Source: Synechococcus sp. BSA11S (lineage in GTDB: Bacteria > Cyanobacteriota > Cyanobacteriia > PCC-6307 > Cyanobiaceae). Taken from it: DNA of 64,000 nt. The notes under the pieces are model-generated. The model was not told where the DNA came from, ran no database searches, and saw nothing but the letters and a program-made list of their open reading frames with translations. The DNA lies in assembly GCF_014224355.1 (NCBI RefSeq), contig NZ_VNWP01000004.1, positions 124,001 to 188,000 on the forward strand. Direction: 5' to 3'. Below are positions 1 to 64,000 of this stretch, piece by piece. Position 1 is the first letter of the stretch, and the number at the start of each line of letters is the position of its first letter. Made by a program: the position numbers and the translations under genes.

Positions 1-2
1 TG

Positions 3-323
3 CTTGATTTCAGCCACCTCTGCAAGAGGTTCGTACGCGAGCAGGATTTCATCGCCCGCCTCGGCGATGAGGAGTTCGTGATCCTGCTGATCGGTCAGAG
101 CGGCGAGTCGGCTCTGGAGATTGCCGAGAGCATCCGAGACGCCACGGGTCGGATGAGCGGCGTGTTCTCCCACTCGGGTTACCACCTCCACATCAGTGGT
201 GGTGTCTCGGCCCTCGCCCACGACGACACCAGCTTCGGCGACCTGGTCGGGCGGGCCGAGCAAGCCCTGGAACTGGCCAAGACCAACGGCCGAAACCAGA
301 TCGCCACCCTGTTCAGGGTGTGA
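3..323 (+). CDS. GGDEF-domain protein, C-terminal fragment
   Basis: The reading frame enters from the left edge and ends at a stop at 321-323. The visible 106 residues match the C-terminal half of a GGDEF (diguanylate cyclase) domain: an RLGDEEF segment where the signature loop belongs, a later ISGGVSAL strand and a final 'RAEQALELAKTNGRNQI' stretch, which is the usual end of the fold. The signature reads GDEEF instead of GGDEF, so the active loop is degenerate and cyclase activity is uncertain. Any sensor domain lies outside the window. Confidence 0.85.
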   Translation, partial: LDFSHLCKRFVREQDFIARLGDEEFVILLIGQSGESALEIAESIRDATGRMSGVFSHSGYHLHISGGVSALAHDDTSFGDLVGRAEQALELAKTNGRNQIATLFRV

Positions 324-823
324 CGGATCCCCCCACAGGCCTTAAGGAACAGCGGGCAGGGGTTAGGATCTTGATGTCAGGTCGAAGCCTGTGAGCCGCG
401 CAGCTCACACCAGGCCTGTCCCAGCACCGCGTCTGCCCCATCGCTTCCCGGGGCGACCATCAGGTTCACAACGCCACCCGTCACGCCGGTCCTTCAGGAC
501 CTGCGGGTGTCGCCCGGTGCAGAAACCATATCCAGACCACTTCCAATTCCCATGAACACGTTCTCTTCCCCGTCGGCAGTTTCTCCCACCTCCCGTCCGA
601 GCAGCCGCTCCAGCAGGCGTAACGCCAGCCAGCGAAACCGCCGCCCAGGTCCGGCCTCCCCACGTTCGAATCGCTTCGGCACCAAGCCCCCAAGTGGCCA
701 GCATCAGGCTCCCCCCAGCTGGGAGGATCTGCTCGGGCGTCGCTGAAGCAAGCCGCGGTCTCAAGCCTCTGCCTGGCAGCATCGTCAACTGCGCGGAATC
801 CATCAGCCTGCGCACCCACCGGC
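324..823. other. 500-base stretch without a convincing gene
   Basis: Several overlapping open frames exist here on both strands (for example 494-685 minus and 507-746 plus), but they compete with each other, are rich in Arg, Pro and Ser, and resemble no family I know. A short inverted repeat (GTGAGC at 391-396, GCTCAC at 403-408) lies about 70 bases after the GGDEF stop and has no T-run, so it is only a weak terminator candidate. The rest I cannot assign. Confidence 0.5.
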
Positions 824-1714
824 ATGCTCTTCGAGATCCACCATTCCATCCGTTTTCACTACGATCACCCGGTCTTCCTTGAGCCGATGACCGTGCGGCT
901 CAGTCCTCGGCAGGATGCGACGCAGCGGTTGCTCGAGCATGAGCTCACCGTGTCGGAAGCTCCGGCTGGACACAGCCGGATTCTCGAGGCCGATGGCACC
1001 GATGCCAGGGTTCTCTGGTTCAGTGACAAACGGGAGCAGCTGCAGCTCCAGGTCAGATCGGTCGTGGAGACTCTGCGGCGGAACCCCTTCGACTGGATCC
1101 TCACCCACCCCGACGCCCAGCGCCTGCCGGTGACCTATCCCGTGGCTGAGGCCGCGTCCCTCGCCCCAGCGTGCGCCGGGGGTGGTGGCAGCCAGGCCAT
1201 CCCGGACTCCATCCGAAGCTGGGCGAATGAACACGCGGCCAGTGTCGACCACGCCACCCCGGCCTTCCTGATGCGCCTGGCTGATCAGATTCACCATGGC
1301 TTCCACCACATCGGCCGCCTCGACGGCGAACCGCTCAGCCCCGAGGACACCCTCTCCAGCCGCTGCGGGGCCTGTCGTGACACCGCCATGCTGTACGTGA
1401 CGGCCTGTCGCAGCCAGGGGCTGGCGGCGCGGTTCGTGAGCGGCTATTCCATGCATCACCCTCCGGAGGTGAGCGAACACGAACTGCACGCCTGGGCCGA
1501 GGTGTATCTGCCTGGAGGCGGCTGGCGTGGCTATGACCCCAGCCTCGGGCTGGCTGTGGCTGATGGCCACGTGGCCCTGGCGGCGGCGCCGGATCACCGC
1601 ATGGCGGCTCCCACCACAGGGACGTACCGAGGAACCGATGTGGGATCCCGGCTGGGCTACACAATCCAGCTCAGGGCCATGGATTCTCCCCCCCCCGATC
1701 ACGCGGGGGAATGA
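824..1714 (+). CDS. Transglutaminase-like cysteine protease family protein
   Basis: A 296-residue protein with an N-terminal beta domain typical of bacterial transglutaminase-like proteins (start MLFEIHHSIRFHYDHPV) and a C-terminal papain-fold core. The catalytic triad is visible: Cys in SRCGACRDTAMLYV, His in HELHAWAEVYLPGGGW and Asp in YDPSLG. Such proteins are usually peptidases or amidases rather than true transglutaminases; the substrate is unknown. No signal peptide is seen, so it is probably cytoplasmic. The next gene lies 18 bases away on the opposite strand, so it appears to be monocistronic. Confidence 0.9.
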   Translation: MLFEIHHSIRFHYDHPVFLEPMTVRLSPRQDATQRLLEHELTVSEAPAGHSRILEADGTDARVLWFSDKREQLQLQVRSVVETLRRNPFDWILTHPDAQRLPVTYPVAEAASLAPACAGGGGSQAIPDSIRSWANEHAASVDHATPAFLMRLADQIHHGFHHIGRLDGEPLSPEDTLSSRCGACRDTAMLYVTACRSQGLAARFVSGYSMHHPPEVSEHELHAWAEVYLPGGGWRGYDPSLGLAVADGHVALAAAPDHRMAAPTTGTYRGTDVGSRLGYTIQLRAMDSPPPDHAGE

Positions 1715-1732
1715 GCCGAATGAGCCGGTTGC

Positions 1733-2080
1733 TCAGGTCAGGGGGGCGGCCGGCATTTCTCCGATCGCATCGAGCTTGGCGGCCAGAACCGCATCGGCAC
1801 GGGTGAGGCCACCCACCTTGTGGGTGTAGATCACGGCCTCGGCACGGCCCCATCCCAGGGAGAAATCAGCGTGGTGCCCAGCGGCTTCACAGACCGCGCC
1901 AGCCTGGTTGACCCAGTCGAGTGCCGATTGAAAATCGGGGAACGACCACACCTTGTGGAAGTGATGGTGGTCGACCACATGCCAGCCGCTCAGGCTGGGG
2001 AGGAGCTCATCAAGCTCCTCGCTGGTGAGGGTGGGTGCGCCATCGCGGCAGGGGACGCAGCGCTCGTCGCTCAGTTGCAT
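1733..2080 (-). CDS. Pterin-4a-carbinolamine dehydratase
   Basis: A 115-residue protein of the PCD/DCoH family, which dehydrates 4a-hydroxytetrahydropterin. The C-terminal half carries the family core: FPDFQSALDWVNQAGAVCEA, then GHHADFSLGWGRAEAVIYTHK and VGGLTRADAVLAAKLDAI. The His pair in GHHAD corresponds to the active-site histidines. The open frame continues upstream to 2254, but the added residues are unlike the family, and the Met at 2080 gives the usual length. Other pterin genes in the window are the PTPS-like gene at 16277 and folE at 49344. Confidence 0.9.
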   Translation of the reverse strand: MQLSDERCVPCRDGAPTLTSEELDELLPSLSGWHVVDHHHFHKVWSFPDFQSALDWVNQAGAVCEAAGHHADFSLGWGRAEAVIYTHKVGGLTRADAVLAAKLDAIGEMPAAPLT

Positions 2081-2501
2081 GGCTGGGCCGATCGGGACCC
2101 CAAGTCTGGCGAAGGGAGCGCAGCGCTGCCATGACACTCCAGAGACCGTCACAGGCTGAGGGCCGCGACCAATCTGTTCCCGGCCAGGGCGATCGATTCG
2201 CTCTAGGTATTTCTCCTCAGAAATGACCGTGATTTCGGCTTGCTCCGATGACATTATCTTTCAAGTTCATGGGTTCATCCACCGCCAACCCCTTGTGCCG
2301 GCCATGGCCCTGGAGGCGCCGGATCGCGCCCTGTCGGTCACGCGGCCAGCAGAGACAAGAGCGCTTTGCCAATGGAGGTTTAGGCTTCTGTGTATCCGAA
2401 AGCCGCTGAATGCCGGATCGACCTTGGCTGACGGACATTCTGATCGTCCCAGCGTCCAGACCGGAAATCATTCGATCCACTTCCCTCCATAACCCTTCTC
2501 C
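2081..2501. other. 421-base intergenic stretch
   Basis: This separates the divergent dehydratase and small-protein genes and should contain both promoters. Frames are open on both strands (a 180-codon minus frame runs to 2759), but their composition is not protein-like and the minus frame is antisense to the well-supported small gene at 2502. I see no RNA gene or repeat here. Confidence 0.5.
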
Positions 2502-2741
2502 ATGGCCATGACTGAAGCTGCCTCCCTGACGGTCGGCGAGCTTGAGGCGAACTATCACCTCTATTGCAAAGCCATGAAAATGTTGATCAAGGAGGAAAGA
2601 ACCTCCCAGGAGATCCAGCGAACTGTGTGCTGGAGCCGCCTGGAAACATTGCACAATTGCCTTCCGGGTATGTACAAGGCGCCCGACTATCTCTTTACCC
2701 TGCTGCGGCGAGAACACCTCCAGAATAAGAATTCGAAATAA
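2502..2741 (+). CDS. Small conserved cyanobacterial protein, paralogue of 9717-9950
   Basis: A 79-residue protein of unknown function. It aligns without gaps over about 64 residues with the protein encoded at 9717-9950, with roughly 40 percent identity counted by eye; both keep GELEA, YC, RT, CW, LH and LP. This shows it is a real gene of a two-member family. From memory it resembles the small marine-cyanobacterial family DUF3136, but I could not check this. It is predicted to be soluble and helical, with a basic C-terminus (REHLQNKNSK). A second Met (MTEAAS) two codons downstream is an equally good start. Confidence 0.8.
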   Translation: MAMTEAASLTVGELEANYHLYCKAMKMLIKEERTSQEIQRTVCWSRLETLHNCLPGMYKAPDYLFTLLRREHLQNKNSK

Positions 2742-2839
2742 CTTCCTCCTGCTGAGCACTTGTCAGGCCGTCAGCCCTGCTGCAGGCTGATGTCCCCTGA
2801 CCTCAGGCCATCCTGATGCACCTCGGAGCGCCCTACAGA

Positions 2840-3475
2840 ATGCCCGCGCGAGCCTCATTGCGGCGATCCGCACGGCCCAGGCGATGGGCAGGGATTGTTC
2901 TGCCGGCGTTGCTTGGTCTGCTGGTCTTCAGCCCCAGCCGGGTGCCGGGGCAGTCGGCTGTCCCCCAACCGGCGGCGGACCAACCGGCCGCCGAGCCCCC
3001 AACGGGCAAGGAGAAGGAACTGCTGGAGAAGATCCGCAAGCTCAAGGCTCCCCGCTGGCGCAGCTTCGGCTCCTGCCAGTACGACTGGACTTCCTGGCGA
3101 CTGAGCGAGAAAGGGGTTCGAACCACCAGTTTCCAGTGCGGTGAACCTCCGATCACGGGCAATGTGGCGGTCTACTGCCCCAGTCTGAGGATCAGCCGCC
3201 GTGTCGCCGATGCCGACTGGGAGTCCTGGCGACTGCCCTTGAGCGTGGCTGAGTCGGCGGCCACGGGCGGTGAAGACAAGATGGTGGCCAATCTCTGTGC
3301 CAATGCCAGGCCTCAGCCCAATGCGGCCAGCAAGGCACCCTCCCAGCCGGGAGCGGCCAGCACGAGCAAGCCGAAGGTCAACACCCCTCCTCTCCAGCCC
3401 AAATCGCCAGCTCCGGCTCCAGCCAAACCTCCCGCCAAACCTGCTGCCAAACCCCCCGCCAAACAGGCCCCTTGA
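2840..3475 (+). CDS. Secreted protein with Pro/Ala/Lys-rich tail, unknown function
   Basis: About 211 residues. A basic N-terminus (RRSARPRRW) precedes a hydrophobic run (IVLPALLGLLVF) and an AQ-like cleavage region near GQSAV, so it looks exported. The middle part is compact with paired Cys and Trp residues (GSCQYDWTSW, FQCGEPP, VAVYCPS). The last 60 residues are a low-complexity tail of Pro, Ala and Lys that may cross the cell wall. A Met at 2816 is an alternative start; 2840 is preferred because it places the signal peptide at the terminus. I do not recognise the family. Confidence 0.7.
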   Translation: MPARASLRRSARPRRWAGIVLPALLGLLVFSPSRVPGQSAVPQPAADQPAAEPPTGKEKELLEKIRKLKAPRWRSFGSCQYDWTSWRLSEKGVRTTSFQCGEPPITGNVAVYCPSLRISRRVADADWESWRLPLSVAESAATGGEDKMVANLCANARPQPNAASKAPSQPGAASTSKPKVNTPPLQPKSPAPAPAKPPAKPAAKPPAKQAP

Positions 3476-3485
3476 GCCCGGCAGT

Positions 3486-4001
3486 TCAGAGCACTCCGAT
3501 GTAGCCGCTGGGAAGCAGGTTCCAACCCGCCCCGTAGACGTGAAGACGATTGCTGGGGCGGTCGCCTGAGGCGAAGGGCAGACCGGCATGGGCCCAGGCC
3601 AGGGCGCTCCCTGCCAGGTTGCGGACCCGGAAGCCTTGCTCCTGCAGCTGGCGCGCGACAAGACCGCTGCGCAGCCCGATCGTGCAGTAGGGCACCACGA
3701 GCGCTCCCCGGTAACGATCCCTGGTGCGCTCGAATTCCTCCAGGGAGATGGCCCCCGGCAGCATCGACACCCGTTGCTCCCGCGGCTCGCGTACGTCAAC
3801 GAGCACGGCGCTCTGGCCCCTGGGGCGGCCCAGCCACTGGCTGACGCTGATCTCAGGCACCTCGGCGAGATGGCGCCGTTTCAGACCGGCATAGCGACGG
3901 GAGAGTTCAACGGCCAGACGTTGGTCGGCGGAGCTCAGAGCCCCGGGAGCCTGACTTCCGGCAGGGGTGATCAGCGCCAGGGCCGCCAGGGCTCCCAGCA
4001 C
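3486..4001 (-). CDS. Rhodanese-like domain protein, probably exported
   Basis: About 171 residues. After a hydrophobic N-terminus (VLGALAALALITPAG) comes a rhodanese domain with the strand VLVDVREPREQR and the active-site loop VVPYCTIGLRSG, in which Cys is the sulfur-carrying residue. The open frame continues upstream, but those codons are the tRNA-Leu gene at 4035-4118, so the start must lie downstream of it; the GTG at 4001 fits and leaves a signal-peptide-like terminus. The sulfur donor and acceptor are unknown. Confidence 0.75.
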   Translation of the reverse strand: MLGALAALALITPAGSQAPGALSSADQRLAVELSRRYAGLKRRHLAEVPEISVSQWLGRPRGQSAVLVDVREPREQRVSMLPGAISLEEFERTRDRYRGALVVPYCTIGLRSGLVARQLQEQGFRVRNLAGSALAWAHAGLPFASGDRPSNRLHVYGAGWNLLPSGYIGVL

Positions 4002-4034
4002 AACGGCCAGGCGGCCCGATGGCCGCTGCGGCGA

Positions 4035-4118
4035 TGGGGGCAGGGGGACTTGAACCCCCACAACGTCGCCGTCTGCGGATTTTAAGTCCGCTGCGTCTAC
4101 CAATTCCGCCATGCCCCC
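4035..4118 (-). tRNA. tRNA-Leu (anticodon UAA)
   Basis: An 84-base gene on the minus strand. The acceptor stem pairs GGGGGCA with TGCCCCC, the D arm carries GGTAGACGC, the T arm carries GGTTCAAGTCC, and a long variable arm marks it as class II. The anticodon stem GCGGA/TCCGC encloses CTTAAAA, giving anticodon UAA at 4084-4082. No group I intron interrupts the anticodon loop, although this tRNA carries one in many cyanobacteria. The 3' CCA is not encoded. Confidence 0.97.
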
Positions 4119-4160
4119 GACTCAGGGATCCTAGATTTGCGCCACCTTGCTTCCGTGGAC

Positions 4161-4430
4161 ATGCTGCTGCCTGGGTTGCTGAGCTCCATGTCCACGCCCC
4201 TGGGGTCGATCTCTTCGGAAACGCTTCTGGTGCTGGGCGCCTACCTGGCGATCGGGGGTGCCTACCTGGTGGTGGTTCCCCTGGCCCTCTACGCCTGGAT
4301 GCACAAGCGCTGGACCGTGATGGGCAAGATCGAGCGCACGGGCATCTACGGGCTCGTGTTTCTGTTCTTTCCCGGCCTGATCCTGTTTGCCCCCTTCCTC
4401 AATCTGCGAATGGCGGGACAGGGGGAATGA
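4161..4430 (+). CDS. ndhL: NAD(P)H-quinone oxidoreductase subunit L
   Basis: About 89 residues, a small membrane subunit of the cyanobacterial NDH-1 complex of the thylakoid membrane, which carries out cyclic electron flow and respiration. Two transmembrane segments are clear ([21 protein letters not shown] and [20 protein letters not shown]), with the conserved linker [16 protein letters not shown] and the ending NLRMAGQGE. Upstream TTG (4137) and downstream ATG (4188) starts are possible. The stop overlaps the next start by the ATGA arrangement, so it is translationally coupled to the DUF3007 gene. Confidence 0.93.
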
Positions 4431-4762
4431 ACCGGGGTCAGGCGCTGCTGATCGGGCTGGGAGTCTTTCTTGCCGGCGGAGTGGGGTATGCGGGCTTCAA
4501 GGCGGCGGGGTTCGAGGGGTTCTCGGCCGGCATCGCCGCCGAGGCCCTGCTGATCCTCGTGGTGATGGGTTGGACCGGCACCTACCTGCTGCGGGTGGTG
4601 ACTGGAAAAATGAGTTTCATGGAACAGCGCCGCCGCTACCGCGCCGCCTTCGATGCCCTCACCACCGAGGAACTGCAGAAGGAATTCGATGCCCTCAGCC
4701 CTGGGGAGCAGGAGAAGCTGCTGCGGGAGATCGGCCAGTGGAAGGATGATGCCGCTGCCTGA
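4427..4762 (+). CDS. DUF3007 family membrane protein
   Basis: A 111-residue protein with two N-terminal transmembrane helices ([20 protein letters not shown] and [20 protein letters not shown]) and a charged cytoplasmic tail containing [19 protein letters not shown]. It matches the cyanobacterial and plastid DUF3007 family, which is commonly found next to ndhL, as here. The 4-base overlap with ndhL suggests coupled expression and a possible link to NDH-1, but no function is established from the sequence. Confidence 0.85.
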
Positions 4763-4779
4763 CCCCATAGGCTCGGAGC

Positions 4780-5637
4780 ATGCCCGCCTCAGCCCCCTCG
4801 GCCACGATGAGCGCCGCTCCCGCAAGCCTCGCCAGCACCCCGATCCAGCGGCGTTTCGCTGGCCTCAAGGAGCGCGGCCGCTGCGCCCTGATGCCCTTCC
4901 TGATGGCGGGGGATCCCGATCTGGCCACCACCCGCGCCACTCTGCTGGCCCTGGAGGCCGAGGGAAGCGATCTGATCGAACTCGGCATTCCCTACAGCGA
5001 TCCCCTGGCGGATGGGCCTGTGATCCAGGCCGCCGCCAGCCGGTCCCTCGCCGCCGGCACCACCCCAACCGCTGTTCTGGAGATGCTCTCCGGCCTCCGG
5101 GGGGAGCTGACGTTGCCGGTGGTGCTCTTCACTTACACCAACCCGCTGCTCAACCGTGGGCTCGAAACCTTCTGCCGTGAGGCCGCCGCCGCCGGTGCCG
5201 CTGGCCTGGTGGTGCCCGATCTTCCCCTGGAGGAGGCGGAGCGCCTCTCGCCCATCGCCGCCAGCCACGGCCTCGATCTGGTGCTGCTGGTGGCCCCCAC
5301 CACCCCCGCCGAGCGGATGGCGCGCATCGCTGAGGCCAGCCGTGGCTTCACCTATCTGGTGAGCGTCACCGGGGTCACCGGCGTCCGCACCATCCTGGAA
5401 TCCCGGGTGGGCGATCTGGTGCAGCAGCTCAAGGGCCTGGGCCCCAGGCCGGTGGCGGTGGGTTTCGGGATCTCCGGGCCCGATCAGGCCCGCCAGGTGC
5501 GCGACTGGGGGGCCGATGGAGCGATCGTGGGCAGCGCCCTTGTGAAGGTGATGGCGGCGGCTCACCAGGAAGGGAAGGATCCAGCCCAGGCGGCTGCTGG
5601 ATTCATCGCCGGGCTGCGCCGGGCCCTCGATGCCTGA
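4780..5637 (+). CDS. trpA: Tryptophan synthase alpha chain
   Basis: A 285-residue TIM-barrel enzyme that cleaves indole-3-glycerol phosphate to indole and glyceraldehyde 3-phosphate. The catalytic Glu and Asp lie in [46 protein letters not shown] and the phosphate-binding VGFGISGP and [11 protein letters not shown] are all present. A Met ten codons downstream is an alternative start. trpB is not in this window, and trpF lies at 50100. It is co-directional with ndhL and DUF3007, 17 bases after the latter. Confidence 0.97.
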
Positions 5638-5645
5638 GGCCGACC

Positions 5646-6299
5646 ATGGCCCCTGAGGACTCCCGCGTCGCCCTGCCCTTCTCGGAGGCCTGCGAACGCA
5701 ACAGGGAACCGATCCTGATGGCCCTGCGTCAGTGGCTTGAGGAAGACGGCCGGGTGCTTGAGGTGGGCTCCGGCACTGGCCAGCACGCCGTACACATGAG
5801 TCGCCATCTGCGGGTGGTGTGGCAGCCCAGCGACCGGGCCATCAACCTGGGAGATCTGCATCGCCGCTGCCAGCTCGAGGGCCAGGCCAAAGGCAGCCTG
5901 GGCTGGCTGCTTCCGCCTGTCGAGCTCGATGTGCTCCAGCCACTCTGGCCTGAAGGACCCTTCAACGCGGTGTTCAGCGCCAACACGGCCCACATCATGC
6001 CCTGGAGCGCTGTGCCGAGGTTGCTGGAGGGCAGCGCCCAGGTGCTGCAGGACGCAGGCCTGCTGCTTCTCTACGGTCCATTCCACGACGGCGGCCGTCA
6101 CACCAGTCCGAGCAACGCCGCTTTCGATCAGCACCTGCGCAGCCTTGATCCCGCCATGGGGGTGCGTGATGTCCTGGAGATCACCGACCTGGCCGCCAGC
6201 TGCGGGCTGCAGGCCATCGACGACCTGCCCATGCCCGCCAACAACCGGCTGCTGGTGTTCCGCCGGGAGCCTGCCGCGGAGGCTGAGCCCCAGCCATGA
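5646..6299 (+). CDS. DUF938 family class I SAM-dependent methyltransferase
   Basis: A 217-residue Rossmann-fold protein. The SAM-binding motif VLEVGSGTGQHAVH follows a family-specific opening (PFSEACERNREPIL). Later motifs FSANTAHIMPW, LLLLYGPFH and the ending NNRLLVFRR match DUF938. The substrate is unknown. It begins 8 bases after trpA and overlaps feoB by 4 bases, so trpA, this gene and feoB are probably one transcript. Confidence 0.88.
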   Translation: MAPEDSRVALPFSEACERNREPILMALRQWLEEDGRVLEVGSGTGQHAVHMSRHLRVVWQPSDRAINLGDLHRRCQLEGQAKGSLGWLLPPVELDVLQPLWPEGPFNAVFSANTAHIMPWSAVPRLLEGSAQVLQDAGLLLLYGPFHDGGRHTSPSNAAFDQHLRSLDPAMGVRDVLEITDLAASCGLQAIDDLPMPANNRLLVFRREPAAEAEPQP

Positions 6300-8104
6300 C
6301 CGCCGCCGCTGCGGTGCAGGTGGCCTTGCTGGGACTGCCCAACACCGGCAAGTCGACGCTTTACAACAGGCTCACCGGCGGCCACGCCCGTGTGGCGAAC
6401 TGGCCTGGACTCACGGTGGAGCTGCTGCGTGGTTCCCTGCCCGCCGACGCGTCCGGCAGGCCCTATGAGCTGATCGACCTGCCCGGCATCCACGACCTTC
6501 ACGGCAGCAGTGAGGATGAAGCGATCGTGCGCCGCTTTCTCAGCGCGACCCGTCCGGATCTGGCCGTGGTCGTGCTCAATGCCAGCCGCAGCGACACCCA
6601 GCTGAGGCTGGCTCTGGAGCTGGAAGCCACCGGGCTGCCCATGATCCTGGCGCTGAACATGGGCGATGAAGCCCAACGCTTCGGGGTGCGGATCGACCAC
6701 CAGCGGCTGGCGGAGGCCCTGGGGCTGCCGGTGCTGGTGCTCAGCGCCCGCCAGGGCCAGGGCCTCGATGAACTGCTGGAGCACATCCACGGCTTCACGG
6801 AGCTGCACCCAGCTCCGACCCGCCTGCTGCCTGACAAGGAGCTGGAGGAGCGCCAGGCCCGGCTGGTGGCTGGCTGCATCCAGGGGCACGACCAACCCCA
6901 CGCGGATCCCCAACGGGACCGCCTTGATCGGGTCTTGCTGCATCCGCTGCTTGGGCTGCTCAGCTTTTTCGTGGTGATGCTGGCGGTGTTCCAGCTGATC
7001 TATGCCGTGGGCGGACCGATCCAGGTCTGGCTGGGGGGCCTGTTCGATGGCCTGCAGGCCCGGCTGCTCCAACCGGCCCTGCAGAGCCTGGACCTGCCTG
7101 AGTTCCTCAGCCGGCTGATCAGCGAAGGTCTGTGGATGGGCGCCACCACGGTGATCAGCTTCATGCCGATCATTTTTTTGTTTTACCTGATGATCGCCCT
7201 GATCGAAGATTCGGGCTATCTGGCGCGCTCGGCTTTTCTGATGGATGGGGTGATGCATTGGCTGGGCCTCGACGGCCGCAGCTTCGTGCTGCAGATCATG
7301 GGCTTCGGCTGCAACGTGCCCGCGATCATGGGCACCCGGGTGATTCGCGAGAGGCCCCAGCGCTGGCTGGCGATGCTGATGATTCCCTTTTCACTCTGCC
7401 AGGCCAGGCTGGCGGTGTTCGTGTTCATGGCCGGCGCCTTCTTCCCAAGGCCCTGGTGGGCGGCCGGGCTGGTGATCTTCGGGTTCTACGTGGTCAGCTT
7501 CGCGGCCGCGGTTCTCACCGCCCTGCTGTTCAAACGGGTGTTTCCCAGCCAGGGCGGATTCGTGCTGGAGTTGCCTCCCTACCGTTTTCCCAGCCTCGTC
7601 ACGGTGTTCAGCCGCGGCTGGCGGGAAATGGTGACGTTCTTCTTCACCACCCGCCGCTTCATCGTCCTCGGGGTGATCAGCATCTGGCTGCTCAACAACC
7701 TTCCCCCTGGTGTGGACAACCTTTCCGGCCAGTCGCTGGCCGGCCAGATCGGGCGGTTGGTGCAACCATTCCTGGGTCCGATCGGCATGAACCCCGAGCT
7801 GACGATTTCGCTGATCTTCGGCTTCATCGCCAAGGAAATCCTGCTGGGGGCCATGGCCGTGATCTACGCCACCCGCGAGAGTGAACTGGCCATGGCGGTC
7901 GTGGGGGCCATCCGCCCGCTTCAGGCCCTCAGCTTCATGATGTTCACGCTGCTGTACACCCCCTGCCTCTCCACGGTCGCTGTGCAGCTGAGGGAAAGCC
8001 GAAGTGGCCGATTTGTGGCGCTCTCGCTGGTGTGGTCGTTCAGCCTGGCCTGGCTGATGGCGTTTCTTCTCTACCAGGCGGGTCTGGGGCTTGGTCTGGG
8101 CTGA
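6296..8104 (+). CDS. feoB: Ferrous iron transport protein B
   Basis: A 602-residue inner-membrane Fe(II) transporter with an N-terminal G domain. Visible motifs are G1 [11 protein letters not shown]3 DLPGIHDL and G4 NMGD, followed by a linker and about nine hydrophobic segments containing the Gate repeats ([13 protein letters not shown] and the second-half [10 protein letters not shown]). It is shorter than enterobacterial FeoB, as is common in cyanobacteria. It starts inside the methyltransferase stop (ATGA). The last 65 bases overlap feoA, which runs the other way. Confidence 0.96.
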
Positions 8105-8324
8105 GCAGCACGGCTTCCATCTGGGCGGCATCCTGACGGCGCAGCATGAAATCAAGCAGCCCCATGCGCAGGTGCAGAAGGCCTCCTGGCCGGCCCCGGC
8201 GCATCACCACCAGGCGGCAGCCAGGCTTGACGCCCATGGCCCGCAGACGAGCCTCCAGGCTGGAGCAGGCGGGGAGGGTGAGCAGCTCCAGCGGCTGATC
8301 GAGTGGCGCGGCGGCCAGGGTCAT
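8040..8324 (-). CDS. feoA: FeoA-domain protein
   Basis: A 94-residue protein with the SH3-like FeoA fold: LELLTLPACSSLEARLRAMG, then VKPGCRLVVMRRGRPGGLLHLRMG and LLDFMLRRQDA. FeoA supports FeoB-mediated Fe(II) uptake. The Met at 8324 gives a normal FeoA length; the longer frame to 8414 adds unrelated residues. It is placed tail-to-tail with feoB, whereas the common order is feoA upstream of feoB on the same strand. Its last 22 codons are antisense to the end of feoB. Confidence 0.9.
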   Translation of the reverse strand: MTLAAAPLDQPLELLTLPACSSLEARLRAMGVKPGCRLVVMRRGRPGGLLHLRMGLLDFMLRRQDAAQMEAVLLSPDQAPDPPGREETPSARPG

Positions 8325-8364
8325 CTCCTGATTCAGGCCCTTCTGAACTTGTACAGCCCCGCCA

Positions 8365-8481
8365 TCAAAGACCTGTGTGCACCAGAAGCTCACCCAGGGT
8401 GGCCGTGAGAGCACCGAGCAGGAGCAGGCGGGTGGTGCCCCCCAGCAGGCGGGAGCAGATCAGGAAGCGAATCGGTATCAA
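8365..8481 (-). CDS. Possible 38-residue membrane micro-protein upstream of feoA
   Basis: A TTG-started frame of 38 codons just upstream of feoA on the same strand. A good ribosome-binding sequence (AGGAG at 8494-8490) sits 8 bases before the start. The product has a basic N-terminus and a hydrophobic run (LLLLGALTATLGELLV) that could form one transmembrane helix. It ends 40 bases before feoA. The evidence is position, Shine-Dalgarno spacing and composition; I recognise no family and it may not be expressed. Confidence 0.35.
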   Translation of the reverse strand: MIPIRFLICSRLLGGTTRLLLLGALTATLGELLVHTGL

Positions 8482-8523
8482 AACAATGTCTCCTGTGGTT
8501 CAAGATCCAATGGGTGTGCGGCG

Positions 8524-8709
8524 TCAGCCGCCTGGACGCTCGAGGCTCGTGAGCTGGTTGAGCGGCAGGGCAAAGGGCGGTGAGCCATGGCGCGAGAGGG
8601 GCCAGCGACGCACCCAGCAGGTGCTGGCGTCAGGGTCGATGTTGAGCACCTGGTAGGTGTGATCGGGGTTGCTGGCGACCCGGACCATCTGTCCTTGGTG
8701 AAGGTTCAT
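8524..8709 (-). CDS. Small conserved protein, unknown function
   Basis: A 61-residue protein beginning MNLHQGQMVRVASNPDHTYQ. Alternating hydrophobic and polar residues and the segment CWVRRWPLSRHGSPPFALPL suggest a small beta barrel of SH3-like type. I recall similar short proteins in marine Synechococcus but cannot name a family. It lies upstream of feoA on the same strand with about 200 bases between, so co-transcription is not certain. Confidence 0.6.
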   Translation of the reverse strand: MNLHQGQMVRVASNPDHTYQVLNIDPDASTCWVRRWPLSRHGSPPFALPLNQLTSLERPGG

Positions 8710-8967
8710 GGCAAGCAGGGGTGGTCTTGGCTGGTTCAGGCTTGGGCGTGCGGGAGCTACGGGCGTCTGGATTGCACTGTGGCGGCAGCCGTGGGCCTGC
8801 CTGGAACCTCAGCAAACGTAACGGTGTATTTCAGTAGCTTGACAGCCAGTCACCATTTAGTTGGCACTGTTTGTGGATGCACACCAGGTCGCGGTTGGGC
8901 TTCAGATGGATGGTGAAAGGCCTCCACCCTTAACCTTCCGACCAGAACCACTGCCCAGAGGCATCCG

Positions 8968-9237
8968 ATGGCCAAGTTTGTCCTCTGGGGCAGCTACAGC
9001 ACCGACGTGCTGGAGCGTCGCGGGGCCTACCGGGAGGAGCACCTGGCCGGGCTGCGGCGGCAGAAGGAGGAGGGGACGCTGCTCACCCTGGGGCCCACCG
9101 CCTGCACCACCAGGGTGTTCGGCCTCTATGAAGCCGAGAGCCAGGAGCAGGTGGAGGCCCTGGTGAAGGGTGATGTCTACTGGCGCCAGGGGATATGGAC
9201 CAGAATGGAGGTCTACCCATGGATTCAGGCTTTCTGA
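8968..9237 (+). CDS. YCII-family protein
   Basis: An 89-residue protein with the YciI-like dimeric alpha/beta barrel fold: FVLWGSYSTDVLERRGAYRE, EHLAGLRRQKEEGTLLTLGP, then AESQEQVEALVKGDVYWRQG and a closing WTRMEVYPW. Family members carry a catalytic His-Asp pair; here the candidates are His at EEHLAG and Asp at KGDVYW. The substrate is unknown. A TTGACA hexamer at 8839-8844 could be part of its promoter. Confidence 0.88.
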   Translation: MAKFVLWGSYSTDVLERRGAYREEHLAGLRRQKEEGTLLTLGPTACTTRVFGLYEAESQEQVEALVKGDVYWRQGIWTRMEVYPWIQAF

Positions 9238-9280
9238 GGTCCTCTGTGGCCTTTCGAGGCCCACGGGCTGGGCTCTGAAC

Positions 9281-9706
9281 TCAGGTGGCAGGTTCTGCTG
9301 TTCCTACCCAGTTCTGCTGGGCCTGCTGCCACACCCAGTCCGCCACCGCCTCAGGCCCCCCCAGCCCCAGAGCCTCCCCGTAGCCGGACATCTGTCCAAG
9401 TCCGCCGGCCGCGATGGTGGCGATGGCCTCGGGACCTGTGATGCCGTTGCGCTCCAGGGCTCTGAGCCTGAGGGTCTTGCTGCGGCGAAGAATGTTTCCG
9501 CCGTTGACGTGGCATCCGGCGCAATGGTTCGCGAACAGGCTCTCCCCCGAAGGGCCGCTGGCGGTTGCCAGGGATTCACCCCACACGGGCCGCGGCCACC
9601 AGATCAGCAGCACCAGAGCGAGCAGCGCCAGGAACCCCAGCAGCCGGCGCCAGGCCTTGACGGACCAAGCTGAGGTGGGAATCGCGGACATCCGGGTTCG
9701 GTCCAT
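9281..9706 (-). CDS. Cytochrome c6-like protein
   Basis: About 141 residues, a soluble c-type cytochrome of the thylakoid lumen or periplasm. A hydrophobic signal segment (LLGFLALLALVLLIWW) precedes a haem-binding NHCAGCHVNGGN motif, and the axial Met is in GLGQMSGYGEAL. The sequence around the haem (ILRRSKTLRLRALERNG) is closer, as I remember them, to the divergent c6B/c6C-type cytochromes than to classical PetJ, so its redox partner is uncertain. An alternative Met start lies at 9691. It follows the small gene at 9717-9950 by 10 bases on the same strand. Confidence 0.85.
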   Translation of the reverse strand: MDRTRMSAIPTSAWSVKAWRRLLGFLALLALVLLIWWPRPVWGESLATASGPSGESLFANHCAGCHVNGGNILRRSKTLRLRALERNGITGPEAIATIAAGGLGQMSGYGEALGLGGPEAVADWVWQQAQQNWVGTAEPAT

Positions 9707-9716
9707 TTCGGGAGAT

Positions 9717-9950
9717 TCAGTCTGGCGGTTGCTCGGCTGCAAGGGCACGCACGTAGCGGCGGTAGAGATCCTGTGGAGATCGGTAGCGCTGGGGCAGGGA
9801 ACTGTGCAGCGCGTTCAGGTTGTGCCAGCAGAGGGTGCGCTCGATGCGCTCCAGGGTGCGCCCATCGGCCACGAGGCGGCGCAGGGCCTGGCAGTAGGCC
9901 GAGAAGCCAGCCTCCAGTTCACCGATGCTGAGCGGGCGTGAGTCGGCCAT
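9717..9950 (-). CDS. Small conserved cyanobacterial protein, paralogue of 2502-2741
   Basis: A 77-residue protein starting MADSRPLSIGELEAG. It shares about 26 of 64 positions with the protein encoded at 2502-2741, including GELEA, YC, RT, CW, ALH/TLH and SLP/CLP, so both belong to one small family (possibly DUF3136, from memory only). The longer frame to 10067 is not similar upstream of this Met. It probably shares a transcript with the cytochrome downstream. Function unknown. Confidence 0.8.
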   Translation of the reverse strand: MADSRPLSIGELEAGFSAYCQALRRLVADGRTLERIERTLCWHNLNALHSSLPQRYRSPQDLYRRYVRALAAEQPPD

Positions 9951-10117
9951 GGCGATCCCTGGCGCGCCCCGTGCGGGCACGGGCAGGCGCTGAACCTGAT
10001 TCCACGGTATGCAGCGCTCGCCTGGGGGCCTGGGCTCTGCCCATGGCCCGCCAGAAAGTTGTCTCAAAACGTTGGGCTGCCCCGATACCCTCCCAGCATC
10101 CAGCCCGGGGCCTGCCG

Positions 10118-10597
10118 ATGCACAGCCTGCGACCCCTCACCCCCCATGACCTCGAGCCGGTGCGTGAGGTCTATCGCGACGCCGTGCTCAGCCAGGCGCC
10201 GCTGCTCTACACACCCGAGCAGGTGAAGGCCTGGGCGGATGTGGTGCTCGAAAGCTCCCCGTTCGAGACCATCCTGGAGCGGGGGGTTGGCCTGGCCAGC
10301 TGCTCCGGCGCCGGTGCCGTGATCGAGGCCTTCGCCGTGCTGGAGCCCGCCGATCGCATCTCGCTGCTCTACTGCCGCGGACGGGCCAGTCGCCAGGGCC
10401 GGGCCACTGCGCTGCTGCGGGCCCTGGAATCACTGGCGCGGGGGTTTGGCAGCCGACAATTGCGCACCGAAGCCAGCTTCCTTTCCCGTCCTCTGTTCGA
10501 GCGGGAGGGCTGGTCGGTGGACTGGACCGAGGAGCTCACGATCGGGTCAGTGCCCTTCCGCCGTTTCCGTATGGTCAAGGACCTGCCCCCCGACTGA
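10118..10597 (+). CDS. GNAT-family N-acetyltransferase
   Basis: A 159-residue protein with the GNAT layout: an opening SLRPLTPHDLEPVREVYRDA, a central pair of strands (IEAFAVLEPADRISLLYC) and the acetyl-CoA loop RGRASRQGRATALLRALE, where R/Q-x-x-G-x-A/G is expected. The ending (FEREGWSVDWTEEL) is the usual C-terminal strand. The acceptor substrate is unknown. The longer frame from 9938 is rejected because the added residues are compositionally odd and overlap the promoter region of the divergent small gene. Confidence 0.85.
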   Translation: MHSLRPLTPHDLEPVREVYRDAVLSQAPLLYTPEQVKAWADVVLESSPFETILERGVGLASCSGAGAVIEAFAVLEPADRISLLYCRGRASRQGRATALLRALESLARGFGSRQLRTEASFLSRPLFEREGWSVDWTEELTIGSVPFRRFRMVKDLPPD

Positions 10598-10607
10598 CCG
10601 CGCAGCC

Positions 10608-11192
10608 ATGGCCGAGGAGCAGCTGCAGGTCTTTCTGGAGAAAGTGCTCCAGCTCAATGCCTTCATCGCCCTCAGCGAGGCCCGGCCTGAACTGCGCCAG
10701 GCCCTGAGGGCGTGCTCCAGCCACCAGGAGGTGGTGTCCCTGGCCCGGGCGCAGGGCTATGAAATCGGCAGGCGCTGGGGTGAACCTGCCGCCGGCGCCG
10801 AGCGCAAGGATGGGTTGGGAAACCTGCTCGAGAGCCCTTGCCCCCCATCGGGCGAGGAGCGGGTGGATGTGCTGCTGGACGACTCAGGTCTGCGCCTGGA
10901 GCGCATTCACTCCTGCTCCCACAGCACCAGAGCCGGCCATTGGTACGACCAGCTGGAATCCGAATGGATCCTGCTGCTTCGTGGCAGTGCCAGGTTGCAG
11001 TTCGAGGATGAGGAAGAAGCCCGCGATTTGGTGGCCGGAGACAGCCTACTGATCGCCCCCCGGCGCCGCCACAGGGTGGTGGCTACAGATCCGGCTCCCG
11101 GAACACTTTGGTTCGCCCTCTTCTGGACACCTTCCCCATCAGTGTGGAAGAGCGCACCAGCCAGTAGCCCGCCGACAGGCTCACCACCGTGA
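10608..11192 (+). CDS. Nif11-domain and cupin-domain fusion protein
   Basis: A 194-residue protein with two recognisable parts. Residues 1 to about 65 match the Nif11 family (MAEEQLQVFLEKVLQLN, ALRACSSHQEVVSLARAQGY, EIG), known both as a nitrogen-fixation-locus protein and as the leader of many cyanobacterial RiPP precursors. Residues about 85-180 form a single cupin (RLERIHSCSHSTRAGHWYDQ, WILLLRGSARLQFEDE, LVAGDSLLIAPRRRHRV). There is no Gly-Gly leader cleavage site followed by a short core, so it does not look like a RiPP precursor. Its last 110 bases run antisense to psiE. It follows the GNAT gene by 10 bases. Confidence 0.8.
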   Translation: MAEEQLQVFLEKVLQLNAFIALSEARPELRQALRACSSHQEVVSLARAQGYEIGRRWGEPAAGAERKDGLGNLLESPCPPSGEERVDVLLDDSGLRLERIHSCSHSTRAGHWYDQLESEWILLLRGSARLQFEDEEEARDLVAGDSLLIAPRRRHRVVATDPAPGTLWFALFWTPSPSVWKSAPASSPPTGSPP

Positions 11193-11574
11193 CCCCCAGT
11201 CCGACCAGCAGAAGAGGTTTGTCCTCCGCCCCCGGCTGAAGCACGATCACCTTCCGCGCCACGGCGGTGAGGGCCGTGAGCAGCACCAGCTCGATCTGCA
11301 CCACATGGTGTCGCAGGTAGGCCGTGACGTTCTGAAGCACCTCAAGGGCGATCAGCACGGTGAGCACATCCCCGAGGATCCCCATGAGATCGTTCCCGAG
11401 CCAGCCGGTGCTGGGGTTGAAGAATTCCTGCCAGACCCGAAGGAACAGCTGGGCCGAGGCGGCGATCAGCACCACGCAGAGCAGAGCTGAGAGCGCCTTG
11501 GCCAGTTGACGCTCGAAGCGATCGACGAGGGCCAGGAACGTCTCGTCGTCGAAAAGGCCGGACAACCTGCTCAT
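11083..11574 (-). CDS. PsiE-family membrane protein
   Basis: A 163-residue protein with four predicted transmembrane segments (ALSALLCVVLIAASAQLFL, LGDVLTVLIALEVLQ, VQIELVLLTALTAVA, LLVGLGVTVVSLSAGYWLV) and the family stretch ALEVLQNVTAYLRHHVVQIE. It matches phosphate-starvation-inducible PsiE-like proteins, whose function is unknown. Its start overlaps the upstream stop by one base (TGATG), so it is translated with the upstream secreted protein. No Pho box was recognised. Confidence 0.85.
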   Translation of the reverse strand: MSRLSGLFDDETFLALVDRFERQLAKALSALLCVVLIAASAQLFLRVWQEFFNPSTGWLGNDLMGILGDVLTVLIALEVLQNVTAYLRHHVVQIELVLLTALTAVARKVIVLQPGAEDKPLLLVGLGVTVVSLSAGYWLVRSSTLMGKVSRRGRTKVFREPDL

Positions 11575-11864
11575 CAGTTGTTGAACGGCTCGAATCTGGG
11601 TCGCGCGGGGGTATCACCCGGAGGGTTCTTGAGCTTGGTGTCGCAGGTGACCGCCCCATCGGTGGGATCGGTGACGCAGTCGGTGGGCTCCACCTGGGTG
11701 GGAACACCCACGTTGCTGCCCGGCCCGAGGTTGTAGCGGAGGCTCTGGGCCCTCAGAGCCGTGGGCGCACTGGAGAGGAGTGCCAGGACCGTTGCGGCCA
11801 CGGGAACAAAGGACTGCAGGCGGAATCGCGGACTCGCCAGAGGCTTTTGGGGCGTTGGCGCCAT
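11574..11864 (-). CDS. Small secreted protein, unknown function
   Basis: A 96-residue protein with a classical signal peptide (FVPVAATVLALLSSAPTALRAQS) followed by a short mature region of about 55 residues containing one Cys pair (TDCVTDPTDGAVTCDT) that could form a disulfide. No family was recognised. It shares one base with the psiE start and lies 44 bases downstream of the preceding unknown gene. Confidence 0.7.
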   Translation of the reverse strand: MAPTPQKPLASPRFRLQSFVPVAATVLALLSSAPTALRAQSLRYNLGPGSNVGVPTQVEPTDCVTDPTDGAVTCDTKLKNPPGDTPARPRFEPFNN

Positions 11865-11908
11865 GGAGATATGAATGACGTGGCTGAGCCCACTCTGCCT
11901 TCTGAAGG

Positions 11909-12265
11909 CTAGATCCGCTGATCCTGTCGGATCTCTTCCAGCAGCAGATCCAATTGGCTGAAGGGATCCTCCCCTGCCTCGTTCGGGCTTCCGGGCCCTC
12001 CCTCTTCCCGTTGCCACAGCTCATCGATGCCGCAGAGCCGTGCAGCCAAGGCAGTGAGACCTGCCTCAGCGTGAAGGTCCTGGAGGGTCTCGAGCAGAAC
12101 AGGCATCCGGATCGACTCGGCGCGCAGTGCGCGGCGCAGGTCTGCCTGCGTCCGTCCCCGGTGGCGAAGCCAGTCCTTGAGGAAGCTCTGCAGATCCTCC
12201 AGCTGAGCGGTGTCGAGGGAGGCGATGCCCGCAAGGGCCCGGGCCTCGCTGCTGTGGTCAGGCAT
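11909..12265 (-). CDS. Conserved soluble protein, unknown function
   Basis: A 118-residue acidic, mostly helical protein (LEDLQSFLKDWLRHRG, ADLRRALRAES, PFSQLDLLLEEIRQDQ). No motif allows a functional call. Its ATG overlaps the upstream DUF1232 stop by one base (TGATG), which supports both the start choice and the reality of the gene. Confidence 0.7.
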   Translation of the reverse strand: MPDHSSEARALAGIASLDTAQLEDLQSFLKDWLRHRGRTQADLRRALRAESIRMPVLLETLQDLHAEAGLTALAARLCGIDELWQREEGGPGSPNEAGEDPFSQLDLLLEEIRQDQRI

Positions 12266-12687
12266 CAACGGCCGGGGGGGAACCAGCGATCCAGTTTGCG
12301 GCGTGCCCGGGTCCGGATGTCAGGAGTGAGGTGACGGCCCGTCAGTCCCAGGAGGGCCGTGAGCGCCACCAGATCATCGCTGAAACCGGCTGCGGGAATG
12401 AAATCTGGGATGAGATCGAGCGGAAGCAACAGATAGGTGAGGGCCGCGAGCATCGTGAGCCTCACCTGGGAAGGCGTGTTGCCATCCAGCAGCAGTTCAA
12501 GGCATTCCAGGGCCGGCAGAGCAATGGCACGACCCGCCCTGCGCAGCAGGCGTTGCAGCACCCCTTCATCGACAACGGTGCTTTCCAGCACCTCCGCCTC
12601 CACGGTGGACTGATCCCCAGCGCTGGATTCCCCGGCATAGGGGGACCCTTCGGAGGGGTCAGAAAAACCGGCGTCGATTGGAGCCAT
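12265..12687 (-). CDS. DUF1232 (YkvA-like) membrane protein
   Basis: About 140 residues. The C-terminal half holds the DUF1232 signature AALTYLLLPLDLIPDFIPAAGFSDDLVAL, seen here at roughly residues 85-115, with a short hydrophobic hairpin. The N-terminal 50 residues are low-complexity and acidic. A TTG at 12705 is an alternative start. It heads a run of four same-strand genes ending with psiE. The function of the family is unknown. Confidence 0.85.
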   Translation of the reverse strand: MAPIDAGFSDPSEGSPYAGESSAGDQSTVEAEVLESTVVDEGVLQRLLRRAGRAIALPALECLELLLDGNTPSQVRLTMLAALTYLLLPLDLIPDFIPAAGFSDDLVALTALLGLTGRHLTPDIRTRARRKLDRWFPPGR

Positions 12688-12782
12688 GGCTCGCTCGGGG
12701 AGCAACGAACCCCGGCATCATCCTCAACCTTGATGGAGAGCACAAGGACGGTTTCAGGCCGGATTGGGGCGGTGATCTCTCC

Positions 12783-13706
12783 CTAGCCGGCTTCCACGAG
12801 ACCGCTCTGGACACCGGCCTTGCGTAATTTGCGCAAGGCTCGCTGCACCACCTGACGGCAGTATTCGCGGCTGCAGCCCAGCTGCCGGGCCACCTCGGCG
12901 AGCGTGCGCCATTCGTGGCTGCCGTCGAGTCCGAAGCGGAGCATCACCACAGCGCGCTCACGGGGGGTGAGGTTCGAGACATCGAGCAACCGCCACACGG
13001 ATGCACTGCGCTCGGCCAGCTCGGCTCTCTCCAGGGGGGGCATCTCGTTGCTGGGGAGGACGTCGACCAGCTCAGTGGGATCCGACTTGGACTTGACCAC
13101 CCCCTGCAGGCTGACCGTGACACTGCGCAGCTCGCAGGCCAGGAGATCTTCCACATCAGTGAGCGGAAGATTCATGCTCGTGGCCAGTTCCTTCGGGGAT
13201 GCGGAGAGGCCATTGGCCTGCAGCAACCGTGCTTTGGCAGCACGAAGTTTTGTGAGCTTTTCATTCACATTCACCGGAATGCGGATCGTGCGGCTCTGGG
13301 TGGACAGAGCCCGATTGAGGCCTTGACGGATCCACCAATAAGCATAAGTACTGAAACGATGACCCCGGGTCGGGTCGTACTTCTCGACGGCCCGCACCAG
13401 GCCAAGGGTTCCTTCCTGAATCAGGTCGAGCAGGTCAAGGCCCTTGCCCTGGTAGCGCTTGGCCAGGTTCACCACCAGGCGCAGATTCGCCGTGATCATC
13501 TGATCCTTGGCCCGTTCACCGGTGCGGATGGTGCGGCGCTCCACATCGCTGTAGTCGCAGGCTTCACCACTGCCACCGGCCTGGGAGCAGCGCTCGTTGA
13601 GGGCGATCATCGCCTGCACCTTGCGGCCGAGGGTGAGCTCCTGGGATGGGGTGAGTAGTTGGTGACGTCCGATCTCTCCGAGAAAGGCACTCAGCGAACT
13701 GACCAT
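12783..13706 (-). CDS. Group 2 RpoD-like RNA polymerase sigma factor
   Basis: A 307-residue sigma-70 family protein. Region 1.2 (SSLSAFLGEIGRHQLLTPSQE), region 2 (LLDLIQEGTLGLVRAVEKYD and RGHRFSTYAYWWIRQGLNRA), region 3, and a region 4 helix-turn-helix (LAEVARQLGCSREYCRQVV) are all present, without the long N-terminal extension of the primary factor. It therefore belongs to the non-essential cyanobacterial group (SigB/C/D/E-like); I cannot tell which from sequence alone. The longer frame to 13778 adds unrelated residues; the Met at 13706 starts the family-typical text. Confidence 0.94.
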   Translation of the reverse strand: MVSSLSAFLGEIGRHQLLTPSQELTLGRKVQAMIALNERCSQAGGSGEACDYSDVERRTIRTGERAKDQMITANLRLVVNLAKRYQGKGLDLLDLIQEGTLGLVRAVEKYDPTRGHRFSTYAYWWIRQGLNRALSTQSRTIRIPVNVNEKLTKLRAAKARLLQANGLSASPKELATSMNLPLTDVEDLLACELRSVTVSLQGVVKSKSDPTELVDVLPSNEMPPLERAELAERSASVWRLLDVSNLTPRERAVVMLRFGLDGSHEWRTLAEVARQLGCSREYCRQVVQRALRKLRKAGVQSGLVEAG

Positions 13707-13895
13707 GATCTGCCTCGAAGCTTTGTTGAATCTAAGGCGAAATTTCACACATCCCAAAACCACCGGAAAGGTTTCCAACTTCCAACTTGCTTCGGTTTTT
13801 GGAATTCACTTCGATTGGCTCACGCCAGGGGCGCTTCGGCTCGACGCCGCCCCTGCCTCGCTACGGTCATGGGCCGTTCAAGCCCAACCCCGGCC

Positions 13896-14402
13896 ATGAC
13901 AGCCCTGGTTCATCTGCCTGCCGCCCTGGTCCTGCCCACCGGCGTGCTTCCCAGTGCTGCGGTGGCCTATGTCCACTACCTCAGCTTCATGGTCTGTTTC
14001 GGGGCTCTGGTGCTGGAACGCCGCCTGATTCGCCCGGATCCGGATCGGTCCGTGGCGATCACCATGGTGATCACCGACATCGTCTATGGCCTTGCGGCTC
14101 TCCTGGTGCTGCTGAGCGGAATCCTGCGGGTGCTGCACTACGGCCAGGGCAGCAGCTTCTACACGGAAAACCCTCTTTTCTGGTGGAAGGTGGGGGTCTA
14201 CCTGTCTGTGGGTGCTCTCTCGCTGTATCCCACAGTCACCTACATCCTCTGGGCCATCCCGCTGCGCAAGGGGGATCTCCCCAAGGTGAGCCAGGCTCTC
14301 GCCAGCCGCCTCGGCTGGATCCTGAACATCGAACTGGTGGGCTTTGCCACCATCCCCCTGCTGGCCACACTGATGGCCCGCGGTGTGGGACTTCCGGGCT
14401 GA
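13896..14402 (+). CDS. DUF2214 family membrane protein
   Basis: A 168-residue protein with four predicted transmembrane segments: AAVAYVHYLSFMVCFGALVL, ITMVITDIVYGLAALLVLLS, LFWWKVGVYLSVGALSLYPT and LNIELVGFATIPLLATLMA. The pattern of conserved His, Tyr and Trp residues (HYGQGSSFYTENPLFWWK) matches DUF2214. Function unknown. The frame is open upstream to 13659 but that part overlaps the sigma factor region; the Met at 13896 starts the recognisable protein. Confidence 0.85.
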   Translation: MTALVHLPAALVLPTGVLPSAAVAYVHYLSFMVCFGALVLERRLIRPDPDRSVAITMVITDIVYGLAALLVLLSGILRVLHYGQGSSFYTENPLFWWKVGVYLSVGALSLYPTVTYILWAIPLRKGDLPKVSQALASRLGWILNIELVGFATIPLLATLMARGVGLPG

Positions 14403-14409
14403 GATTGAG

Positions 14410-15150
14410 ATGCGCGCCCTGCCCTGCCTGGCCCTTCTGGCCCTGGTGATGGCCGGCCCTGCTCAGGCCATTCCAGACCGCCAGGAGCTCTGCCCTGCCG
14501 CCAGCGCCAGCCGACCCGCCACGGTCTCCCCCGCTGCCGCGGCCGCCCATGAAGGCAGTTCAGCCCAGCAGCAGGACCCTGTCCTGGCCGACGGTGGCCC
14601 CGACTATCGCCACCGGCTGGAGACCACTCCTCTGGGCTGGCCGCGGCTTGATCGCTGGTGCGTGTGGGTGGAGCCCCTGGGGGAAGAGGGTCCTGGATCA
14701 CGCTTCGAGCATCGCTGGCAGCAGGCGGTCGATGCCGCCCTGGCCAGCTGGGGCTCGGAACTGACCTTGGTGCAGGTGAGCGATTCCAGCCGGGCCCAGA
14801 TCCTGATCGAGCGGCGCCGTCCACCGCTGCTGGATGCCCAGGGTCGCCGCCGCCGGGCCAGCCATGGGCGGGCCCAGCTGGAACTGGTGGAGGTTCAACG
14901 GCAGGGGCAGTGGCGCCTGGAGCCTCGGGTGGTGGTGCTGATCAGCCCTGATCAGCGCCAGGAAGCCCTGCAGGCCACGGCGCTGCACGAGCTGGGCCAC
15001 GCCATCGGGCTCTGGGGCCACAGTGATCAGCCTGCCGATGCCATGGCTGCGGTGCCTGGCCCCCGGCCGGTGCTGACCCTCAGCGCCCGTGACCGGGCCA
15101 CGGTGCGCTGGTTGTACAAGCAACCCAGCCGCTTCGGGGCGCGTCCCTAA
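14410..15150 (+). CDS. Secreted metzincin-type zinc metalloprotease (matrixin-like)
   Basis: A 246-residue protein with a signal peptide (LPCLALLALVMAGPAQA). The zinc site LHELGHAIGLWGHS fits HExxHxxGxxH exactly, and a Met-turn candidate (ADAMAAV) follows about a dozen residues later, as in matrixin-like metzincins. No prodomain Cys switch is evident. It is likely a periplasmic or secreted protease of unknown substrate. It starts 7 bases after the DUF2214 gene, so the two are probably co-transcribed. Confidence 0.88.
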   Translation: MRALPCLALLALVMAGPAQAIPDRQELCPAASASRPATVSPAAAAAHEGSSAQQQDPVLADGGPDYRHRLETTPLGWPRLDRWCVWVEPLGEEGPGSRFEHRWQQAVDAALASWGSELTLVQVSDSSRAQILIERRRPPLLDAQGRRRRASHGRAQLELVEVQRQGQWRLEPRVVVLISPDQRQEALQATALHELGHAIGLWGHSDQPADAMAAVPGPRPVLTLSARDRATVRWLYKQPSRFGARP

Positions 15151-15512
15151 GGCTGGTGATGGTGGTGTGACGGGGCACCGGCCGGATCCACCGGCAGGGA
15201 CACAGGTGGCGAGGCCGGTGGGTTCAGTCGCACCAGTCCATGGCCCTCGAGGCCGGCCCACCACACCCCCATGGTGGTGACCCCGGCGGTGAGCACCCCC
15301 ATGTTCACCACTGCGGCCGACACCAGACCCATGGAGACGGCCCCGAGGCTGATTACCCCCATCGGCACCACACCGATGGCCACCACACCCATCGGGACGA
15401 TCCCGATCGAGATGATCCCCAGGGGAGCGACGCCGGTGGCCAGAAGCGGCGGGCGGCCGCCGCAGTTGGCGGAAGGGTCCTGAGCTGGAGGAAGCAAGGG
15501 TGCCTGCCGCAA
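15147..15512 (-). CDS. Protein with twelve five-residue Gly-hydrophobic repeats
   Basis: About 121 residues from a TTG at 15512. The centre consists of repeats of a five-residue unit, Gly followed by two hydrophobics, a variable residue and a hydrophobic, such as GIISI GIVPM GVVAI GVVPM. The tail is Pro-rich and ends HHHHQP. The ATG at 15593 would overlap hisIE by 70 bases on the same strand, so the TTG is preferred, but the start is uncertain. The repeat could be a solenoid or a membrane-packing array. Similar proteins exist in cyanobacteria as far as I recall; no function is known. Confidence 0.6.
   Translation of the reverse strand: MRQAPLLPPAQDPSANCGGRPPLLATGVAPLGIISIGIVPMGVVAIGVVPMGVISLGAVSMGLVSAAVVNMGVLTAGVTTMGVWWAGLEGHGLVRLNPPASPPVSLPVDPAGAPSHHHHQP
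15255..15434 (-). repeat. Twelve tandem 15-base coding repeats
   Basis: The region encodes twelve consecutive five-residue units with Gly at every fifth position, except one unit that starts with Ala. Alternate units end in Met and Ile, Leu or Ala, hinting at a ten-residue super-period. The codons differ between copies, so the repeat is conserved at protein level rather than as a fresh DNA expansion. Confidence 0.8.
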
Positions 15513-15523
15513 GTGATCCGACC

Positions 15524-16234
15524 CTATTCGCGGCCCTGACTGCGGCGTGGGGCGCCGCGGCGGGCGGCCAGCACCTCCAGCACCCGACGCCACTCGACCC
15601 CGTGATGGGCCAGGGCCACCTGCAGATGAAAGATCAGATCAGCCGCTTCCCCGGCGATGCCGTCGGCCTCGTCGTCCTTGCAGGCCATCACGAACTCGGC
15701 GCTCTCCTCGCCGATCTTCTTGAGGATGCGGTTGTCGCCTCCCGCCAGCAGGCGGTTGGTGTAGCTCCCCTCCACCGGATGATCGTGGCGATCCTGGATC
15801 TGCCGCGCCAGCTCACTGCAGGCATCGGCCGGAGGATCCGCAGGCTCTGGATTCCTGCTCTCCAAAGAGCCACCCGCTGTGAAGAAGCAACTGCGGGAGC
15901 CGGTGTGGCAGGCCACATCGCCCACCTGCTCCACCGTCAGCAGCAGCACATCGCTGTCACAGTCGTAGCGGAGGCCCCGCAGCCGCTGCAGATGGCCGCT
16001 GGTGGCGCCCTTGTGCCACAACTCGGCTCGGGAACGGCTCCAGTAGTGCACCTCACCCGTGGCCAGCGTGCGGGCGATCGACTCGCGGTTCATCCAGGCC
16101 AGCATCAGCACGGCGCCATCCAGCCAGTCCTGGGCAATGGCGGGAATCAATCCGGCGTCATCGAAGCGCAGTTGATCCAGCCAGGAGGCCGGGTCGCCAC
16201 CGATCGGGCTGTGGGGCTGAAATGATGCCTCCAA
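15524..16234 (-). CDS. hisIE: Bifunctional phosphoribosyl-AMP cyclohydrolase / phosphoribosyl-ATP diphosphatase
   Basis: A 236-residue enzyme for steps two and three of histidine synthesis. The N-terminal HisI domain has [16 protein letters not shown], the metal-binding stretch [15 protein letters not shown] and [11 protein letters not shown]. The C-terminal HisE domain starts near residue 145 with [20 protein letters not shown] and has the [12 protein letters not shown] and [13 protein letters not shown] helices that bind Mg2+. Length and domain order are those of the usual fused enzyme. Confidence 0.96.
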
Positions 16235-16276
16235 GGGAGGGGAGTCCGGCTGTTGCGATCCTCTCCCATCTCAGCG

Positions 16277-16744
16277 ATGGCCTCGTACACCTGCTCGAAA
16301 CAATTCAGCGGTTACCCCTGTTGTCATCGGCAGTGGCGGCACCAGGGACACTGCCGGTTCGTGCACGGCTACAGCCGCAGCTTCACCTGCTGGTTCCGCG
16401 CCCGCCAGCTCGATGCCAACGGGTTCGTGGTCGACTTCTCCGGGCTGCGCGAGCTGGAGGCGCAGCTGGCCGGGCAGTTCGATCACACCTTTCTGGTGAA
16501 CGCCGATGATCCCCTCCTGGAGCAGTGGCAGGCCCTGCACGCCCAGGGTGCCCTCGACCTGCGGGTGATGGCGAATGTCGGGATGGAGAGCAGCGCCGAG
16601 CTGGTCTGGACATGGGCCAATCAACTCTTGCTAGCCCGCGACGACGGCCGCAGCTGCTGCTGGAAGGTGGAAGCCCGCGAAGACGTCCGCAACGCCGCCT
16701 GCTTCGAGGCCACCCCTGGGTGGTTCGCCCAGGCCCTGCTGTGA
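16277..16744 (+). CDS. 6-pyruvoyl-tetrahydropterin synthase / QueD-like protein
   Basis: A 155-residue T-fold protein. C26 and H30 in HCRFVHGYSRSF align with the catalytic Cys and a zinc-ligand His of QueD, and H17 with the first ligand. The expected third ligand, the second His of HGH, is Tyr32 here. FVVDFSGL and the helix with FDHTFLVNADDPL match the family. The loss of a ligand makes zinc binding and activity uncertain. A TTG at 16253 is an alternative start. The stop shares one base with the next gene, so it leads the permease operon. Confidence 0.82.
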   Translation: MASYTCSKQFSGYPCCHRQWRHQGHCRFVHGYSRSFTCWFRARQLDANGFVVDFSGLRELEAQLAGQFDHTFLVNADDPLLEQWQALHAQGALDLRVMANVGMESSAELVWTWANQLLLARDDGRSCCWKVEAREDVRNAACFEATPGWFAQALL

Positions 16745-17715
16745 TGAACGTGGAGCGGCTGGCCACGACCTGGGCCCTGTTCCAGGCCCTGCTGGTGGAG
16801 GCGATGCCCTTTCTGCTGATCGGTGTGGTCCTCTCCAGCCTGGCCCGCTGGATCAGCCCGGGGGGGCGGTGGGTGAGGTCCCTGCCATCCCACCCGCTGA
16901 TGGGCCCCCTCAGCGGGGCCGCCCTGGGCTTTGCCCTTCCCGCCTGTGAATGTGGCAACGTCCCCATGGCCCGGCATCTCCTGGTGAAAGGGGCGCCGGT
17001 GGCCACCGCTCTGGGCTTTCTGTTCGCAGCGCCGGTTCTCAACCCGATCGTGCTGGCCAGCACCTGGGCGGCGTTTCCCGATCAGCCCTGGCTGCTGGCG
17101 GCACGTCCCCTGGGGGCCGTGCTGATCGCGGTGGCCCTGGCCACACTGCTGAGACTGCTCCCCGACACCGAGCTGCTGCAGCCGGCTCTCCTGGAGGAGC
17201 GGCGATTGAGCCAGCCCCTTGATGAGGTGAACCTGCTGGAGCGACGGGGCGGCCTGATCGGAAGCCCCGCGACCGCAGCAGGGACGACCACGCTCGGAAC
17301 CACTCGGCGCCCACCCCTGGGCCAGGTGCTGTCCCATGGGGGAGCCGAGTTTCTGGAGCTGGGTCTGCTGCTGGTGATGGGCTGCGCCATCGCCGCCCTG
17401 GTGCAGACCCTGGTACCGCGCCAGTGGCTGATCGCGGTGGGAGGCGCCCCCACCCTCTCGATCCTGAGCCTGATGCTGCTCAGCCTGGTGGTGTCGGTCT
17501 GCTCCAGCGTGGATGCCTTCCTGGCCCTGGGCTTTGCGGCGCAGGTCACCCCCGGGGCGGTGCTGGCTTTTCTGTTGCTCGGCCCCGTGATGGACCTCAA
17601 GCTGGTGGGGCTGTTCGGCGTTCTGCTGCGGCCCCGCGCCATTCTGCTCACGGCCGGGGCAGCGTCCCTGGTGGTGTTACTGATCAGCCAATGGGTCAAC
17701 CTTCTCCTGCTCTGA
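16744..17715 (+). CDS. Permease of the COG0701 / DUF318 type
   Basis: A 323-residue inner-membrane protein with about eight hydrophobic segments. The family hallmarks are the repeated Cys and Pro motifs ALPACECGNVPMARHLL and the second-half SVCSSVDAFLALGFAAQ, plus FLLLGPVMDLKLVGLF. These permeases are annotated as possible efflux systems (the ArsP-like group), but the substrate of this branch is not known. It overlaps the PTPS-like stop by one base and the following gene by 25 bases. Confidence 0.88.
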   Translation: MNVERLATTWALFQALLVEAMPFLLIGVVLSSLARWISPGGRWVRSLPSHPLMGPLSGAALGFALPACECGNVPMARHLLVKGAPVATALGFLFAAPVLNPIVLASTWAAFPDQPWLLAARPLGAVLIAVALATLLRLLPDTELLQPALLEERRLSQPLDEVNLLERRGGLIGSPATAAGTTTLGTTRRPPLGQVLSHGGAEFLELGLLLVMGCAIAALVQTLVPRQWLIAVGGAPTLSILSLMLLSLVVSVCSSVDAFLALGFAAQVTPGAVLAFLLLGPVMDLKLVGLFGVLLRPRAILLTAGAASLVVLLISQWVNLLLL

Positions 17716-18431
17716 TCCCCAGGCGCCGGCCCGCCGGTTCCGGGCTTCTGCAGCGCCTGGAGCCCAAGGTGCTAAAGGCCCTGGCCCTGGCCCTTTGGGG
17801 CATCGCGCTCCTGCAGAGCGCCCTGAGCGGACGCCTTGATCTGCTGCTGCGGGCCGTGTTTCATCCCCTCGTCTGGGCCAGCGGGATCCTGCTCCTGCTG
17901 ATGGCCGCCGTGGAGATCAGGGGCCGCCGGGGGGACGACAACAGGACGTGCGGGCGCTGGACCACATGGCTGAGCATCGGCGCAGCCCTGGCGGTGCTGG
18001 CCCTCCCCCCCAGGCCCTCCTTTGCCGATCTGGCCGCCAACCGGCAGGCCAACCTGCTGGAGGAACCAGGCCTGAGCTTCGTGCTGCCCCCGGCCCAGCG
18101 CAGCCTCACCGACTGGGTGCGTCTGCTGCGCAGTGATCCTGACCCGAGCCTCCACGCGGGGAATTCCGTGCGGATCAGCGGCTTCGTGCTGCCCATGCCG
18201 GGCGAGGAGCCCCACCTGGCCCGCCTTCTGGTGCGCTGCTGCCTGGTGGATGCCGTACCTGTCGGCCTGCCGGTGCGCTGGCCCGATGACCGGCCCACTC
18301 CCCGGGCTGACCAGTGGCTGAGCGTGGAGGGGGTGATGGAGAGCGAGACCGTGGCTGGTCGCCAGCGCAGCGTGGTCAGGGCCGATCGGGTGAAGGCCAT
18401 TCCCCGGCCTCGCCAACCCCTGGAGCCATGA
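17691..18431 (+). CDS. TIGR03943-type putative permease partner protein
   Basis: A 246-residue protein with two or three N-terminal membrane segments (LALALWGIALLQSAL, VWASGILLLLMAAVEI, WLSIGAALAVLALP) and a C-terminal extracytoplasmic domain containing VRISGFVLP and RCCLVDAVPVGLPV. It matches the TIGR03943 family, which is usually encoded beside a COG0701 permease; the same pairing occurs here with a 25-base overlap. The two are thought to work together, with no known substrate. Confidence 0.85.
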   Translation: MGQPSPALIPRRRPAGSGLLQRLEPKVLKALALALWGIALLQSALSGRLDLLLRAVFHPLVWASGILLLLMAAVEIRGRRGDDNRTCGRWTTWLSIGAALAVLALPPRPSFADLAANRQANLLEEPGLSFVLPPAQRSLTDWVRLLRSDPDPSLHAGNSVRISGFVLPMPGEEPHLARLLVRCCLVDAVPVGLPVRWPDDRPTPRADQWLSVEGVMESETVAGRQRSVVRADRVKAIPRPRQPLEP

Positions 18432-19843
18432 GGCAGTCCCCCCTGGGCTGGTGGCGCCGGCAGCGGCGACTGATGGTGCTGCTGCTGGCGGCCGGCGCCC
18501 TGGCGTTGCTGCAGCAGCAGCTGCTCTGGCATCGTCCTCCGAGGCTGCTGGAGCTGCGCCAGGCCAGTGCCAGTTCAGGCCCCGCGGCCCTGAGCCTGCG
18601 ATTCAGCCGGCCCATGCGGGCTCTCAGTGTGGCCGGCAGCAGTCGACTGCTACCGGCACTGCCCTTCACGATCCAGGGGGAGGGGAACCCACTGCTGCTG
18701 TTGCCGGACGTGGGGACCCGCATCGATCAGCCTCTGGAGCTTCGGCTGAAGGGGGTCGACCAACGGGGCCTGGCCCTTCCGCTTCAGCGCTGGTTCTGGG
18801 ATCCCCGCCCTGACCTGCTGGCGGTGGTGCCCGTGGCGGGAGGCGAGCAGGTGCGTCTGCGCACACCTGATGGCCACTGGAAGTCGCTCACGCCGGTTTG
18901 GCCCGCGATCTCCCAGGCGGTGGCTCTCGGGGATGGCTCGGGCCTCGGAGTGGTCAGCCGGGATCAGCAGGGACGGCACCGGGTCTGGCGGCTCGACCTG
19001 CGCCGCAGCCACCTGGCCAGGCGATCCAGTGCCCTGGGGTCGGCCCATCCGGGTCAGCTGCAGCCGTTCAGTTCACAGAGCTTCGTCTACGCCAGGCTGA
19101 GCAGCAACGACAATGGCGATCTGCTGGTTCAGGCGGCACCCGCTTCCCGGGGCAGGGATGATCCAGGGGAGGAGTGGAGTCAGGCGTTGGAGCCCCCTCA
19201 GGAGGAGGTGGTCCTCTGGGGGAGGTCGGGCTCGCGCCGGCGACTGGACCTCGAGGCCCGAGGGCCGGTGGCGCTGGTGCCCCAGGGGGGCTCGATGATC
19301 GTGCCCGAGGCCGATGGTCTGACCCTGAGGACCCTGCCGCCGCGCCCGGCCCGCCGCCAGTTGCTGCCCGGCAGCCGTGACCTCAGCAGCTTCTGTCCCG
19401 TGGCGGGCCGGGCCCTGCTCGCACGACACTGGCCTGACTTCCGCCGCTCCCTGGAGCTGGTGGAGCCGGCCCAGGCCCCGAGAACCCTCTGGCTGGGTCA
19501 GGAGGCCCTGCTGGCCAGCGCCTGTTCCAGGGGCGGTGAGCGGGTCTGGGCGCTGCTGCTCGACGGGATCGAGCGGCCGGAGCTGACGGTTCTGGCCCTG
19601 GGCGGCGCCGGTGGCGAACGACGGCTGACCCTGAAGGGCTGGGAACTGGAGCCGGGCACCGGACTGAGCTATGACCCAACCGCCGACCGGTTGCTGCTCG
19701 CCCTGCGTCCCCTGGTCAGCCCCGGCACTGCCATGGGCCAACCACGCCCCGAGCCCAGGGCCGCCCTGCTCGATGCCACCAGCCTCGAACTGAGCGTGCT
19801 CGACGGACCGGTGCGACGGGTGAGCTGGCTGGAGGCCGCCTGA
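18428..19843 (+). CDS. Membrane-anchored protein of unknown function
   Basis: A 471-residue protein with one N-terminal transmembrane segment (LMVLLLAAGALALLQQQLLW) and a long predicted beta-rich extracytoplasmic part. Repeated short strands with Trp and acidic turns resemble a propeller-like or WD-like solenoid, but no clear repeat was confirmed. It overlaps the preceding gene by 4 bases (ATGA), so it belongs to the PTPS-permease operon and may act with the permease. No family recognised. Confidence 0.75.
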   Translation: MRQSPLGWWRRQRRLMVLLLAAGALALLQQQLLWHRPPRLLELRQASASSGPAALSLRFSRPMRALSVAGSSRLLPALPFTIQGEGNPLLLLPDVGTRIDQPLELRLKGVDQRGLALPLQRWFWDPRPDLLAVVPVAGGEQVRLRTPDGHWKSLTPVWPAISQAVALGDGSGLGVVSRDQQGRHRVWRLDLRRSHLARRSSALGSAHPGQLQPFSSQSFVYARLSSNDNGDLLVQAAPASRGRDDPGEEWSQALEPPQEEVVLWGRSGSRRRLDLEARGPVALVPQGGSMIVPEADGLTLRTLPPRPARRQLLPGSRDLSSFCPVAGRALLARHWPDFRRSLELVEPAQAPRTLWLGQEALLASACSRGGERVWALLLDGIERPELTVLALGGAGGERRLTLKGWELEPGTGLSYDPTADRLLLALRPLVSPGTAMGQPRPEPRAALLDATSLELSVLDGPVRRVSWLEAA

Positions 19844-19859
19844 ATCCGACGGTTGCCAC

Positions 19860-20654
19860 TCAGCCCCTGCGCCGGAGCACCAGCGGCAGCAGCAGCAGGC
19901 TCAGCACCCCGATCAGTGGCCCCGGCGGCAGGTTGATGGCTGGCTGAATCGCCAGCACAAAGCCGCAGCCGGCCAGCAGGGCCCCGATCAGGGCCGCCCG
20001 CAGCAGGGCCTGGCGCAGGCTGATCGCCCCCTCCAGGGCCAGCAGGGCAGGAGCCGCCATCAGGGCGATCACCAGCACCACCCCCACCGCCGTCATGGCG
20101 CTGACCACCGTGAGCGCAGTCACAACGGTGAGCAGCAGGCGCAGGCGTCCCACCGCCAGCCCGGAACTGGCCGCCCCGAGGGGGTCCACACCCAGGAACA
20201 CCAGCTGGCGGTAGCGGAAGCAGAGCAGCCCCAGCACCGCCAGCAGCGACAGGCCGGTGCGCAGCAGATCCGGCGCTCCGGCAGCGAGCAGATCACCGAA
20301 GAGCACCGCTTCGAGGTTCACACGGATGCGCAACAGCGGAATCAGCAGCACCCCAAGGCCCAGGAATCCGGCCAGCACCGTGTTCAGCACCGCCTCATCG
20401 CCACGGCCTCCGGAGCTGGCGGGCCGGCTGAAACGCTCCGCCAGCAGGGCGCCGGCCACTCCGCTCACCACCCCGCCCAGACCTGGGTCGAGGCCCAGCG
20501 CCAGGGCCACCGCCAGTCCGGGCAGCACGGCATGGGAGATCAGATTGGCCTGGAACAGGCGACCCTGCACCAGCAACAGGGTGCCCGCCAGGGGACAGAG
20601 CAGGCCGCTGAGCAGGGCCAGAGCCAGGGGCAGCATCCACCAGGTCGCGGTCAT
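19860..20654 (-). CDS. znuB: Zinc ABC transporter, permease subunit
   Basis: A 264-residue inner-membrane protein of the metal ABC-3 permease family with about eight transmembrane segments. NLISHAVLPGLAVALALGLD carries the family His, and SAMTAVGVVLVIALMAAPAL is the conserved core. Two upstream Met codons (20693, 20723) are alternative starts; 20654 leaves room for a promoter between it and divergent zur. The znuC, znuA and zur neighbours make zinc the likely substrate. Confidence 0.9.
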   Translation of the reverse strand: MTATWWMLPLALALLSGLLCPLAGTLLLVQGRLFQANLISHAVLPGLAVALALGLDPGLGGVVSGVAGALLAERFSRPASSGGRGDEAVLNTVLAGFLGLGVLLIPLLRIRVNLEAVLFGDLLAAGAPDLLRTGLSLLAVLGLLCFRYRQLVFLGVDPLGAASSGLAVGRLRLLLTVVTALTVVSAMTAVGVVLVIALMAAPALLALEGAISLRQALLRAALIGALLAGCGFVLAIQPAINLPPGPLIGVLSLLLLPLVLRRRG

Positions 20655-20725
20655 CGGGCTGCTTCTGGGCGGAGGAACTGGGGGGGTCTGCATAGGATCC
20701 CGCCCAGGGGCCGGGTCAGACACCG

Positions 20726-21139
20726 ATGGATTCCGAGGCGGACAGCCAGCAGCTCAACGCCAAACAGGTGAGCGTGCTGGCGATGCTGCGCGAGAGCAGC
20801 GAGGAACTCTCCGGTCAGGAGCTGCACCAGCGCCTGCGTCTCAACGGCCAGCCGATCGGACTGGCCACGGTCTACCGGCACCTGCGCCAGCTCCAGCGCC
20901 TGGGTCTGGCCCGCTGCCGCCACCTGCCCAGTGGTGAGGCCCTCTATGCCCCCCGGGAGCGAGACACCCATCACCTCACCTGCGTGTCCTGCGGCCTGAC
21001 GCTGCCGCTGGACCACTGTCCGATGCATGGCATCCAGCCCCAGCCCGAGGCGGCCCAGGGCTTTGAGCTGTTGTTCCACACCCTGGAATACTTCGGCCGC
21101 TGTCCGCGCTGTCGCCACTCCGCCAGCGCAGACACCTGA
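20726..21139 (+). CDS. zur: Fur-family regulator, probably Zur
   Basis: A 137-residue regulator. A winged helix contains LSGQELHQRLR and the recognition region LATVYRHLRQLQRLGLARC. The HHLTCVSCG and later CPRC motifs form the structural Cys4 zinc site. Within the Fur family (Fur, Zur, PerR), its position between znuB and znuC and the two nearby palindromes of Zur type argue for Zur. It is expected to repress zinc uptake when zinc is sufficient. Confidence 0.88.
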   Translation: MDSEADSQQLNAKQVSVLAMLRESSEELSGQELHQRLRLNGQPIGLATVYRHLRQLQRLGLARCRHLPSGEALYAPRERDTHHLTCVSCGLTLPLDHCPMHGIQPQPEAAQGFELLFHTLEYFGRCPRCRHSASADT

Positions 21140-21150
21140 ACACAGCGCCA

Positions 21151-21846
21151 TCAGCCGCAGCAATGGTTACCCAGGCGCAGGTCGCCAAGGGAGTGGCGCA
21201 CTGAGGCCGGGGGACCATCGGCCAGCAACCGCCGGTCAATCACCAGCACGCGGTCGTAGGCATCGAGGTCGTGGCCCCAGTCGTGGCTGCTCACCAGCAG
21301 AGTGAAGCCAGCATCACGCAATTGGCCCATCACCTGCAGCAACTGGGTGCGGGAGGGGGGATCAATCGCCGCGCAGGGTTCGTCCAGCAGCAGCACCGAA
21401 GCGGGCTGCACCAGCAGGCGGGCCAGCAGGGCCCGTTGCTGCTGGCCGCCGGAGAGCTGATCAAGGCGGCGCGAGGCCAGGGCATCAATCCCCACCCGCT
21501 GCAGAGCCGCCTCAACGGCGCAGCAGCCGGGGCGGGCCGCCATCAGCCGGCCGAGGCCCACCAGCTCACGCACGCTGATCGGAAAGTGCCAGGCAATTTC
21601 CCCCCGCTGAGGCATCAGGGCCAGCTGGCGCCGGGCCCGGCGGGGGGTGAGCGCTGCACCATCGAGCAGGAGTTCGCCGGAGAGCAGGGGGATCTGGCCT
21701 TCGATCGCCTGAAGCAGGGTGCTCTTGCCGGCGCCATTGGGTCCCACCAGGGCGGTGAGGGTGCCAGGGTCCAGGCGAAAGCTGATGTCCTCCAGGGCCA
21801 GTCCCTCGCCGCGGCGCACGCTGAGATGACGGGCCTCGAGGGCCAT
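21151..21846 (-). CDS. znuC: Zinc ABC transporter, ATPase subunit
   Basis: A 231-residue ABC ATPase: Walker A LVGPNGAGKSTLL, Q-loop LMPQRGEIAWHFP, signature LSGGQQQRALLARLL, Walker B VLLLDEPCAAID, switch His in LLVSSHDW. The C-terminus ends NHCCG, which could bind metal. The Met at 21846 starts the family text; the longer frame to 21981 would overlap the operator. It is divergent from znuA and convergent with zur. Confidence 0.93.
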   Translation of the reverse strand: MALEARHLSVRRGEGLALEDISFRLDPGTLTALVGPNGAGKSTLLQAIEGQIPLLSGELLLDGAALTPRRARRQLALMPQRGEIAWHFPISVRELVGLGRLMAARPGCCAVEAALQRVGIDALASRRLDQLSGGQQQRALLARLLVQPASVLLLDEPCAAIDPPSRTQLLQVMGQLRDAGFTLLVSSHDWGHDLDAYDRVLVIDRRLLADGPPASVRHSLGDLRLGNHCCG

Positions 21847-21946
21847 CGGCACCGGCAGAGGGGAAACGTTGTCGCAACCTACCGACGACCGAGGCGACCG
21901 GCTGCCGCAAGTCCGGTGAGAGCGAGGGCCTGAGAGCGGTCTGAGA

Positions 21947-21961
21947 TGAGAACTGTTATCA
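21947..21961. promoter_or_regulatory. Probable Zur box between znuC and znuA
   Basis: TGAGAACTGTTATCA is an imperfect 6-3-6 palindrome (one mismatched pair) of the TGATAA-N3-TTATCA kind recognised by Fur-family regulators. It lies 45 bases before znuA and 101 bases before znuC, so it could control both. The surrounding 22 bases match the element upstream of the porin at 23700, including an identical GTTATCATTCT. Confidence 0.75.
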
Positions 21962-22005
21962 TTCTTAGGCCTTGCCTGCACTCAGTGCGACGCAGTCCGC
22001 CACCC

Positions 22006-23034
22006 ATGGCCCCCGGCCCGGGCCCCTGGCCGTCCCCCTGGGGGAAGCCGCTCCCACCGGCGCTGCTGCTGGTCTGCGCAGGCCTGGGGATTGCCCTGCT
22101 GGCCTGCAGCCGAAGCCCGGATCCGCCTCAGGTGGTGGCGGCTGATGGTGTGCTCTGCGATCTCAGCCAGCGGCTGGCCGCCGGCAAGCTGAGTGTGAGC
22201 TGCCTGCTGCAGCCCAGCGATGATCCCCACGACTTTCGGCTCCGCCCCGAGCAGAAAGCCCAGATCACCAGCGCCGGGCTGCTGCTGATCAGCGGCTACG
22301 GCCTCACCCCGGCCTTGGCGGGTCTGCCGGGGGCGGTGGCCGTGTCCGAGCAGGCGGTGCCCCAGCCCCCCAGACTCACGCCAAAAGGCGACCAAGACCA
22401 CGCCAGTGATCACAACCACAGCAGCGACAGCGGCCACGATCACGGCGGCCAGGACCCACATCTCTGGCACAATCCCCGCCAGGCGGAGGCCATGGCGGCG
22501 GTGATCGCGGACCAACTCAGTCAGCTGGATCCGCCGGCAGCTGAGGGCATCCAGCGGCGCTCCAAGGCCATGGGCGCGCTGCTCCAGCGCCTTGACGCCT
22601 GGAATCGGGTCCAGTTCAACTCCATCCCCAGGCCCTGGCCTCCCCTGGCCAGCAGCCACCGCGCCTTCGCCAGCCTGGCTCTGGCCTACGGCCTCGATGA
22701 ACTGCCCCTGGTGGATGCCACCAGCACCAGTGAGGCACTGCGGCCCGACGCCTTCCGCCAGGTCGTCGAAACTCTCCGTGCCGGCTCCACCCCGCGCCTC
22801 TTCGCCGAGCAGAGCCCTCCCGCGAGAACGCTCCAGCGCATCAGCGAACTCAGCGGTGTGCCGATCGCTGCGGTGCCCCTGGCCGCCGATGGCCTGGCCA
22901 TGGGTCCCGAAGGTCCCCTCAGCCTGATGGCCACCCTGGTGCGCAACACCTGCACGATCGTCGATGGCTGGGGCGGCCGTTGCGACCGCCAGGGGGGTGA
23001 GGCCCTGGTACGAGCCTGGTCGCAGATCAACTGA
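22006..23034 (+). CDS. znuA: Zinc ABC transporter, substrate-binding lipoprotein
   Basis: A 342-residue cluster A-I solute-binding protein. The N-terminus ends in a lipobox (GIALLACS), so it is probably a lipoprotein. Metal-ligand regions include DDPHDFRLRPEQ, the His after DPHLWHNPRQAE, and SSHRAFASLALAYG. A loop rich in His and Asp (DQDHASDHNHSSDSGHDHGG) is typical of zinc rather than manganese binders. The start at 22006 follows a putative Zur box. Confidence 0.92.
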   Translation: MAPGPGPWPSPWGKPLPPALLLVCAGLGIALLACSRSPDPPQVVAADGVLCDLSQRLAAGKLSVSCLLQPSDDPHDFRLRPEQKAQITSAGLLLISGYGLTPALAGLPGAVAVSEQAVPQPPRLTPKGDQDHASDHNHSSDSGHDHGGQDPHLWHNPRQAEAMAAVIADQLSQLDPPAAEGIQRRSKAMGALLQRLDAWNRVQFNSIPRPWPPLASSHRAFASLALAYGLDELPLVDATSTSEALRPDAFRQVVETLRAGSTPRLFAEQSPPARTLQRISELSGVPIAAVPLAADGLAMGPEGPLSLMATLVRNTCTIVDGWGGRCDRQGGEALVRAWSQIN

Positions 23035-23083
23035 TGATCAAGGAGACATGATCAAGGAGTCATGATCAAGGAGTCATGATCAC
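23034..23083. repeat. 14-base tandem repeat, about 3.5 copies
   Basis: The unit ATGATCAAGGAGTC repeats at 23034-23047 (one base different), 23048-23061, 23062-23075, and partly from 23076. The first copy overlaps the znuA stop codon. Each unit holds a TGATCA palindrome. It may be a slippage product or a protein or RNA site. Confidence 0.85.
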
Positions 23084-23087
23084 CCAG

Positions 23088-23119
23088 CGACGTATCTTAT
23101 CTCACAGAACGTCGTTTTT
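23088..23119 (+). terminator. Possible Rho-independent terminator of znuA
   Basis: CGACGT at 23088-23093 pairs with ACGTCG at 23109-23114, followed by TTTTT. The loop of 15 bases is rather long, so this is a moderate call. Confidence 0.5.
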
Positions 23120-23185
23120 ACTCGACGCAGGGCAATACAAAGTCAGATTCCTTACTAATCTTTTCGTGGACTGTTCGCGGCTCCA

Positions 23186-23341
23186 ATGGTCCAAGCACAG
23201 CCTGTCATTGTCTTCGCTCTGGGGGTTGGAATCACTGGCGGAGCAGTGACCCTTCCAGCTGGCCATGTGAACCCCATGGCTGGCGCGACAGCCTCTCAGA
23301 TGGGACCCGACCGCAATCTCCAACAGGCCTCATTCTCGTGA
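23186..23341 (+). pseudogene. Possible remnant of a membrane protein gene
   Basis: A 51-codon frame encodes a hydrophobic stretch (VIVFALGVGITGGAVTLP) followed by AGHVNPMAGAT, which faintly recalls the first NPA half-helix of aquaporin-type channels. The remaining family sequence is absent on either side. The resemblance is short and may be chance. Confidence 0.2.
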
Positions 23342-23699
23342 CCATTGCTGGCTGTGCTGCGCAGCGGTGGGCCTGTCATCTACCTGCCGTGCCTGAAAGA
23401 CCGCCGACCTGGCCTTTGGCAGCCATCAACAACATGTCAGGCTGAATCTTTTACTCTTTTAGGAGCAGAGCGAAGCCCAGATCGCTCAAATGAAGCGCAA
23501 TCCGATGCCCTGCCTGACCACGGGTGGTAACGCCCAATGGGAGTGGCGTCTTCACTTTGCAGGTCAATACGCTCTCGAATGAGTGGACCAAGTTCTGGGC
23601 CGCTGATCCCGAGCCAAAGGAAGGGTGCTGGCCCGCCCCGCCCATCACCAGAGCGACAACGCCAGAGCAACAACCGGCGCAGAACGACGAAGAGTCAAG

Positions 23700-23714
23700 C
23701 GATAATCGTTATCA
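23700..23714. promoter_or_regulatory. Probable Zur box upstream of the porin gene
   Basis: CGATAATCGTTATCA is a 6-3-6 palindrome with one mismatched pair; its core GATAA-TCG-TTATC is perfect. It lies about 88 bases upstream of the porin start. It matches the znuA element over 22 bases with about four differences, which supports shared control by the Zur encoded at 20726. Confidence 0.72.
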
Positions 23715-23801
23715 TTCTCATGCCGACTCCTGGGAGACCGACGCGTTGCCTCGACGCCTCGGGCCGGATCCTCCAGGTCACTTTTGAGCCCTTCGCCACC
23801 G

Positions 23802-25391
23802 ATGACTCACCTGCTGCTGCGCCTGGTCGCTCCAGTCGCCCTTGCACTGCTGTCCCCTGTTGCCCCCCACCCCTGCCCTGAGGCAATGGCGGCTGAGTTG
23901 AACCTCGACGGCATCAATCGATACGCCAACAGCTCCTTCGACAACAGCCAGGACCAGGTCACCAGCATCACCCAGTTCTCGGATGTGCAGCCCACCGAGT
24001 GGGCCTACCAGGCGCTCTCGAACCTGATCGAGCGCTATGGCTGCGTCGCTGGCTACCCCGATGGCATCTTCCGTGGCAGGAAGCCGCTGAGCCGCTGGGA
24101 AGCCGCTGCTCTGCTCAACGCCTGTCTCGATCGGATCACCGAGGTGACCGACGAACTGCGCGGTCTGCTCAAGGAGTTCGAGAAGGAACTCGCCATCCTG
24201 CGCGGCCGGGTCGACAACCTCGAGGCCAAGGTCGGTGAGCTGGAGGCCAACCAGTTCTCCACCACCACCAAACTCAGCGGCCTGGCCACCTTCGTGGTGG
24301 GGGCCAATGCCTTCAATGGCAGCTCCAGCGATACCGTGAACGCCGCCCGAGCCGAGGTGGGTGCCACCACGTTCAGCTATGACCTCCAGCTGACTCTCGA
24401 CACCAGCTTCACTGGCAAGGACCTGCTGCGCACGATTCTGCGGGCGGGCAACTTCCGAGACTCGGCCTTTGGTGGGGCCGGGCCCACCGGAAACCTCTCC
24501 GGCCTGGAGATCGCCTTCCAGGAAGCATCGGGTGCCGATTCCCTCGGTATCGACAAGCTCTACTACCAGTTCCCGCTGGGCAGTGGGTTCACCGCGACAC
24601 TCGGCGGCCGGGTGGGGCAGGAGGACATGCTTGCCCTCTGGCCCAGCGTGTATCCAACCGACACCATCCTGAACGTGCTCACCCTCAACGGGGCGCCGGC
24701 GGCCTACAACAAGAATCTCGGCCCCGGAGCCGGCCTCTGGTGGCAGAGCAATGGCTGGAGCGTCAGCGGGAGCTACGTGGCCGCCAACGGCAACCTGGGC
24801 AACCCGAACGTGGGGGGGATCGGCACCAGCGCTTCCGCGGGCACCGGTACCGTTCAGATCGGCTACCGCAAGGAGCAGTGGGCTCTGGCGGCCACCTATT
24901 CCTATCTGCAGAGCAGCGTGGAGGTGCCTGGCGCCACGCCCTTCGCCAGCACCGCTGGTGCAGAGCCGGGCAGCCACACCAACGCCTTCGGCCTGAGTGG
25001 CTACTGGCAGCCCGCCGCCTCAGGCTGGATCCCCTCGATCAGCGCCGGCTGGGGCCTCAACACCACCTCCTACGACGACACCCAGGACGACGGTGCTCTC
25101 GCCACAAGCCAGTCGTGGATGCTGGGCCTCCAGTGGAGCGATGTGTTCGCCAGGGGGAACGCTTTGGGCCTGGCGGTCGGCCAGCCTGTGTTTGCAACGG
25201 CCCTGCAGGGTGGAGCAACGCCTCAGGATCAGAATTTCGTCTGGGAGTGGTGGTACAGATTCCAGGTCAGCGACTCGATTTCGGTCACTCCGGCCCTGTT
25301 CTATCTGAGCCGGCCCCTCGGCCAGGGCACCCCATCAGGGGAGAGCTTCAGCCAGCTGGGAGGCCTGGTGAAGACCAGCTTCCAGTTCTGA
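23802..25391 (+). CDS. SLH-domain OprB-type outer membrane porin
   Basis: A 529-residue outer-membrane protein. A signal peptide precedes an S-layer homology domain (FSDVQPTEWAYQALSNLIERY and GYPDGIFRGRKPLSRWEAAALL), then a coiled coil (about 30 residues ending AKVGELEANQ) and an OprB-like beta barrel ending in Phe (LVKTSFQF). Such cyanobacterial porins are often annotated as iron uptake porins; the upstream Zur-type box and the zinc genes around it suggest a role in zinc entry. The ATG at 23802 is preferred over the TTG at 23784. Confidence 0.9.
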   Translation: MTHLLLRLVAPVALALLSPVAPHPCPEAMAAELNLDGINRYANSSFDNSQDQVTSITQFSDVQPTEWAYQALSNLIERYGCVAGYPDGIFRGRKPLSRWEAAALLNACLDRITEVTDELRGLLKEFEKELAILRGRVDNLEAKVGELEANQFSTTTKLSGLATFVVGANAFNGSSSDTVNAARAEVGATTFSYDLQLTLDTSFTGKDLLRTILRAGNFRDSAFGGAGPTGNLSGLEIAFQEASGADSLGIDKLYYQFPLGSGFTATLGGRVGQEDMLALWPSVYPTDTILNVLTLNGAPAAYNKNLGPGAGLWWQSNGWSVSGSYVAANGNLGNPNVGGIGTSASAGTGTVQIGYRKEQWALAATYSYLQSSVEVPGATPFASTAGAEPGSHTNAFGLSGYWQPAASGWIPSISAGWGLNTTSYDDTQDDGALATSQSWMLGLQWSDVFARGNALGLAVGQPVFATALQGGATPQDQNFVWEWWYRFQVSDSISVTPALFYLSRPLGQGTPSGESFSQLGGLVKTSFQF

Positions 25392-25458
25392 GCCAGGCGT
25401 CAGACTGCTGCCACACCTTCTAGGCCGCTGCGCTCCCCTGCGGCACCATTCCTTCTCC

Positions 25459-26628
25459 ATGACCACCACCGCCACTCCCGCCAGCTCGAGTCAACCCTCA
25501 GCAGCCCCCCTGGTCGCCGGAATTGATCCGGCGCCCAGCTCTCTGCCGGTAACGATCCTCACGGGCTTCCTCGGTGCCGGCAAAACCACCCTGCTGAACC
25601 ACATCCTCACCAACCAGAGCGGTCTGAAGACCGCTGTGCTGGTCAATGAGTTCGGTGAAATCGGCATCGACAACGACCTGATCATCGCCACCGGTGAAGA
25701 CATGGTGGAGCTCAGCAATGGCTGCATCTGCTGCTCGATCAACGGCGAGCTGCTGGAAGCGGTGGAGCGGATCCTGGAGCGCCCGGAGCCTGTGGATTAT
25801 CTGGTGGTGGAAACCACCGGGCTGGCCGATCCCCTGCCGGTGGCGATGACCTTTCTGGGCAGTGAGCTGCGCGACACCACCCGCCTGGATTCGATCATCA
25901 CCCTGATCGATGCCGAGAACTTCGAAGAGAGCAGCTTCGAGAGCGAAGTGGGCCGCGCCCAGGTGATCTACGGCGACATCCTGATGCTCAACAAGTGCGA
26001 TCTGGTGCCCGAGCCGAAGTTGCAGCAGCTGGAAAGCCTCCTGCGCAACCTCAAACCGGATGCCCGCATCCTGCGCTCGGTCAAAGGAGACGTGGCCCTG
26101 CCGCTGCTGCTGAGCGTGGGCCTGTTCGAATCCGACCGGGTGGTGGACGGAGACGCCACAGTCGCCGCCGAGCCCCAGGGTGCGGACCAGCTCGACCATG
26201 GCGACTGTGACCACGACCATGGCCACTGCAGCCACGACCACAGCCATCATGACCACAGCCATCACGCCCATAGCCACGAGCATGATGCGGGATCAGCTGA
26301 GCATCCAGCCGATCACCTCGCGATCGAGGGCTTCACCTCGCTCTCCTTCTCCAGCGATGGGCCCTTCGCCCTGCGCAAATTCCAGAATTTTCTCGATAAT
26401 TTGCTGCCGACGGAAGTCTTCAGGGCCAAAGGGATCCTCTGGTTCAACGAAAGCGAGCGGCGCCACGTCTTCCACCTGGCTGGGAAGCGTTTTTCGATCG
26501 ACGACGGTGACTGGACGGGTGAGCGCAAGAACCAGCTGGTCCTGATTGGCAAGGATCTGGATCACAAGCGCCTGCGCCGCCAGCTTCAGGCCTGTGTGGC
26601 CAAGGACGCTGGCCAGGGCTTCGCCTGA
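25459..26628 (+). CDS. CobW/COG0523-family metallochaperone GTPase with His-rich loop
   Basis: A 389-residue G3E GTPase. Walker A is ILTGFLGAGKTTLLN, the metal-binding GCICCSI is the family CxCC motif, and LNKCD gives base specificity. Between the GTPase and the C-terminal CobW_C domain (RAKGILWFNESERRHVFHLAG) lies a run of about 35 residues with alternating His and Asp (CDHDHGHCSHDHSHHDHSHH). This layout is typical of zinc-related members rather than CobW of cobalamin synthesis, and no cobalamin genes are nearby. It follows the porin by 67 bases, probably in one transcript. Confidence 0.92.
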   Translation: MTTTATPASSSQPSAAPLVAGIDPAPSSLPVTILTGFLGAGKTTLLNHILTNQSGLKTAVLVNEFGEIGIDNDLIIATGEDMVELSNGCICCSINGELLEAVERILERPEPVDYLVVETTGLADPLPVAMTFLGSELRDTTRLDSIITLIDAENFEESSFESEVGRAQVIYGDILMLNKCDLVPEPKLQQLESLLRNLKPDARILRSVKGDVALPLLLSVGLFESDRVVDGDATVAAEPQGADQLDHGDCDHDHGHCSHDHSHHDHSHHAHSHEHDAGSAEHPADHLAIEGFTSLSFSSDGPFALRKFQNFLDNLLPTEVFRAKGILWFNESERRHVFHLAGKRFSIDDGDWTGERKNQLVLIGKDLDHKRLRRQLQACVAKDAGQGFA

Positions 26629-26735
26629 GGCCCTCCCGGAACCCGTACCCATGGCCTGGGAGGGTCCGATCGCAGCATCGGTCACAGCAGGGCCATGGAT
26701 TCTGGCTAGGTTGTGAGCACCCTGAGCCCTGATCG

Positions 26736-26885
26736 ATGGCCGAACTGCTGCTTGTCTCCAGCGTTCTCGCGCTGTTCGGTCTCGCCTTCTGGCTCACCAC
26801 CGACTCGGACGACGACAGTGGCGGCGGTGGCATGATGCAACCCGTGCTGGGCCCGGTTCGCGTCTCACGCTCCAACCGCCGCTGA
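26736..26885 (+). CDS. 49-residue single-pass membrane protein
   Basis: MAELLLVSSVLALFGLAFWL forms one transmembrane helix, followed by an acidic then glycine stretch (TDSDDDSGGGG) and a basic tail (RVSRSNRR). I recall similar short proteins in marine Synechococcus but no function. It is too short for most gene finders. A good terminator follows at 26942. Confidence 0.65.
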   Translation: MAELLLVSSVLALFGLAFWLTTDSDDDSGGGGMMQPVLGPVRVSRSNRR

Positions 26886-26941
26886 TTCCAGGGTCTCTCC
26901 CCACAGTCTCCGGGTTCCCACGGCCCCCGCCCCCCATCAAT

Positions 26942-26973
26942 CCACCGGAGCCAGGAGGCCTCGGTGGTTTTTT
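26942..26973 (+). terminator. Rho-independent terminator
   Basis: CCACCGGAG at 26942-26950 pairs with CTCGGTGG at 26960-26967 with one bulge, and is followed directly by TTTTTT. It fits the end of the transcript carrying the 49-residue protein. Confidence 0.8.
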
Positions 26974-27574
26974 GCATCTGCAGACCTACTGAATAACGCG
27001 GCTGATTCCATGAATTGTGGATCCTGTCTGAACGAGGGGTCCAAATCGATTGGGGTGCTTCTATGTTTGGCCCACTTGAAGTGGAGCAAGAATCAGTCTG
27101 TTCGCTTCCAATCAGCCACTTCGACGATCCGTCTGGATGAATTCCCTTGCGCATTGTTGTCCAGTGTTGCAACCACTCATGCGCGGACAGACTCCTGTCC
27201 TGAATCTCAAGCCCAATTCGGTATTGCCGACAGGGATGATTTGGTTGATCAGCGATGGCTATGTCAGGCAGGTGACCTGAAATCAGGAAGCTGAGTTGAT
27301 CACCTTGATGCTCTCTGGGGGCCCGGTGATCTAATTCTCGGAACTCAGACAACATCTGAATGCCGTAACGAGACCTGCGCGCTCTCCCATCTGTACCTCG
27401 AAAGTCGCCGTCCAAGGGCCGATGACCGACTGATCCACAAGTTGCGTTGGATGGCTGCCCAGTTTGGACGGGTCAACAGCATGGGCCACAGTCATTCGAT
27501 GGAGGAGATGAATCTGACCCACCGGGACAGGGGGACCTCCTGCTTCCGCACTCCTGAGCTGATCACTGACCTGA
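26974..27574. other. About 600 bases without a recognisable gene
   Basis: The GC content is lower than in the flanks. A minus frame runs through here from 27415 and on into the antisense of the GTPase gene, and short plus frames exist (27010-27294, 27442-27669), but none is convincing and no repeat, RNA or insertion-sequence end was seen. It may be decayed sequence downstream of bicA. Confidence 0.55.
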
Positions 27575-29269
27575 TCAGACCGCTCCAGCCGTGGTTTCCA
27601 ACGCATCCGCCAGGGCTTCAGCCCGGCTCATTTCCACGTGGTCGGAGGGCAGAAGACCAAACACCTTGAGGCTCCTGAGGCGCTTGAGGGTGCTCCCTTC
27701 AGCCCCCACCAGGTAGACATTGCGCTGCTTCTCGATCGCCTCCTTCACGGCATTCTCGAGAGCCAGGGATGCGGTCACCCCCATGTGAGACACTTCGCTG
27801 AGATCGAACACGATTGACTGACACTCCTTGATGGCATTGTGCTCGCGGGAGATCGTTTTAGCCAGACCAAAGATCATCGGACCGATCAACTGAAAGAGGA
27901 GAACCTTGCCGCCTCCCTGATCGAGAAGAGCCTTTTCATTCTCTGGCAAATTGAGGTCATCGTCGGCGGTACTGATTGCCTTCACCGACTTCGTCTCCAG
28001 GGTGCTCATCTTCTCGATCGTGAGGATGTTGGCCACGAAGATGCCGACACCTACGGCCACGATCAGATCCACAAGGACAGTGAGCAGGATCACGCCATAC
28101 ATGATCATCGCCCCCTTGATCGACACATGGTGGGCGCGGCGCAGGAAGCTCCAATCGATGATGTCGATGCCGACCTTGAGGGCAATGCCAGCCAGCACGG
28201 CCATCGGGATGGAAGCAGCCAGACCGGAAGCCCCCAGGATCACCAACATCAGCACCAGGGCTCGGGTGATGCCGGAGAGCGCCGATCGTGCACCCGTCTG
28301 GATGTTCACCACGGTGCCCATGGTGGCTCCTGCACCGGCAATGCCGCCGAACAGACCGGAGACGATGTTTCCCAGTCCCTGGCCGATCAGTTCCTTGTTG
28401 GAGTTGTGCTCCGTGCGGGTGATGCTGTCGGCCACCACGGAGGTGAGCAGGGCATCGATGCAGCCCAGCAGACCCAGCACCAGGGCATCCACCACCATCA
28501 GCTTGAACAGATCAGGCTCGAACTGGGGGACCACAAGTCGGGGGAAGCCGCTCGGAATCTCACCGATGCGCCGAATCGCTTCCGCCTCAGGGCCACTGCC
28601 GGCATTGAGCACAGTGAGGGAGAGCAGGGTTCCCACCACCAGGGCTACCAGCTGGGGTGGGGCGAAGCGCTTCACCTGGGCCGGCGTGAACCAGATGATT
28701 GCCAGGGTGACGACCGCCAGGATCACCTCCGCCGGCCTCGCCCCGGCAAGGAGCTGGGGCAGGGCTGAGAGGGTTCCCATCACTCCGCCCTTGGGGATGG
28801 CCTGACCCAGGAAGGGACCGATCTGAAGAATGATCAGGATGAAGCCGATGCCGGACATGAAGCCCGAGATCACCGTGTAGGGCATCATCGTGATGTAGCG
28901 GCCCAGCTTCAGGATCCCGAAGAGGATCTGGAATGCCCCGGCCATCATCACCACGGTGAAGGCCATCGCCAGACCCGTTTCGGGGTTGGAGGCCTGCGAG
29001 GTCAGGCTGGCGATCACCGTCGTCATCACCACCGTCATCGGGCCCGTGGGCTCCGAGATCAGGGTGGGGGTCCCGCCGAAGAGCGCGGCAAACAGCCCCA
29101 CCAGCACGGCCCCCCAAAGGCCTGCAACCGCACCGGCTCCTGAGGCCACGCCGAAGGCCAGGGCCATCGGCAGAGCCACAACAGCCGCAGTGACACCGCC
29201 GAAGACATCCCCTTTGATGTGTTGCGAACTGATCTGATTCAGCCAGGTCAGTGGGCGGGCGATTGCCAC
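27575..29269 (-). CDS. bicA: BicA-type SulP sodium-dependent bicarbonate transporter
   Basis: A 564-residue protein of the SulP family that imports bicarbonate with Na+ across the plasma membrane. The opening GDVFGGVTAAVVALPMALAF and AALFGGTPTLISEPTGPMT, the cytoplasmic TRTEHNSNKELIGQGLGN, and the C-terminal STAS domain (VFDLSEVSHMGVTASLALEN) agree strongly with characterised BicA, and the length is almost the same. The divergent antiporter may help manage the sodium gradient it uses. Confidence 0.95.
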   Translation of the reverse strand: MAIARPLTWLNQISSQHIKGDVFGGVTAAVVALPMALAFGVASGAGAVAGLWGAVLVGLFAALFGGTPTLISEPTGPMTVVMTTVIASLTSQASNPETGLAMAFTVVMMAGAFQILFGILKLGRYITMMPYTVISGFMSGIGFILIILQIGPFLGQAIPKGGVMGTLSALPQLLAGARPAEVILAVVTLAIIWFTPAQVKRFAPPQLVALVVGTLLSLTVLNAGSGPEAEAIRRIGEIPSGFPRLVVPQFEPDLFKLMVVDALVLGLLGCIDALLTSVVADSITRTEHNSNKELIGQGLGNIVSGLFGGIAGAGATMGTVVNIQTGARSALSGITRALVLMLVILGASGLAASIPMAVLAGIALKVGIDIIDWSFLRRAHHVSIKGAMIMYGVILLTVLVDLIVAVGVGIFVANILTIEKMSTLETKSVKAISTADDDLNLPENEKALLDQGGGKVLLFQLIGPMIFGLAKTISREHNAIKECQSIVFDLSEVSHMGVTASLALENAVKEAIEKQRNVYLVGAEGSTLKRLRSLKVFGLLPSDHVEMSRAEALADALETTAGAV

Positions 29270-29493
29270 TCGTTCCCCTCACATGAATGGGGCGAACCTT
29301 AAGGTCCGGGGGGGACCGCGCTCCTTGCGGTCCACTCGATCGGCTCAGCTTGTGACAATCCACAGCCTTTGTGCCCCAGAGCACAGCCGATCCATCAGAG
29401 CCGTTCGCTTCCAGCCACCTGTTCAGGCGATCGGCAATCGGCTGCTGCGTCCTGGTCGTCAGAAGGCAGAATCAGGTTCCACGAGGAGCCACC

Positions 29494-30576
29494 TTGCTGA
29501 GTGTGATCGAGGTCGTGGTGGGCATCCTGATGCTCTTCGGCGGCGGCGAACTTTTCGTTCAGGGCTCAGTGGCTCTCGCCCTGTTGTTGGGAGTTCCTCA
29601 GCTGGTCATCGGTCTCACCGTGGTGGCCCTGGGCACCAGCGCCCCTGAGTTGTTCGTCAGTCTGATCTCCTCCTTCCAGGGCATCGACGATCTGGCGCTG
29701 GGCAACGTGGTGGGCAGCAACATCTTCAACGTGCTGGTGGTGCTCGGCATCAGCGCCGTGATCCTGCCGATGCGGGTGCACAGCCGCCTGATTCGCCGGG
29801 ATGTGCCTCTGCTGCTGGCGGTGTCCATGGCGGTCTGGGGCATGGCCTCGGCTGGGCGGGTCACCTGGCAGGCCGGCCTGGCCCTGCTGTTCGCCCTGGT
29901 GATCAACACCATCTGGGAAACGCGCACGGCCCGGGAAGAGCAGGCCGAAGACCACAACGGAGTCGATCCGGCTGACGCGCACGGCGGCTATGGCCCAGCC
30001 CTGATCCGACTGGCTGCCGGGCTGGGCCTGCTGGTGTGGGGATCCCAGATCCTGGTGAAGGGCGCCTCCGCGATCGCTCTGGGCCTGGGGGTGAGTCAGA
30101 CCCTGATCGGCCTCACGATCGTGGCGGCCGGCACATCGATGCCGGAGCTGGTGACCTCGATCATGGCGGCCATCAGGGGCAAGACCGATCTCGCCATCGG
30201 CAATGTGGTGGGCAGCAACCTGCTCAATCAGCTCCTGATTCTTGGAAGCTGCGCCTTCGTTTCCGGAGGGCGAGGGCTGTCTGTCGATCCCGCCTTGATT
30301 CGCTCGGATCTGCCGATCATGGTGGCCACCACCGTGGCTCTGCTGCCCATCTTCTGGACCGGAGGTGAGATTTCCCGACGGGAAGGGGTGTTGCTGGTGG
30401 GCCTCTACGGCCTCTACATGGTGGAGCAGATCCTTCCCCTCACTGCGCCCGACCTGGCCTCCCCTCTGCGCAGCTTCAGCCTTTTCGTTGTGATTCCTGT
30501 GTTGGTGGCCCTGCTGGCGATTCGGGTGTGGCACCACTGGCATCAGGACCAGAGAGAGGCCTGGCAGGACAATTGA
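29494..30576 (+). CDS. Calcium/sodium antiporter family protein (YrbG-like)
   Basis: A 360-residue CaCA-superfamily exchanger with two inverted halves. The alpha-repeats are VVALGTSAPELFVSLISS with GNVVGSNIFN, and VAAGTSMPELVTSIMAA with GNVVGSNLLNQ. The TTG at 29494 is preceded by GAGGAG with good spacing. An upstream GTG at 29371 is less likely. It transports Ca2+ or another cation against Na+. It is divergent from bicA across a 224-base region. Confidence 0.9.
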   Translation: MLSVIEVVVGILMLFGGGELFVQGSVALALLLGVPQLVIGLTVVALGTSAPELFVSLISSFQGIDDLALGNVVGSNIFNVLVVLGISAVILPMRVHSRLIRRDVPLLLAVSMAVWGMASAGRVTWQAGLALLFALVINTIWETRTAREEQAEDHNGVDPADAHGGYGPALIRLAAGLGLLVWGSQILVKGASAIALGLGVSQTLIGLTIVAAGTSMPELVTSIMAAIRGKTDLAIGNVVGSNLLNQLLILGSCAFVSGGRGLSVDPALIRSDLPIMVATTVALLPIFWTGGEISRREGVLLVGLYGLYMVEQILPLTAPDLASPLRSFSLFVVIPVLVALLAIRVWHHWHQDQREAWQDN

Positions 30577-30624
30577 TCTTCACGGCCCGAGGGTGCGAAG
30601 GTGCACGAAGTTCCCGTGTCCTCG

Positions 30625-31611
30625 ATGGCATCGATTTTCGCTGACAGCAGCCTGAGCATCGGCCGCACCCCCCTGGTGAAGCTGAACCGGGTGGTCGGTG
30701 ACAGCCGGGCGACGGTGCTGGCCAAAATTGAAGGGCGCAATCCCGCCTATTCGGTCAAGTGCAGGATCGGTGCCGCCATGATCTGGCAGGCCGAGAAGGA
30801 TGGGCGGCTCGGACCCGGCAAGGAGCTGATCGAGCCCACCAGCGGGAACACCGGCATCGCCCTGGCCTTCGTGGCTGCATCCAGGGGCATCCCCCTCACC
30901 CTGACGATGCCCGAATCGATGAGCCTGGAGCGCCGCAAGCTGCTCACCGCTTATGGCGCGCGGCTCGAGCTCACTGAGGGCAAGCTCGGGATGACCGGCG
31001 CGGTGGGCCGTGCCCATGAAATCGCCGCTTCCGATCCCGATCGCTATGTGCTGCTCCAGCAGTTCGCCAATCCCGCCAACCCCCAGATTCACCACGACAC
31101 CACCGGACCGGAAATCTGGGACGACACCGACGGCCATGTGGATGTGCTCGTGGCAGGGGTCGGCACAGGCGGCACCATCACCGGGGTCAGCCGCTACTTC
31201 AAGGCCACCCGCGGGCAGTCGCTGCTCTCGGTGGCCGTGGAACCTGTGAACAGCCCTGTGATCGCCCAGGCCAAGGCCGGCGAGCCACCCCAGCCCGGCC
31301 CCCACAAGATCCAGGGGATCGGCGCCGGCTTCGTCCCTGAAAACCTTGATCTTCAGATGGTGGATCGGGTCGAGGCGGTCAGCGACCAGGAAGCCGTGGC
31401 CATGGCCAGGCGGCTGATGCGCGAAGAGGGCATCCTGGCAGGCATCTCCTGCGGAGCCGCCACGACGGCCGCCCTTCGCCTGGCTGCCGAGGAGAGCTTC
31501 GCAGGCAAGACGATCGTGGTGGTGCTGCCCGACTCCGGAGAGCGCTACCTCAGCTCGGTGCTGTTCGAAGGGGTGTTCGATGCGGCCGGCCTGGCTCCAG
31601 CCGGCCGGTAG
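30625..31611 (+). CDS. cysK: Cysteine synthase (O-acetylserine sulfhydrylase)
   Basis: A 328-residue PLP enzyme that makes cysteine from O-acetylserine and sulfide. The PLP lysine is in [12 protein letters not shown], the substrate loop is [10 protein letters not shown], the phosphate-binding loop is [11 protein letters not shown], and the end has [12 protein letters not shown]. The GTG at 30601 is an alternative start. Its last 67 bases are antisense to the end of the next, convergent gene. Confidence 0.95.
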
Positions 31612-32039
31612 TCGCGCCACCAGCACCATGCCTCGCGGTTGATCAGCAGCCCGATCACCACCAGAACCAGCATCAGTGCCACCTGATCCCCCCTCGAGTC
31701 GGGCACCAGGATGTCGGCCACCAGATGGGGAAGATTGGTGAGGGTGTACACCACGCTCAGCCAGAAGTGAAGCCTTCGCCACGACCGCCAGGGCTCAGGG
31801 TGCCGGGGATCACTGGCGCTGTAAGCCAAAAGCACCACAGCGATCACGGGCACCAGGAAATAGAGCATCATCCCGGTGAACAGCAGCGGCAACCGTTCCT
31901 GGGCCAGATGGCTTTCGATCTCCGGCGAGAGTCCATGGAACAGGGGCATCAACCCCAGATCCACGTGGAAGAGCATGCAGAGCAGCCAGGCCAACCACAG
32001 GGCCCGCAGCCGCAGGGGACGGTCGATCGCAGCTGTCAT
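31545..32039 (-). CDS. Four-helix membrane protein, unknown function
   Basis: About 164 residues with four hydrophobic segments ([76 protein letters not shown]). His residues sit within or next to several helices, which could allow haem or metal binding, but this is only a thought. The longer frame to 32090 is possible. Convergent with cysK. Confidence 0.75.
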
Positions 32040-32153
32040 GGCCAACGGTGGTGTTGATCTCAGTCTGGCCAGAGTGGCAGGTGCAGCCAACAGAAACCTT
32101 GGCGCCCTCGGCCGTCGCCCCTAGGGTCAGGGCCTTGCTCCGACCCCATTCCC

Positions 32154-32984
32154 ATGCCTGATGGCCCCCCGGCGTTCGCCGCGCCCGGAGCCGAGCGGGA
32201 TCCGAGGGTGATCCAGCGCCTGCTTCCACTCTGGGACTGGCTTTACCAGCACTATTTCCGGGTGAGCACCAGTGGCTGGGAGCGGATTCCGTCAGCAGGC
32301 CCGATGCTGCTGGTGGGCTCCCACAACGGTGGCCTGGCCAGTCCTGATCTGCCGATGCTGATGCGCGACTGGTTCCGGCGCATCGGTCTGGAGCGGCGCG
32401 TGTACGGCCTCGCCCACCCCAAGGTCTGGCAGGTGTTCCCCCAGGCGGCGCAACTGGCCGCCCGCACCGGGGCGATTCCCTACTACCCCCGGCTGGCCAA
32501 GGCCGTGCTGGAGCGGGGCGACAGCCTGTTGGTGTTCCCCGGTGGGGGCCAGGATGCCTTCCGTCCCCATCGGCTTCGCCAGACCATCCAGTTCAGGGGG
32601 CGCACCGGCTTCATCCGGCTGGCCCTGTGGCACGACGTGCCGATCGTGCCGCTGATCTCCTGGGGCAGCCACGACACCCTGATCGTTCTCGAGGACTGCT
32701 ACGAACCGATGCAGCGCTGGCATCAGCGCGGCCTTCCCTGGCTGTTCGGCATCGACCCCGAGGTGTTTCCGCTCTACCTTGGGCTGCCCTGGGGCCTGGC
32801 CGTGGGCCCGCTGCCCAACCTGCCCCTGCCCGCCAAGATCCACACCCGCGTCTGCCGGCCGATCCGCTTCGAGCGCAGTGGCCATGCCGCCAGCCGTGAC
32901 CGGTCTTACGTGCAGTCCTGCTACGCGCGGGTGGTGGCGGAGATGCAGGAGCAGCTCGATGAGCTGGCCGATCAGCCCTTGTAG
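32154..32984 (+). CDS. Lysophospholipid/glycerolipid acyltransferase-like protein
   Basis: A 276-residue protein of the PlsC-like superfamily. The acyltransferase His-Asp pair lies in SHNGGLASPDLPML, which has a longer spacing than the standard HX4D. The later block LLVFPGGGQDAFRPH corresponds to the FPEG motif, and VPIVPLISWGSHDT to the last conserved block. It likely acylates a glycerolipid or related acceptor at the membrane. The last 13 bases overlap the convergent flavoprotein gene. Confidence 0.82.
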   Translation: MPDGPPAFAAPGAERDPRVIQRLLPLWDWLYQHYFRVSTSGWERIPSAGPMLLVGSHNGGLASPDLPMLMRDWFRRIGLERRVYGLAHPKVWQVFPQAAQLAARTGAIPYYPRLAKAVLERGDSLLVFPGGGQDAFRPHRLRQTIQFRGRTGFIRLALWHDVPIVPLISWGSHDTLIVLEDCYEPMQRWHQRGLPWLFGIDPEVFPLYLGLPWGLAVGPLPNLPLPAKIHTRVCRPIRFERSGHAASRDRSYVQSCYARVVAEMQEQLDELADQPL

Positions 32985-34261
32985 GCCAGTCCGAGGGCCT
33001 GGACCAGGGGTTTGAGGGGCTTGAGGAAGCGGCTTTCATGCGGCCGACCCTTGAGCATCCGGTTCCAGTAGATCCAGGGCAGGCCCTTGGTCTTCATCAG
33101 CCACATGCTCCAGCGCTCGCGGGTGGGGTCGATCTGGAAGGAACTCACGGGCTCCAGGTCATAGTCGAACTCGGCCATCACCACCTTGTCGTAGCCGGTG
33201 ATCAGCGGGCAGACGCTGTAGCCGTCGTAGCGGGCCTGCAGGGGCTTGCCGGCGAGGTGGGCCAGCAGATTGGCGACCAGCACGGGGGCCTCACCCCGCA
33301 CCGCCCCGGCGGTCTTGGAGGTGGGCAGCGACGACACATCCCCCAGGGAGAAGACGTTGGGGTAGCGGACGTGCTGGGTGCTGAACTTGTCGACTTCCAC
33401 CCAGCCGCCGGGAGCACTCGTGGCCAGTGGGCTATCGGCAATGACGTCCGGGGCCGCCATCGGCGGCACCGCATGGATCATCGAGAATGGGATCTCCTCG
33501 CGGGAGATTGTCCCCTCCGGATCGCTGACCTCGAAGACCGCCACCTGCTCATCGGCCCTGATCTCCTTGAGGTTGTGGCGAAGCAGCACCTGGATGCCCC
33601 GTTCCTCCACCACTTTCTTCAGCACCCGGGCATAGACAGGAACACCGAAGAGGCCGGGCCCTGCGGTGGCGAACACCACCTTGGTGTTCACTCCCACCCC
33701 GCTGGTGGCCTTGAAGATGTCGTCGGCCATGTACATGATCTTCTGGGGAGCTCCGGCGCACTTGATCGGTGTGTCCGGGTAGGTGAAGATCGCGGTGCCG
33801 CCCTGGAAGCTGCGGATGGTCTCCCAGGTGTAGGGGAGGTGCTCACGGGAGTAGTTGCTGGTGACCCCCTGGCGACCGAGTGCATCCTTCAGACCCTTGA
33901 TGCGTTCCCAGCACAACTGCAGGCCGGTGGCCACCACCAGGGCGTCGTAGGAGATGGTGTCACCGTCAGTGGTGATCACCTGGTTGGCTTCAGGCTCAAA
34001 GCGAGCCGCCGCCGCTTGAATCCAGCTGCAACCGGTCGGAATCAGCTCAGCTTCTTCACGTCGGGTCTGCTCCCGCGTCATCATGCCTCCCCCCACCAGG
34101 GTCCAACCGGGCTGGTAGTAGTGATCGGTGCAGGGCTCCAGGATCGCCACATCCAGTCCGCTCTGGGCAAGAAGCAACTGGCTTGCCACCGTGATTCCCG
34201 CCGCGCCTCCTCCGACAATCAGGATCTGGTGGTGCTGCCGCGACTGGCTCGAAGGACGCAT
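32972..34261 (-). CDS. SQR-type FAD-dependent oxidoreductase
   Basis: A 429-residue flavoprotein like type II sulfide:quinone oxidoreductase. The FAD motif is ILIVGGGAAGITVA, HYYQPGWTLVGGGMM is the family-specific segment, and the two redox Cys candidates are in IKCAGAPQKIMYMADD and SVCPLITGYDKVVMAEFDY. FSLGDVSSLPTSKTAGAV binds FAD near the end. It could oxidise sulfide or persulfide to quinone; activity is not proved by sequence. GTG 34276 is an alternative start. Confidence 0.85.
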   Translation of the reverse strand: MRPSSQSRQHHQILIVGGGAAGITVASQLLLAQSGLDVAILEPCTDHYYQPGWTLVGGGMMTREQTRREEAELIPTGCSWIQAAAARFEPEANQVITTDGDTISYDALVVATGLQLCWERIKGLKDALGRQGVTSNYSREHLPYTWETIRSFQGGTAIFTYPDTPIKCAGAPQKIMYMADDIFKATSGVGVNTKVVFATAGPGLFGVPVYARVLKKVVEERGIQVLLRHNLKEIRADEQVAVFEVSDPEGTISREEIPFSMIHAVPPMAAPDVIADSPLATSAPGGWVEVDKFSTQHVRYPNVFSLGDVSSLPTSKTAGAVRGEAPVLVANLLAHLAGKPLQARYDGYSVCPLITGYDKVVMAEFDYDLEPVSSFQIDPTRERWSMWLMKTKGLPWIYWNRMLKGRPHESRFLKPLKPLVQALGLAYKG

Positions 34262-34360
34262 GTCATCTGATCTCACCGCTCCTGTCTAGGGCCCGAAGCA
34301 GCCCCTCGCCAACGGGCTGTGGGCGTCCTCCCACCCATGGCCGCACGCTCTCCCGATCGA

Positions 34361-34663
34361 TCAGACCAGAGAGGCCAAGGTGAAAAGACGGCGATTGCGC
34401 CGCATGACCTCATGCAACAACGCCACTTCCCAGTGGATTGAATCCAGCGACTCGACCATCAGCTCGGCATGCCGTGCCATGGCGTTGGCCTGCAGGCGCA
34501 GATGCAACAGGTGGTGCTCCAGCCGGGCCCGGAGCTGAGGATTGGAGCAGGTGCTGAGATCCTTGATGGCCTGACGACTGCGAACCCCGAGACACCAGCA
34601 CAGGCGTGTGAGGGAGGCAAGATCGGCCGGCATGGCCGCTGGTTCGAAGCGATCCGGAATCAT
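34361..34663 (-). CDS. Small helical protein, unknown function
   Basis: About 100 residues, helical, with Cys-containing LTRLCWCLGVRSRQAIKDLS and a long amphipathic C-terminal half rich in His and Arg. I do not recognise the family. Alternative starts at 34681 and 34633 exist. It lies divergent from the ferritin gene. Confidence 0.6.
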   Translation of the reverse strand: MIPDRFEPAAMPADLASLTRLCWCLGVRSRQAIKDLSTCSNPQLRARLEHHLLHLRLQANAMARHAELMVESLDSIHWEVALLHEVMRRNRRLFTLASLV

Positions 34664-34799
34664 GCGGGAGTTCGACTTCACGCAGAGGTTGGGGAGGAGC
34701 CTAGGGGGTCCGGTTCAGGACCAGCCGGGGGGTCCTGCGGGGACAGAGATGGATGTCAGGCAGGGGTGCCGGCTCCCTTTGTAGGGTGGTTGTCGTGAA

Positions 34800-35396
34800 A
34801 TGGACCTCATGGTGATCAGCAACCCTGTCAGCGCCGGCAGCAGCGCCGGCAGTCTGTCCGCGGCTCCCCTTCTGCCACGTCGGCCAGTCGCGCAGGAGAT
34901 GGAGGCTGAATTGCACCAGGGTTTGTGCAATCATCTCCAGATGGAATTGATGGCCAGTTACACATACTGGTCACTTGGTGTGTGGTTCATCCAGCGTGAG
35001 TTGAACGGATTCGCCGGCTACGCCAGAGCTGAATCTGATGGTGAGAGGATCCATGCTGGGCTGTTCGTCGATTATCTGGTGGCCCGCTCTCAGCCTGTTG
35101 AGCTGGCCGCCCTGCCCCAGCCCCGGCAGACATGGACGAACGTTGAGGACGTGCTCGTGTCGGTCTTCGAGATGGAAGCCGAAGTCACCACTTCGTTGCA
35201 GCAGTTGTACAGCCTGGCCGAGCGTTGCGGCGATTACCGTACGTCCATCTTTCTGGATCCGATGATCAAGAGCCAGGTGGATGCAGAGAACGAAGTCGCG
35301 CACCTGCTTGCTCAGGTGCGCCACTGCGGCACCGATTTCGGTGCCTTGATGATCCTGGATCAATCCCTGAACGCGCCGGCAGCGGCTGCGGCCTGA
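34800..35396 (+). CDS. Ferritin
   Basis: A 198-residue non-haem ferritin storing iron as a 24-mer. Ferroxidase-site residues are visible: Glu in HLQMELMASYTYW, Glu and His in ESDGERIHAGLF, Glu in EMEAEVTTSLQQLY, and the Glu/Gln region QVDAENEVAHLL. The N-terminal 30 residues before RPVAQEMEAEL are an extension of low complexity, and the Met at 34809 is an alternative start. Its length and motifs match cyanobacterial Ftn rather than bacterioferritin. Confidence 0.92.
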   Translation: MDLMVISNPVSAGSSAGSLSAAPLLPRRPVAQEMEAELHQGLCNHLQMELMASYTYWSLGVWFIQRELNGFAGYARAESDGERIHAGLFVDYLVARSQPVELAALPQPRQTWTNVEDVLVSVFEMEAEVTTSLQQLYSLAERCGDYRTSIFLDPMIKSQVDAENEVAHLLAQVRHCGTDFGALMILDQSLNAPAAAAA

Positions 35397-35429
35397 ACCG
35401 AACCTGAAACCCGGACCCTGCAGAGGCCC

Positions 35430-35519
35430 TCAGTCGCGACCGCAGCGGCAGCGGCCACCCTTCCAGTTGGAGCATTTCTTGGCTTTGCAGCCTTTGCTCT
35501 TCGATTTGGCCATGGCCAT
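35430..35519 (-). CDS. Possible Cys-rich basic micro-protein
   Basis: A frame ending at 35430 encodes 29 residues from the Met at 35519 (27 from 35513): Lys-rich, with four Cys in CKAKKCSNWKGGRCRCG. The same frame is open upstream to 35645, with more Cys residues. No ribosome-binding site is obvious. The pattern could bind a metal, and it lies next to ferritin, but the gene may not be real. Confidence 0.35.
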   Translation of the reverse strand: MAMAKSKSKGCKAKKCSNWKGGRCRCGRD

Positions 35520-35683
35520 CACCGGGCAGGTCACCCGCTCCAGGCAAGGATCGATCGAGGGACAGACGTCGTTCACGGCAGGAAGGGTCGGAGTGGAGAA
35601 ATCCTCGATCCATCCAAGCGCGGCTGAACAGGTGGTCGCGTACAAACACCACCGGCTGGTGTGATCAATGTGACATCGGCGTC

Positions 35684-36517
35684 TCAGGCCCTGCGCCGCC
35701 GCCCCCTCTGCTCCAGGCGCAGAGGGGGCGCGGCGCTGATCCCAGCAGCCGGGTCGAAGATCTCTCCCACCAGAGCGAGGCCAGCCTGAGCGCCATCGGC
35801 CGGCTGAGCAGGATCAAGGGGAAGATCCAGGCAGTAGCCGATTCCGTAGATCGCTTTGATGTGGGCCGGTCTATGGCGGTCAACCTCCAGCTTTCCGCGC
35901 AGGTGGCGGATGTGGGTCCGGATGCATTCCACGTCCTTCTCGGGCCCATAGCCCCAGATCTCCTTCAGGATCACAGCCCAGGGCACCACCTGGCCATGAC
36001 GCTGCAGCAGGCAGTGGAGGAGTTCGAATTCGGTGCGTGTCAGCCGGATGGGACTTCCGTACCAGACAGCCTCATAGCGCTCAGGCACCAGGGTGAGCGG
36101 TCCGTAGCTGAGCACTTCGGAGGCCCGCACCAGCTGGGGTGTGGTGGCACGTCCGCGGAGCAGTGCCTTGACCCTGGCCAGAAGCTCCTCCGGGGCGTAG
36201 GGCTTGGTCAGGTAATCGTCGGCACCGGAGTTGAAGCCTCTCAGCTTGTCATCGAGGCTGCTGAGGGCGGTGAGCACCAGCATGGGCGTTCGGCTGGTGC
36301 GCCGATCGCGCCGCAGCCGCTGCATGATCGTCAGCCCATCGATTCCCGGCAGCAGCAGCTCCACCACGATCAACTGGGGATTGGCCTGCAGGGCCATGGC
36401 CTGGCCTTGATGGCCATCATCGGCCACAAGCACATGAAAGCCCGCATCGTGAAGCTGGGTGGCCAGGCGATCACGGCCAACCCTTTCATGGTCGATGAGC
36501 AGAACGAGGGCCGACAT
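35684..36517 (-). CDS. OmpR-type response regulator with atypical receiver
   Basis: A 277-residue regulator with an N-terminal receiver and a C-terminal winged helix (RLTRTEFELLHCLLQRHGQV, then VECIRTHIRHLRGKLE and GIGYCLDLP). The receiver keeps the Thr (VLTALSS) and Lys (LTKPYAPEEL), but the phospho-acceptor Asp is Glu (LIVVELLLPGIDGL), and the acidic pair is Asp-His (LLIDHER). It may therefore act without phosphorylation. The C-terminal 35 residues are an extra low-complexity tail. No histidine kinase is nearby. Confidence 0.9.
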   Translation of the reverse strand: MSALVLLIDHERVGRDRLATQLHDAGFHVLVADDGHQGQAMALQANPQLIVVELLLPGIDGLTIMQRLRRDRRTSRTPMLVLTALSSLDDKLRGFNSGADDYLTKPYAPEELLARVKALLRGRATTPQLVRASEVLSYGPLTLVPERYEAVWYGSPIRLTRTEFELLHCLLQRHGQVVPWAVILKEIWGYGPEKDVECIRTHIRHLRGKLEVDRHRPAHIKAIYGIGYCLDLPLDPAQPADGAQAGLALVGEIFDPAAGISAAPPLRLEQRGRRRRA

Positions 36518-36625
36518 TGGACCGGTGCGTCACCGTGGTCTTGAGTTCTCCACGAAAGTAGTCAATTTTGCCGATGTCTCCATCCGCTGACACCATCGTG
36601 GCCCCAGTGACCCTCCAGGATTCCC

Positions 36626-38062
36626 TCACTCGGGCATCGTCACAAATTCTTCAGACACGGTGGGATGCAGCGCCATGGTGCGATCGAAGTCGGCCTTGGT
36701 CGCCCCCATGCCGATGGCAATCGCAGCCATCTGAATGATCTCGGCTGCGTGCTCACCCACCATGTGGCAGCCCAGCACCCGGCCTGAAGCCACCTCCACC
36801 ACCAGCTTGAGCAGGCAACGGGGTCCACTCTGGGGCAGCGCCTGGGCCATGGAGCGAAAGCGAGCCCTGTAGAGGCGCACTCCGTCGGGGCCGTAGCGGG
36901 CGAGGGCCTGTTCTTCGCTCAGCCCCACCGTGGCCAGCTCCGGCTGGCTGAACACGGCACTGGCCACCAGGTCATGGTCCACCTGGCGGGGGCGGCCGCC
37001 GTAGAGGCTGTCGGCGAACGCACGGCCCTCATCCACCGCCACAGGCGTGAGGTTGATGCGGTCGGTGATGTCCCCCACGGCGTAGATGTGGGGCACGTTG
37101 GTGCGCTGATCACCGTCCACGGGGATGCGCTCAGCATCGATGCGCACGCCGGCGGCTCCCAGCTCCAGACCGGCCAGGAAGGGCTTGCGGCCGGTGGCCA
37201 GCAGCACGCCACCGCAGGGTTCCTGGAGCCCGTCGCTGGTGGTGGCGATCAAATCACCGGGTTGGCCGGAAATGGCCGTGAGGGTCTGGGCGAAGTGGAG
37301 GTTGATGCCGGCGGCTTCCATGCCCTCGCGCACCACGTCGCTGAGTTCCATGTCAAAGCCGCGCAGCAGGTGATCCCCGCGCACGAACTGGTCCACCACC
37401 ACACCGAGACCATGAAGGATGCAGGCGAATTCACAGGCGATGAAGCCTCCGCCCACGATCAGCACCCTCTGGGGCAGGTCTTCCAGCAGAAACATGTCAT
37501 CGCTGACCCAGCCCAGCTCAGCCCCAGGGATCGCAGGGCGGTGCGGTCGCCCTCCCGCAGCGATCAGTACGCGTGCCCCGTGCAGCACCCGTCGACTGCC
37601 GTCAGGACGGCTGACCTCCACGTGATGGGCATCCAGAAAGCGCCCCCATCCAGTGACCAGTTCCACCCCGGCGCGCTCGAGGAAGCCGATGTGCAACCCA
37701 TTGAGCCGGTCCACCTCAGCGCGGACCGCCGCCAGCAGTCGTCCTGGATCGCAACGAGACTCCCCCACGCTCCAGCCGTAGCTGGCCGCATCGGCCAGCA
37801 GGTGCCGATAGGCCGATCCATAGACCAGCAGTTTCTTGGGCACACAGCCCCGGATCACGCAGGTGCCGCCCACCCGATCCCCTTCCACCACAGCGACCCG
37901 GGCCCCATGGCCGGCGGCGCGTTTGGCGGCGGCCAGCCCACCTGATCCAGCCCCGATCACCACCAGATCGAAGTGGTCGCTCTCAGCGCCCACTGTTTTG
38001 TCGCGCCAGGTTTCAGGGTCAGAGGCGCGCTCGATGGCGGCATCGACAGGGGTGGTGGTCAC
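36626..38062 (-). CDS. gor: Glutathione-disulfide reductase
   Basis: A 478-residue FAD/NADPH disulfide reductase. FAD motif DLVVIGAGSGGLAAAKRAA, redox pair GGTCVIRGCVPKKL, NADPH motif VLIVGGGFIACEFA, and the C-terminal active-site His in MALHPTVSEEF all fit GSH reductase. It reduces GSSG. The start codon is GTG and the first 28 residues are a poorly conserved extension. Confidence 0.94.
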   Translation of the reverse strand: MTTTPVDAAIERASDPETWRDKTVGAESDHFDLVVIGAGSGGLAAAKRAAGHGARVAVVEGDRVGGTCVIRGCVPKKLLVYGSAYRHLLADAASYGWSVGESRCDPGRLLAAVRAEVDRLNGLHIGFLERAGVELVTGWGRFLDAHHVEVSRPDGSRRVLHGARVLIAAGGRPHRPAIPGAELGWVSDDMFLLEDLPQRVLIVGGGFIACEFACILHGLGVVVDQFVRGDHLLRGFDMELSDVVREGMEAAGINLHFAQTLTAISGQPGDLIATTSDGLQEPCGGVLLATGRKPFLAGLELGAAGVRIDAERIPVDGDQRTNVPHIYAVGDITDRINLTPVAVDEGRAFADSLYGGRPRQVDHDLVASAVFSQPELATVGLSEEQALARYGPDGVRLYRARFRSMAQALPQSGPRCLLKLVVEVASGRVLGCHMVGEHAAEIIQMAAIAIGMGATKADFDRTMALHPTVSEEFVTMPE

Positions 38063-38186
38063 GGCCGAAGGTGCTGCAATCCATCCAGGATGACGGATCG
38101 GAGCCCGGCCAGCGATCCGTGCAACGGCTATGGGTGATGCCTAACTTGAAACGACGAAGCCGGCGGGTTGTCCGTCTCCAGAAACG

Positions 38187-39026
38187 ATGTTCAACGCGAC
38201 TCGGTTGATGATCAAAGACGTGCAGGAGCGTCTGATCGCCACCTACCGATCCTCCTACGGCACGCTCAAGCGGGAGTACGAGGAAATCATTTCCTGGGCA
38301 GCCTCGATGGCCCTTGAGAACATCGCCACCGGGGATGCGCTCTACCACGACGTTGAGCACACCATCATGGTGACCCTGGTAGGGCAGCACATCCTTTACG
38401 GCAAGCATCTTCGCGAAGGGGGCATCACCCCCGACGACTGGTTGCATTTCACGATTTCGCACCTCTGCCACGACATCGGCTACATCAAGGGAGTCTGCCG
38501 TGACGACGAGGATGGCTTCTATGCCACGGGGGTGGATGGCGGATCAATCAGCCTGAAGGAAGGCGCCACCTGTGCCGCACTCACCCCCCACCACATCGAT
38601 CGCGGCAAGCTGTTCATCGAGGAGCGCTTTGGTGGCCACGGGCTGATTGATGCGGAAACGATCAAGCGCAACATCGAGCTCACCCGATTCCCTGTTCCAG
38701 CCTCCACCGACCACCAGTGCACCACCCACATGCCCGGTCTGGTGAGGGCCTCTGACCTGATCGGCCAGCTGAGCGATCCCCGCTATCTCAACAAGATCCC
38801 CGCCCTGTTCTGGGAATTCGAGGAAACAGGTGTGAACAAGGTGCTGGGTTGTGAAAATCCCGGCCAGCTGCTCAAGGCCTATCCCACCTTCTACTGGGGC
38901 CAGGTCTTCCCCTACATCAGGACGGCAATTCCTTACCTGGAGCTGACCCAGGCCGGCAAGGACATTCTTGCCAACCTTTACGGGAACATCTTCATGGTGG
39001 AGCACGAGCTGCTGACGATGCCCTGA
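38187..39026 (+). CDS. HD-domain metal-dependent phosphohydrolase
   Basis: A 279-residue protein with HD-superfamily ligands: His and Asp in ALYHDVEHTIMV and the HD pair in SHLCHDIGYIKG. Helices later contain CTTHMPGLVRASDLIGQLSD, where another His/Asp occurs. The substrate may be a nucleotide or cyclic nucleotide; not established. No linked signalling domain is present. It is widely conserved in cyanobacteria as far as I recall. Confidence 0.85.
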   Translation: MFNATRLMIKDVQERLIATYRSSYGTLKREYEEIISWAASMALENIATGDALYHDVEHTIMVTLVGQHILYGKHLREGGITPDDWLHFTISHLCHDIGYIKGVCRDDEDGFYATGVDGGSISLKEGATCAALTPHHIDRGKLFIEERFGGHGLIDAETIKRNIELTRFPVPASTDHQCTTHMPGLVRASDLIGQLSDPRYLNKIPALFWEFEETGVNKVLGCENPGQLLKAYPTFYWGQVFPYIRTAIPYLELTQAGKDILANLYGNIFMVEHELLTMP

Positions 39027-39057
39027 GCGGCCCAGGGCCTCTGCTGAACTGGCGATC

Positions 39058-39837
39058 TCAGATCTCCATCAGGTCGTAACTCACCCCTGGCACCGGATCG
39101 ATCAAGCGAGAGCTCGGCCCAGGCTCTGAATCGGCTCTGCTGGGTTCATGGCGGGACTCCACCATCCTGGCCGCCAGTTCAACGCTGCCCTTCTGCCAGA
39201 GAATCCTGGTCAGGGCACCCTCGTAACGCACCTCACCGCCAGTGGTGCTGGCCAGCACCACCCTGGGCTGAAACCGCTCGAGCACCTCTGGGAGCACCTG
39301 CATTCCCTTCACGAAGGCCCCCACCAGGGGCAGGCCCAGATCGAGCACAGGCGTGACCACGGCATCCAGAGGCTGGGCCGGCAGGTCGCCGGAGAGGTAG
39401 CCATGGGGTTCCACGTAGAGGCTGCCTTTGGGGTGTTCCAGCAGGTAGCCGTTTTCCACCTGAGGCACGGGTGCCCCTGCGCTGGCGGTGACGGTCAGCT
39501 CACCGGCCTGGTGCCGCTCCCCAGGGGCAAGGGACGTCACCGACAGGAAGCCCAGTCGGCGAGCGCGTTCGGCGGCGCTGGCGGACCCCACCACCGGCAG
39601 GGAGGGATCCAGCAAGGCCAGGGTCGGCGCGTGGCAGTGGTCGGGCAGTCCCTGGGTGAGCAGCAGCAGATCCAGGCGCTCAGGAACAGGCCAGGGCTGG
39701 TTCAGCTCGGCCCTAAAAAACCAGGGACCGGGCGGAAACTCCAGGGGCCCCGTCAGCCAGGGGTCGAGCAGAACGCGAAATCCGGCGAAATCGAACAACC
39801 AGCCATTCGCGCCGAAATACGTGGCCTGCAGTGCCAT
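39058..39837 (-). CDS. MBL-fold metallohydrolase-like protein
   Basis: A 259-residue protein with the metallo-beta-lactamase fold (ATYFGANGWLFDFAGFRVLLDP, DLLLLTQGLPDHCHAPTLALL, then PVVGSASAAERA). The usual HxHxDH motif is reduced to QGLPDHCH, so only part of the zinc site is retained. Function unknown; family members bind substrates of many kinds. Confidence 0.8.
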   Translation of the reverse strand: MALQATYFGANGWLFDFAGFRVLLDPWLTGPLEFPPGPWFFRAELNQPWPVPERLDLLLLTQGLPDHCHAPTLALLDPSLPVVGSASAAERARRLGFLSVTSLAPGERHQAGELTVTASAGAPVPQVENGYLLEHPKGSLYVEPHGYLSGDLPAQPLDAVVTPVLDLGLPLVGAFVKGMQVLPEVLERFQPRVVLASTTGGEVRYEGALTRILWQKGSVELAARMVESRHEPSRADSEPGPSSRLIDPVPGVSYDLMEI

Positions 39838-39873
39838 GGCGTCAGAGCTCAGGGGCCGCTGGGGAGGCTGAAG

Positions 39874-40008
39874 CTAGGAGGCAGCCAGGCGCAGCCGTGG
39901 CTGGGCCTCGCGGGCGCAGAGGCGCCAGAGCATCAAAGCGAGGGCGCTGCATCGCAGCAGGCTGAGAACGGCCAGGCCAACGCAGAGCGGGCAGTGGGCA
40001 AGACCCAT
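39874..40008 (-). CDS. Possible 44-residue membrane protein
   Basis: The Met at 40008 opens a frame encoding AHCPLCVGLAVLSLLRCSAL and a further hydrophobic stretch, then a basic tail. It has three Cys and one predicted transmembrane helix. It lies in the gap between the MBL-fold gene and the FAD oxidoreductase. Support is only compositional. Confidence 0.35.
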   Translation of the reverse strand: MGLAHCPLCVGLAVLSLLRCSALALMLWRLCAREAQPRLRLAAS

Positions 40009-40129
40009 GGAATGGAGCGCTGCGGCAGAGGTTTGTTGGATCCAGCCTGACAGCCCTGCTGGGCAGGAGGGGGCAACCTGCTGGAATGCAGGGACAAGCG
40101 ACACGCCCCCCAGGGACCAGGCAGGCATC

Positions 40130-41785
40130 GTGCTGCGGCTGAGCGAACTCAGACTCCCCCTCGACCACACCGACGACGACGTGCGCCAGGCGGTGCTGAA
40201 GCGTCTGGGCATCCCGGCAAGGAGCCTGCGGAGCTGGACGGTGGTCAGGCGCAGCGTCGATGCGCGCAAGAAGAACGCCATTCGCCTCAGCTACAGCCTT
40301 GACCTGGACGTGGCTGATCCCAAGGCTCTCCTGGAGCGCTGGACGAAGGATCCCCATCTCCGCCCAGCTCCCGACACCTCCTACCAGTACGTGATTCGCC
40401 TGGAGCCCGGGGCGGCAGAGCGGCAGGAACGGCCGATCGTGGTCGGCGCCGGGCCCTGTGGCTACTTCGCCGCGCTGGTGCTCGCCCAGATGGGCCTGCG
40501 GCCTCTGTTGCTGGAGCGGGGGAAGCCGATCAAGGAGCGCACGGCCGACACCTTCGGTTTCTGGCGGGGTCAGCGCCAATTTGATCCGGCCTCGAACGTG
40601 CAGTTCGGCGAGGGCGGGGCCGGCACTTTCTCCGACGGCAAGCTCTACAGCCAGGTGCGGGACCCCCGCCACCTGGGGCGGAAAGTGCTGGAGGAACTGG
40701 TGGCCTGCGGAGCGAATCCGGAGATCCTGACGCTCCACCGCCCCCACATCGGCACCTTCAAGCTGGCCACGGTGGTGCGGGGTCTGCGCAGCCGCATCGA
40801 AGCGCTGGGTGGGGAGATCCGCTTCAACAGCCAGGTGGTGAGCCTCGCCACCGAAGCTGCGGCCGGGGGCCAGCGGGTCTGCGGCGTGGTGCTCGCCGAC
40901 GGCTCCTGCCTCACGGCCCACCACGTGGTGCTGGCGGTGGGCCACAGCGCCCGTGACACCTTCGCCAGCCTGCATGACCAGGGTGTGAGCCTCGCCCCCA
41001 AACCCTTCTCGATCGGGGTGCGGCTCGAGCATCCCCAGTCGCTGATCGACCGGGCCCGCTGGGGGGCCTGCGCCGGCCACCCGCAGCTGGGGGCGGCGGA
41101 ATACAAACTCGTTCACCACCTCAGCGATGGCCGAAGCGTCTACAGCTTCTGCATGTGTCCCGGTGGGCTGGTGGTGGCGGCGGCCTCCGAGCCCGGCCAC
41201 CTGGTCACCAACGGCATGAGCCAGCACTCCCGCAACGAGCGCAATGCCAACAGCGGCATCGTGGTGAGCCTGGAGCTCGAGGATCTGCTTCCCTACGGCC
41301 GGGGGCCAGACGACCCCCTGGCCGGGGTGGCCTTCCAGCGCCACTGGGAAGCGAAGGCCTTTGCCCTCGGTGGCGGCACCTACCGGGCTCCTGTGCAGAG
41401 GCTCGACGATTTCCTCGCAGGTGGGGGTGTGAGCCGGGCTCCTGGCTCGATCCAGCCCTCCTACGCCCCCGGGACCACACCAGCCGATCTGAGCGTCTGC
41501 CTGCCGAATTTCGCTGTCCAGGCCCTGCGGGAGGCGATCCCGGCCTTTGAGCGCAGCATTCCCGGCTACGCCATGGACGACGCCATGCTCACCGGAGTCG
41601 AAACCCGCACCTCGTCGCCGGTGCGGATTCCAAGGGGGCCGGATCTGCAGAGCGTGAACACCCGCGGCCTCTACCCGGCAGGGGAAGGGGCCGGCTACGC
41701 CGGTGGCATCCTCTCGGCCGGCATCGATGGCATCCGGGTGGCGGAGGCGGTGGCTCAGGCCTGGGCAACGATGCCGCTCCACTGA
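40130..41785 (+). CDS. Large FAD-dependent oxidoreductase (COG2509-like)
   Basis: A 551-residue protein. After an N-terminal ferredoxin-like domain (RLSELRLPLDHTDDDVRQAV, VVRRSVDARKKNAIRLSY) comes the FAD motif PIVVGAGPCGYFAALVLA, the family segments NVQFGEGGAGTFSDGKLYSQ and SFCMCPGGLVVAAASEPGHL, and a C-terminal NTRGLYPAGEGAGYAGGI. The substrate is unknown. The GTG start at 40130 is chosen because it begins the conserved text. The end overlaps pgeF by 31 bases. Confidence 0.88.
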   Translation: MLRLSELRLPLDHTDDDVRQAVLKRLGIPARSLRSWTVVRRSVDARKKNAIRLSYSLDLDVADPKALLERWTKDPHLRPAPDTSYQYVIRLEPGAAERQERPIVVGAGPCGYFAALVLAQMGLRPLLLERGKPIKERTADTFGFWRGQRQFDPASNVQFGEGGAGTFSDGKLYSQVRDPRHLGRKVLEELVACGANPEILTLHRPHIGTFKLATVVRGLRSRIEALGGEIRFNSQVVSLATEAAAGGQRVCGVVLADGSCLTAHHVVLAVGHSARDTFASLHDQGVSLAPKPFSIGVRLEHPQSLIDRARWGACAGHPQLGAAEYKLVHHLSDGRSVYSFCMCPGGLVVAAASEPGHLVTNGMSQHSRNERNANSGIVVSLELEDLLPYGRGPDDPLAGVAFQRHWEAKAFALGGGTYRAPVQRLDDFLAGGGVSRAPGSIQPSYAPGTTPADLSVCLPNFAVQALREAIPAFERSIPGYAMDDAMLTGVETRTSSPVRIPRGPDLQSVNTRGLYPAGEGAGYAGGILSAGIDGIRVAEAVAQAWATMPLH

Positions 41786-42567
41786 ACGGCCTTGACCTGA
41801 TCACGGCGCCAGGAGTGAAACATCAGCGGCTCCCCCACTGTGCAGAGAGGGCAGAGGCGGAGTTGCTCCGCCTCTAGTCCGGCGTTCAGCAGCTGGGAAC
41901 GGGCGGCCTTGCGGATGTCGAGGCGGCAGCGATCCCCAGGGAACTCCAGGGAAGATTCGGGCGTCAGACCCCCTGCTGCCATCAGGCTCTGCAGGGGATC
42001 CTCTCCAGGGGCGCAGCAGGCGCTGGCCACCTGCAGGGCCACATCCTGCTTCACCTGGTAGGCCTCACCCCGCACGGCCGGCCCCAGAGCCAGCACCAGA
42101 TCGGAGCGCCGGCTGCCCGAGCGCTCCAGCGCTTCGATCGCTGCCGGCAGGATTCTGGAGGCCACCCCACGCCAGCCGGCGTGGCACGCGGCCACGGAGC
42201 CCCGGGCCCGATCGGCGATCAGCACCGGGGTGCAGTCGGCGCCGCAGACCCAGAGCGACTGACCACCGCCATCACTGACCAGCCCATCGCCTTCTGGCCA
42301 GGGTTCTGCGGCGGCCTCGCTGGCGGGCAGCACCAGGGAACTGTGAATCTGACGGGTGCGGTGCACCGAAACCCCGGCAGTGATCGCAGCGGCCAGCTCC
42401 TGGGGACCACGCCCACTCCACTGACGGGTGAAGAAGCCATGCTCGAACTCCCCCAGCAGATCGCACTGGAGGACATAGCCGCCATAGGTTCCCACCCAGG
42501 TCCAGCCGTCCAGGGCGTTGAAGCCCACATCGGGGCGATCAAACGGGGGATCGACGGCCTCAGCCAC
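41755..42567 (-). CDS. pgeF: Peptidoglycan editing factor PgeF (YfiH/laccase-domain) family
   Basis: A 270-residue protein of the YfiH family, now known to remove mis-incorporated residues from peptidoglycan precursors. The metal and catalytic residues are in VHRTRQIHSSLV, GADCTPVLIADRA, VAACHAGWRGVASRIL and LRLCPLCTVGEPLMFHSWRR. It is followed downstream, tail to tail, by the FAD oxidoreductase. Confidence 0.9.
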   Translation of the reverse strand: MAEAVDPPFDRPDVGFNALDGWTWVGTYGGYVLQCDLLGEFEHGFFTRQWSGRGPQELAAAITAGVSVHRTRQIHSSLVLPASEAAAEPWPEGDGLVSDGGGQSLWVCGADCTPVLIADRARGSVAACHAGWRGVASRILPAAIEALERSGSRRSDLVLALGPAVRGEAYQVKQDVALQVASACCAPGEDPLQSLMAAGGLTPESSLEFPGDRCRLDIRKAARSQLLNAGLEAEQLRLCPLCTVGEPLMFHSWRRDQVKAVQWSGIVAQA

Positions 42568-42579
42568 GGTTCAGGGGCC

Positions 42580-43479
42580 TCAGAACGTCGGCAGGTCGCG
42601 CAGCAGCCAGAAGCCATCGAACCGCTGCGACTGCGCATCGCTCTGCACGGCGATGAACTGGAGACCGGAGGCGGCCTCGCGCGCGGCGGCGAAGGCTTCG
42701 CTCACCTCGCTCGCCTCAGGCTCCGCCAGGGTGTCCAGCCGCCAACGGTCCTCCAGGCCGGCTTCGAGCACGAGGCTGGTGCCGTCCATCTCCAGGCGGG
42801 CGGGCTCGAGACCCGCGAACCAGCCGGCGATGGCCAGGGAACGGCTGCGGCTGAACAGGCGAAGGCCTGGCACCATCAGCTCATCGGAGAGCTGATCGGG
42901 CAGAGGAAAGAGCCCTTCAAAACCGATCTCCCAGTCGGAGGCTTCCCGCAGGGCGCCGAGGGGCAGGGAGGCCCAGGCCCAGGAATCTCCCCGTGCCGCC
43001 TCCGGCAGGGGCAGGGGCAACGAACGCATCGGCTGGGGCGGCGGTGCCAGGGGGCCGGCCATGTAACCCTCCTCGGCGGGGTAAACCTCCCGTTCCCGCT
43101 CAATCAGCCATTCAGCCAGGGCATAACAGCGACGGCTGGGGATGACTTCCAGCCCAACGGCTTCGGCAGCGCGCTGCACCATGGTGCGCATCGTGGCCCG
43201 CCAGCAACGCAGCCGGCGGGGTGGACCCAGGCCCTGCTCCTCAGCTGCCGCCAGCGCCTCGTTGAGGGCCCCCTGAAGCCACACTGAATTGACCGTGCTG
43301 GCCGGACAGTTCTTCGCCCAGCGAAACCGGGGTTGACCGGCGGCGTTGGACGGGGTGGCGGTGATCAGCAGATCCCAGCGCTTCTTGCCATCGGGCTCGA
43401 GCACGGGACGGGAATAGAAGTCCAGTTCCCAGTCGAGGGAGAGCCTGGCTTCGGCAGCAGCGTGGGCGATCGAACTCAT
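42580..43479 (-). CDS. Tab2/Atab2-family RNA-binding protein
   Basis: A 299-residue protein of the Tab2 family (DUF1092). In chloroplasts Tab2 is needed for translation of psaB; in cyanobacteria the role is presumed similar. Signature pieces are WELDFYSRPVLEPDGKKRWD, the NSVWLQGALNEAL stretch, RCWRATMRTMVQRAAEAVG and the Trp-rich C-terminal half ending FDGFWLLRDLP. It overlaps the upstream S1-domain gene by 4 bases. Confidence 0.9.
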   Translation of the reverse strand: MSSIAHAAAEARLSLDWELDFYSRPVLEPDGKKRWDLLITATPSNAAGQPRFRWAKNCPASTVNSVWLQGALNEALAAAEEQGLGPPRRLRCWRATMRTMVQRAAEAVGLEVIPSRRCYALAEWLIEREREVYPAEEGYMAGPLAPPPQPMRSLPLPLPEAARGDSWAWASLPLGALREASDWEIGFEGLFPLPDQLSDELMVPGLRLFSRSRSLAIAGWFAGLEPARLEMDGTSLVLEAGLEDRWRLDTLAEPEASEVSEAFAAAREAASGLQFIAVQSDAQSQRFDGFWLLRDLPTF

Positions 43480-44762
43480 CCTGCGTCCTGCTCCTGCTGA
43501 CGCAGGACCGTGCGGGCCCGGTTGGCCCTGTCTTCCGCTTCAGCCATCACGGTCTCCTTGGCGGTGAGCAGCTCACCGGGCTGCGACTCGAGCAGGGCTG
43601 TGTTCAGGGCAATCCGGCCCCGGGATGGATCGATCTGGGTGACCAGTGCCTTGAGCCGCTCTCCCTGGCTGAAGACGGTGCGAATGTCGCGCAGATGGGT
43701 GCCTGTGATCGAGGACTGGTGCAGCAGACCGCTGACACCTCCGAGATCCACGAAGAATCCGTAGGGCTTGACCGACACGACCTGACCATCCACCAGCTGA
43801 CCCACCTGCAGTTCCGCCAGCAGGGAGGCGCTGGCGGCACGCTTCTCGGAGAGCACCAGCTTGCGGGTTTCGGCATTGACCTCAAGAAAGGCCACGGCGA
43901 AGCTTGTCCCGACCAGCTCCTCGTGGTTCTCCCCGTTCTGAAGCTGGGAGCGAGGAATGAACCCCCTCAGGCCCTCCAGGTCACAGGTGACACCGCCGCG
44001 GTTGAACCCGCTCACCTTGACCTGCACCACCTTGCCATCGGCCTCCAGCTGCTTCACCTTCTCCCAGCTCTGGCGCAGGGCCAGGGCCCGGGCACTGATG
44101 GTGACCATGCCGTCGGCGTTCTGCTCGCGGGTGACCAGCACCTCCACCGGCTGCCCCTTGGGGAAGCGCTCCTTGATGTTGCTGATCACTCCGAGGCCTG
44201 CCTCGGCCTTGGGCATGAAACCCGGCGCCTTGCCGCCGATGTCCACGTACACCCCATCACTCTCAACGCTGATCACCGTGCCGGTGACCACATCACCGGT
44301 GGCTCCCACCGGCTCGTTCTCATCCAGCGCCGCCAGGAACGCGTCCTCGTCGAAGTCGAAATCGTCGACGGTGCGGGCGGGCCTGGAGGCGCCGGATTCG
44401 GAAGTGGCCGGGCGGCTGGAGCGCCCCCGGCGGGGTGGGCCATCGGCTGCGCCCAGCAGATCAGCCATGGTCATGCCCTCGAGGCTGGCCGTTTCGAATC
44501 GGTCGTCATCACCGGCACGCGCTCCGGCGGCCTCGGGGGGTGAAACCGGCCTGGACGCTTCCGGAGACACGGCCCGTGCGGGCGCATCGACTCCGGCCTG
44601 AGCGGAGGAGCCCGCTGGGGGGTTCTGCTCCTCGCCTTCCTCCTCCTTGCGGCTGATGTACATCAACTGGGGAGGCTTGCGCAACGGCGGCTCGACCCTC
44701 GTGGGGGCCTGCGGATTCGGCCGGGGGGCGGAGGGTGGAACGGGACGCTGCGATCCAGCCAT
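43476..44762 (-). CDS. S1 RNA-binding-domain protein (ribosomal protein S1-like)
   Basis: A 428-residue protein. The N-terminal 130 residues are low-complexity and acidic or Pro-rich. Three S1 domains follow, starting near GDVVTGTVISVESDGVYVDI, GKVVQVKVSGFNRGGVTCDL and GQLVDGQVVSVKPYGFFVDL. Cyanobacteria carry two S1-type proteins of this kind, one ribosomal and one of less clear role; the unusual N-terminus suggests the second. It overlaps the Tab2 gene. Confidence 0.88.
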   Translation of the reverse strand: MAGSQRPVPPSAPRPNPQAPTRVEPPLRKPPQLMYISRKEEEGEEQNPPAGSSAQAGVDAPARAVSPEASRPVSPPEAAGARAGDDDRFETASLEGMTMADLLGAADGPPRRGRSSRPATSESGASRPARTVDDFDFDEDAFLAALDENEPVGATGDVVTGTVISVESDGVYVDIGGKAPGFMPKAEAGLGVISNIKERFPKGQPVEVLVTREQNADGMVTISARALALRQSWEKVKQLEADGKVVQVKVSGFNRGGVTCDLEGLRGFIPRSQLQNGENHEELVGTSFAVAFLEVNAETRKLVLSEKRAASASLLAELQVGQLVDGQVVSVKPYGFFVDLGGVSGLLHQSSITGTHLRDIRTVFSQGERLKALVTQIDPSRGRIALNTALLESQPGELLTAKETVMAEAEDRANRARTVLRQQEQDAG

Positions 44763-44814
44763 GGCCCAGGGTGAACGGACAGCACCACACTGTAAGGATC
44801 AACCCGAGGAGTCG

Positions 44815-45609
44815 ATGGGAGCATTCCCCAAGCACGCCCTGGATTCCCTGAACTGGATGGCGGCCAGGGAAGCGGCCTCCAGGCCAGGCAGCACGGTGAT
44901 CTGGCCATTCGGCGCTGTGGAGCAGCATGGTCCCCATCTGCCCCTGGGCACCGATGCTCTCTTCGCCGAAGAGGTGCTGCAGTCGGTCCTGGAGCGGTTG
45001 CCCCAGGAGTTGCCGATCTGGCGACTGCCCCTGTTTCAGCTCGGATTTTCACCTGAGCACGGGGCCTTCCCGGGCACCCTCAGCCTGCCGGCGGAGGTGC
45101 TGCTGCAGGTGGTGATGTCCGTGGGGGCCGATCTGGCCAGGGCAGGCTTCCAGCGCCTGGTGCTTTTCAACGCCCACGGTGGGCAGATCGCGCTGCTGCA
45201 GGTGGCAGCCCGCCAGTTGCGGGCCGCCCATCCCCGCCTGGCGGTGATGCCCTGCTTCCTCTGGAGCGGTCCTCCGGGAGTGAGTGCGCTGGTGCCGGAA
45301 CCGGAACGAAGCGAAGGGCTGCATGCGGCCCTTGCTGAAACGAGCCTGATGCTGCATCTGGCCCCTGAACTGGTGGGACCCGAGCGGCCCCGGGAGGGTC
45401 ACCCTGACCCAGCCCCCCCGCCGGGCTGGAGCCTGGAGGGAGCTGTTCCGAACGCCTGGTTGACCGCCGACCTCTCCGCCGGTGGCGTCGTCGGCGACGC
45501 CACCGGCGCCGACGCGGCCCTGGGGGAGGCCCTGTTCACCCGCCTGGTTGACGGCTGGGTTGCGCTGCTGGGCGATCTGCTCTCCAGCTCCTGGCCGCCG
45601 CGCTCATGA
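44815..45609 (+). CDS. Creatininase-family amidohydrolase
   Basis: A 264-residue protein. Metal ligands are in [21 protein letters not shown], Glu of the conserved helix region, and [11 protein letters not shown] (family NGHGG). The [15 protein letters not shown] loop also fits. The family includes creatininase and several maturation enzymes; the substrate is not known in cyanobacteria. The ATG at 44815 follows a GAGGAG. Confidence 0.88.
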
Positions 45610-45667
45610 ACCAACTCCGGCCAGACTGGTTACAGTCGCCCTCACCCATGTCTTCACAGGCGACGCC

Positions 45668-46408
45668 ATGCCCAGCCTCGACACCCCCCTGGCCGCCACC
45701 GCAACAGCCACCCCCGGCGGAGAGGAGCTCGGTCTGGATTTGCCTGATTTCAGCAGCAGCCTCTACAAAGACGCCTACAGCCGCATCAACGCGATCGTGA
45801 TCGAGGGCGAGCAGGAGGCCCACGACAACTACATCTCCCTCGGCAGCCTGATTCCGGATCAGGCTGAGGAGCTGGCCCGGCTGGCCCGCATGGAGCTCAA
45901 GCACAAGAAGGGATTCACAGCCTGCGCGAACAACCTTTCGGTCACGGCCGACATGGAGTTCGCCAGGGAGTTCTTCTCACCCCTGCATGGCAACTTCCAG
46001 ACGGCTCTGGCCGAGGGAAAGGTGGTGACCTGCCTGCTGATCCAGGCCATCCTGATCGAAGCCTTCGCCATCTCCGCCTACCACATCTACATTCCCGTGG
46101 CTGATCCCTTCGCCCGCAAGATCACCGAGGGCGTTGTCAAGGATGAGTACACCCACCTCAATTATGGCCAGGAATGGTTGAAGGCCAATCTCGAGGCGTC
46201 CCGCGAGGAGCTGGAGCAGGCCAATCGGGCGAACCTTCCCCTCGTGCGCAAGATGCTTGAGCAGGTCGCGGGCGACGCCGCCGTGCTCCACATGGATCAG
46301 GAAGATCTGATGGCCGACTTCATGACCTCCTACCAGGAGGCCCTCACCGACATCGGCTTCACCCCACGAGAAATCGCCCGCATGGCCACGGCTGCCCTGC
46401 TCGGCTGA
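45668..46408 (+). CDS. ado: Aldehyde-deformylating oxygenase
   Basis: A 246-residue di-iron enzyme that converts fatty aldehydes to alkanes and formate. The iron ligands are visible: Glu in [15 protein letters not shown], Glu and His in [10 protein letters not shown], Glu in [15 protein letters not shown], and Glu and His in [11 protein letters not shown]. It is followed by aar and accA on the same strand, the standard cyanobacterial alkane locus. Confidence 0.97.
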
Positions 46409-46494
46409 GAGGCTGGGGCCCGAAGCACACCCTGGAGCCATGGCAGGATGTGTCGACGGCCACAGCCGCCTCCTCTCCGCCCCGCCCCAGCTGC

Positions 46495-47541
46495 ATGTTC
46501 GGTTTGATCGGTCACTCAACGAGCCTTGAGCAGGCTCGGAGCAAGGCTCGTGATCTGGGTTTCCCCGAATATGCCGATGGCGATCTCGACCTCTGGTGCG
46601 TGGCTCCACCTCAGCTGGTGGAGACGGTCAGCATCACCAGCCTCACGGGTCAAACCATCGAGGGCGCCTACATCGATTCGGTGTTCGTTCCCGAGATGCT
46701 CAGCCGCTTCAAGACGGCCCGTCGCAAGGTGCTCAGCGCCATGGATCTTGCCCAGAAAAGCGGAATCGACATCACCGCACTGGGGGGGTTCACCTCGATC
46801 ATTTTCGAGAACTTCAACCTGCTCAAGGCCCAGCAGATCCGCAGCACTTCTCTGGACTGGGAGCGTTTCACCACGGGTAACACCCATACCGCCTGGGTGA
46901 TCACCCAGCAGGTGGAGACCAATGCCCCCGAGCTCGGTATCGAGCTGAGCCGGGCCAAAGTGGCTGTGGTGGGAGCCACCGGCGACATCGGCAGTGCCGT
47001 CTGCCGCTGGCTCAGCCGCAACACAGGCGTTGGCGAGCTGCTGCTGGTGGCACGCCAGCAGCAGCCTCTGCTCGACCTGCAGACCGAACTTGGAGAAGGT
47101 CGCATTCTCAGCCTCGAAGAGGCACTGCCCGAGGCTGATGTGGTGGTGTGGGTGGCCAGCCTGCCCCAGGGCCTGGCGATCGACCCGGCCAGTCTGAAGA
47201 AGCCCTGCCTGATGATCGATGGTGGCTATCCAAAGAATCTGGACGCCAAGGTGGCCGGCGGCGGCGTGCATGTGATCAAGGGAGGAATCGTTGAGTTCTG
47301 GCAGGACATCGGTTGGCAGATGATGGAGGTGGCCGAAATGGACAATCCCCAGCGTCAGCTGTTTGCCTGTTTCGCTGAAGCGATGCTGTTGGACTTCGAG
47401 GGGCTTCACACCAATTTCAGCTGGGGTCGCAACAACATCAGTCTGGACAACATGGAGCTGATCGGTGCCGCGTCCCTCCGTCATGGCTTCCGTTCGATCG
47501 GGCTGAATCAGGTTCAGCTCAGGCAACTGGCGGCCGCGTGA
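46495..47541 (+). CDS. aar: Long-chain acyl-ACP reductase
   Basis: A 348-residue NADPH-dependent enzyme that reduces acyl-ACP to fatty aldehyde, the substrate of Ado. It begins [14 protein letters not shown], has the dinucleotide motif [17 protein letters not shown], and the catalytic Cys in [16 protein letters not shown]. It lies 86 bases after ado. Confidence 0.97.
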
Positions 47542-47611
47542 CGACCACTTGCAGGCGAGGAGGCCTGCGCGACCCACGCTGATCCGCCCTGAGCCAACCC
47601 CATTGATCGTC

Positions 47612-48601
47612 ATGGTCCGCCGTCCATTGCTTGAGTTTGAAAAGCCCCTGGTGGAACTGGAGGATCAGATCGAGCAGATCCGCCAGCTCGCCAAGGATTC
47701 GGAGGTGGATGTGAGTCAGCAGTTGCTGCAGCTGGAAACCCTGGCGGCCCGTCGGCGGGAGGAGATTTTCAACTCTCTCACCCCCGCCCAGAAAATTCAG
47801 GTGGCCCGCCATCCCCAGCGGCCCAGCACTCTGGATTACATCCAGGTGATCACCGATGAATGGTTCGAATTGCACGGGGATCGTCGGGGTTCCGATGATC
47901 AGGCCCTGGTGGGCGGCATCGGCCGCATCGGCGACCGGGGCGTCGTTCTGATCGGCCATCAGAAGGGGCGCGACACCAAAGAGAATGTGGCCAGGAATTT
48001 CGGCATGGCCTCTCCTGGGGGGTATCGCAAGGCTCTGCGCTTGATGGAGCACGCCGACCGCTTCCGGCTGCCGATCCTCTGCTTCATCGACACCCCCGGC
48101 GCCTACGCCGGCGTCCTGGCCGAAGAGCAGGGGCAGGGGGAGGCCATCGCCGTCAACCTGCGTGAGATGTTCAGCCTCAGGGTTCCGGTGATCGCCACAG
48201 TGATCGGTGAGGGTGGCTCCGGCGGTGCCCTCGGCATCGGTGTCGCTGACCGGTTGCTGATGTTCGAGCACAGCGTCTACACCGTGGCCAGTCCCGAAGC
48301 CTGTGCCTCGATCCTGTGGCGCGATGCGGCCAAGGCCCCCGCCGCCGCTGCCGCCCTGCGCATCACCGCCAACGACCTGCTTCAACTTGGGGTGATCGAC
48401 GCCGTCCTGAGTGAACCCTCCGGCGGCAACCACTGGGCACCGCTCCAGGCCGCCGAGACCCTGCAGGCGGCCCTGTTGCAGCAGCTGCAGGACCTCGGCG
48501 AGCTCAGCGAGGCTGAACTGCTGGAACAGCGCTATGCCAAGTTCCGGCGCATGGGGAGAATCCTGGATCCAGAGGCCACAGAATTCTCGCCGAACCCTTA
48601 A
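47612..48601 (+). CDS. accA: Acetyl-CoA carboxylase carboxyltransferase subunit alpha
   Basis: A 329-residue subunit of the carboxyltransferase that makes malonyl-CoA for fatty acid synthesis. Diagnostic text: [52 protein letters not shown], and [18 protein letters not shown]. It follows aar by 70 bases, so fatty acid supply and alkane synthesis share a locus. Confidence 0.97.
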
Positions 48602-48625
48602 GGTTCCTTTCGATATGGATTCTGT

Positions 48626-49336
48626 TTGGCTTCAGCTCTGATCACCGGCGCATCCAGGGGCATCGGAGCTGCCGCCGCCAGACGTTTTGCGGCGGCTGGC
48701 TGGGATCTTCTCCTTCTGGCTCGCTCCATCCCTGATCTGGAGCGCGTGGCTGAACCCCTGCGGGCCTCCGGCAGGCGGGTGGAATGCGCAAGCGCTGATC
48801 TCTCCGATCCCGCCGGCATTCCAGACCGCCTGGCTGATCTGCTGGGCCGCGGACTCCAGCCCACGGTGGTGATCAACAATGCCGGAGCCGCCTTCACGGG
48901 TGAACTGGCCGGGATGGACCTGGAGTCGTGGCAGTGGTTGCTCCAGCTCAACCTCACCAGCGTGTTCCAGGTCTGCCAGGCCGTCCTGCCAGGGTTACGC
49001 CGACAGCCGTCGAGCCTGATCATCAACGTGAGCAGCCATGCCGCGCGCAATGCCTTCCCTGAATGGGGGGCGTATTGCACCACCAAAGCGGCGCTGGAGT
49101 CCTTCAGCCGATGCCTCGCCGTGGAGGAACGCAGCCATGGCATTCGCGTCTCCACCCTCACCCTCGGAGCGGTGGACACACCCCTCTGGGTGACGAAAAC
49201 CGTCCACAGTTCCTTCGATCGCCGTGCCATGCTTGACGCCGATCAAGCCGCGGAAGCCTTGCTGTTCCTTGCTCAGCAGCCTCCGTCCCAGGTGGTGGAG
49301 GACCTGACCCTCATGCCCGCCACTGGCGCTTTCTGA
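48626..49336 (+). CDS. Short-chain dehydrogenase/reductase
   Basis: A 236-residue NAD(P)-binding oxidoreductase. TGASRGIG cofactor motif, NNAG, and the catalytic Ser (NVSSHAARNA) and Tyr-x-x-x-Lys (YCTTK). It starts with TTG and lies 24 bases after accA; an upstream ATG at 48615 is out of frame. The substrate is unknown, but it resembles 3-oxoacyl reductases and general ketoreductases. Confidence 0.88.
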   Translation: MASALITGASRGIGAAAARRFAAAGWDLLLLARSIPDLERVAEPLRASGRRVECASADLSDPAGIPDRLADLLGRGLQPTVVINNAGAAFTGELAGMDLESWQWLLQLNLTSVFQVCQAVLPGLRRQPSSLIINVSSHAARNAFPEWGAYCTTKAALESFSRCLAVEERSHGIRVSTLTLGAVDTPLWVTKTVHSSFDRRAMLDADQAAEALLFLAQQPPSQVVEDLTLMPATGAF

Positions 49337-49343
49337 GTCTTTC

Positions 49344-50087
49344 ATGACATCCACCATCCCTTCCACCCCCCGGTCCAGGCCGATCACACCCGAGGCGGCC
49401 CCAGGCCCTGTCAGCGCGCGCATTCGCGAGCGCCTGCAGCAGGCAGGTGTCTCTTTCTTCGCCAACGACAACCTCGCTGATCACCTGCTCGATGGCGAGC
49501 TTGATCAGCTTGAGATCGAGGTGGCTGGAAAAGTGCGGGAGATGCTCCGCAGCCTTGTGATCGACATCGACAACGACCACAACACCGAAGAGACAGCCGA
49601 GCGCGTGGCTCGCATGTATCTGCACGAGGTGTTCAAGGGTCGTTACCATCACCAGCCGAAGATCGCCAGCTTTCCCAACGTCAAGAAGCTGGATGAGATT
49701 TACACTGTTGGCCCGATCAGCGTCCGATCGGCTTGTTCCCATCACCTCGTGCCGATCCTGGGCAACTGCTGGATTGGTATCAAGCCAGGAGATCGTGTGA
49801 TCGGGCTTTCCAAGTTCGCCAGGGTTGCCGACTGGGTGTTTTCACGTCCCCACATCCAGGAGGAGGCCGTGATGATTCTCGCCGATGAGATCGAGCGACT
49901 TTGCAAGCCCCAGGGTCTGGCCATTCTTGTCAAGGCTCAGCACTACTGCATGAAGTGGCGAGGGGTCAAAGAACCCCAGACCAGCATGGTGAACTCTGTT
50001 GTACGTGGAGATTTCCGCCACGACCCCAGCCTCAAGCAGGAATTCTTTGAGCTGGTGAAACAACAGGAGGCGGTGCTCAGCACCTGA
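49344..50087 (+). CDS. folE: GTP cyclohydrolase I
   Basis: A 247-residue enzyme converting GTP to dihydroneopterin triphosphate, first step for folate and pteridines. Zinc ligands: Cys and His in SACSHHLVPILG and Cys in HYCMKWRG. HIQEEAVMILADEIERL and GLSKFARVADWVF are family blocks. The first 45 residues are a variable extension. It starts 7 bases after the SDR. Confidence 0.95.
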   Translation: MTSTIPSTPRSRPITPEAAPGPVSARIRERLQQAGVSFFANDNLADHLLDGELDQLEIEVAGKVREMLRSLVIDIDNDHNTEETAERVARMYLHEVFKGRYHHQPKIASFPNVKKLDEIYTVGPISVRSACSHHLVPILGNCWIGIKPGDRVIGLSKFARVADWVFSRPHIQEEAVMILADEIERLCKPQGLAILVKAQHYCMKWRGVKEPQTSMVNSVVRGDFRHDPSLKQEFFELVKQQEAVLST

Positions 50088-50099
50088 GTTCAGCCAGCT

Positions 50100-50753
50100 T
50101 CAGCTGCTGCATCCCTTCACCACCTCCACCAGAGCGCGCACCTGATTGAGGTCCTTCTCTCCAGGTGTGCTCTCCACCCCACTCGACACATCCAGGCCAT
50201 CCGGTTGAAAGGCCTTCAGCAGGGCCGCTGCATTCGCGGGCCCCACACCTCCAGCCAACCACCAAGGCAACCCGGGTTTGAATCCGGCCAGCCAGGCGGT
50301 TGGAATCTGCTGTCCGCTGCCTCCCAGCTGGTGGGGAACCCAGGCATCCAGCAGCACCGCGTCCACCACCCCGGCGTAGTCCTCCACCCGCTTGAGATCC
50401 TCCGGGCAACGAATCCGCAGCGCTTTCCAGATCTCACAGCCCGTCTGAGCCGCCAATTCCCTGCATCGCGAGGGGGATTCCCGCCCATGCAACTGCAGCA
50501 CCTGGTGACCACGGGAGCCATCCAGCTGTGCGCCCAGCCCGTCTTCAGGATCAGCCACCACCAGCACCCCCCTGCAGCCCTCACGGCCGGCCGCCATGGC
50601 CTGGAACAGCTCAAGCCGCCGGTCGGGGGCCAGCCAACGCGGGGACGAGGACACCGCTATCACACCCACAGCATCGACGCCCAGGGCAGCCACAGCCTGG
50701 GCCTGGGCCGGGCGGCGCAGTCCGCAGATCTTCAAGCGGGGGGAAGGCACCAC
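50100..50753 (-). CDS. trpF: Phosphoribosylanthranilate isomerase
   Basis: A 217-residue TIM-barrel enzyme of tryptophan synthesis. The catalytic Cys is in LKICGLRRPAQAQAVAALG, with the Asp in DAVLLDAW; VLQLHGRES and WWLAGGVGPANAAALL and the closing LDVSSGVESTPGEKDL are diagnostic. The start is a GTG at 50753 (or 50750); the frame is open far upstream but the extra part is not similar. Confidence 0.93.
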   Translation of the reverse strand: MVPSPRLKICGLRRPAQAQAVAALGVDAVGVIAVSSSPRWLAPDRRLELFQAMAAGREGCRGVLVVADPEDGLGAQLDGSRGHQVLQLHGRESPSRCRELAAQTGCEIWKALRIRCPEDLKRVEDYAGVVDAVLLDAWVPHQLGGSGQQIPTAWLAGFKPGLPWWLAGGVGPANAAALLKAFQPDGLDVSSGVESTPGEKDLNQVRALVEVVKGCSS

Positions 50754-50832
50754 AGGGATGGCCGGGCCACCCTTTCTAGGATCGAAGTAACACCGCCCAG
50801 GACCTGCCTGGGCATCGGCAGGACGAGACCGC

Positions 50833-52059
50833 GTGGGTGAAGGTTGGCAGCTCCTCAAGATTCGCGGCATTCCCCTGCGCATCCATCCCAGCTGGTTTGT
50901 GATCCTCCTGCTGGCCACCCTGGGGTTCGAGCAGCAGTACGGACTGCAGCTGGCCGGACAGGCCTCGGCTGTCAGCCTCTGGCTGCTGGCCCTGGCCACG
51001 GCGTTGCTGCTGTTCGTCTCGGTGCTGCTGCATGAACTGGGCCATTCCCTGGTGGCCATCGCCCATGGGGTGAAGGTCCGCAGCATCACCCTGTTTCTGC
51101 TGGGTGGGGTGGCCAGTGTCGAGAAGGAATGTGCCACGGCGATGGCAGCCCTGCAGGTGGCCGCTGCCGGCCCCCTGGTCAGCCTGCTGCTGGCCGGTCT
51201 GTTGCTGGGCAGCAGCCATGCGGTGGCCCATGCCTCTCCGTTGCTGGGCGAAATGGTCAGCCAGCTCGGAGCCCTCAACCTGGTGCTGGCCCTGTTCAAC
51301 CTTCTGCCAGGCCTTCCCCTCGATGGAGGCCTGATCGTCAAGGCGCTGGTGTGGCAGTGGACCGGCAGCCAGCGGCGCGGTGTTCAGGTGGCCGCCGCCA
51401 TGGGGCGGTTTCTCTCCCTGATGGCCGTGGGCATGGGCACCCTTCTGCTGCTGCGGGGCGGCGGGATGGGAGCCTTCTGGTTGATTCTGCTGGGCTGGTT
51501 CGGACTGGGGGCCTCCAGGAACCAGATTCAGCTGCTGGCTCTGCAGAAGGCTCTCAAGGACCTGAAGGTCAGCGAGGCCTCCCGCCGCCGTTTCCGGGTT
51601 CTGGAGGGGGATGCGCCCCTGCGGGAACTCTCGCGGATCCGACGGGACGACAGCAACGGTCGTCCTGACTGGGTTCTGGTCTGTGAACGGGGTCGCTGGA
51701 GGGGGGTGATCAGCGACGATCCCCTGCAGGCTCTGCCGGTCCAGCGCTGGGATCAGGAGCGGGTGCTGGACCACATTGAGCCCCTTGCCACGCTTCCCAG
51801 CATTCAGGACGATGCGCCCCTCTGGCAGGCGGCCCTGAAGCTGGATGAGCCGGGGGTCGACCGTCTCCTGGTGATGGGCTCGGCGGGTCTGCCGAGCGGC
51901 ACCCTCGAGCGACCGGAATTGTCGGAGGTGGTGCTGGCCCGCCTGGGCTTGCGGCTGCCACCGCCCCTGCTGGAGGCCGCCCGACGCCAGGGCACTTACC
52001 CCCTCGGTCTGGCGCTGGCCCAGGTGGCCCGCGGAATCGCCGAGAGTGGAGAGGGGTGA
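50833..52059 (+). CDS. Site-2 protease (M50) family membrane metalloprotease
   Basis: A 408-residue polytopic protein. The zinc site is LLHELGHSLVAIAHG with a second ligand block LFNLLPGLPLDGG. The opening ILRIHPSWF-like text (GIPLRIHPSWFVILLLATLG) is common to cyanobacterial Rip/SpoIVFB-like proteases. A C-terminal CBS-like region follows the membrane part. It starts with GTG. The last 64 bases overlap the convergent ligase gene. Confidence 0.9.
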   Translation: MGEGWQLLKIRGIPLRIHPSWFVILLLATLGFEQQYGLQLAGQASAVSLWLLALATALLLFVSVLLHELGHSLVAIAHGVKVRSITLFLLGGVASVEKECATAMAALQVAAAGPLVSLLLAGLLLGSSHAVAHASPLLGEMVSQLGALNLVLALFNLLPGLPLDGGLIVKALVWQWTGSQRRGVQVAAAMGRFLSLMAVGMGTLLLLRGGGMGAFWLILLGWFGLGASRNQIQLLALQKALKDLKVSEASRRRFRVLEGDAPLRELSRIRRDDSNGRPDWVLVCERGRWRGVISDDPLQALPVQRWDQERVLDHIEPLATLPSIQDDAPLWQAALKLDEPGVDRLLVMGSAGLPSGTLERPELSEVVLARLGLRLPPPLLEAARRQGTYPLGLALAQVARGIAESGEG

Positions 52060-52844
52060 TCCTGCTGCCCCCCAGCGGTTCCGCTCGAGAGGCGAAAACG
52101 GTGGCGACGGCGATCGATCGCCGCCCACTCCGCGGGCCGCAACGGCTCACACTCCAGCGACCCGCCGCCCAGGCCCGCGATCGCCGCACGCTGCAGCTGG
52201 TCGTTCAGAGCATCCGTGGCTGGCCGCTGTGAGGCTGAGGTGACCGGCGGATCGGAGCCGAACAGCTCCTGCCAGAGGCCAGCCGGCGGGTCGAGCAGCA
52301 CGCTGCCGTGCTGCAACAGCTGGCGCCTGCGCCAGAGCTGGGCACTGCCCACCCGTTTCCGGCCATCGGCGCCCACCAGATCAGCGACGGTGCTGGTGGC
52401 GAAGCAGCTGGCAGCAGGCGCCGTGGCTCCGTCCTGGCCCGCGCAGAGCGTCAGACCCAGGGTTGCGAAAGCCTCCACCAGCCAGGCGGAGATCAGGGCA
52501 TAGGCCTGCTGACGCTGGCGCGGGGGATCAGGCCAGACCAGGGCATAGGTGAGGCTGCCGGCATGGAGCACGGCGCCGCCGCCGCTGGGCCGTCGCACCA
52601 GGGCCAGGCGCCCCTGTCGCTCAGCGGTTCGCCAGGCCGGGGCCAGGCTGTGCTGGTGGTGGCCCAGCGAGAGGGTCGGCTCGCTCCAGGTGTAGAGGCG
52701 AAGCACAGCCTGACCGCCCTTGAGCAGCGACTGATCCAGCAGCCAGTCGTCGATCGCCATCTGCCAGTCACCCCGCAGACAGAGGGGGGGGATCCAGCGC
52801 CAACTGGGAGGGAAGCGGAAGTCAGCAGGGGATGCTGGTGCCAC
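51996..52844 (-). CDS. Lipoate-protein ligase A-like protein
   Basis: A 282-residue biotin/lipoate A/B ligase-fold protein. Motifs: MAIDDWLLDQS, TLSLGHHQH, LVRRPSGGGAVLHAGSLTYA, and the later VGSAQLWRRRQLLQHGSVLL with the invariant Lys near DGRKRVG. It likely transfers an octanoyl or lipoyl group. The start is a GTG at 52844, since the text from WRWIPPLCL is family-like. The end overlaps the protease gene. Confidence 0.85.
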   Translation of the reverse strand: MAPASPADFRFPPSWRWIPPLCLRGDWQMAIDDWLLDQSLLKGGQAVLRLYTWSEPTLSLGHHQHSLAPAWRTAERQGRLALVRRPSGGGAVLHAGSLTYALVWPDPPRQRQQAYALISAWLVEAFATLGLTLCAGQDGATAPAASCFATSTVADLVGADGRKRVGSAQLWRRRQLLQHGSVLLDPPAGLWQELFGSDPPVTSASQRPATDALNDQLQRAAIAGLGGGSLECEPLRPAEWAAIDRRRHRFRLSSGTAGGQQDHPSPLSAIPRATWASARPRG

Positions 52845-52870
52845 CAGGCGATCGCCGTTCAGATCAGATC

Positions 52871-53632
52871 ATGTTGAGCGATCTGCTGGTGCTGGTGCCT
52901 CTGGGGGTGGTGGCCGGGCTGCTCTCGGGGCTGCTGGGGATCGGAGGTGGTCTGGTCTTCTCGCCGATGCTGCTGCTGGTAGGGCTCCCACCCCATCAGG
53001 CCCTGGCCACCAGCACCCTGGCGATCGTCCCCACCACCCTGGCGGGAAGCTGGGTGCATCTGCGCCAGGGTCGGGTGCAGGCGGCGCCTGGCCTGGCCAT
53101 CGGCCTGAGTGCTGCCCTGAGCGGACTGTTGTTCAGCCGGCTTGGGGGACTGCTCAGCGGCTGGCAGCTGCTGGGCCTGCAGACCGTGATGTTCCTGGTC
53201 CTGACTCTGACGATCAGAGGGGGACAGGGCCCAGAGCAGGACTCACCGGCCGGACGAGTGCCCCCACTGGCCCTGGCCCTGGTGGGCAGCATGGCCGGCC
53301 TGGCTGGAGGGCTGCTGGGGGTCGGGGGTGGATTGCTGATGGTCCCGCTGATGATCAGCGGCCTGAGGCTGCCGGTGCGGGAGGCGATCCGCCTGAGCAC
53401 CCTGGCGGTGCTCTGCTCCGCATCGGCTGCCTCGGTGACGTTTCTGCTCGAGGCCAGGGCCCAGGGGACCATGGCCCTCGTGCTCGGGGGCACAGCGGCG
53501 CTGGCAGCCCGTTGGTCGGCAGCCCGGTTGGATCGGGTACCGGAAACGCTTCTGGTGCTCCTGCTGCGCGGGCTCACCGGACTGCTGGCTCTCGACAGTG
53601 GACGGCGTGCCCTCAGCCTGCTGCTGGGCTGA
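52871..53632 (+). CDS. TauE/SafE-family permease
   Basis: A 253-residue membrane protein with about eight segments and the duplicated signature GLLSGLLGIGGGLVFSPMLL and GLAGGLLGVGGGLLMVPLMI. The family exports sulfite-like or organosulfur anions; the substrate is not known here. It is divergent from the lipoate ligase-like gene and convergent with the CRR6 gene. Confidence 0.9.
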   Translation: MLSDLLVLVPLGVVAGLLSGLLGIGGGLVFSPMLLLVGLPPHQALATSTLAIVPTTLAGSWVHLRQGRVQAAPGLAIGLSAALSGLLFSRLGGLLSGWQLLGLQTVMFLVLTLTIRGGQGPEQDSPAGRVPPLALALVGSMAGLAGGLLGVGGGLLMVPLMISGLRLPVREAIRLSTLAVLCSASAASVTFLLEARAQGTMALVLGGTAALAARWSAARLDRVPETLLVLLLRGLTGLLALDSGRRALSLLLG

Positions 53633-54104
53633 TTGGATCCCAGAAGCTGGGATCCAGCTCGAAACCAAGCACGGCGGCCATCTGGCCAAGACCCTGACGG
53701 CAGTTCAGGCCCCGCTCCTGGCTCCAGTGATCGAGCAGAAAGAAGCGGTGGGTGATCCAGAGCTCAAGGCTCTCCGGTGCAAAGCGAATCCCTTCGTTGC
53801 GGCTGAAGCCGTGGGGCAACAGCATCGCCACGTGGCGGCAGAGCTGGCCGCTGCTCCGGTCGAGCACCAGGGGAAGCCAGGGGTGAACAGCATCGGCCCT
53901 CAGGCTCCAGAGCCGCAGCTCGGGCAGTTCGGAGAGCTCGCGGGGATCTTCGGCCTCACGGGGCCAGTCGAATTCCAGGCCCAGCGATCCGGCGGAGGCG
54001 AGCAGTTCGCCTGGAGCGCACGTGCTCCAGGGTTGCAGAGGCGAGAGATCAAGGGCGCGGACACTCTGCGTGGACACGGAGAGGCTGGAAGGGGGGTGGG
54101 CCAT
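53613..54104 (-). CDS. CRR6 family NdhI maturation factor
   Basis: A 163-residue protein of the CRR6/DUF1817 family, which in plants assists assembly of the NdhI-containing subcomplex of NDH-1. Diagnostic text: DWPREAEDPRELSELPELRL, DAVHPWLPLVLD, HVAMLLPHGFSRNEGIRF and LELWITHRFFLLDHW. NDH-1 subunit ndhL lies in the same window. The last 20 bases overlap the TauE/SafE-type gene. Confidence 0.88.
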   Translation of the reverse strand: MAHPPSSLSVSTQSVRALDLSPLQPWSTCAPGELLASAGSLGLEFDWPREAEDPRELSELPELRLWSLRADAVHPWLPLVLDRSSGQLCRHVAMLLPHGFSRNEGIRFAPESLELWITHRFFLLDHWSQERGLNCRQGLGQMAAVLGFELDPSFWDPISPAAG

Positions 54105-54193
54105 CAAGAGCTGTGACAGCCCGATGCCATCAGGTGACTTCGGGCGGAGCGGAGCCGAACAATGGTGGCGACATCTGTTTCCCTTCGTTGGCC

Positions 54194-54298
54194 ATGGTCA
54201 CAACACTCAGCCAGGCAGAGGTTCTGATCGCCCTGGTGGTCGCCGCCCACGCAGGCATCCTGGCGGTTCGTCTCTGCGTCAGCCTCTACCGCGCCTGA
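54194..54298 (+). CDS. psaM: Photosystem I reaction centre subunit XII
   Basis: A 34-residue single-helix protein (MVTTLSQAEVLIALVVAAHA and ILAVRLCVSLYRA). The pattern, Ser/Thr-Gln-Ala/Asp then a hydrophobic helix ending in a Arg-Leu-x-x-x-Leu-Tyr, matches PsaM of photosystem I in the thylakoid membrane. The gene is too short for normal thresholds; the ATG at 54194 gives the expected size. Confidence 0.88.
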   Translation: MVTTLSQAEVLIALVVAAHAGILAVRLCVSLYRA

Positions 54299-54368
54299 AT
54301 CCGGGGCTGGCCCTTGGCAGGTCCTCCACGAACTGCTAGAAGCGGGCCAGACGTTTTCCTTCCCTCCC

Positions 54369-54881
54369 TTGTCCGCCGCGCAGCAGCTCAGGCCTGTGTC
54401 CGCCCCAAGGCGCCGGACGGGATCCCGGCGACGGACTCCATCGCGACCCACCGCCGTAGCTCCCACCAGTGCCGCGGCGGCTGTGGCCATTCATCAGGGA
54501 TCCACCGACCGGCAGGAGTTGCTCTGCAGCGTGATCGGCCTGAGCGTCAAGCTCGGCGTGACCTTGCTGGCCGGTCTCAGCCTGGTTCACCTGGCCAGTG
54601 CTTACCAGCAACGGCTCAACCAGCATGACGAACTGAGCGCCATTCTTCAGATTGAGCAAGCCAAGTTGCAGAAGGCTCAGAAGCGCTTTGATCAGCTCTT
54701 CATCACCAGCGGTGAGCAGCGATTGATCCGGGAACAGGACCAGTGGATCGCCCCCAACCGTCTGCGCGTGGTCTGGAATGAGCCAACCCAGACCAAGCCG
54801 GCACCGGCTGCCGCCAAGAGGCCTTTGATCAGCCAGGAGCCCTCTCAGTCCCAGGCTGGTACTCAACCTGCTGACCGTTGA
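54369..54881 (+). CDS. Membrane protein with coiled coil, unknown function
   Basis: A 170-residue protein. The first 40 residues are basic and low-complexity (APRRRTGSRRRTPSRPT), then one transmembrane helix (GLSVKLGVTLLAGLSLVHLA), then a helical region with EQAKLQKAQKRFDQL that probably forms a coiled coil, and a Pro/Lys-rich tail. The TTG at 54369 is used; a GTG at 54396 is possible. I recall such proteins in Synechococcus only as hypothetical. Confidence 0.7.
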   Translation: MSAAQQLRPVSAPRRRTGSRRRTPSRPTAVAPTSAAAAVAIHQGSTDRQELLCSVIGLSVKLGVTLLAGLSLVHLASAYQQRLNQHDELSAILQIEQAKLQKAQKRFDQLFITSGEQRLIREQDQWIAPNRLRVVWNEPTQTKPAPAAAKRPLISQEPSQSQAGTQPADR

Positions 54882-54975
54882 CACCGCTGGGTGCCGCTTC
54901 GGCACCTTCATCGTGTCCTTGTGTTGAACTTCGCTCCAGAGAAGGCATTGGCCCTGGGCCTTGTCCTTAGGTTGA

Positions 54976-55995
<1,020 letters not shown>

Positions 55996-56005
55996 GGAGG
56001 ATCTG

Positions 56006-56521
56006 ATGGTGATGCCCCGCCCATTTCGCTGGATTGTTGGTCTGTTGCTCGCCGGTGCGCTGCTGGTGGGGGGGGTGCTGCTCCTGCCCTTCGCCGACTG
56101 GCTGCCCGGAGGGACCGTCGCCGATCTGCCGTTGCAGCAGGTGGTGAACGGCTCCAACTTCAACCGGTTGTTTCCCCCCTCGGATCCCGACTTCCGGATC
56201 ACGATGTCGCAGGAGAAGCGGGGGTTCAGTGAGGCGCGTCTGAAACAGGGCGACCAGGTCATCGCCCTGCTGGCCATCTCCGACACGATCACCGCTCCTG
56301 AAGCCCGAGCCAAGTTCGATCAGGCCAAGCAAGAGCTGGAGGGGTGGCCCCTGGTGGAGCAGGGGCCCCATGCCAGTGCACTATTGGTGGCCGATCGCTT
56401 CCAGGTGAAGGTGATCGAGCAGGGCAGCGCCCTCGATGCTGACCATCGTCACAGCCTCCTTGAAGACTTTGATCTCCAGGGACTGGCCTCTCTCGGCTCG
56501 CCATCCCTCCCCCGCAGCTGA
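56006..56521 (+). CDS. Membrane-anchored protein, unknown function
   Basis: A 171-residue protein with one N-terminal membrane segment (WIVGLLLAGALLVGGVLLLP) and a soluble domain (FNRLFPPSDPDFRITMSQEK) without recognised family. It starts 10 bases after por and ends 4 bases before the next gene, so co-transcription with por is likely. A role in pigment synthesis is only a guess from position. Confidence 0.7.
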   Translation: MVMPRPFRWIVGLLLAGALLVGGVLLLPFADWLPGGTVADLPLQQVVNGSNFNRLFPPSDPDFRITMSQEKRGFSEARLKQGDQVIALLAISDTITAPEARAKFDQAKQELEGWPLVEQGPHASALLVADRFQVKVIEQGSALDADHRHSLLEDFDLQGLASLGSPSLPRS

Positions 56522-56525
56522 GGCC

Positions 56526-57413
56526 ATGGGCAGATCTGTTCTCACCCGTTTGGAGCGCCTGCCAAGGCGGGGCCTCACAGTGCTCTCACTCCAGGGACTG
56601 AGCCTGCTGGTGCCCGGTGGCTGGAGCAACACCACCAGCGCCGAGTCTCTGATCGCCGAAGTGATCGGCAGCCACGATCAGGCCCTGGTCGCTCAGGTGC
56701 GAGCCAGGGCCGATCAACTCAGCCGGGCACGTCATGAAGGTTATGGCCGGGCCCTGAGCGTCTATGACGCCGTGAATCGCTCTCAGCACGCCACCGCTGG
56801 CCTACGGGTGCTCGCAGGTGTGAGCGCCGGTGTCCCCTTGCTCAAGCGCCTCGCCGATCTCACCCCACCGGGGGACACGCTGCAGGCGGTGGACCTGGGA
56901 CTGAAGGTTTCGGCCGAGCTGCTGGCTTTCACGCAGGTGAACGGCCTGCCTGGCGACAGCTTCTCGGACTTTGCGGCCGCTCTAGCTGATTACGGCTCTG
57001 AAGCAAGGCTGCGCATGGCCGCCATGGTCACATTTGATGGTCTGCTGCCACTCGGAGATCAGGCCCTGCGCCGCCTGGATGGACTGCTCGGGCAGGCGAG
57101 CACGACCCAGCTGCGCCAGCTCCCCGCCTACCGGCGCATGGCCGGCCTGATGCCCGGCCGCAACGATCAGGCCCACATGGGCTTCGTTCGCCGAGGGGTG
57201 GAGCAGTGGGTTGGCTGGGCCGAAGGCCTGGTGTCCCAGCTGGGCCTGAGCGGCCAGCGGGCCGTCCAGGCTCTGGAAACCACCCTGGGGCCCTGGCAGG
57301 GGCGAATGGATCAACTGGCGGTCTTCCTGGATGCCTTCACCGACACCTATGCCCACACAGGAGTCCAGGCCGTGGCCCGCCGCCTGGTGGAGCGGGCCGC
57401 CGCCGAGATCTGA
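56526..57413 (+). CDS. Conserved soluble protein, unknown function
   Basis: A 295-residue helical protein with no recognised domain. It begins MGRSVLTRLERLPRRGLTVL, contains AEVIGSHDQALVAQVRARAD and a Gln-, Arg- and Ala-rich C-terminal half. It lies in the por transcript and converges on chlL with a 23-base gap. Confidence 0.7.
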   Translation: MGRSVLTRLERLPRRGLTVLSLQGLSLLVPGGWSNTTSAESLIAEVIGSHDQALVAQVRARADQLSRARHEGYGRALSVYDAVNRSQHATAGLRVLAGVSAGVPLLKRLADLTPPGDTLQAVDLGLKVSAELLAFTQVNGLPGDSFSDFAAALADYGSEARLRMAAMVTFDGLLPLGDQALRRLDGLLGQASTTQLRQLPAYRRMAGLMPGRNDQAHMGFVRRGVEQWVGWAEGLVSQLGLSGQRAVQALETTLGPWQGRMDQLAVFLDAFTDTYAHTGVQAVARRLVERAAAEI

Positions 57414-57436
57414 GCCAGGATCGGCCCAGGCCGGGA

Positions 57437-58399
<963 letters not shown>

Positions 58400-58656
58400 T
58401 CATCAAAGTGCAGAAGCGGTGGCCGATGAAGGGGTCTTGGACAAACCGAAACATCACGACAATCAGGGTCTTGGAATGCTCACCCATCTCCAGTGATTCC
58501 TGTCCAGCATGGCTGCGCTGCCTGCACTCAGGCCCATGAGCGGGCCGCTCAAGCCGACCCATCTGAGTACAAAGACCTAGCTCGCTGGCCAACGCCAAGG
58601 ATCTCAGGCCCGCTGGGCTCCTCTGGGATGGAGACGGGCATGGCAGCCGAACTCCC

Positions 58657-61688
<3,032 letters not shown>

Positions 61689-61773
61689 TCAAAGCCCCCG
61701 AATCGCTTGACGGGGGGGTATGCCGCAGACCATGGTCCTTAGCGAACCTCCCCCCCCTTTTCAGGAGTAGGCA

Positions 61774-62085
61774 ATGGCGAATGAAACCATGGGCATCGCC
61801 CTCGGCATGATCGAAACGCGTGGTCTCGTGCCGGCGATCGAAGCGGCCGACGCCATGACCAAGGCCGCCGAGGTGCGTCTGATCGGCCGTGAGTTCGTTG
61901 GCGGTGGCTACGTGACCGTTCTGGTCCGTGGAGAAACCGGTGCTGTGAACGCCGCCGTGCGTGCCGGTGCCGATGCCTGTGAGCGTGTTGGAGACGGCCT
62001 TGTCGCCGCCCATATCATCGCCCGCCCCCACCGTGAAGTGGAGCCGGCTCTGAACAGCAACTTCGGTCTGGGTTCCAAGGACTGA
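61774..62085 (+). CDS. csoS1: Alpha-carboxysome major shell protein CsoS1
   Basis: A 103-residue BMC-domain protein forming hexameric facets of the carboxysome shell. ALGMIETRGLVPAIEAADAM, IGREFVGGGYVTVLVRGETG and AHIIARPHREVEPAL are the standard blocks. A good AGGAG (61763-61767) precedes the start. It is the first gene of the carboxysome operon and divergent from chlN. Confidence 0.97.
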   Translation: MANETMGIALGMIETRGLVPAIEAADAMTKAAEVRLIGREFVGGGYVTVLVRGETGAVNAAVRAGADACERVGDGLVAAHIIARPHREVEPALNSNFGLGSKD

Positions 62086-62155
62086 GATCTGACGCGCCCC
62101 TGAGGGAGCGCAGCACTCTCATCTTTCCCACCCGACCAACAAGGAGATTTTCCCC

Positions 62156-63568
62156 ATGAGCAAGAAGTACGACGCTGGGGTCAAGGAGTACAGAGACACG
62201 TACTGGACTCCCGATTACGTCCCCCTGGACACCGACCTGCTGGCCTGCTTCAAGGTCACAGGCCAGGAAGGCGTCCCCAAGGAAGAAGTGGCCGCTGCCG
62301 TGGCTGCCGAATCGTCCACCGGCACCTGGTCCACCGTGTGGTCCGAGCTCCTCACCGACCTCGATTTCTACAAAGGCCGCTGCTACCGGATCGAAGACGT
62401 CCCCGGTGACAAGGAGTCGTTCTACGCCTTCATCGCCTACCCCCTTGATCTGTTCGAGGAAGGTTCGATCACCAACGTGCTCACCTCCCTGGTGGGCAAC
62501 GTGTTCGGTTTCAAGGCCCTGCGTCACCTCCGTCTGGAAGACATCCGCTTCCCGATGGCCTTCATCAAGACCTGCCCCGGCCCGCCGAACGGCATCTGCG
62601 TCGAGCGTGACCGGATGAACAAGTACGGCCGTCCGCTGCTGGGCTGCACGATCAAGCCGAAGCTCGGCCTCTCGGGCAAGAACTACGGCCGGGTGGTCTA
62701 CGAATGTCTGCGTGGCGGTCTCGACTTCACCAAGGACGACGAGAACATCAACTCCCAGCCGTTCCAGCGCTGGCAGAATCGCTTCGAGTTCGTCGCCGAA
62801 GCTGTGCAATCGGCCCAGGAAGAAACGGGCGAGAAGAAGGGGCACTACCTCAACTGCACCGCCTCCACGCCTGAGGAGATGTACGAGCGGGCTGAGTTCG
62901 CCAAGGAACTCGGTCAGCCGATCATCATGCACGACTACATCACCGGGGGCTTCACAGCCAACACCGGTCTGTCGAAGTGGTGCCGCAAGAACGGCATGCT
63001 TCTGCACATTCACCGTGCCATGCACGCGGTGATCGACCGTCACCCCAAGCACGGCATCCACTTCCGGGTGCTCGCCAAGTGCCTCCGCCTCTCCGGGGGC
63101 GACCAGCTGCACACCGGCACAGTGGTGGGCAAGCTCGAAGGTGATCGTCAGACCACCCTCGGCTTCATTGATCAGCTGCGTGAATCCTTCGTTCCCGAAG
63201 ATCGCAGCCGCGGCAATTTCTTCGACCAGGACTGGGGTTCGATGCCCGGCGTCTTCGCTGTGGCTTCCGGCGGTATCCACGTGTGGCACATGCCCGCGCT
63301 TGTGGCGATCTTCGGTGACGATTCCGTTCTCCAGTTCGGTGGTGGCACCCACGGTCACCCCTGGGGCTCTGCCGCTGGTGCCGCTGCCAACCGCGTGGCC
63401 CTCGAAGCCTGCGTCAAGGCCCGCAACGCCGGTCGTGAGATCGAGAAGGAGAGCCGCGACATCCTGCTGGAAGCTGCCAAGCACAGCCCAGAGCTCGCCA
63501 TCGCGCTCGAGACCTGGAAGGAGATCAAGTTCGAGTTCGACACCGTCGACAAACTCGACGTCAACTGA
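62156..63568 (+). CDS. cbbL: RuBisCO large subunit, form IA
   Basis: A 470-residue enzyme that fixes CO2 onto ribulose bisphosphate inside the carboxysome. [20 protein letters not shown] contains the active-site Lys, [17 protein letters not shown] the carbamylated Lys with Asp and Glu, and [13 protein letters not shown] and [10 protein letters not shown] complete the site. Sequence type and neighbours indicate form IA. AAGGAG precedes the ATG. Confidence 0.98.
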
Positions 63569-63585
63569 TCGGGCCTGATGGCCGC

Positions 63586-63610
63586 CGGGGAGGGAGACAT
63601 TTCCTCCCCG
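63586..63610 (+). promoter_or_regulatory. Stem-loop between cbbL and cbbS
   Basis: CGGGGAGG at 63586-63593 pairs perfectly with CCTCCCCG at 63603-63610 around a nine-base loop. No T-run follows, so it is more likely an RNA-stability or processing element than a terminator. Confidence 0.7.
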
Positions 63611-63660
63611 CGGTCACATCCGGTTTGCTTCCATTCACCTGATTCCACTCAAGGATCCCC

Positions 63661-64000
63661 ATGCCCTTCAAGAGCACCGTGGGTGACTACCAAACAGTCG
63701 CCACCCTGGAGACCTTCGGCTTCCTCCCGCCGATGTCTCAGGACGAGATCTATGATCAGATCGCCTACATCATTGCCCAGGGGTGGAGCCCCCTGGTGGA
63801 ACACGTCCACCCCAGCCGTTCGATGGCGACCTACTGGTCGTACTGGAAACTTCCGTTCTTCGGTGAGAAGGATCTGGGCGTGATCGTCAGTGAACTCGAG
63901 GCCTGCCACCGCGCCTACCCCGACCACCACGTGCGTCTGGTCGGCTACGACGCCTACACCCAGAGCCAGGGTTCCTGCTTCGTGGTCTTCGAAGCACGCT
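63661..64000 (+). CDS. cbbS: RuBisCO small subunit, cut by the window edge
   Basis: The first 113 codons of the small subunit (MPFKSTVGDYQTVATLETFG, YWKLPFFGEKD, SQGSCFVVFEAR) are visible; the gene runs off the right edge, at or within a codon or two of its usual end. It pairs with CbbL in L8S8 RuBisCO. The next genes should be the remaining carboxysome genes. Confidence 0.95.
   Translation, partial: MPFKSTVGDYQTVATLETFGFLPPMSQDEIYDQIAYIIAQGWSPLVEHVHPSRSMATYWSYWKLPFFGEKDLGVIVSELEACHRAYPDHHVRLVGYDAYTQSQGSCFVVFEAR

Follow-up and report, generated by a model that had tools for sequence, protein, structure and literature searches.

Nif11 proteins are often taken as the leaders of modified peptides. 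In the N11P precursors of RiPPs captured by the TIGR03798 model, among them the prochlorosins, a passage of Haft and colleagues (PMC2887384) gives motif 2 of the family as ELSDEELEAVAGG, a GG-type motif. Other Nif11 domains recognized by Pfam are small proteins, such as the stand-alone family ending in PGEYN. The arrangement closest to the gene described here, a Nif11 domain followed by a cupin, is already known as the named family TIGR03890 (nif11_cupin, titled 'Nif11 domain/cupin domain-containing protein'), a hypothetical equivalog whose name gives no function. In the part of PMC10783134 that touches on them, Nif11/cupin loci are grouped with RiPP clusters, together with a putative epimerase, and a passage of PMC9723758 reports a Nif11-domain transcript that was more abundant in field Synechococcus when iron was added, from a gene that may differ from nif11_cupin. 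The cupin part has its closest solved structure in Reut_A1446 (PDB 2opk), a stand-alone cupin whose PDB entry names it a putative isomerase. Neither TIGR03890 nor Reut_A1446 was found mentioned by name in the open-licence literature searched, and no description was found there of a Nif11 half retained alone, of its single-copy spread, or of its distinctive residues.

The gene lies in a window of 64,000 nucleotides from Synechococcus sp. BSA11S, the whole stretch of DNA that was analysed. An intact reading frame of 194 codons runs on the plus strand from an ATG at 10608 to a stop codon at 11190–11192. Its 194-residue product (P0001) matches TIGR03890 over residues 2–173 and model positions 1–171 of 171 with 246.2 bits against a cut-off of 159.45, and its whole architecture is identical to that of the family. 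The first-pass annotation had seen one protein with a Nif11 N-terminal half and a cupin; this observation is right and its architecture already named, because TIGR03890 matches as stated and Pfam Nif11 (PF07862) matches residues 1–57 with 53.1 bits, above the gathering cut-off of 23.8, which settles the profile check that the annotation had proposed. A mechanical list of open reading frames carries the frame further, to a TTG at 10446. A start codon stands at the position matching 10608 in all 20 fetched full-length loci (17 of them ATG) and in all 64 named full-length loci (57 ATG). A frame error joining two genes, named by the annotation as what would refute it, is excluded, since full-length genes without internal stops are present in all nine genomes of the source genus and, in the family sample of 151 genomes, 90 score above the TIGR03890 cut-off. 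The search across genomes for the same architecture had likewise been suggested, and those 90 genomes with a full-length relative are part of its outcome.

The protein divides into four parts, all encoded on the plus strand. Residues 1–59 (10608–10784) constitute the Nif11 domain, residues 60–70 (10785–10817) a variable linker with 12% mean identity and a pLDDT of about 53 (residues 61–70), and residues 71–173 (10818–11126) the cupin domain. The TIGR03890 model stops at residue 173, before a poorly conserved tail of residues 174–194 (11127–11189; 16% mean identity) that lies over the 3' end of a convergent psiE-family gene. The tail coded in this overlap is shorter in some relatives, such as L017. 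AlphaFold predicts the whole protein with a mean pLDDT of 89.7, a confident barrel and a pTM of 0.60; the two domains look independent in this model because the linker is predicted to be flexible and the pTM is 0.60. As read from sequence and predicted structure, the protein consists of a derived three-helix Nif11 module and a complete cupin of the stand-alone type, with a flexible linker between them.

A comparison of this Nif11 half with other Nif11 domains sets it apart. It is predicted to form a three-helix bundle, with helices at residues 3–25, 27–35 and 39–48, and Foldseek found no solved relative of this fold; a VIA-align comparison covered two chains only. Ten residues, F9, K12, L16, C36, H39, G50, I53, R56, W57 and G58, are invariant in all 136 distinct sequences (105 fused and 31 Nif11-only), and they hold likewise when only the 69 of these sequences retrieved without a sequence pattern are counted. 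Among the fused proteins, mean identity is 62% in the Nif11 half and 54% in the cupin. The comparison set comprised 37 other Nif11 domains, eight from the source genome (three of them below the Pfam cut-off) plus 29 that came from loci in a class sample of 59 genomes. The likeness to the small Pfam Nif11 proteins lies in Nif11 homology across residues 1–57, while within this comparison the nif11_cupin form alone carries a 10-residue insert in helix 1 (positions 14–23), H39 and the R56-W57-G58 run. The insert is absent from all 37, H39 and the Arg-Trp-Gly run occur in none, and a residue equivalent to C36 is aligned in one (L250). By sequence, then, the Nif11 half is a derived Nif11 form marked by its insert and by invariant Cys36, His39 and Arg56-Trp57-Gly58. 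A second stand-alone Nif11 family of about 71 residues is present in the source genome (L002; G000, contig C12, 11803–11943) and in 10 of the 29 fetched Nif11 loci (L250, L256, L258, L261–L266 and L268). Its proteins end in PGEY followed by N, S or H (the end is altered in L264) and lack a core peptide; the start and end described for group F in a passage of PMC10783134 resemble those of this family.

The cupin half belongs to the cupin superfamily, as an alignment of residues 71–171 with 2opk (E 4e-14) and a Foldseek search with the AlphaFold model (nearest to 2opk, E 1.2e-11, 34% identity, rmsd 1.7) both indicate. Pfam Cupin_2 matches residues 114–166 of the whole protein with 26.0 bits, below its 27.2 cut-off, and reaches 27.3 bits when residues 71–194 are given alone. 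The two cupins have a common WYD...EW...HRV pattern, while 2opk has, in the alignment, a Ser where the nif11_cupin protein has Gln115. Pocket residues are nearly fixed among the 105 fused sequences (W112 in 105, Q115 in 103, E119 in 104, H155 in 103), and with this conservation, at 54% mean identity, the cupin is under selection where it is present. The classical metal-cupin motif, which we take to be HxH(x3-4)E with a histidine in the second motif, presumably falls on residues 113, 115, 119 and 155. Its HxH pair is missing because position 113 is mostly Tyr or Met (Y 77, M 14 and H 1 of 105) and position 115 is Gln, while E119 and H155 are kept. The annotation had called this a complete single cupin; a single cupin at about residues 71–173 it is, but 113 and 115 are not His as a rule, and, judged by its residues, canonical metal binding should not be assumed. 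In one genome (G280; L071/L043), a full-length protein has Q115, E119 and H155 replaced by S, L and Y and W168 by R, and retains the ten invariant Nif11 positions.

The two halves differ strongly in their distribution. In a phylum sample of 386 genomes, TIGR03890 matches 98. Thirty-five of these exceed its cut-off, all in the family of the source organism, 23 further genomes of this family match at the Nif11 half (one of them, G177, also with 22 bits in the cupin region), and in 40 genomes outside the family the match is confined to the cupin half or its surroundings. With a model restricted to the Nif11 half, 58 of the 386 genomes match, the identical 58 of that family. Each has one strong copy, and G296 and G380 each show an additional match of about 29 bits. 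Thirty-five of the 58 have the cupin and 23 the Nif11 half alone, as a protein of about 60 residues. No genome of the family in the phylum sample appears to lack the Nif11 half, since the non-matching genomes listed begin with other families. In the family sample of 151 genomes, many of them incomplete, 90 carry the full form above the cut-off, 38 the Nif11 half only (one of these, G441, may be merely cut off), one a degenerate form that is full-length but below the cut-off (G427), and 22 have no match; the cupin half alone occurs in none of the 151. Five genomes of one genus in this sample (g148; G398, G439, G456, G473 and G487), 95–99% complete, match neither half.

Among the best 80 of 127 confirmed loci, 64 are full-length and 16 Nif11-only. 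The 16 all bear Prochlorococcus in their record titles, and the fusion is retained in at least 11 Prochlorococcus-titled records within the same 80, including MIT 0701. The 31 distinct Nif11-only proteins are 59–66 residues long and end 0–7 residues past the RWG-E/D sequence (E59). TIGR03890 scores such Prochlorococcus relatives at 65–91 bits, below its cut-off (five tested), and a Nif11-only protein is predicted to fold by itself (pLDDT 88.5). Two scans of viral_contigs returned 13 and four pattern matches, and no relative carried by phage was confirmed. Across these genomes, the Nif11 module appears as a single-copy gene of picocyanobacteria that is retained alone where no such cupin is found. 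This distribution suggests a lasting Nif11 core to which the cupin is an optional addition.

In other families, the cupin stands alone in all 20 loci fetched, drawn from the 40 genomes with such a match. Most of these cupins start with an N-L-F-like stretch resembling the sequence after the linker of the fusion, and no Nif11 profile match was found in the 20 loci within flanks of 6 kb or less. By sequence, the fusion therefore looks as though a whole cupin gene had been attached downstream of a Nif11 gene.

Probable traces of cupin loss are seen at the site of the fusion. Among 20 loci retrieved because they matched at the Nif11 half only or looked degenerate, three sit at the fusion's place, surrounded by YCII, cytochrome c, o11909 and sigma factor genes; the remaining 17 lie elsewhere, at several different places. 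Two of the three (L090 and L095) have no cupin, and the third (L096, from G427) is full-length with a decayed one. The cupin of L096 scores 49.7 bits, compared with 151.2 on average and 87.5 at the lowest in the 105 full-length proteins, and its Q115, E119 and H155 are all replaced. Its Nif11 half is intact at 85.1 bits (fused mean 101.7, minimum 85.6; Nif11-only mean 87.0). L096 is likely an intermediate of cupin loss. No cupin remnant was detected by the cupin profile, in three forward frames over 1.1–2.5 kb, behind the 16 named Nif11-only copies. These include L136, probably the copy of G424, where the family search had run to model position 103 across seven stops; the candidate remnant there was not recognized by the cupin profile.

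On a tree of rpoB, rpoC1 and rpoC2 from 52 genomes, the Nif11-only state requires five changes, two of them forced by well-supported branches, a count that rests partly on incomplete single-cell genomes. An AU test, run on a quick tree that used no mixture model, rejects a single Nif11-only clade (p 0.004). When only genomes at least 90% complete are considered (14 Nif11-only and 23 full), two changes suffice. The tree of the Nif11 half, poorly resolved with its 59 residues in 62 columns, too few for resolution, places 30 of 31 Nif11-only sequences together, needs two changes, and sets this group next to the fused Prochlorococcus forms L054 and L055. This gene tree fits loss from a fused ancestor but does not fit many losses. 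The two trees are read as at least two cupin losses. What the present analysis adds to the named family is this polarity: on the sequence record, the Nif11 half persists and the cupin is kept in only part of the genomes.

The surroundings of the full-length gene form a stable neighbourhood. Within 6 kb of the fusion at 21 loci, o11909 and cytochrome c genes occur at 21 each, and PsiE, DUF1232, sigma factor and YCII genes at 20 each. In the window, the convergent psiE-family gene (11083–11574, minus strand; Pfam PsiE 106 bits) and the Nif11-cupin gene overlap at their 3' ends by 110 bases (11083–11192). Upstream, a GNAT-like acetyltransferase gene (9938–10597, plus strand; Acetyltransf_10 22.7 bits, below its 23.6 cut-off) ends 10 bases before the start codon. 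It is a possible operon partner in part of the family only, because it lies upstream at 10 of the 21 full-length loci. Farther upstream, feoB (plus strand, in the 6296–8414 region) is accompanied by a convergent feoA (minus strand) that overlaps it at the feoA 3' end, both above their Pfam cut-offs.

Neighbouring genes gave no lead to the function of either part. The 60 largest clusters of neighbouring reading frames contain no stand-alone cupin loci, with two exceptions (the gene's own cluster and one stray locus), and the Nif11-only copies are scattered over several different places. A role in a defence system found no backing, as PADLOC matched neither the Nif11-cupin gene nor two neighbours. 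NtcA boxes, taken here to be GTAN8TAC, were not in excess in the 200 bases upstream, which speaks against nitrogen control; they occur at none of 21 full-length loci (0.54 expected), none of 20 Nif11-only loci (1.1) and one of 19 cupin-only loci (0.89), the expectations being drawn from shuffles that preserve single-base content only.

The annotation had proposed a folded enzyme carrying a leader-like docking module. A folded two-domain protein is what the prediction gives, and the Nif11 half may well bind a partner; the picture of a cupin enzyme with a leader as its tag finds no support in genomes in which the Nif11 half persists in 58 of 58 and the cupin in 35. In RiPP terms, that proposal makes the Nif11 half a docking domain akin to a RiPP leader, with the cupin recruited to a RiPP modification complex as a tailoring enzyme or an odd substrate; it draws on the Nif11 homology itself and on TIGR03798, which scores the window protein at 32.3 bits, exactly at its 32.3 cut-off, and one Prochlorococcus copy at 33.0. 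It also draws on a peptidase C39 domain in the source genome (L278; G000, contig C26, 3197–3595; 124 bits, within a 732-residue frame; a second one is marginal), which leans towards leader processing somewhere in the source cell and whose protein is, by sequence, perhaps a leader-cleaving ABC transporter. The TIGR03798 match covers only positions 5–43 of 68, the Nif11 core that the protein has in common with N11P precursors, and the other seven of eight further members fall below the cut-off. In contrast to those precursors, as far as the passage of Haft and colleagues describes them, the nif11_cupin protein has no motif 2 of the ELSDEELEAVAGG type and no core peptide; W57-G58-E59 gives way to the variable linker and a folded cupin, and the Nif11-only proteins stop at most seven residues past the domain. 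The insert and the invariant Cys, His and Arg-Trp-Gly residues also set it apart from leader-type Nif11. The absence of a modification enzyme nearby, as first reported, extends for LanC and YcaO to the whole source genome, where no LANC_like or YcaO match was found at E <= 0.01, leaving it without a recognized LanM/LanC or YcaO modifying enzyme. The scanned neighbours are not RiPP genes, and no epimerase was recognized among the 16 neighbouring proteins scanned. We regard this docking role as very improbable. Since in its relatives the Nif11 part would be the lasting core and the cupin optional, the Nif11-cupin protein is probably not a peptide-antibiotic leader.

The weight could instead lie on the cupin as the key enzyme or sensor, with a Nif11 half that only stabilises or oligomerises it and a leftover Nif11 protein drifting in Prochlorococcus. 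The conservation of the cupin, its near-invariant Gln-Glu-His pocket and its occurrence alone in other cyanobacteria speak for such a role, but drift sits poorly with ten invariant residues kept in all 31 distinct Nif11-only sequences and with the fold predicted for one such protein, and the full-length L043 keeps the ten Nif11 positions without the pocket Q, E and H; we consider this distinctly unlikely. The Nif11 half might also use Cys36-x2-His39 to bind a metal, a cofactor or a thiol, the cupin adding a second binding site. C36 and H39 are present in 136 of 136 sequences, while the 37 other Nif11 domains have H39 in none and C36 in one, and ferrous-iron transport genes lie 2–4 kb upstream in the window. 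Each chain, however, offers a single conserved Cys and a single conserved His, so binding there would call for a dimer or further ligands, and feo genes are present at just 5 of the 21 full-length loci. This, too, we rate as unlikely.

The reading preferred here, to which we give about an even chance, is that of a ligand-tuned, non-RiPP adaptor in which the Nif11 module is the working part and the cupin a dispensable accessory. Cys36/His39 and the Arg-Trp-Gly end would be the means by which the Nif11 module binds its partner, which would be a protein or possibly a metal or thiol ligand. As an accessory domain, the cupin would hold a small molecule in its Gln-Glu-His pocket and adjust or dimerise the Nif11 module. 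The whole protein would act as a ligand-tuned adaptor and not as a leader with a core peptide. We infer the working role of the Nif11 half from its retention alone. A fuller account of the family, which we hold more tentatively and somewhat short of an even chance, is that the Nif11 protein with Cys36-x2-His39 and Arg-Trp-Gly belongs to the single-copy core of picocyanobacteria and has a non-RiPP function of its own, perhaps metal- or thiol-dependent, and that it acquired the cupin a single time, from a stand-alone gene, and shed it more than once towards streamlined Prochlorococcus.

For the naming of such genes, this has a practical consequence. The nif11_cupin form lacks the main features by which Nif11 proteins are taken as modified-peptide leaders, and the short Prochlorococcus copies risk being named RiPP precursors on score alone, as one of the five Nif11-only proteins tested passed TIGR03798. 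A Nif11 form that survives alone in the small genomes of Prochlorococcus offers a handle on the roles of Nif11 proteins outside RiPP pathways.

Follow-up and report, generated by a model that had tools for sequence, protein, structure and literature searches.

The DNA analysed here, called the window, is a stretch of 64,000 nucleotides with a GC content of 65.6% from the 2.88-Mb genome of Synechococcus sp. BSA11S. Judged by zur, the closest named strains are Synechococcus sp. CS-1329 (97%), WH 5701, 1G10, J7-Johnson and Cruz-7E5. We found a gene cluster in the order znuB(-) zur(+) znuC(-) znuA(+) porin(+) GTPase(+), together with two predicted Zur boxes, as follows.

19860–20723, minus strand: znuB, ABC-3 permease (Pfam ABC-3)
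20726–21139, plus strand: zur, Fur family, SynZur-like (Pfam FUR; match to PDB 7NE9)
21151–21846, minus strand: znuC, ABC ATPase, divergent from znuA (Pfam ABC_tran)
21947–21967, plus strand: predicted Zur box 1, 21 bp, centre 21957, in the znuC–znuA gap (from consensus, matrix and conservation)
21957–21962, plus strand: TATCAT, -10-like, inside box 1 and facing znuA (putative promoter element)
22006–23034, plus strand: znuA, zinc-binding component (Pfam ZnuA, 1.9e-41)
23700–23720, plus strand: predicted Zur box 2, 21 bp, centre 23710, upstream of the porin (from matrix and conservation)
23710–23715, plus strand: TATCAT, -10-like, inside box 2 and facing the porin (putative promoter element)
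23802–25391, plus strand: SomB-type porin, SLH plus OprB-like barrel (NCBIfam NF033921, 2.9e-81; Pfam OprB and SLH)
25459–26628, plus strand: COG0523 GTPase (CobW/ZigA-like) with a His-rich loop (Pfam cobW, 2.5e-57)

The start of znuB was placed at GTG 20723, with a later ATG near 20693 or 20654 as the alternative. The znuC–znuA gap spans 21847–22005, and the porin begins with ATG at 23802. Directly 3′ of the znuA stop, a 14-bp unit, ATGATCAAGGAGTC, is repeated in 3.5 tandem copies (23034–23082).

The Zur encoded in the cluster was ~60% identical to crystallised SynZur (7NE9; E=1.5e-46). It retained all eight SynZur zinc ligands (D80, H82, C98, H118; C86, C89, C126, C129), the SynZur residues being D77, H79, C95 and H115 in the sensory site and the Cys4 83/86/123/126 in the structural site (PMC9337993). 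In a tree, the window Zur grouped with SynZur and apart from Fur, in a part of the tree that was poorly resolved inside Zur.

The preliminary description had pointed to two palindromes, and these were found where it placed them, TGAGAACTGTTATCA at 21947–21961 and CGATAATCGTTATCA at 23700–23714. The 6-3-6 symmetry ascribed to them held at five of the six positions in each palindrome, not at all six; when read as 7-1-7 arms, the usual reading for the Fur family, the first palindrome was symmetric at 6/7. The extended match was real: TTCT follows both palindromes, so that GTTATCATTCT is common to the two sites. Taken as 21-bp boxes, both sites fitted the published cyanobacterial Zur consensus, NTNANAATGATNATCATTNTNAN as quoted in PMC9337993, at 13 of 16 informative positions, and both had the form that we used to define a Zur box, a 21–23 bp palindrome AATGAT-N-ATCATT with flanks. 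The 15-mers first described sit 3 bp off-centre, the box centres lying 3 bp further to the right. The shared right flank, which had been taken for a possible second contact site, is thus the outer portion of the second half-box and no separate site, and is better read as the other half-box plus the -10-like TATCAT. Across seven genus loci the core of the box in the znuC–znuA gap was invariant and its surroundings were variable. Three close relatives (1G10, J7-Johnson and Cruz-7E5) retained the core of the znu site with a changed outer right flank, indicating that the flank is not strictly conserved at this site.

Within the 64 kb, GATAAYNRTTATC with at most two mismatches was found at just these two sites. 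This pattern is weak alone, with 0.5 matches expected and at least two in 10 of 100 shuffles, and to that extent the data would agree with palindromes that arose by chance or belong to unrelated AT-rich promoter sequence. Since the simple pattern was too weakly significant in the window, a matrix was built from other promoters. When it was trained only on znuA2 promoters, which belong to a different zinc operon of other genera, the two sites ranked first and second of the 64 kb (23.93 and 23.67 bits). With the same matrix the next separate site scored 12.8 bits, and 60 Markov windows gave a mean maximum of 13.4 bits and a top score of 21.4 bits. Genome-wide, TGAKAAYNRTTMTCA with at most one mismatch occurred at eight places, five of them at zinc genes; the other three lay within an ilvB-like coding region, in a phage-like region and near glycosyltransferases. 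Pattern matches across the genus were mostly at zinc loci, and the reversed control gave 0–1 per genome and strand. The remaining genome matches (L002–L005, L139 and L142) were judged from their surroundings to be chance occurrences, L002 being inspected less closely.

A motif search in related genomes, which had been proposed as a check, revealed that the box recurs at znuA, znuA2 and the porin across genera. For this search a symmetric matrix was trained on the znuA and znuA2 boxes, with the porin upstream regions held out, and the 1% threshold was set at 6.9 bits from 790 shuffles. The held-out porin regions exceeded the threshold in 29 of 41 relatives, with a median of 19.6 bits, and 12 of the 41 were without a scoring box; the training sets scored in 22/24 (znuA) and 21/25 (znuA2) upstream regions. 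Some of the genomes sampled are close relatives of one another, which makes these counts less than fully independent. The two sites thus combine a position at zinc-uptake promoters with conservation in relatives (znuA 22/24, porin 29/41). The regions upstream of znuB and of the permease scored in 0 of 30 loci each. The earlier statement that no box precedes zur or the GTPase holds within the window; among relatives, 10 of 82 zur upstream regions and 1 of 52 GTPase upstream regions scored. Where a genus has zur and znuA2 in divergent orientation, a single box serves both genes. The independent matrix and the cross-genus conservation contradict chance, and we regard an origin of the palindromes by chance or in unrelated promoter sequence as almost certainly wrong.

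Fur-family boxes resemble one another, and the sites might instead be Fur boxes, with a porin that answers to iron, or be common to Fur and Zur. The genome encodes one Fur and one PerR-like protein, and the porin family carries the name 'iron uptake porin' at NCBI. However, znuA and znuA2 of different genera are preceded by the same motif, the locus has its own zur gene and the site lies between znu genes. Furthermore, futA-like upstream regions of the genus scored below 0 bits, with start sites that were crudely called and two loci (L186 and L189) that were uninformative because they were in the wrong frame. Flavodoxin promoters, a weak control drawn mostly from AT-rich relatives, showed no consistent box, and the two genus members searched gave no match. 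We therefore consider control of these sites by Fur, alone or shared, to be highly unlikely.

The genome also encodes a second Zur paralogue, Zur2, on contig C6. Besides zur2, its locus (L037, G000:C6, 1336–10891) contains znuA2/znuC2, a further two COG0523 genes and boxes of the form TGAGAA-N3-TTCTCA. As Zur2 retains the conserved DNA-contact stretch and the zinc ligands, and its locus bears boxes of the same class, it might be the main regulator of the window boxes in place of the window Zur, or the two might compete. The Zur2 locus was present in two of nine genus members, however, and the seven without it still have znu boxes; the window Zur, moreover, is syntenic with the boxes. A leading or competing role for Zur2 is thus unlikely. 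The idea that one paralogue reads GATAA half-sites and the other GAGAA half-sites was dropped as unsupported, because genomes without Zur2 also have GAGAA-type boxes. Two records bear on zur in other respects. In one relative (L042, 8773–10864; G076) zur is split by ~1.65 kb with an apparent 417-aa transposase; this is a candidate natural zur-null, and its znu and porin boxes are still recognisable. The second record (L135), titled Bifidobacterium breve, contains this cyanobacterial zur locus and is probably mislabelled or a mixed bin.

The preliminary description had placed the porin and the downstream GTPase in the Zur regulon. For the porin, membership in the predicted regulon is well supported by the motif, its conservation, the cognate Zur gene nearby in the cluster and, as controls, two paralogous porins that have no box. 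Like other SomA/SomB porins (NF033921), the window protein has an SLH domain followed by an OprB-like barrel and lies above the curated cut-off; it differs in that, of the genome's three SomB-type porins, the window copy alone has the conserved Zur box. For the other two, the best score within 1.5 kb was 4.6 bits, and neither has a box there. A TonB plug domain was detected in none of nine genus genomes, and the control detected it in E. coli, Caulobacter and Bacteroides. With no TonB-dependent receptor detected in the genus, the porin is the likely route of zinc entry through the outer membrane, suggesting that cells without TonB-type receptors turn on a dedicated porin when zinc is short. 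In PMC9705863 a cyanobacterial porin is cited as binding zinc. The window porin, with its conserved box and its place next to znu and zur, offers a specific, testable candidate for the passage of zinc across the outer membrane in picocyanobacteria that have no TonB receptors.

For the GTPase, no box was found in its own promoter (25392–25458), and Zur control of the gene would be possible only by read-through from the porin. Whereas 67 bp separate the two genes in the window, the distance is -1 to 97 bp in roughly half of the relatives and 280 to 1632 bp in others. In three loci without an intervening porin, a box-like sequence lies just before the GTPase. The protein contains a His/Asp-rich repeat loop, HGDCDHDHGHCSHDHSHHDHSHH (window 26193–26276), which is likely metal-binding. 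In one Cyanobium MAG (L080, 12094–12240) a cobalamin riboswitch, absent from the window, lies between the porin and the GTPase.

To explain how the boxes could act, the orientation of TATCAT is informative. Although the matrix is symmetric, gene-facing TATCAT at columns 11–16 was found in 28 of 55 distinct boxes (porin 16/24, znuA 7/14 and znuA2 5/17), against 0 facing the opposite way. Scans for sigma-70 promoters and terminators gave nothing useful. For WH8102, PMC9337993 reports binding of SynZur to the znuA promoter, repression of znuC and znuA, and a box that lies across the -10 elements of both genes. The asymmetry in our boxes fits an operator fused to a -10 element, the arrangement described for znuA and znuC under SynZur, which would make promoter blocking the best explanation of repression.

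Collectively, these data suggest that both sites are operators of the Zur encoded in the same cluster. When zinc is sufficient, zinc-loaded Zur dimers would occupy the 21-bp boxes containing TATCAT, and bound Zur would block RNA polymerase at znuA, at the divergent znuC and at the porin. As zinc runs low, Zur would depart, and the cell would make the binder of the periplasm and the transporter of the inner membrane together with the outer-membrane porin, through which zinc probably enters. We infer binding, repression and passage of zinc through the porin, and give this explanation as a whole (Zur operators, promoter block and a porin co-induced under zinc shortage) a probability of roughly 0.84. 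Counted against it were the 12 porin regions without a scoring box, the second Zur paralogue, the NCBI family name of the porin, the absence of a porin from the Zur-dependent set of WH8102 (PMC9337993) and the finding that Zur of Anabaena regulates the TonB receptors but none of the porin-like genes studied there (PMC9705863).

A further feature of the cluster is the position of zur, which lies on the plus strand, antisense between znuC and znuB on the minus strand (window 19860–21846). The same layout was found in 23 loci of several genera and, among named loci, in 22 of 80. In the window, 11 bp separate the convergent znuC and zur ends, and 2 to ~71 bp separate the divergent zur and znuB starts; across loci, the znuC and zur ends range from a 16-bp overlap to 32 bp apart, and the znuB start is near or inside the zur start. 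In Prochlorococcus MIT 0701, znuC and znuB are contiguous.

Several known systems are close to this cluster. As in the SynZur regulon of WH8102 (PMC9337993), a divergent znuC/znuA pair has one common Zur box, predicted here to lie over both -10 elements, and both regulators have a D-H-C-H sensory site and a Cys4 structural site. In WH8102, however, zur (synw2401) is unlinked to znu and the eight Zur-dependent genes include neither a porin nor a COG0523 gene, whereas here zur lies among the znu genes and a box of its own precedes a porin. The Zur (FurB) regulon of Anabaena PCC 7120 likewise covers a zinc importer, COG0523 genes and an outer-membrane component; there this component consists of TonB-dependent receptors (PMC9705863), and here it would be a porin. 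Finally, znuB-zur-znuC is a candidate for a noncontiguous operon of the menE-menC-MW1733-ytkD type (PMC7154746), in which an opposite-strand gene is embedded between two genes of the same pathway, as was found in the 23 loci, and which similarly leaves little room for separate signals. It differs in that the embedded gene would be the operon's own repressor. A derepressed znuC transcript may cross zur in antisense to reach the box-less znuB and so lower Zur further, a proposal that we make tentatively and at less than even odds; if true, antisense read-through of zur would make derepression self-reinforcing. The nested zur also provides a clean case for asking whether a target's transcript can silence its own repressor.
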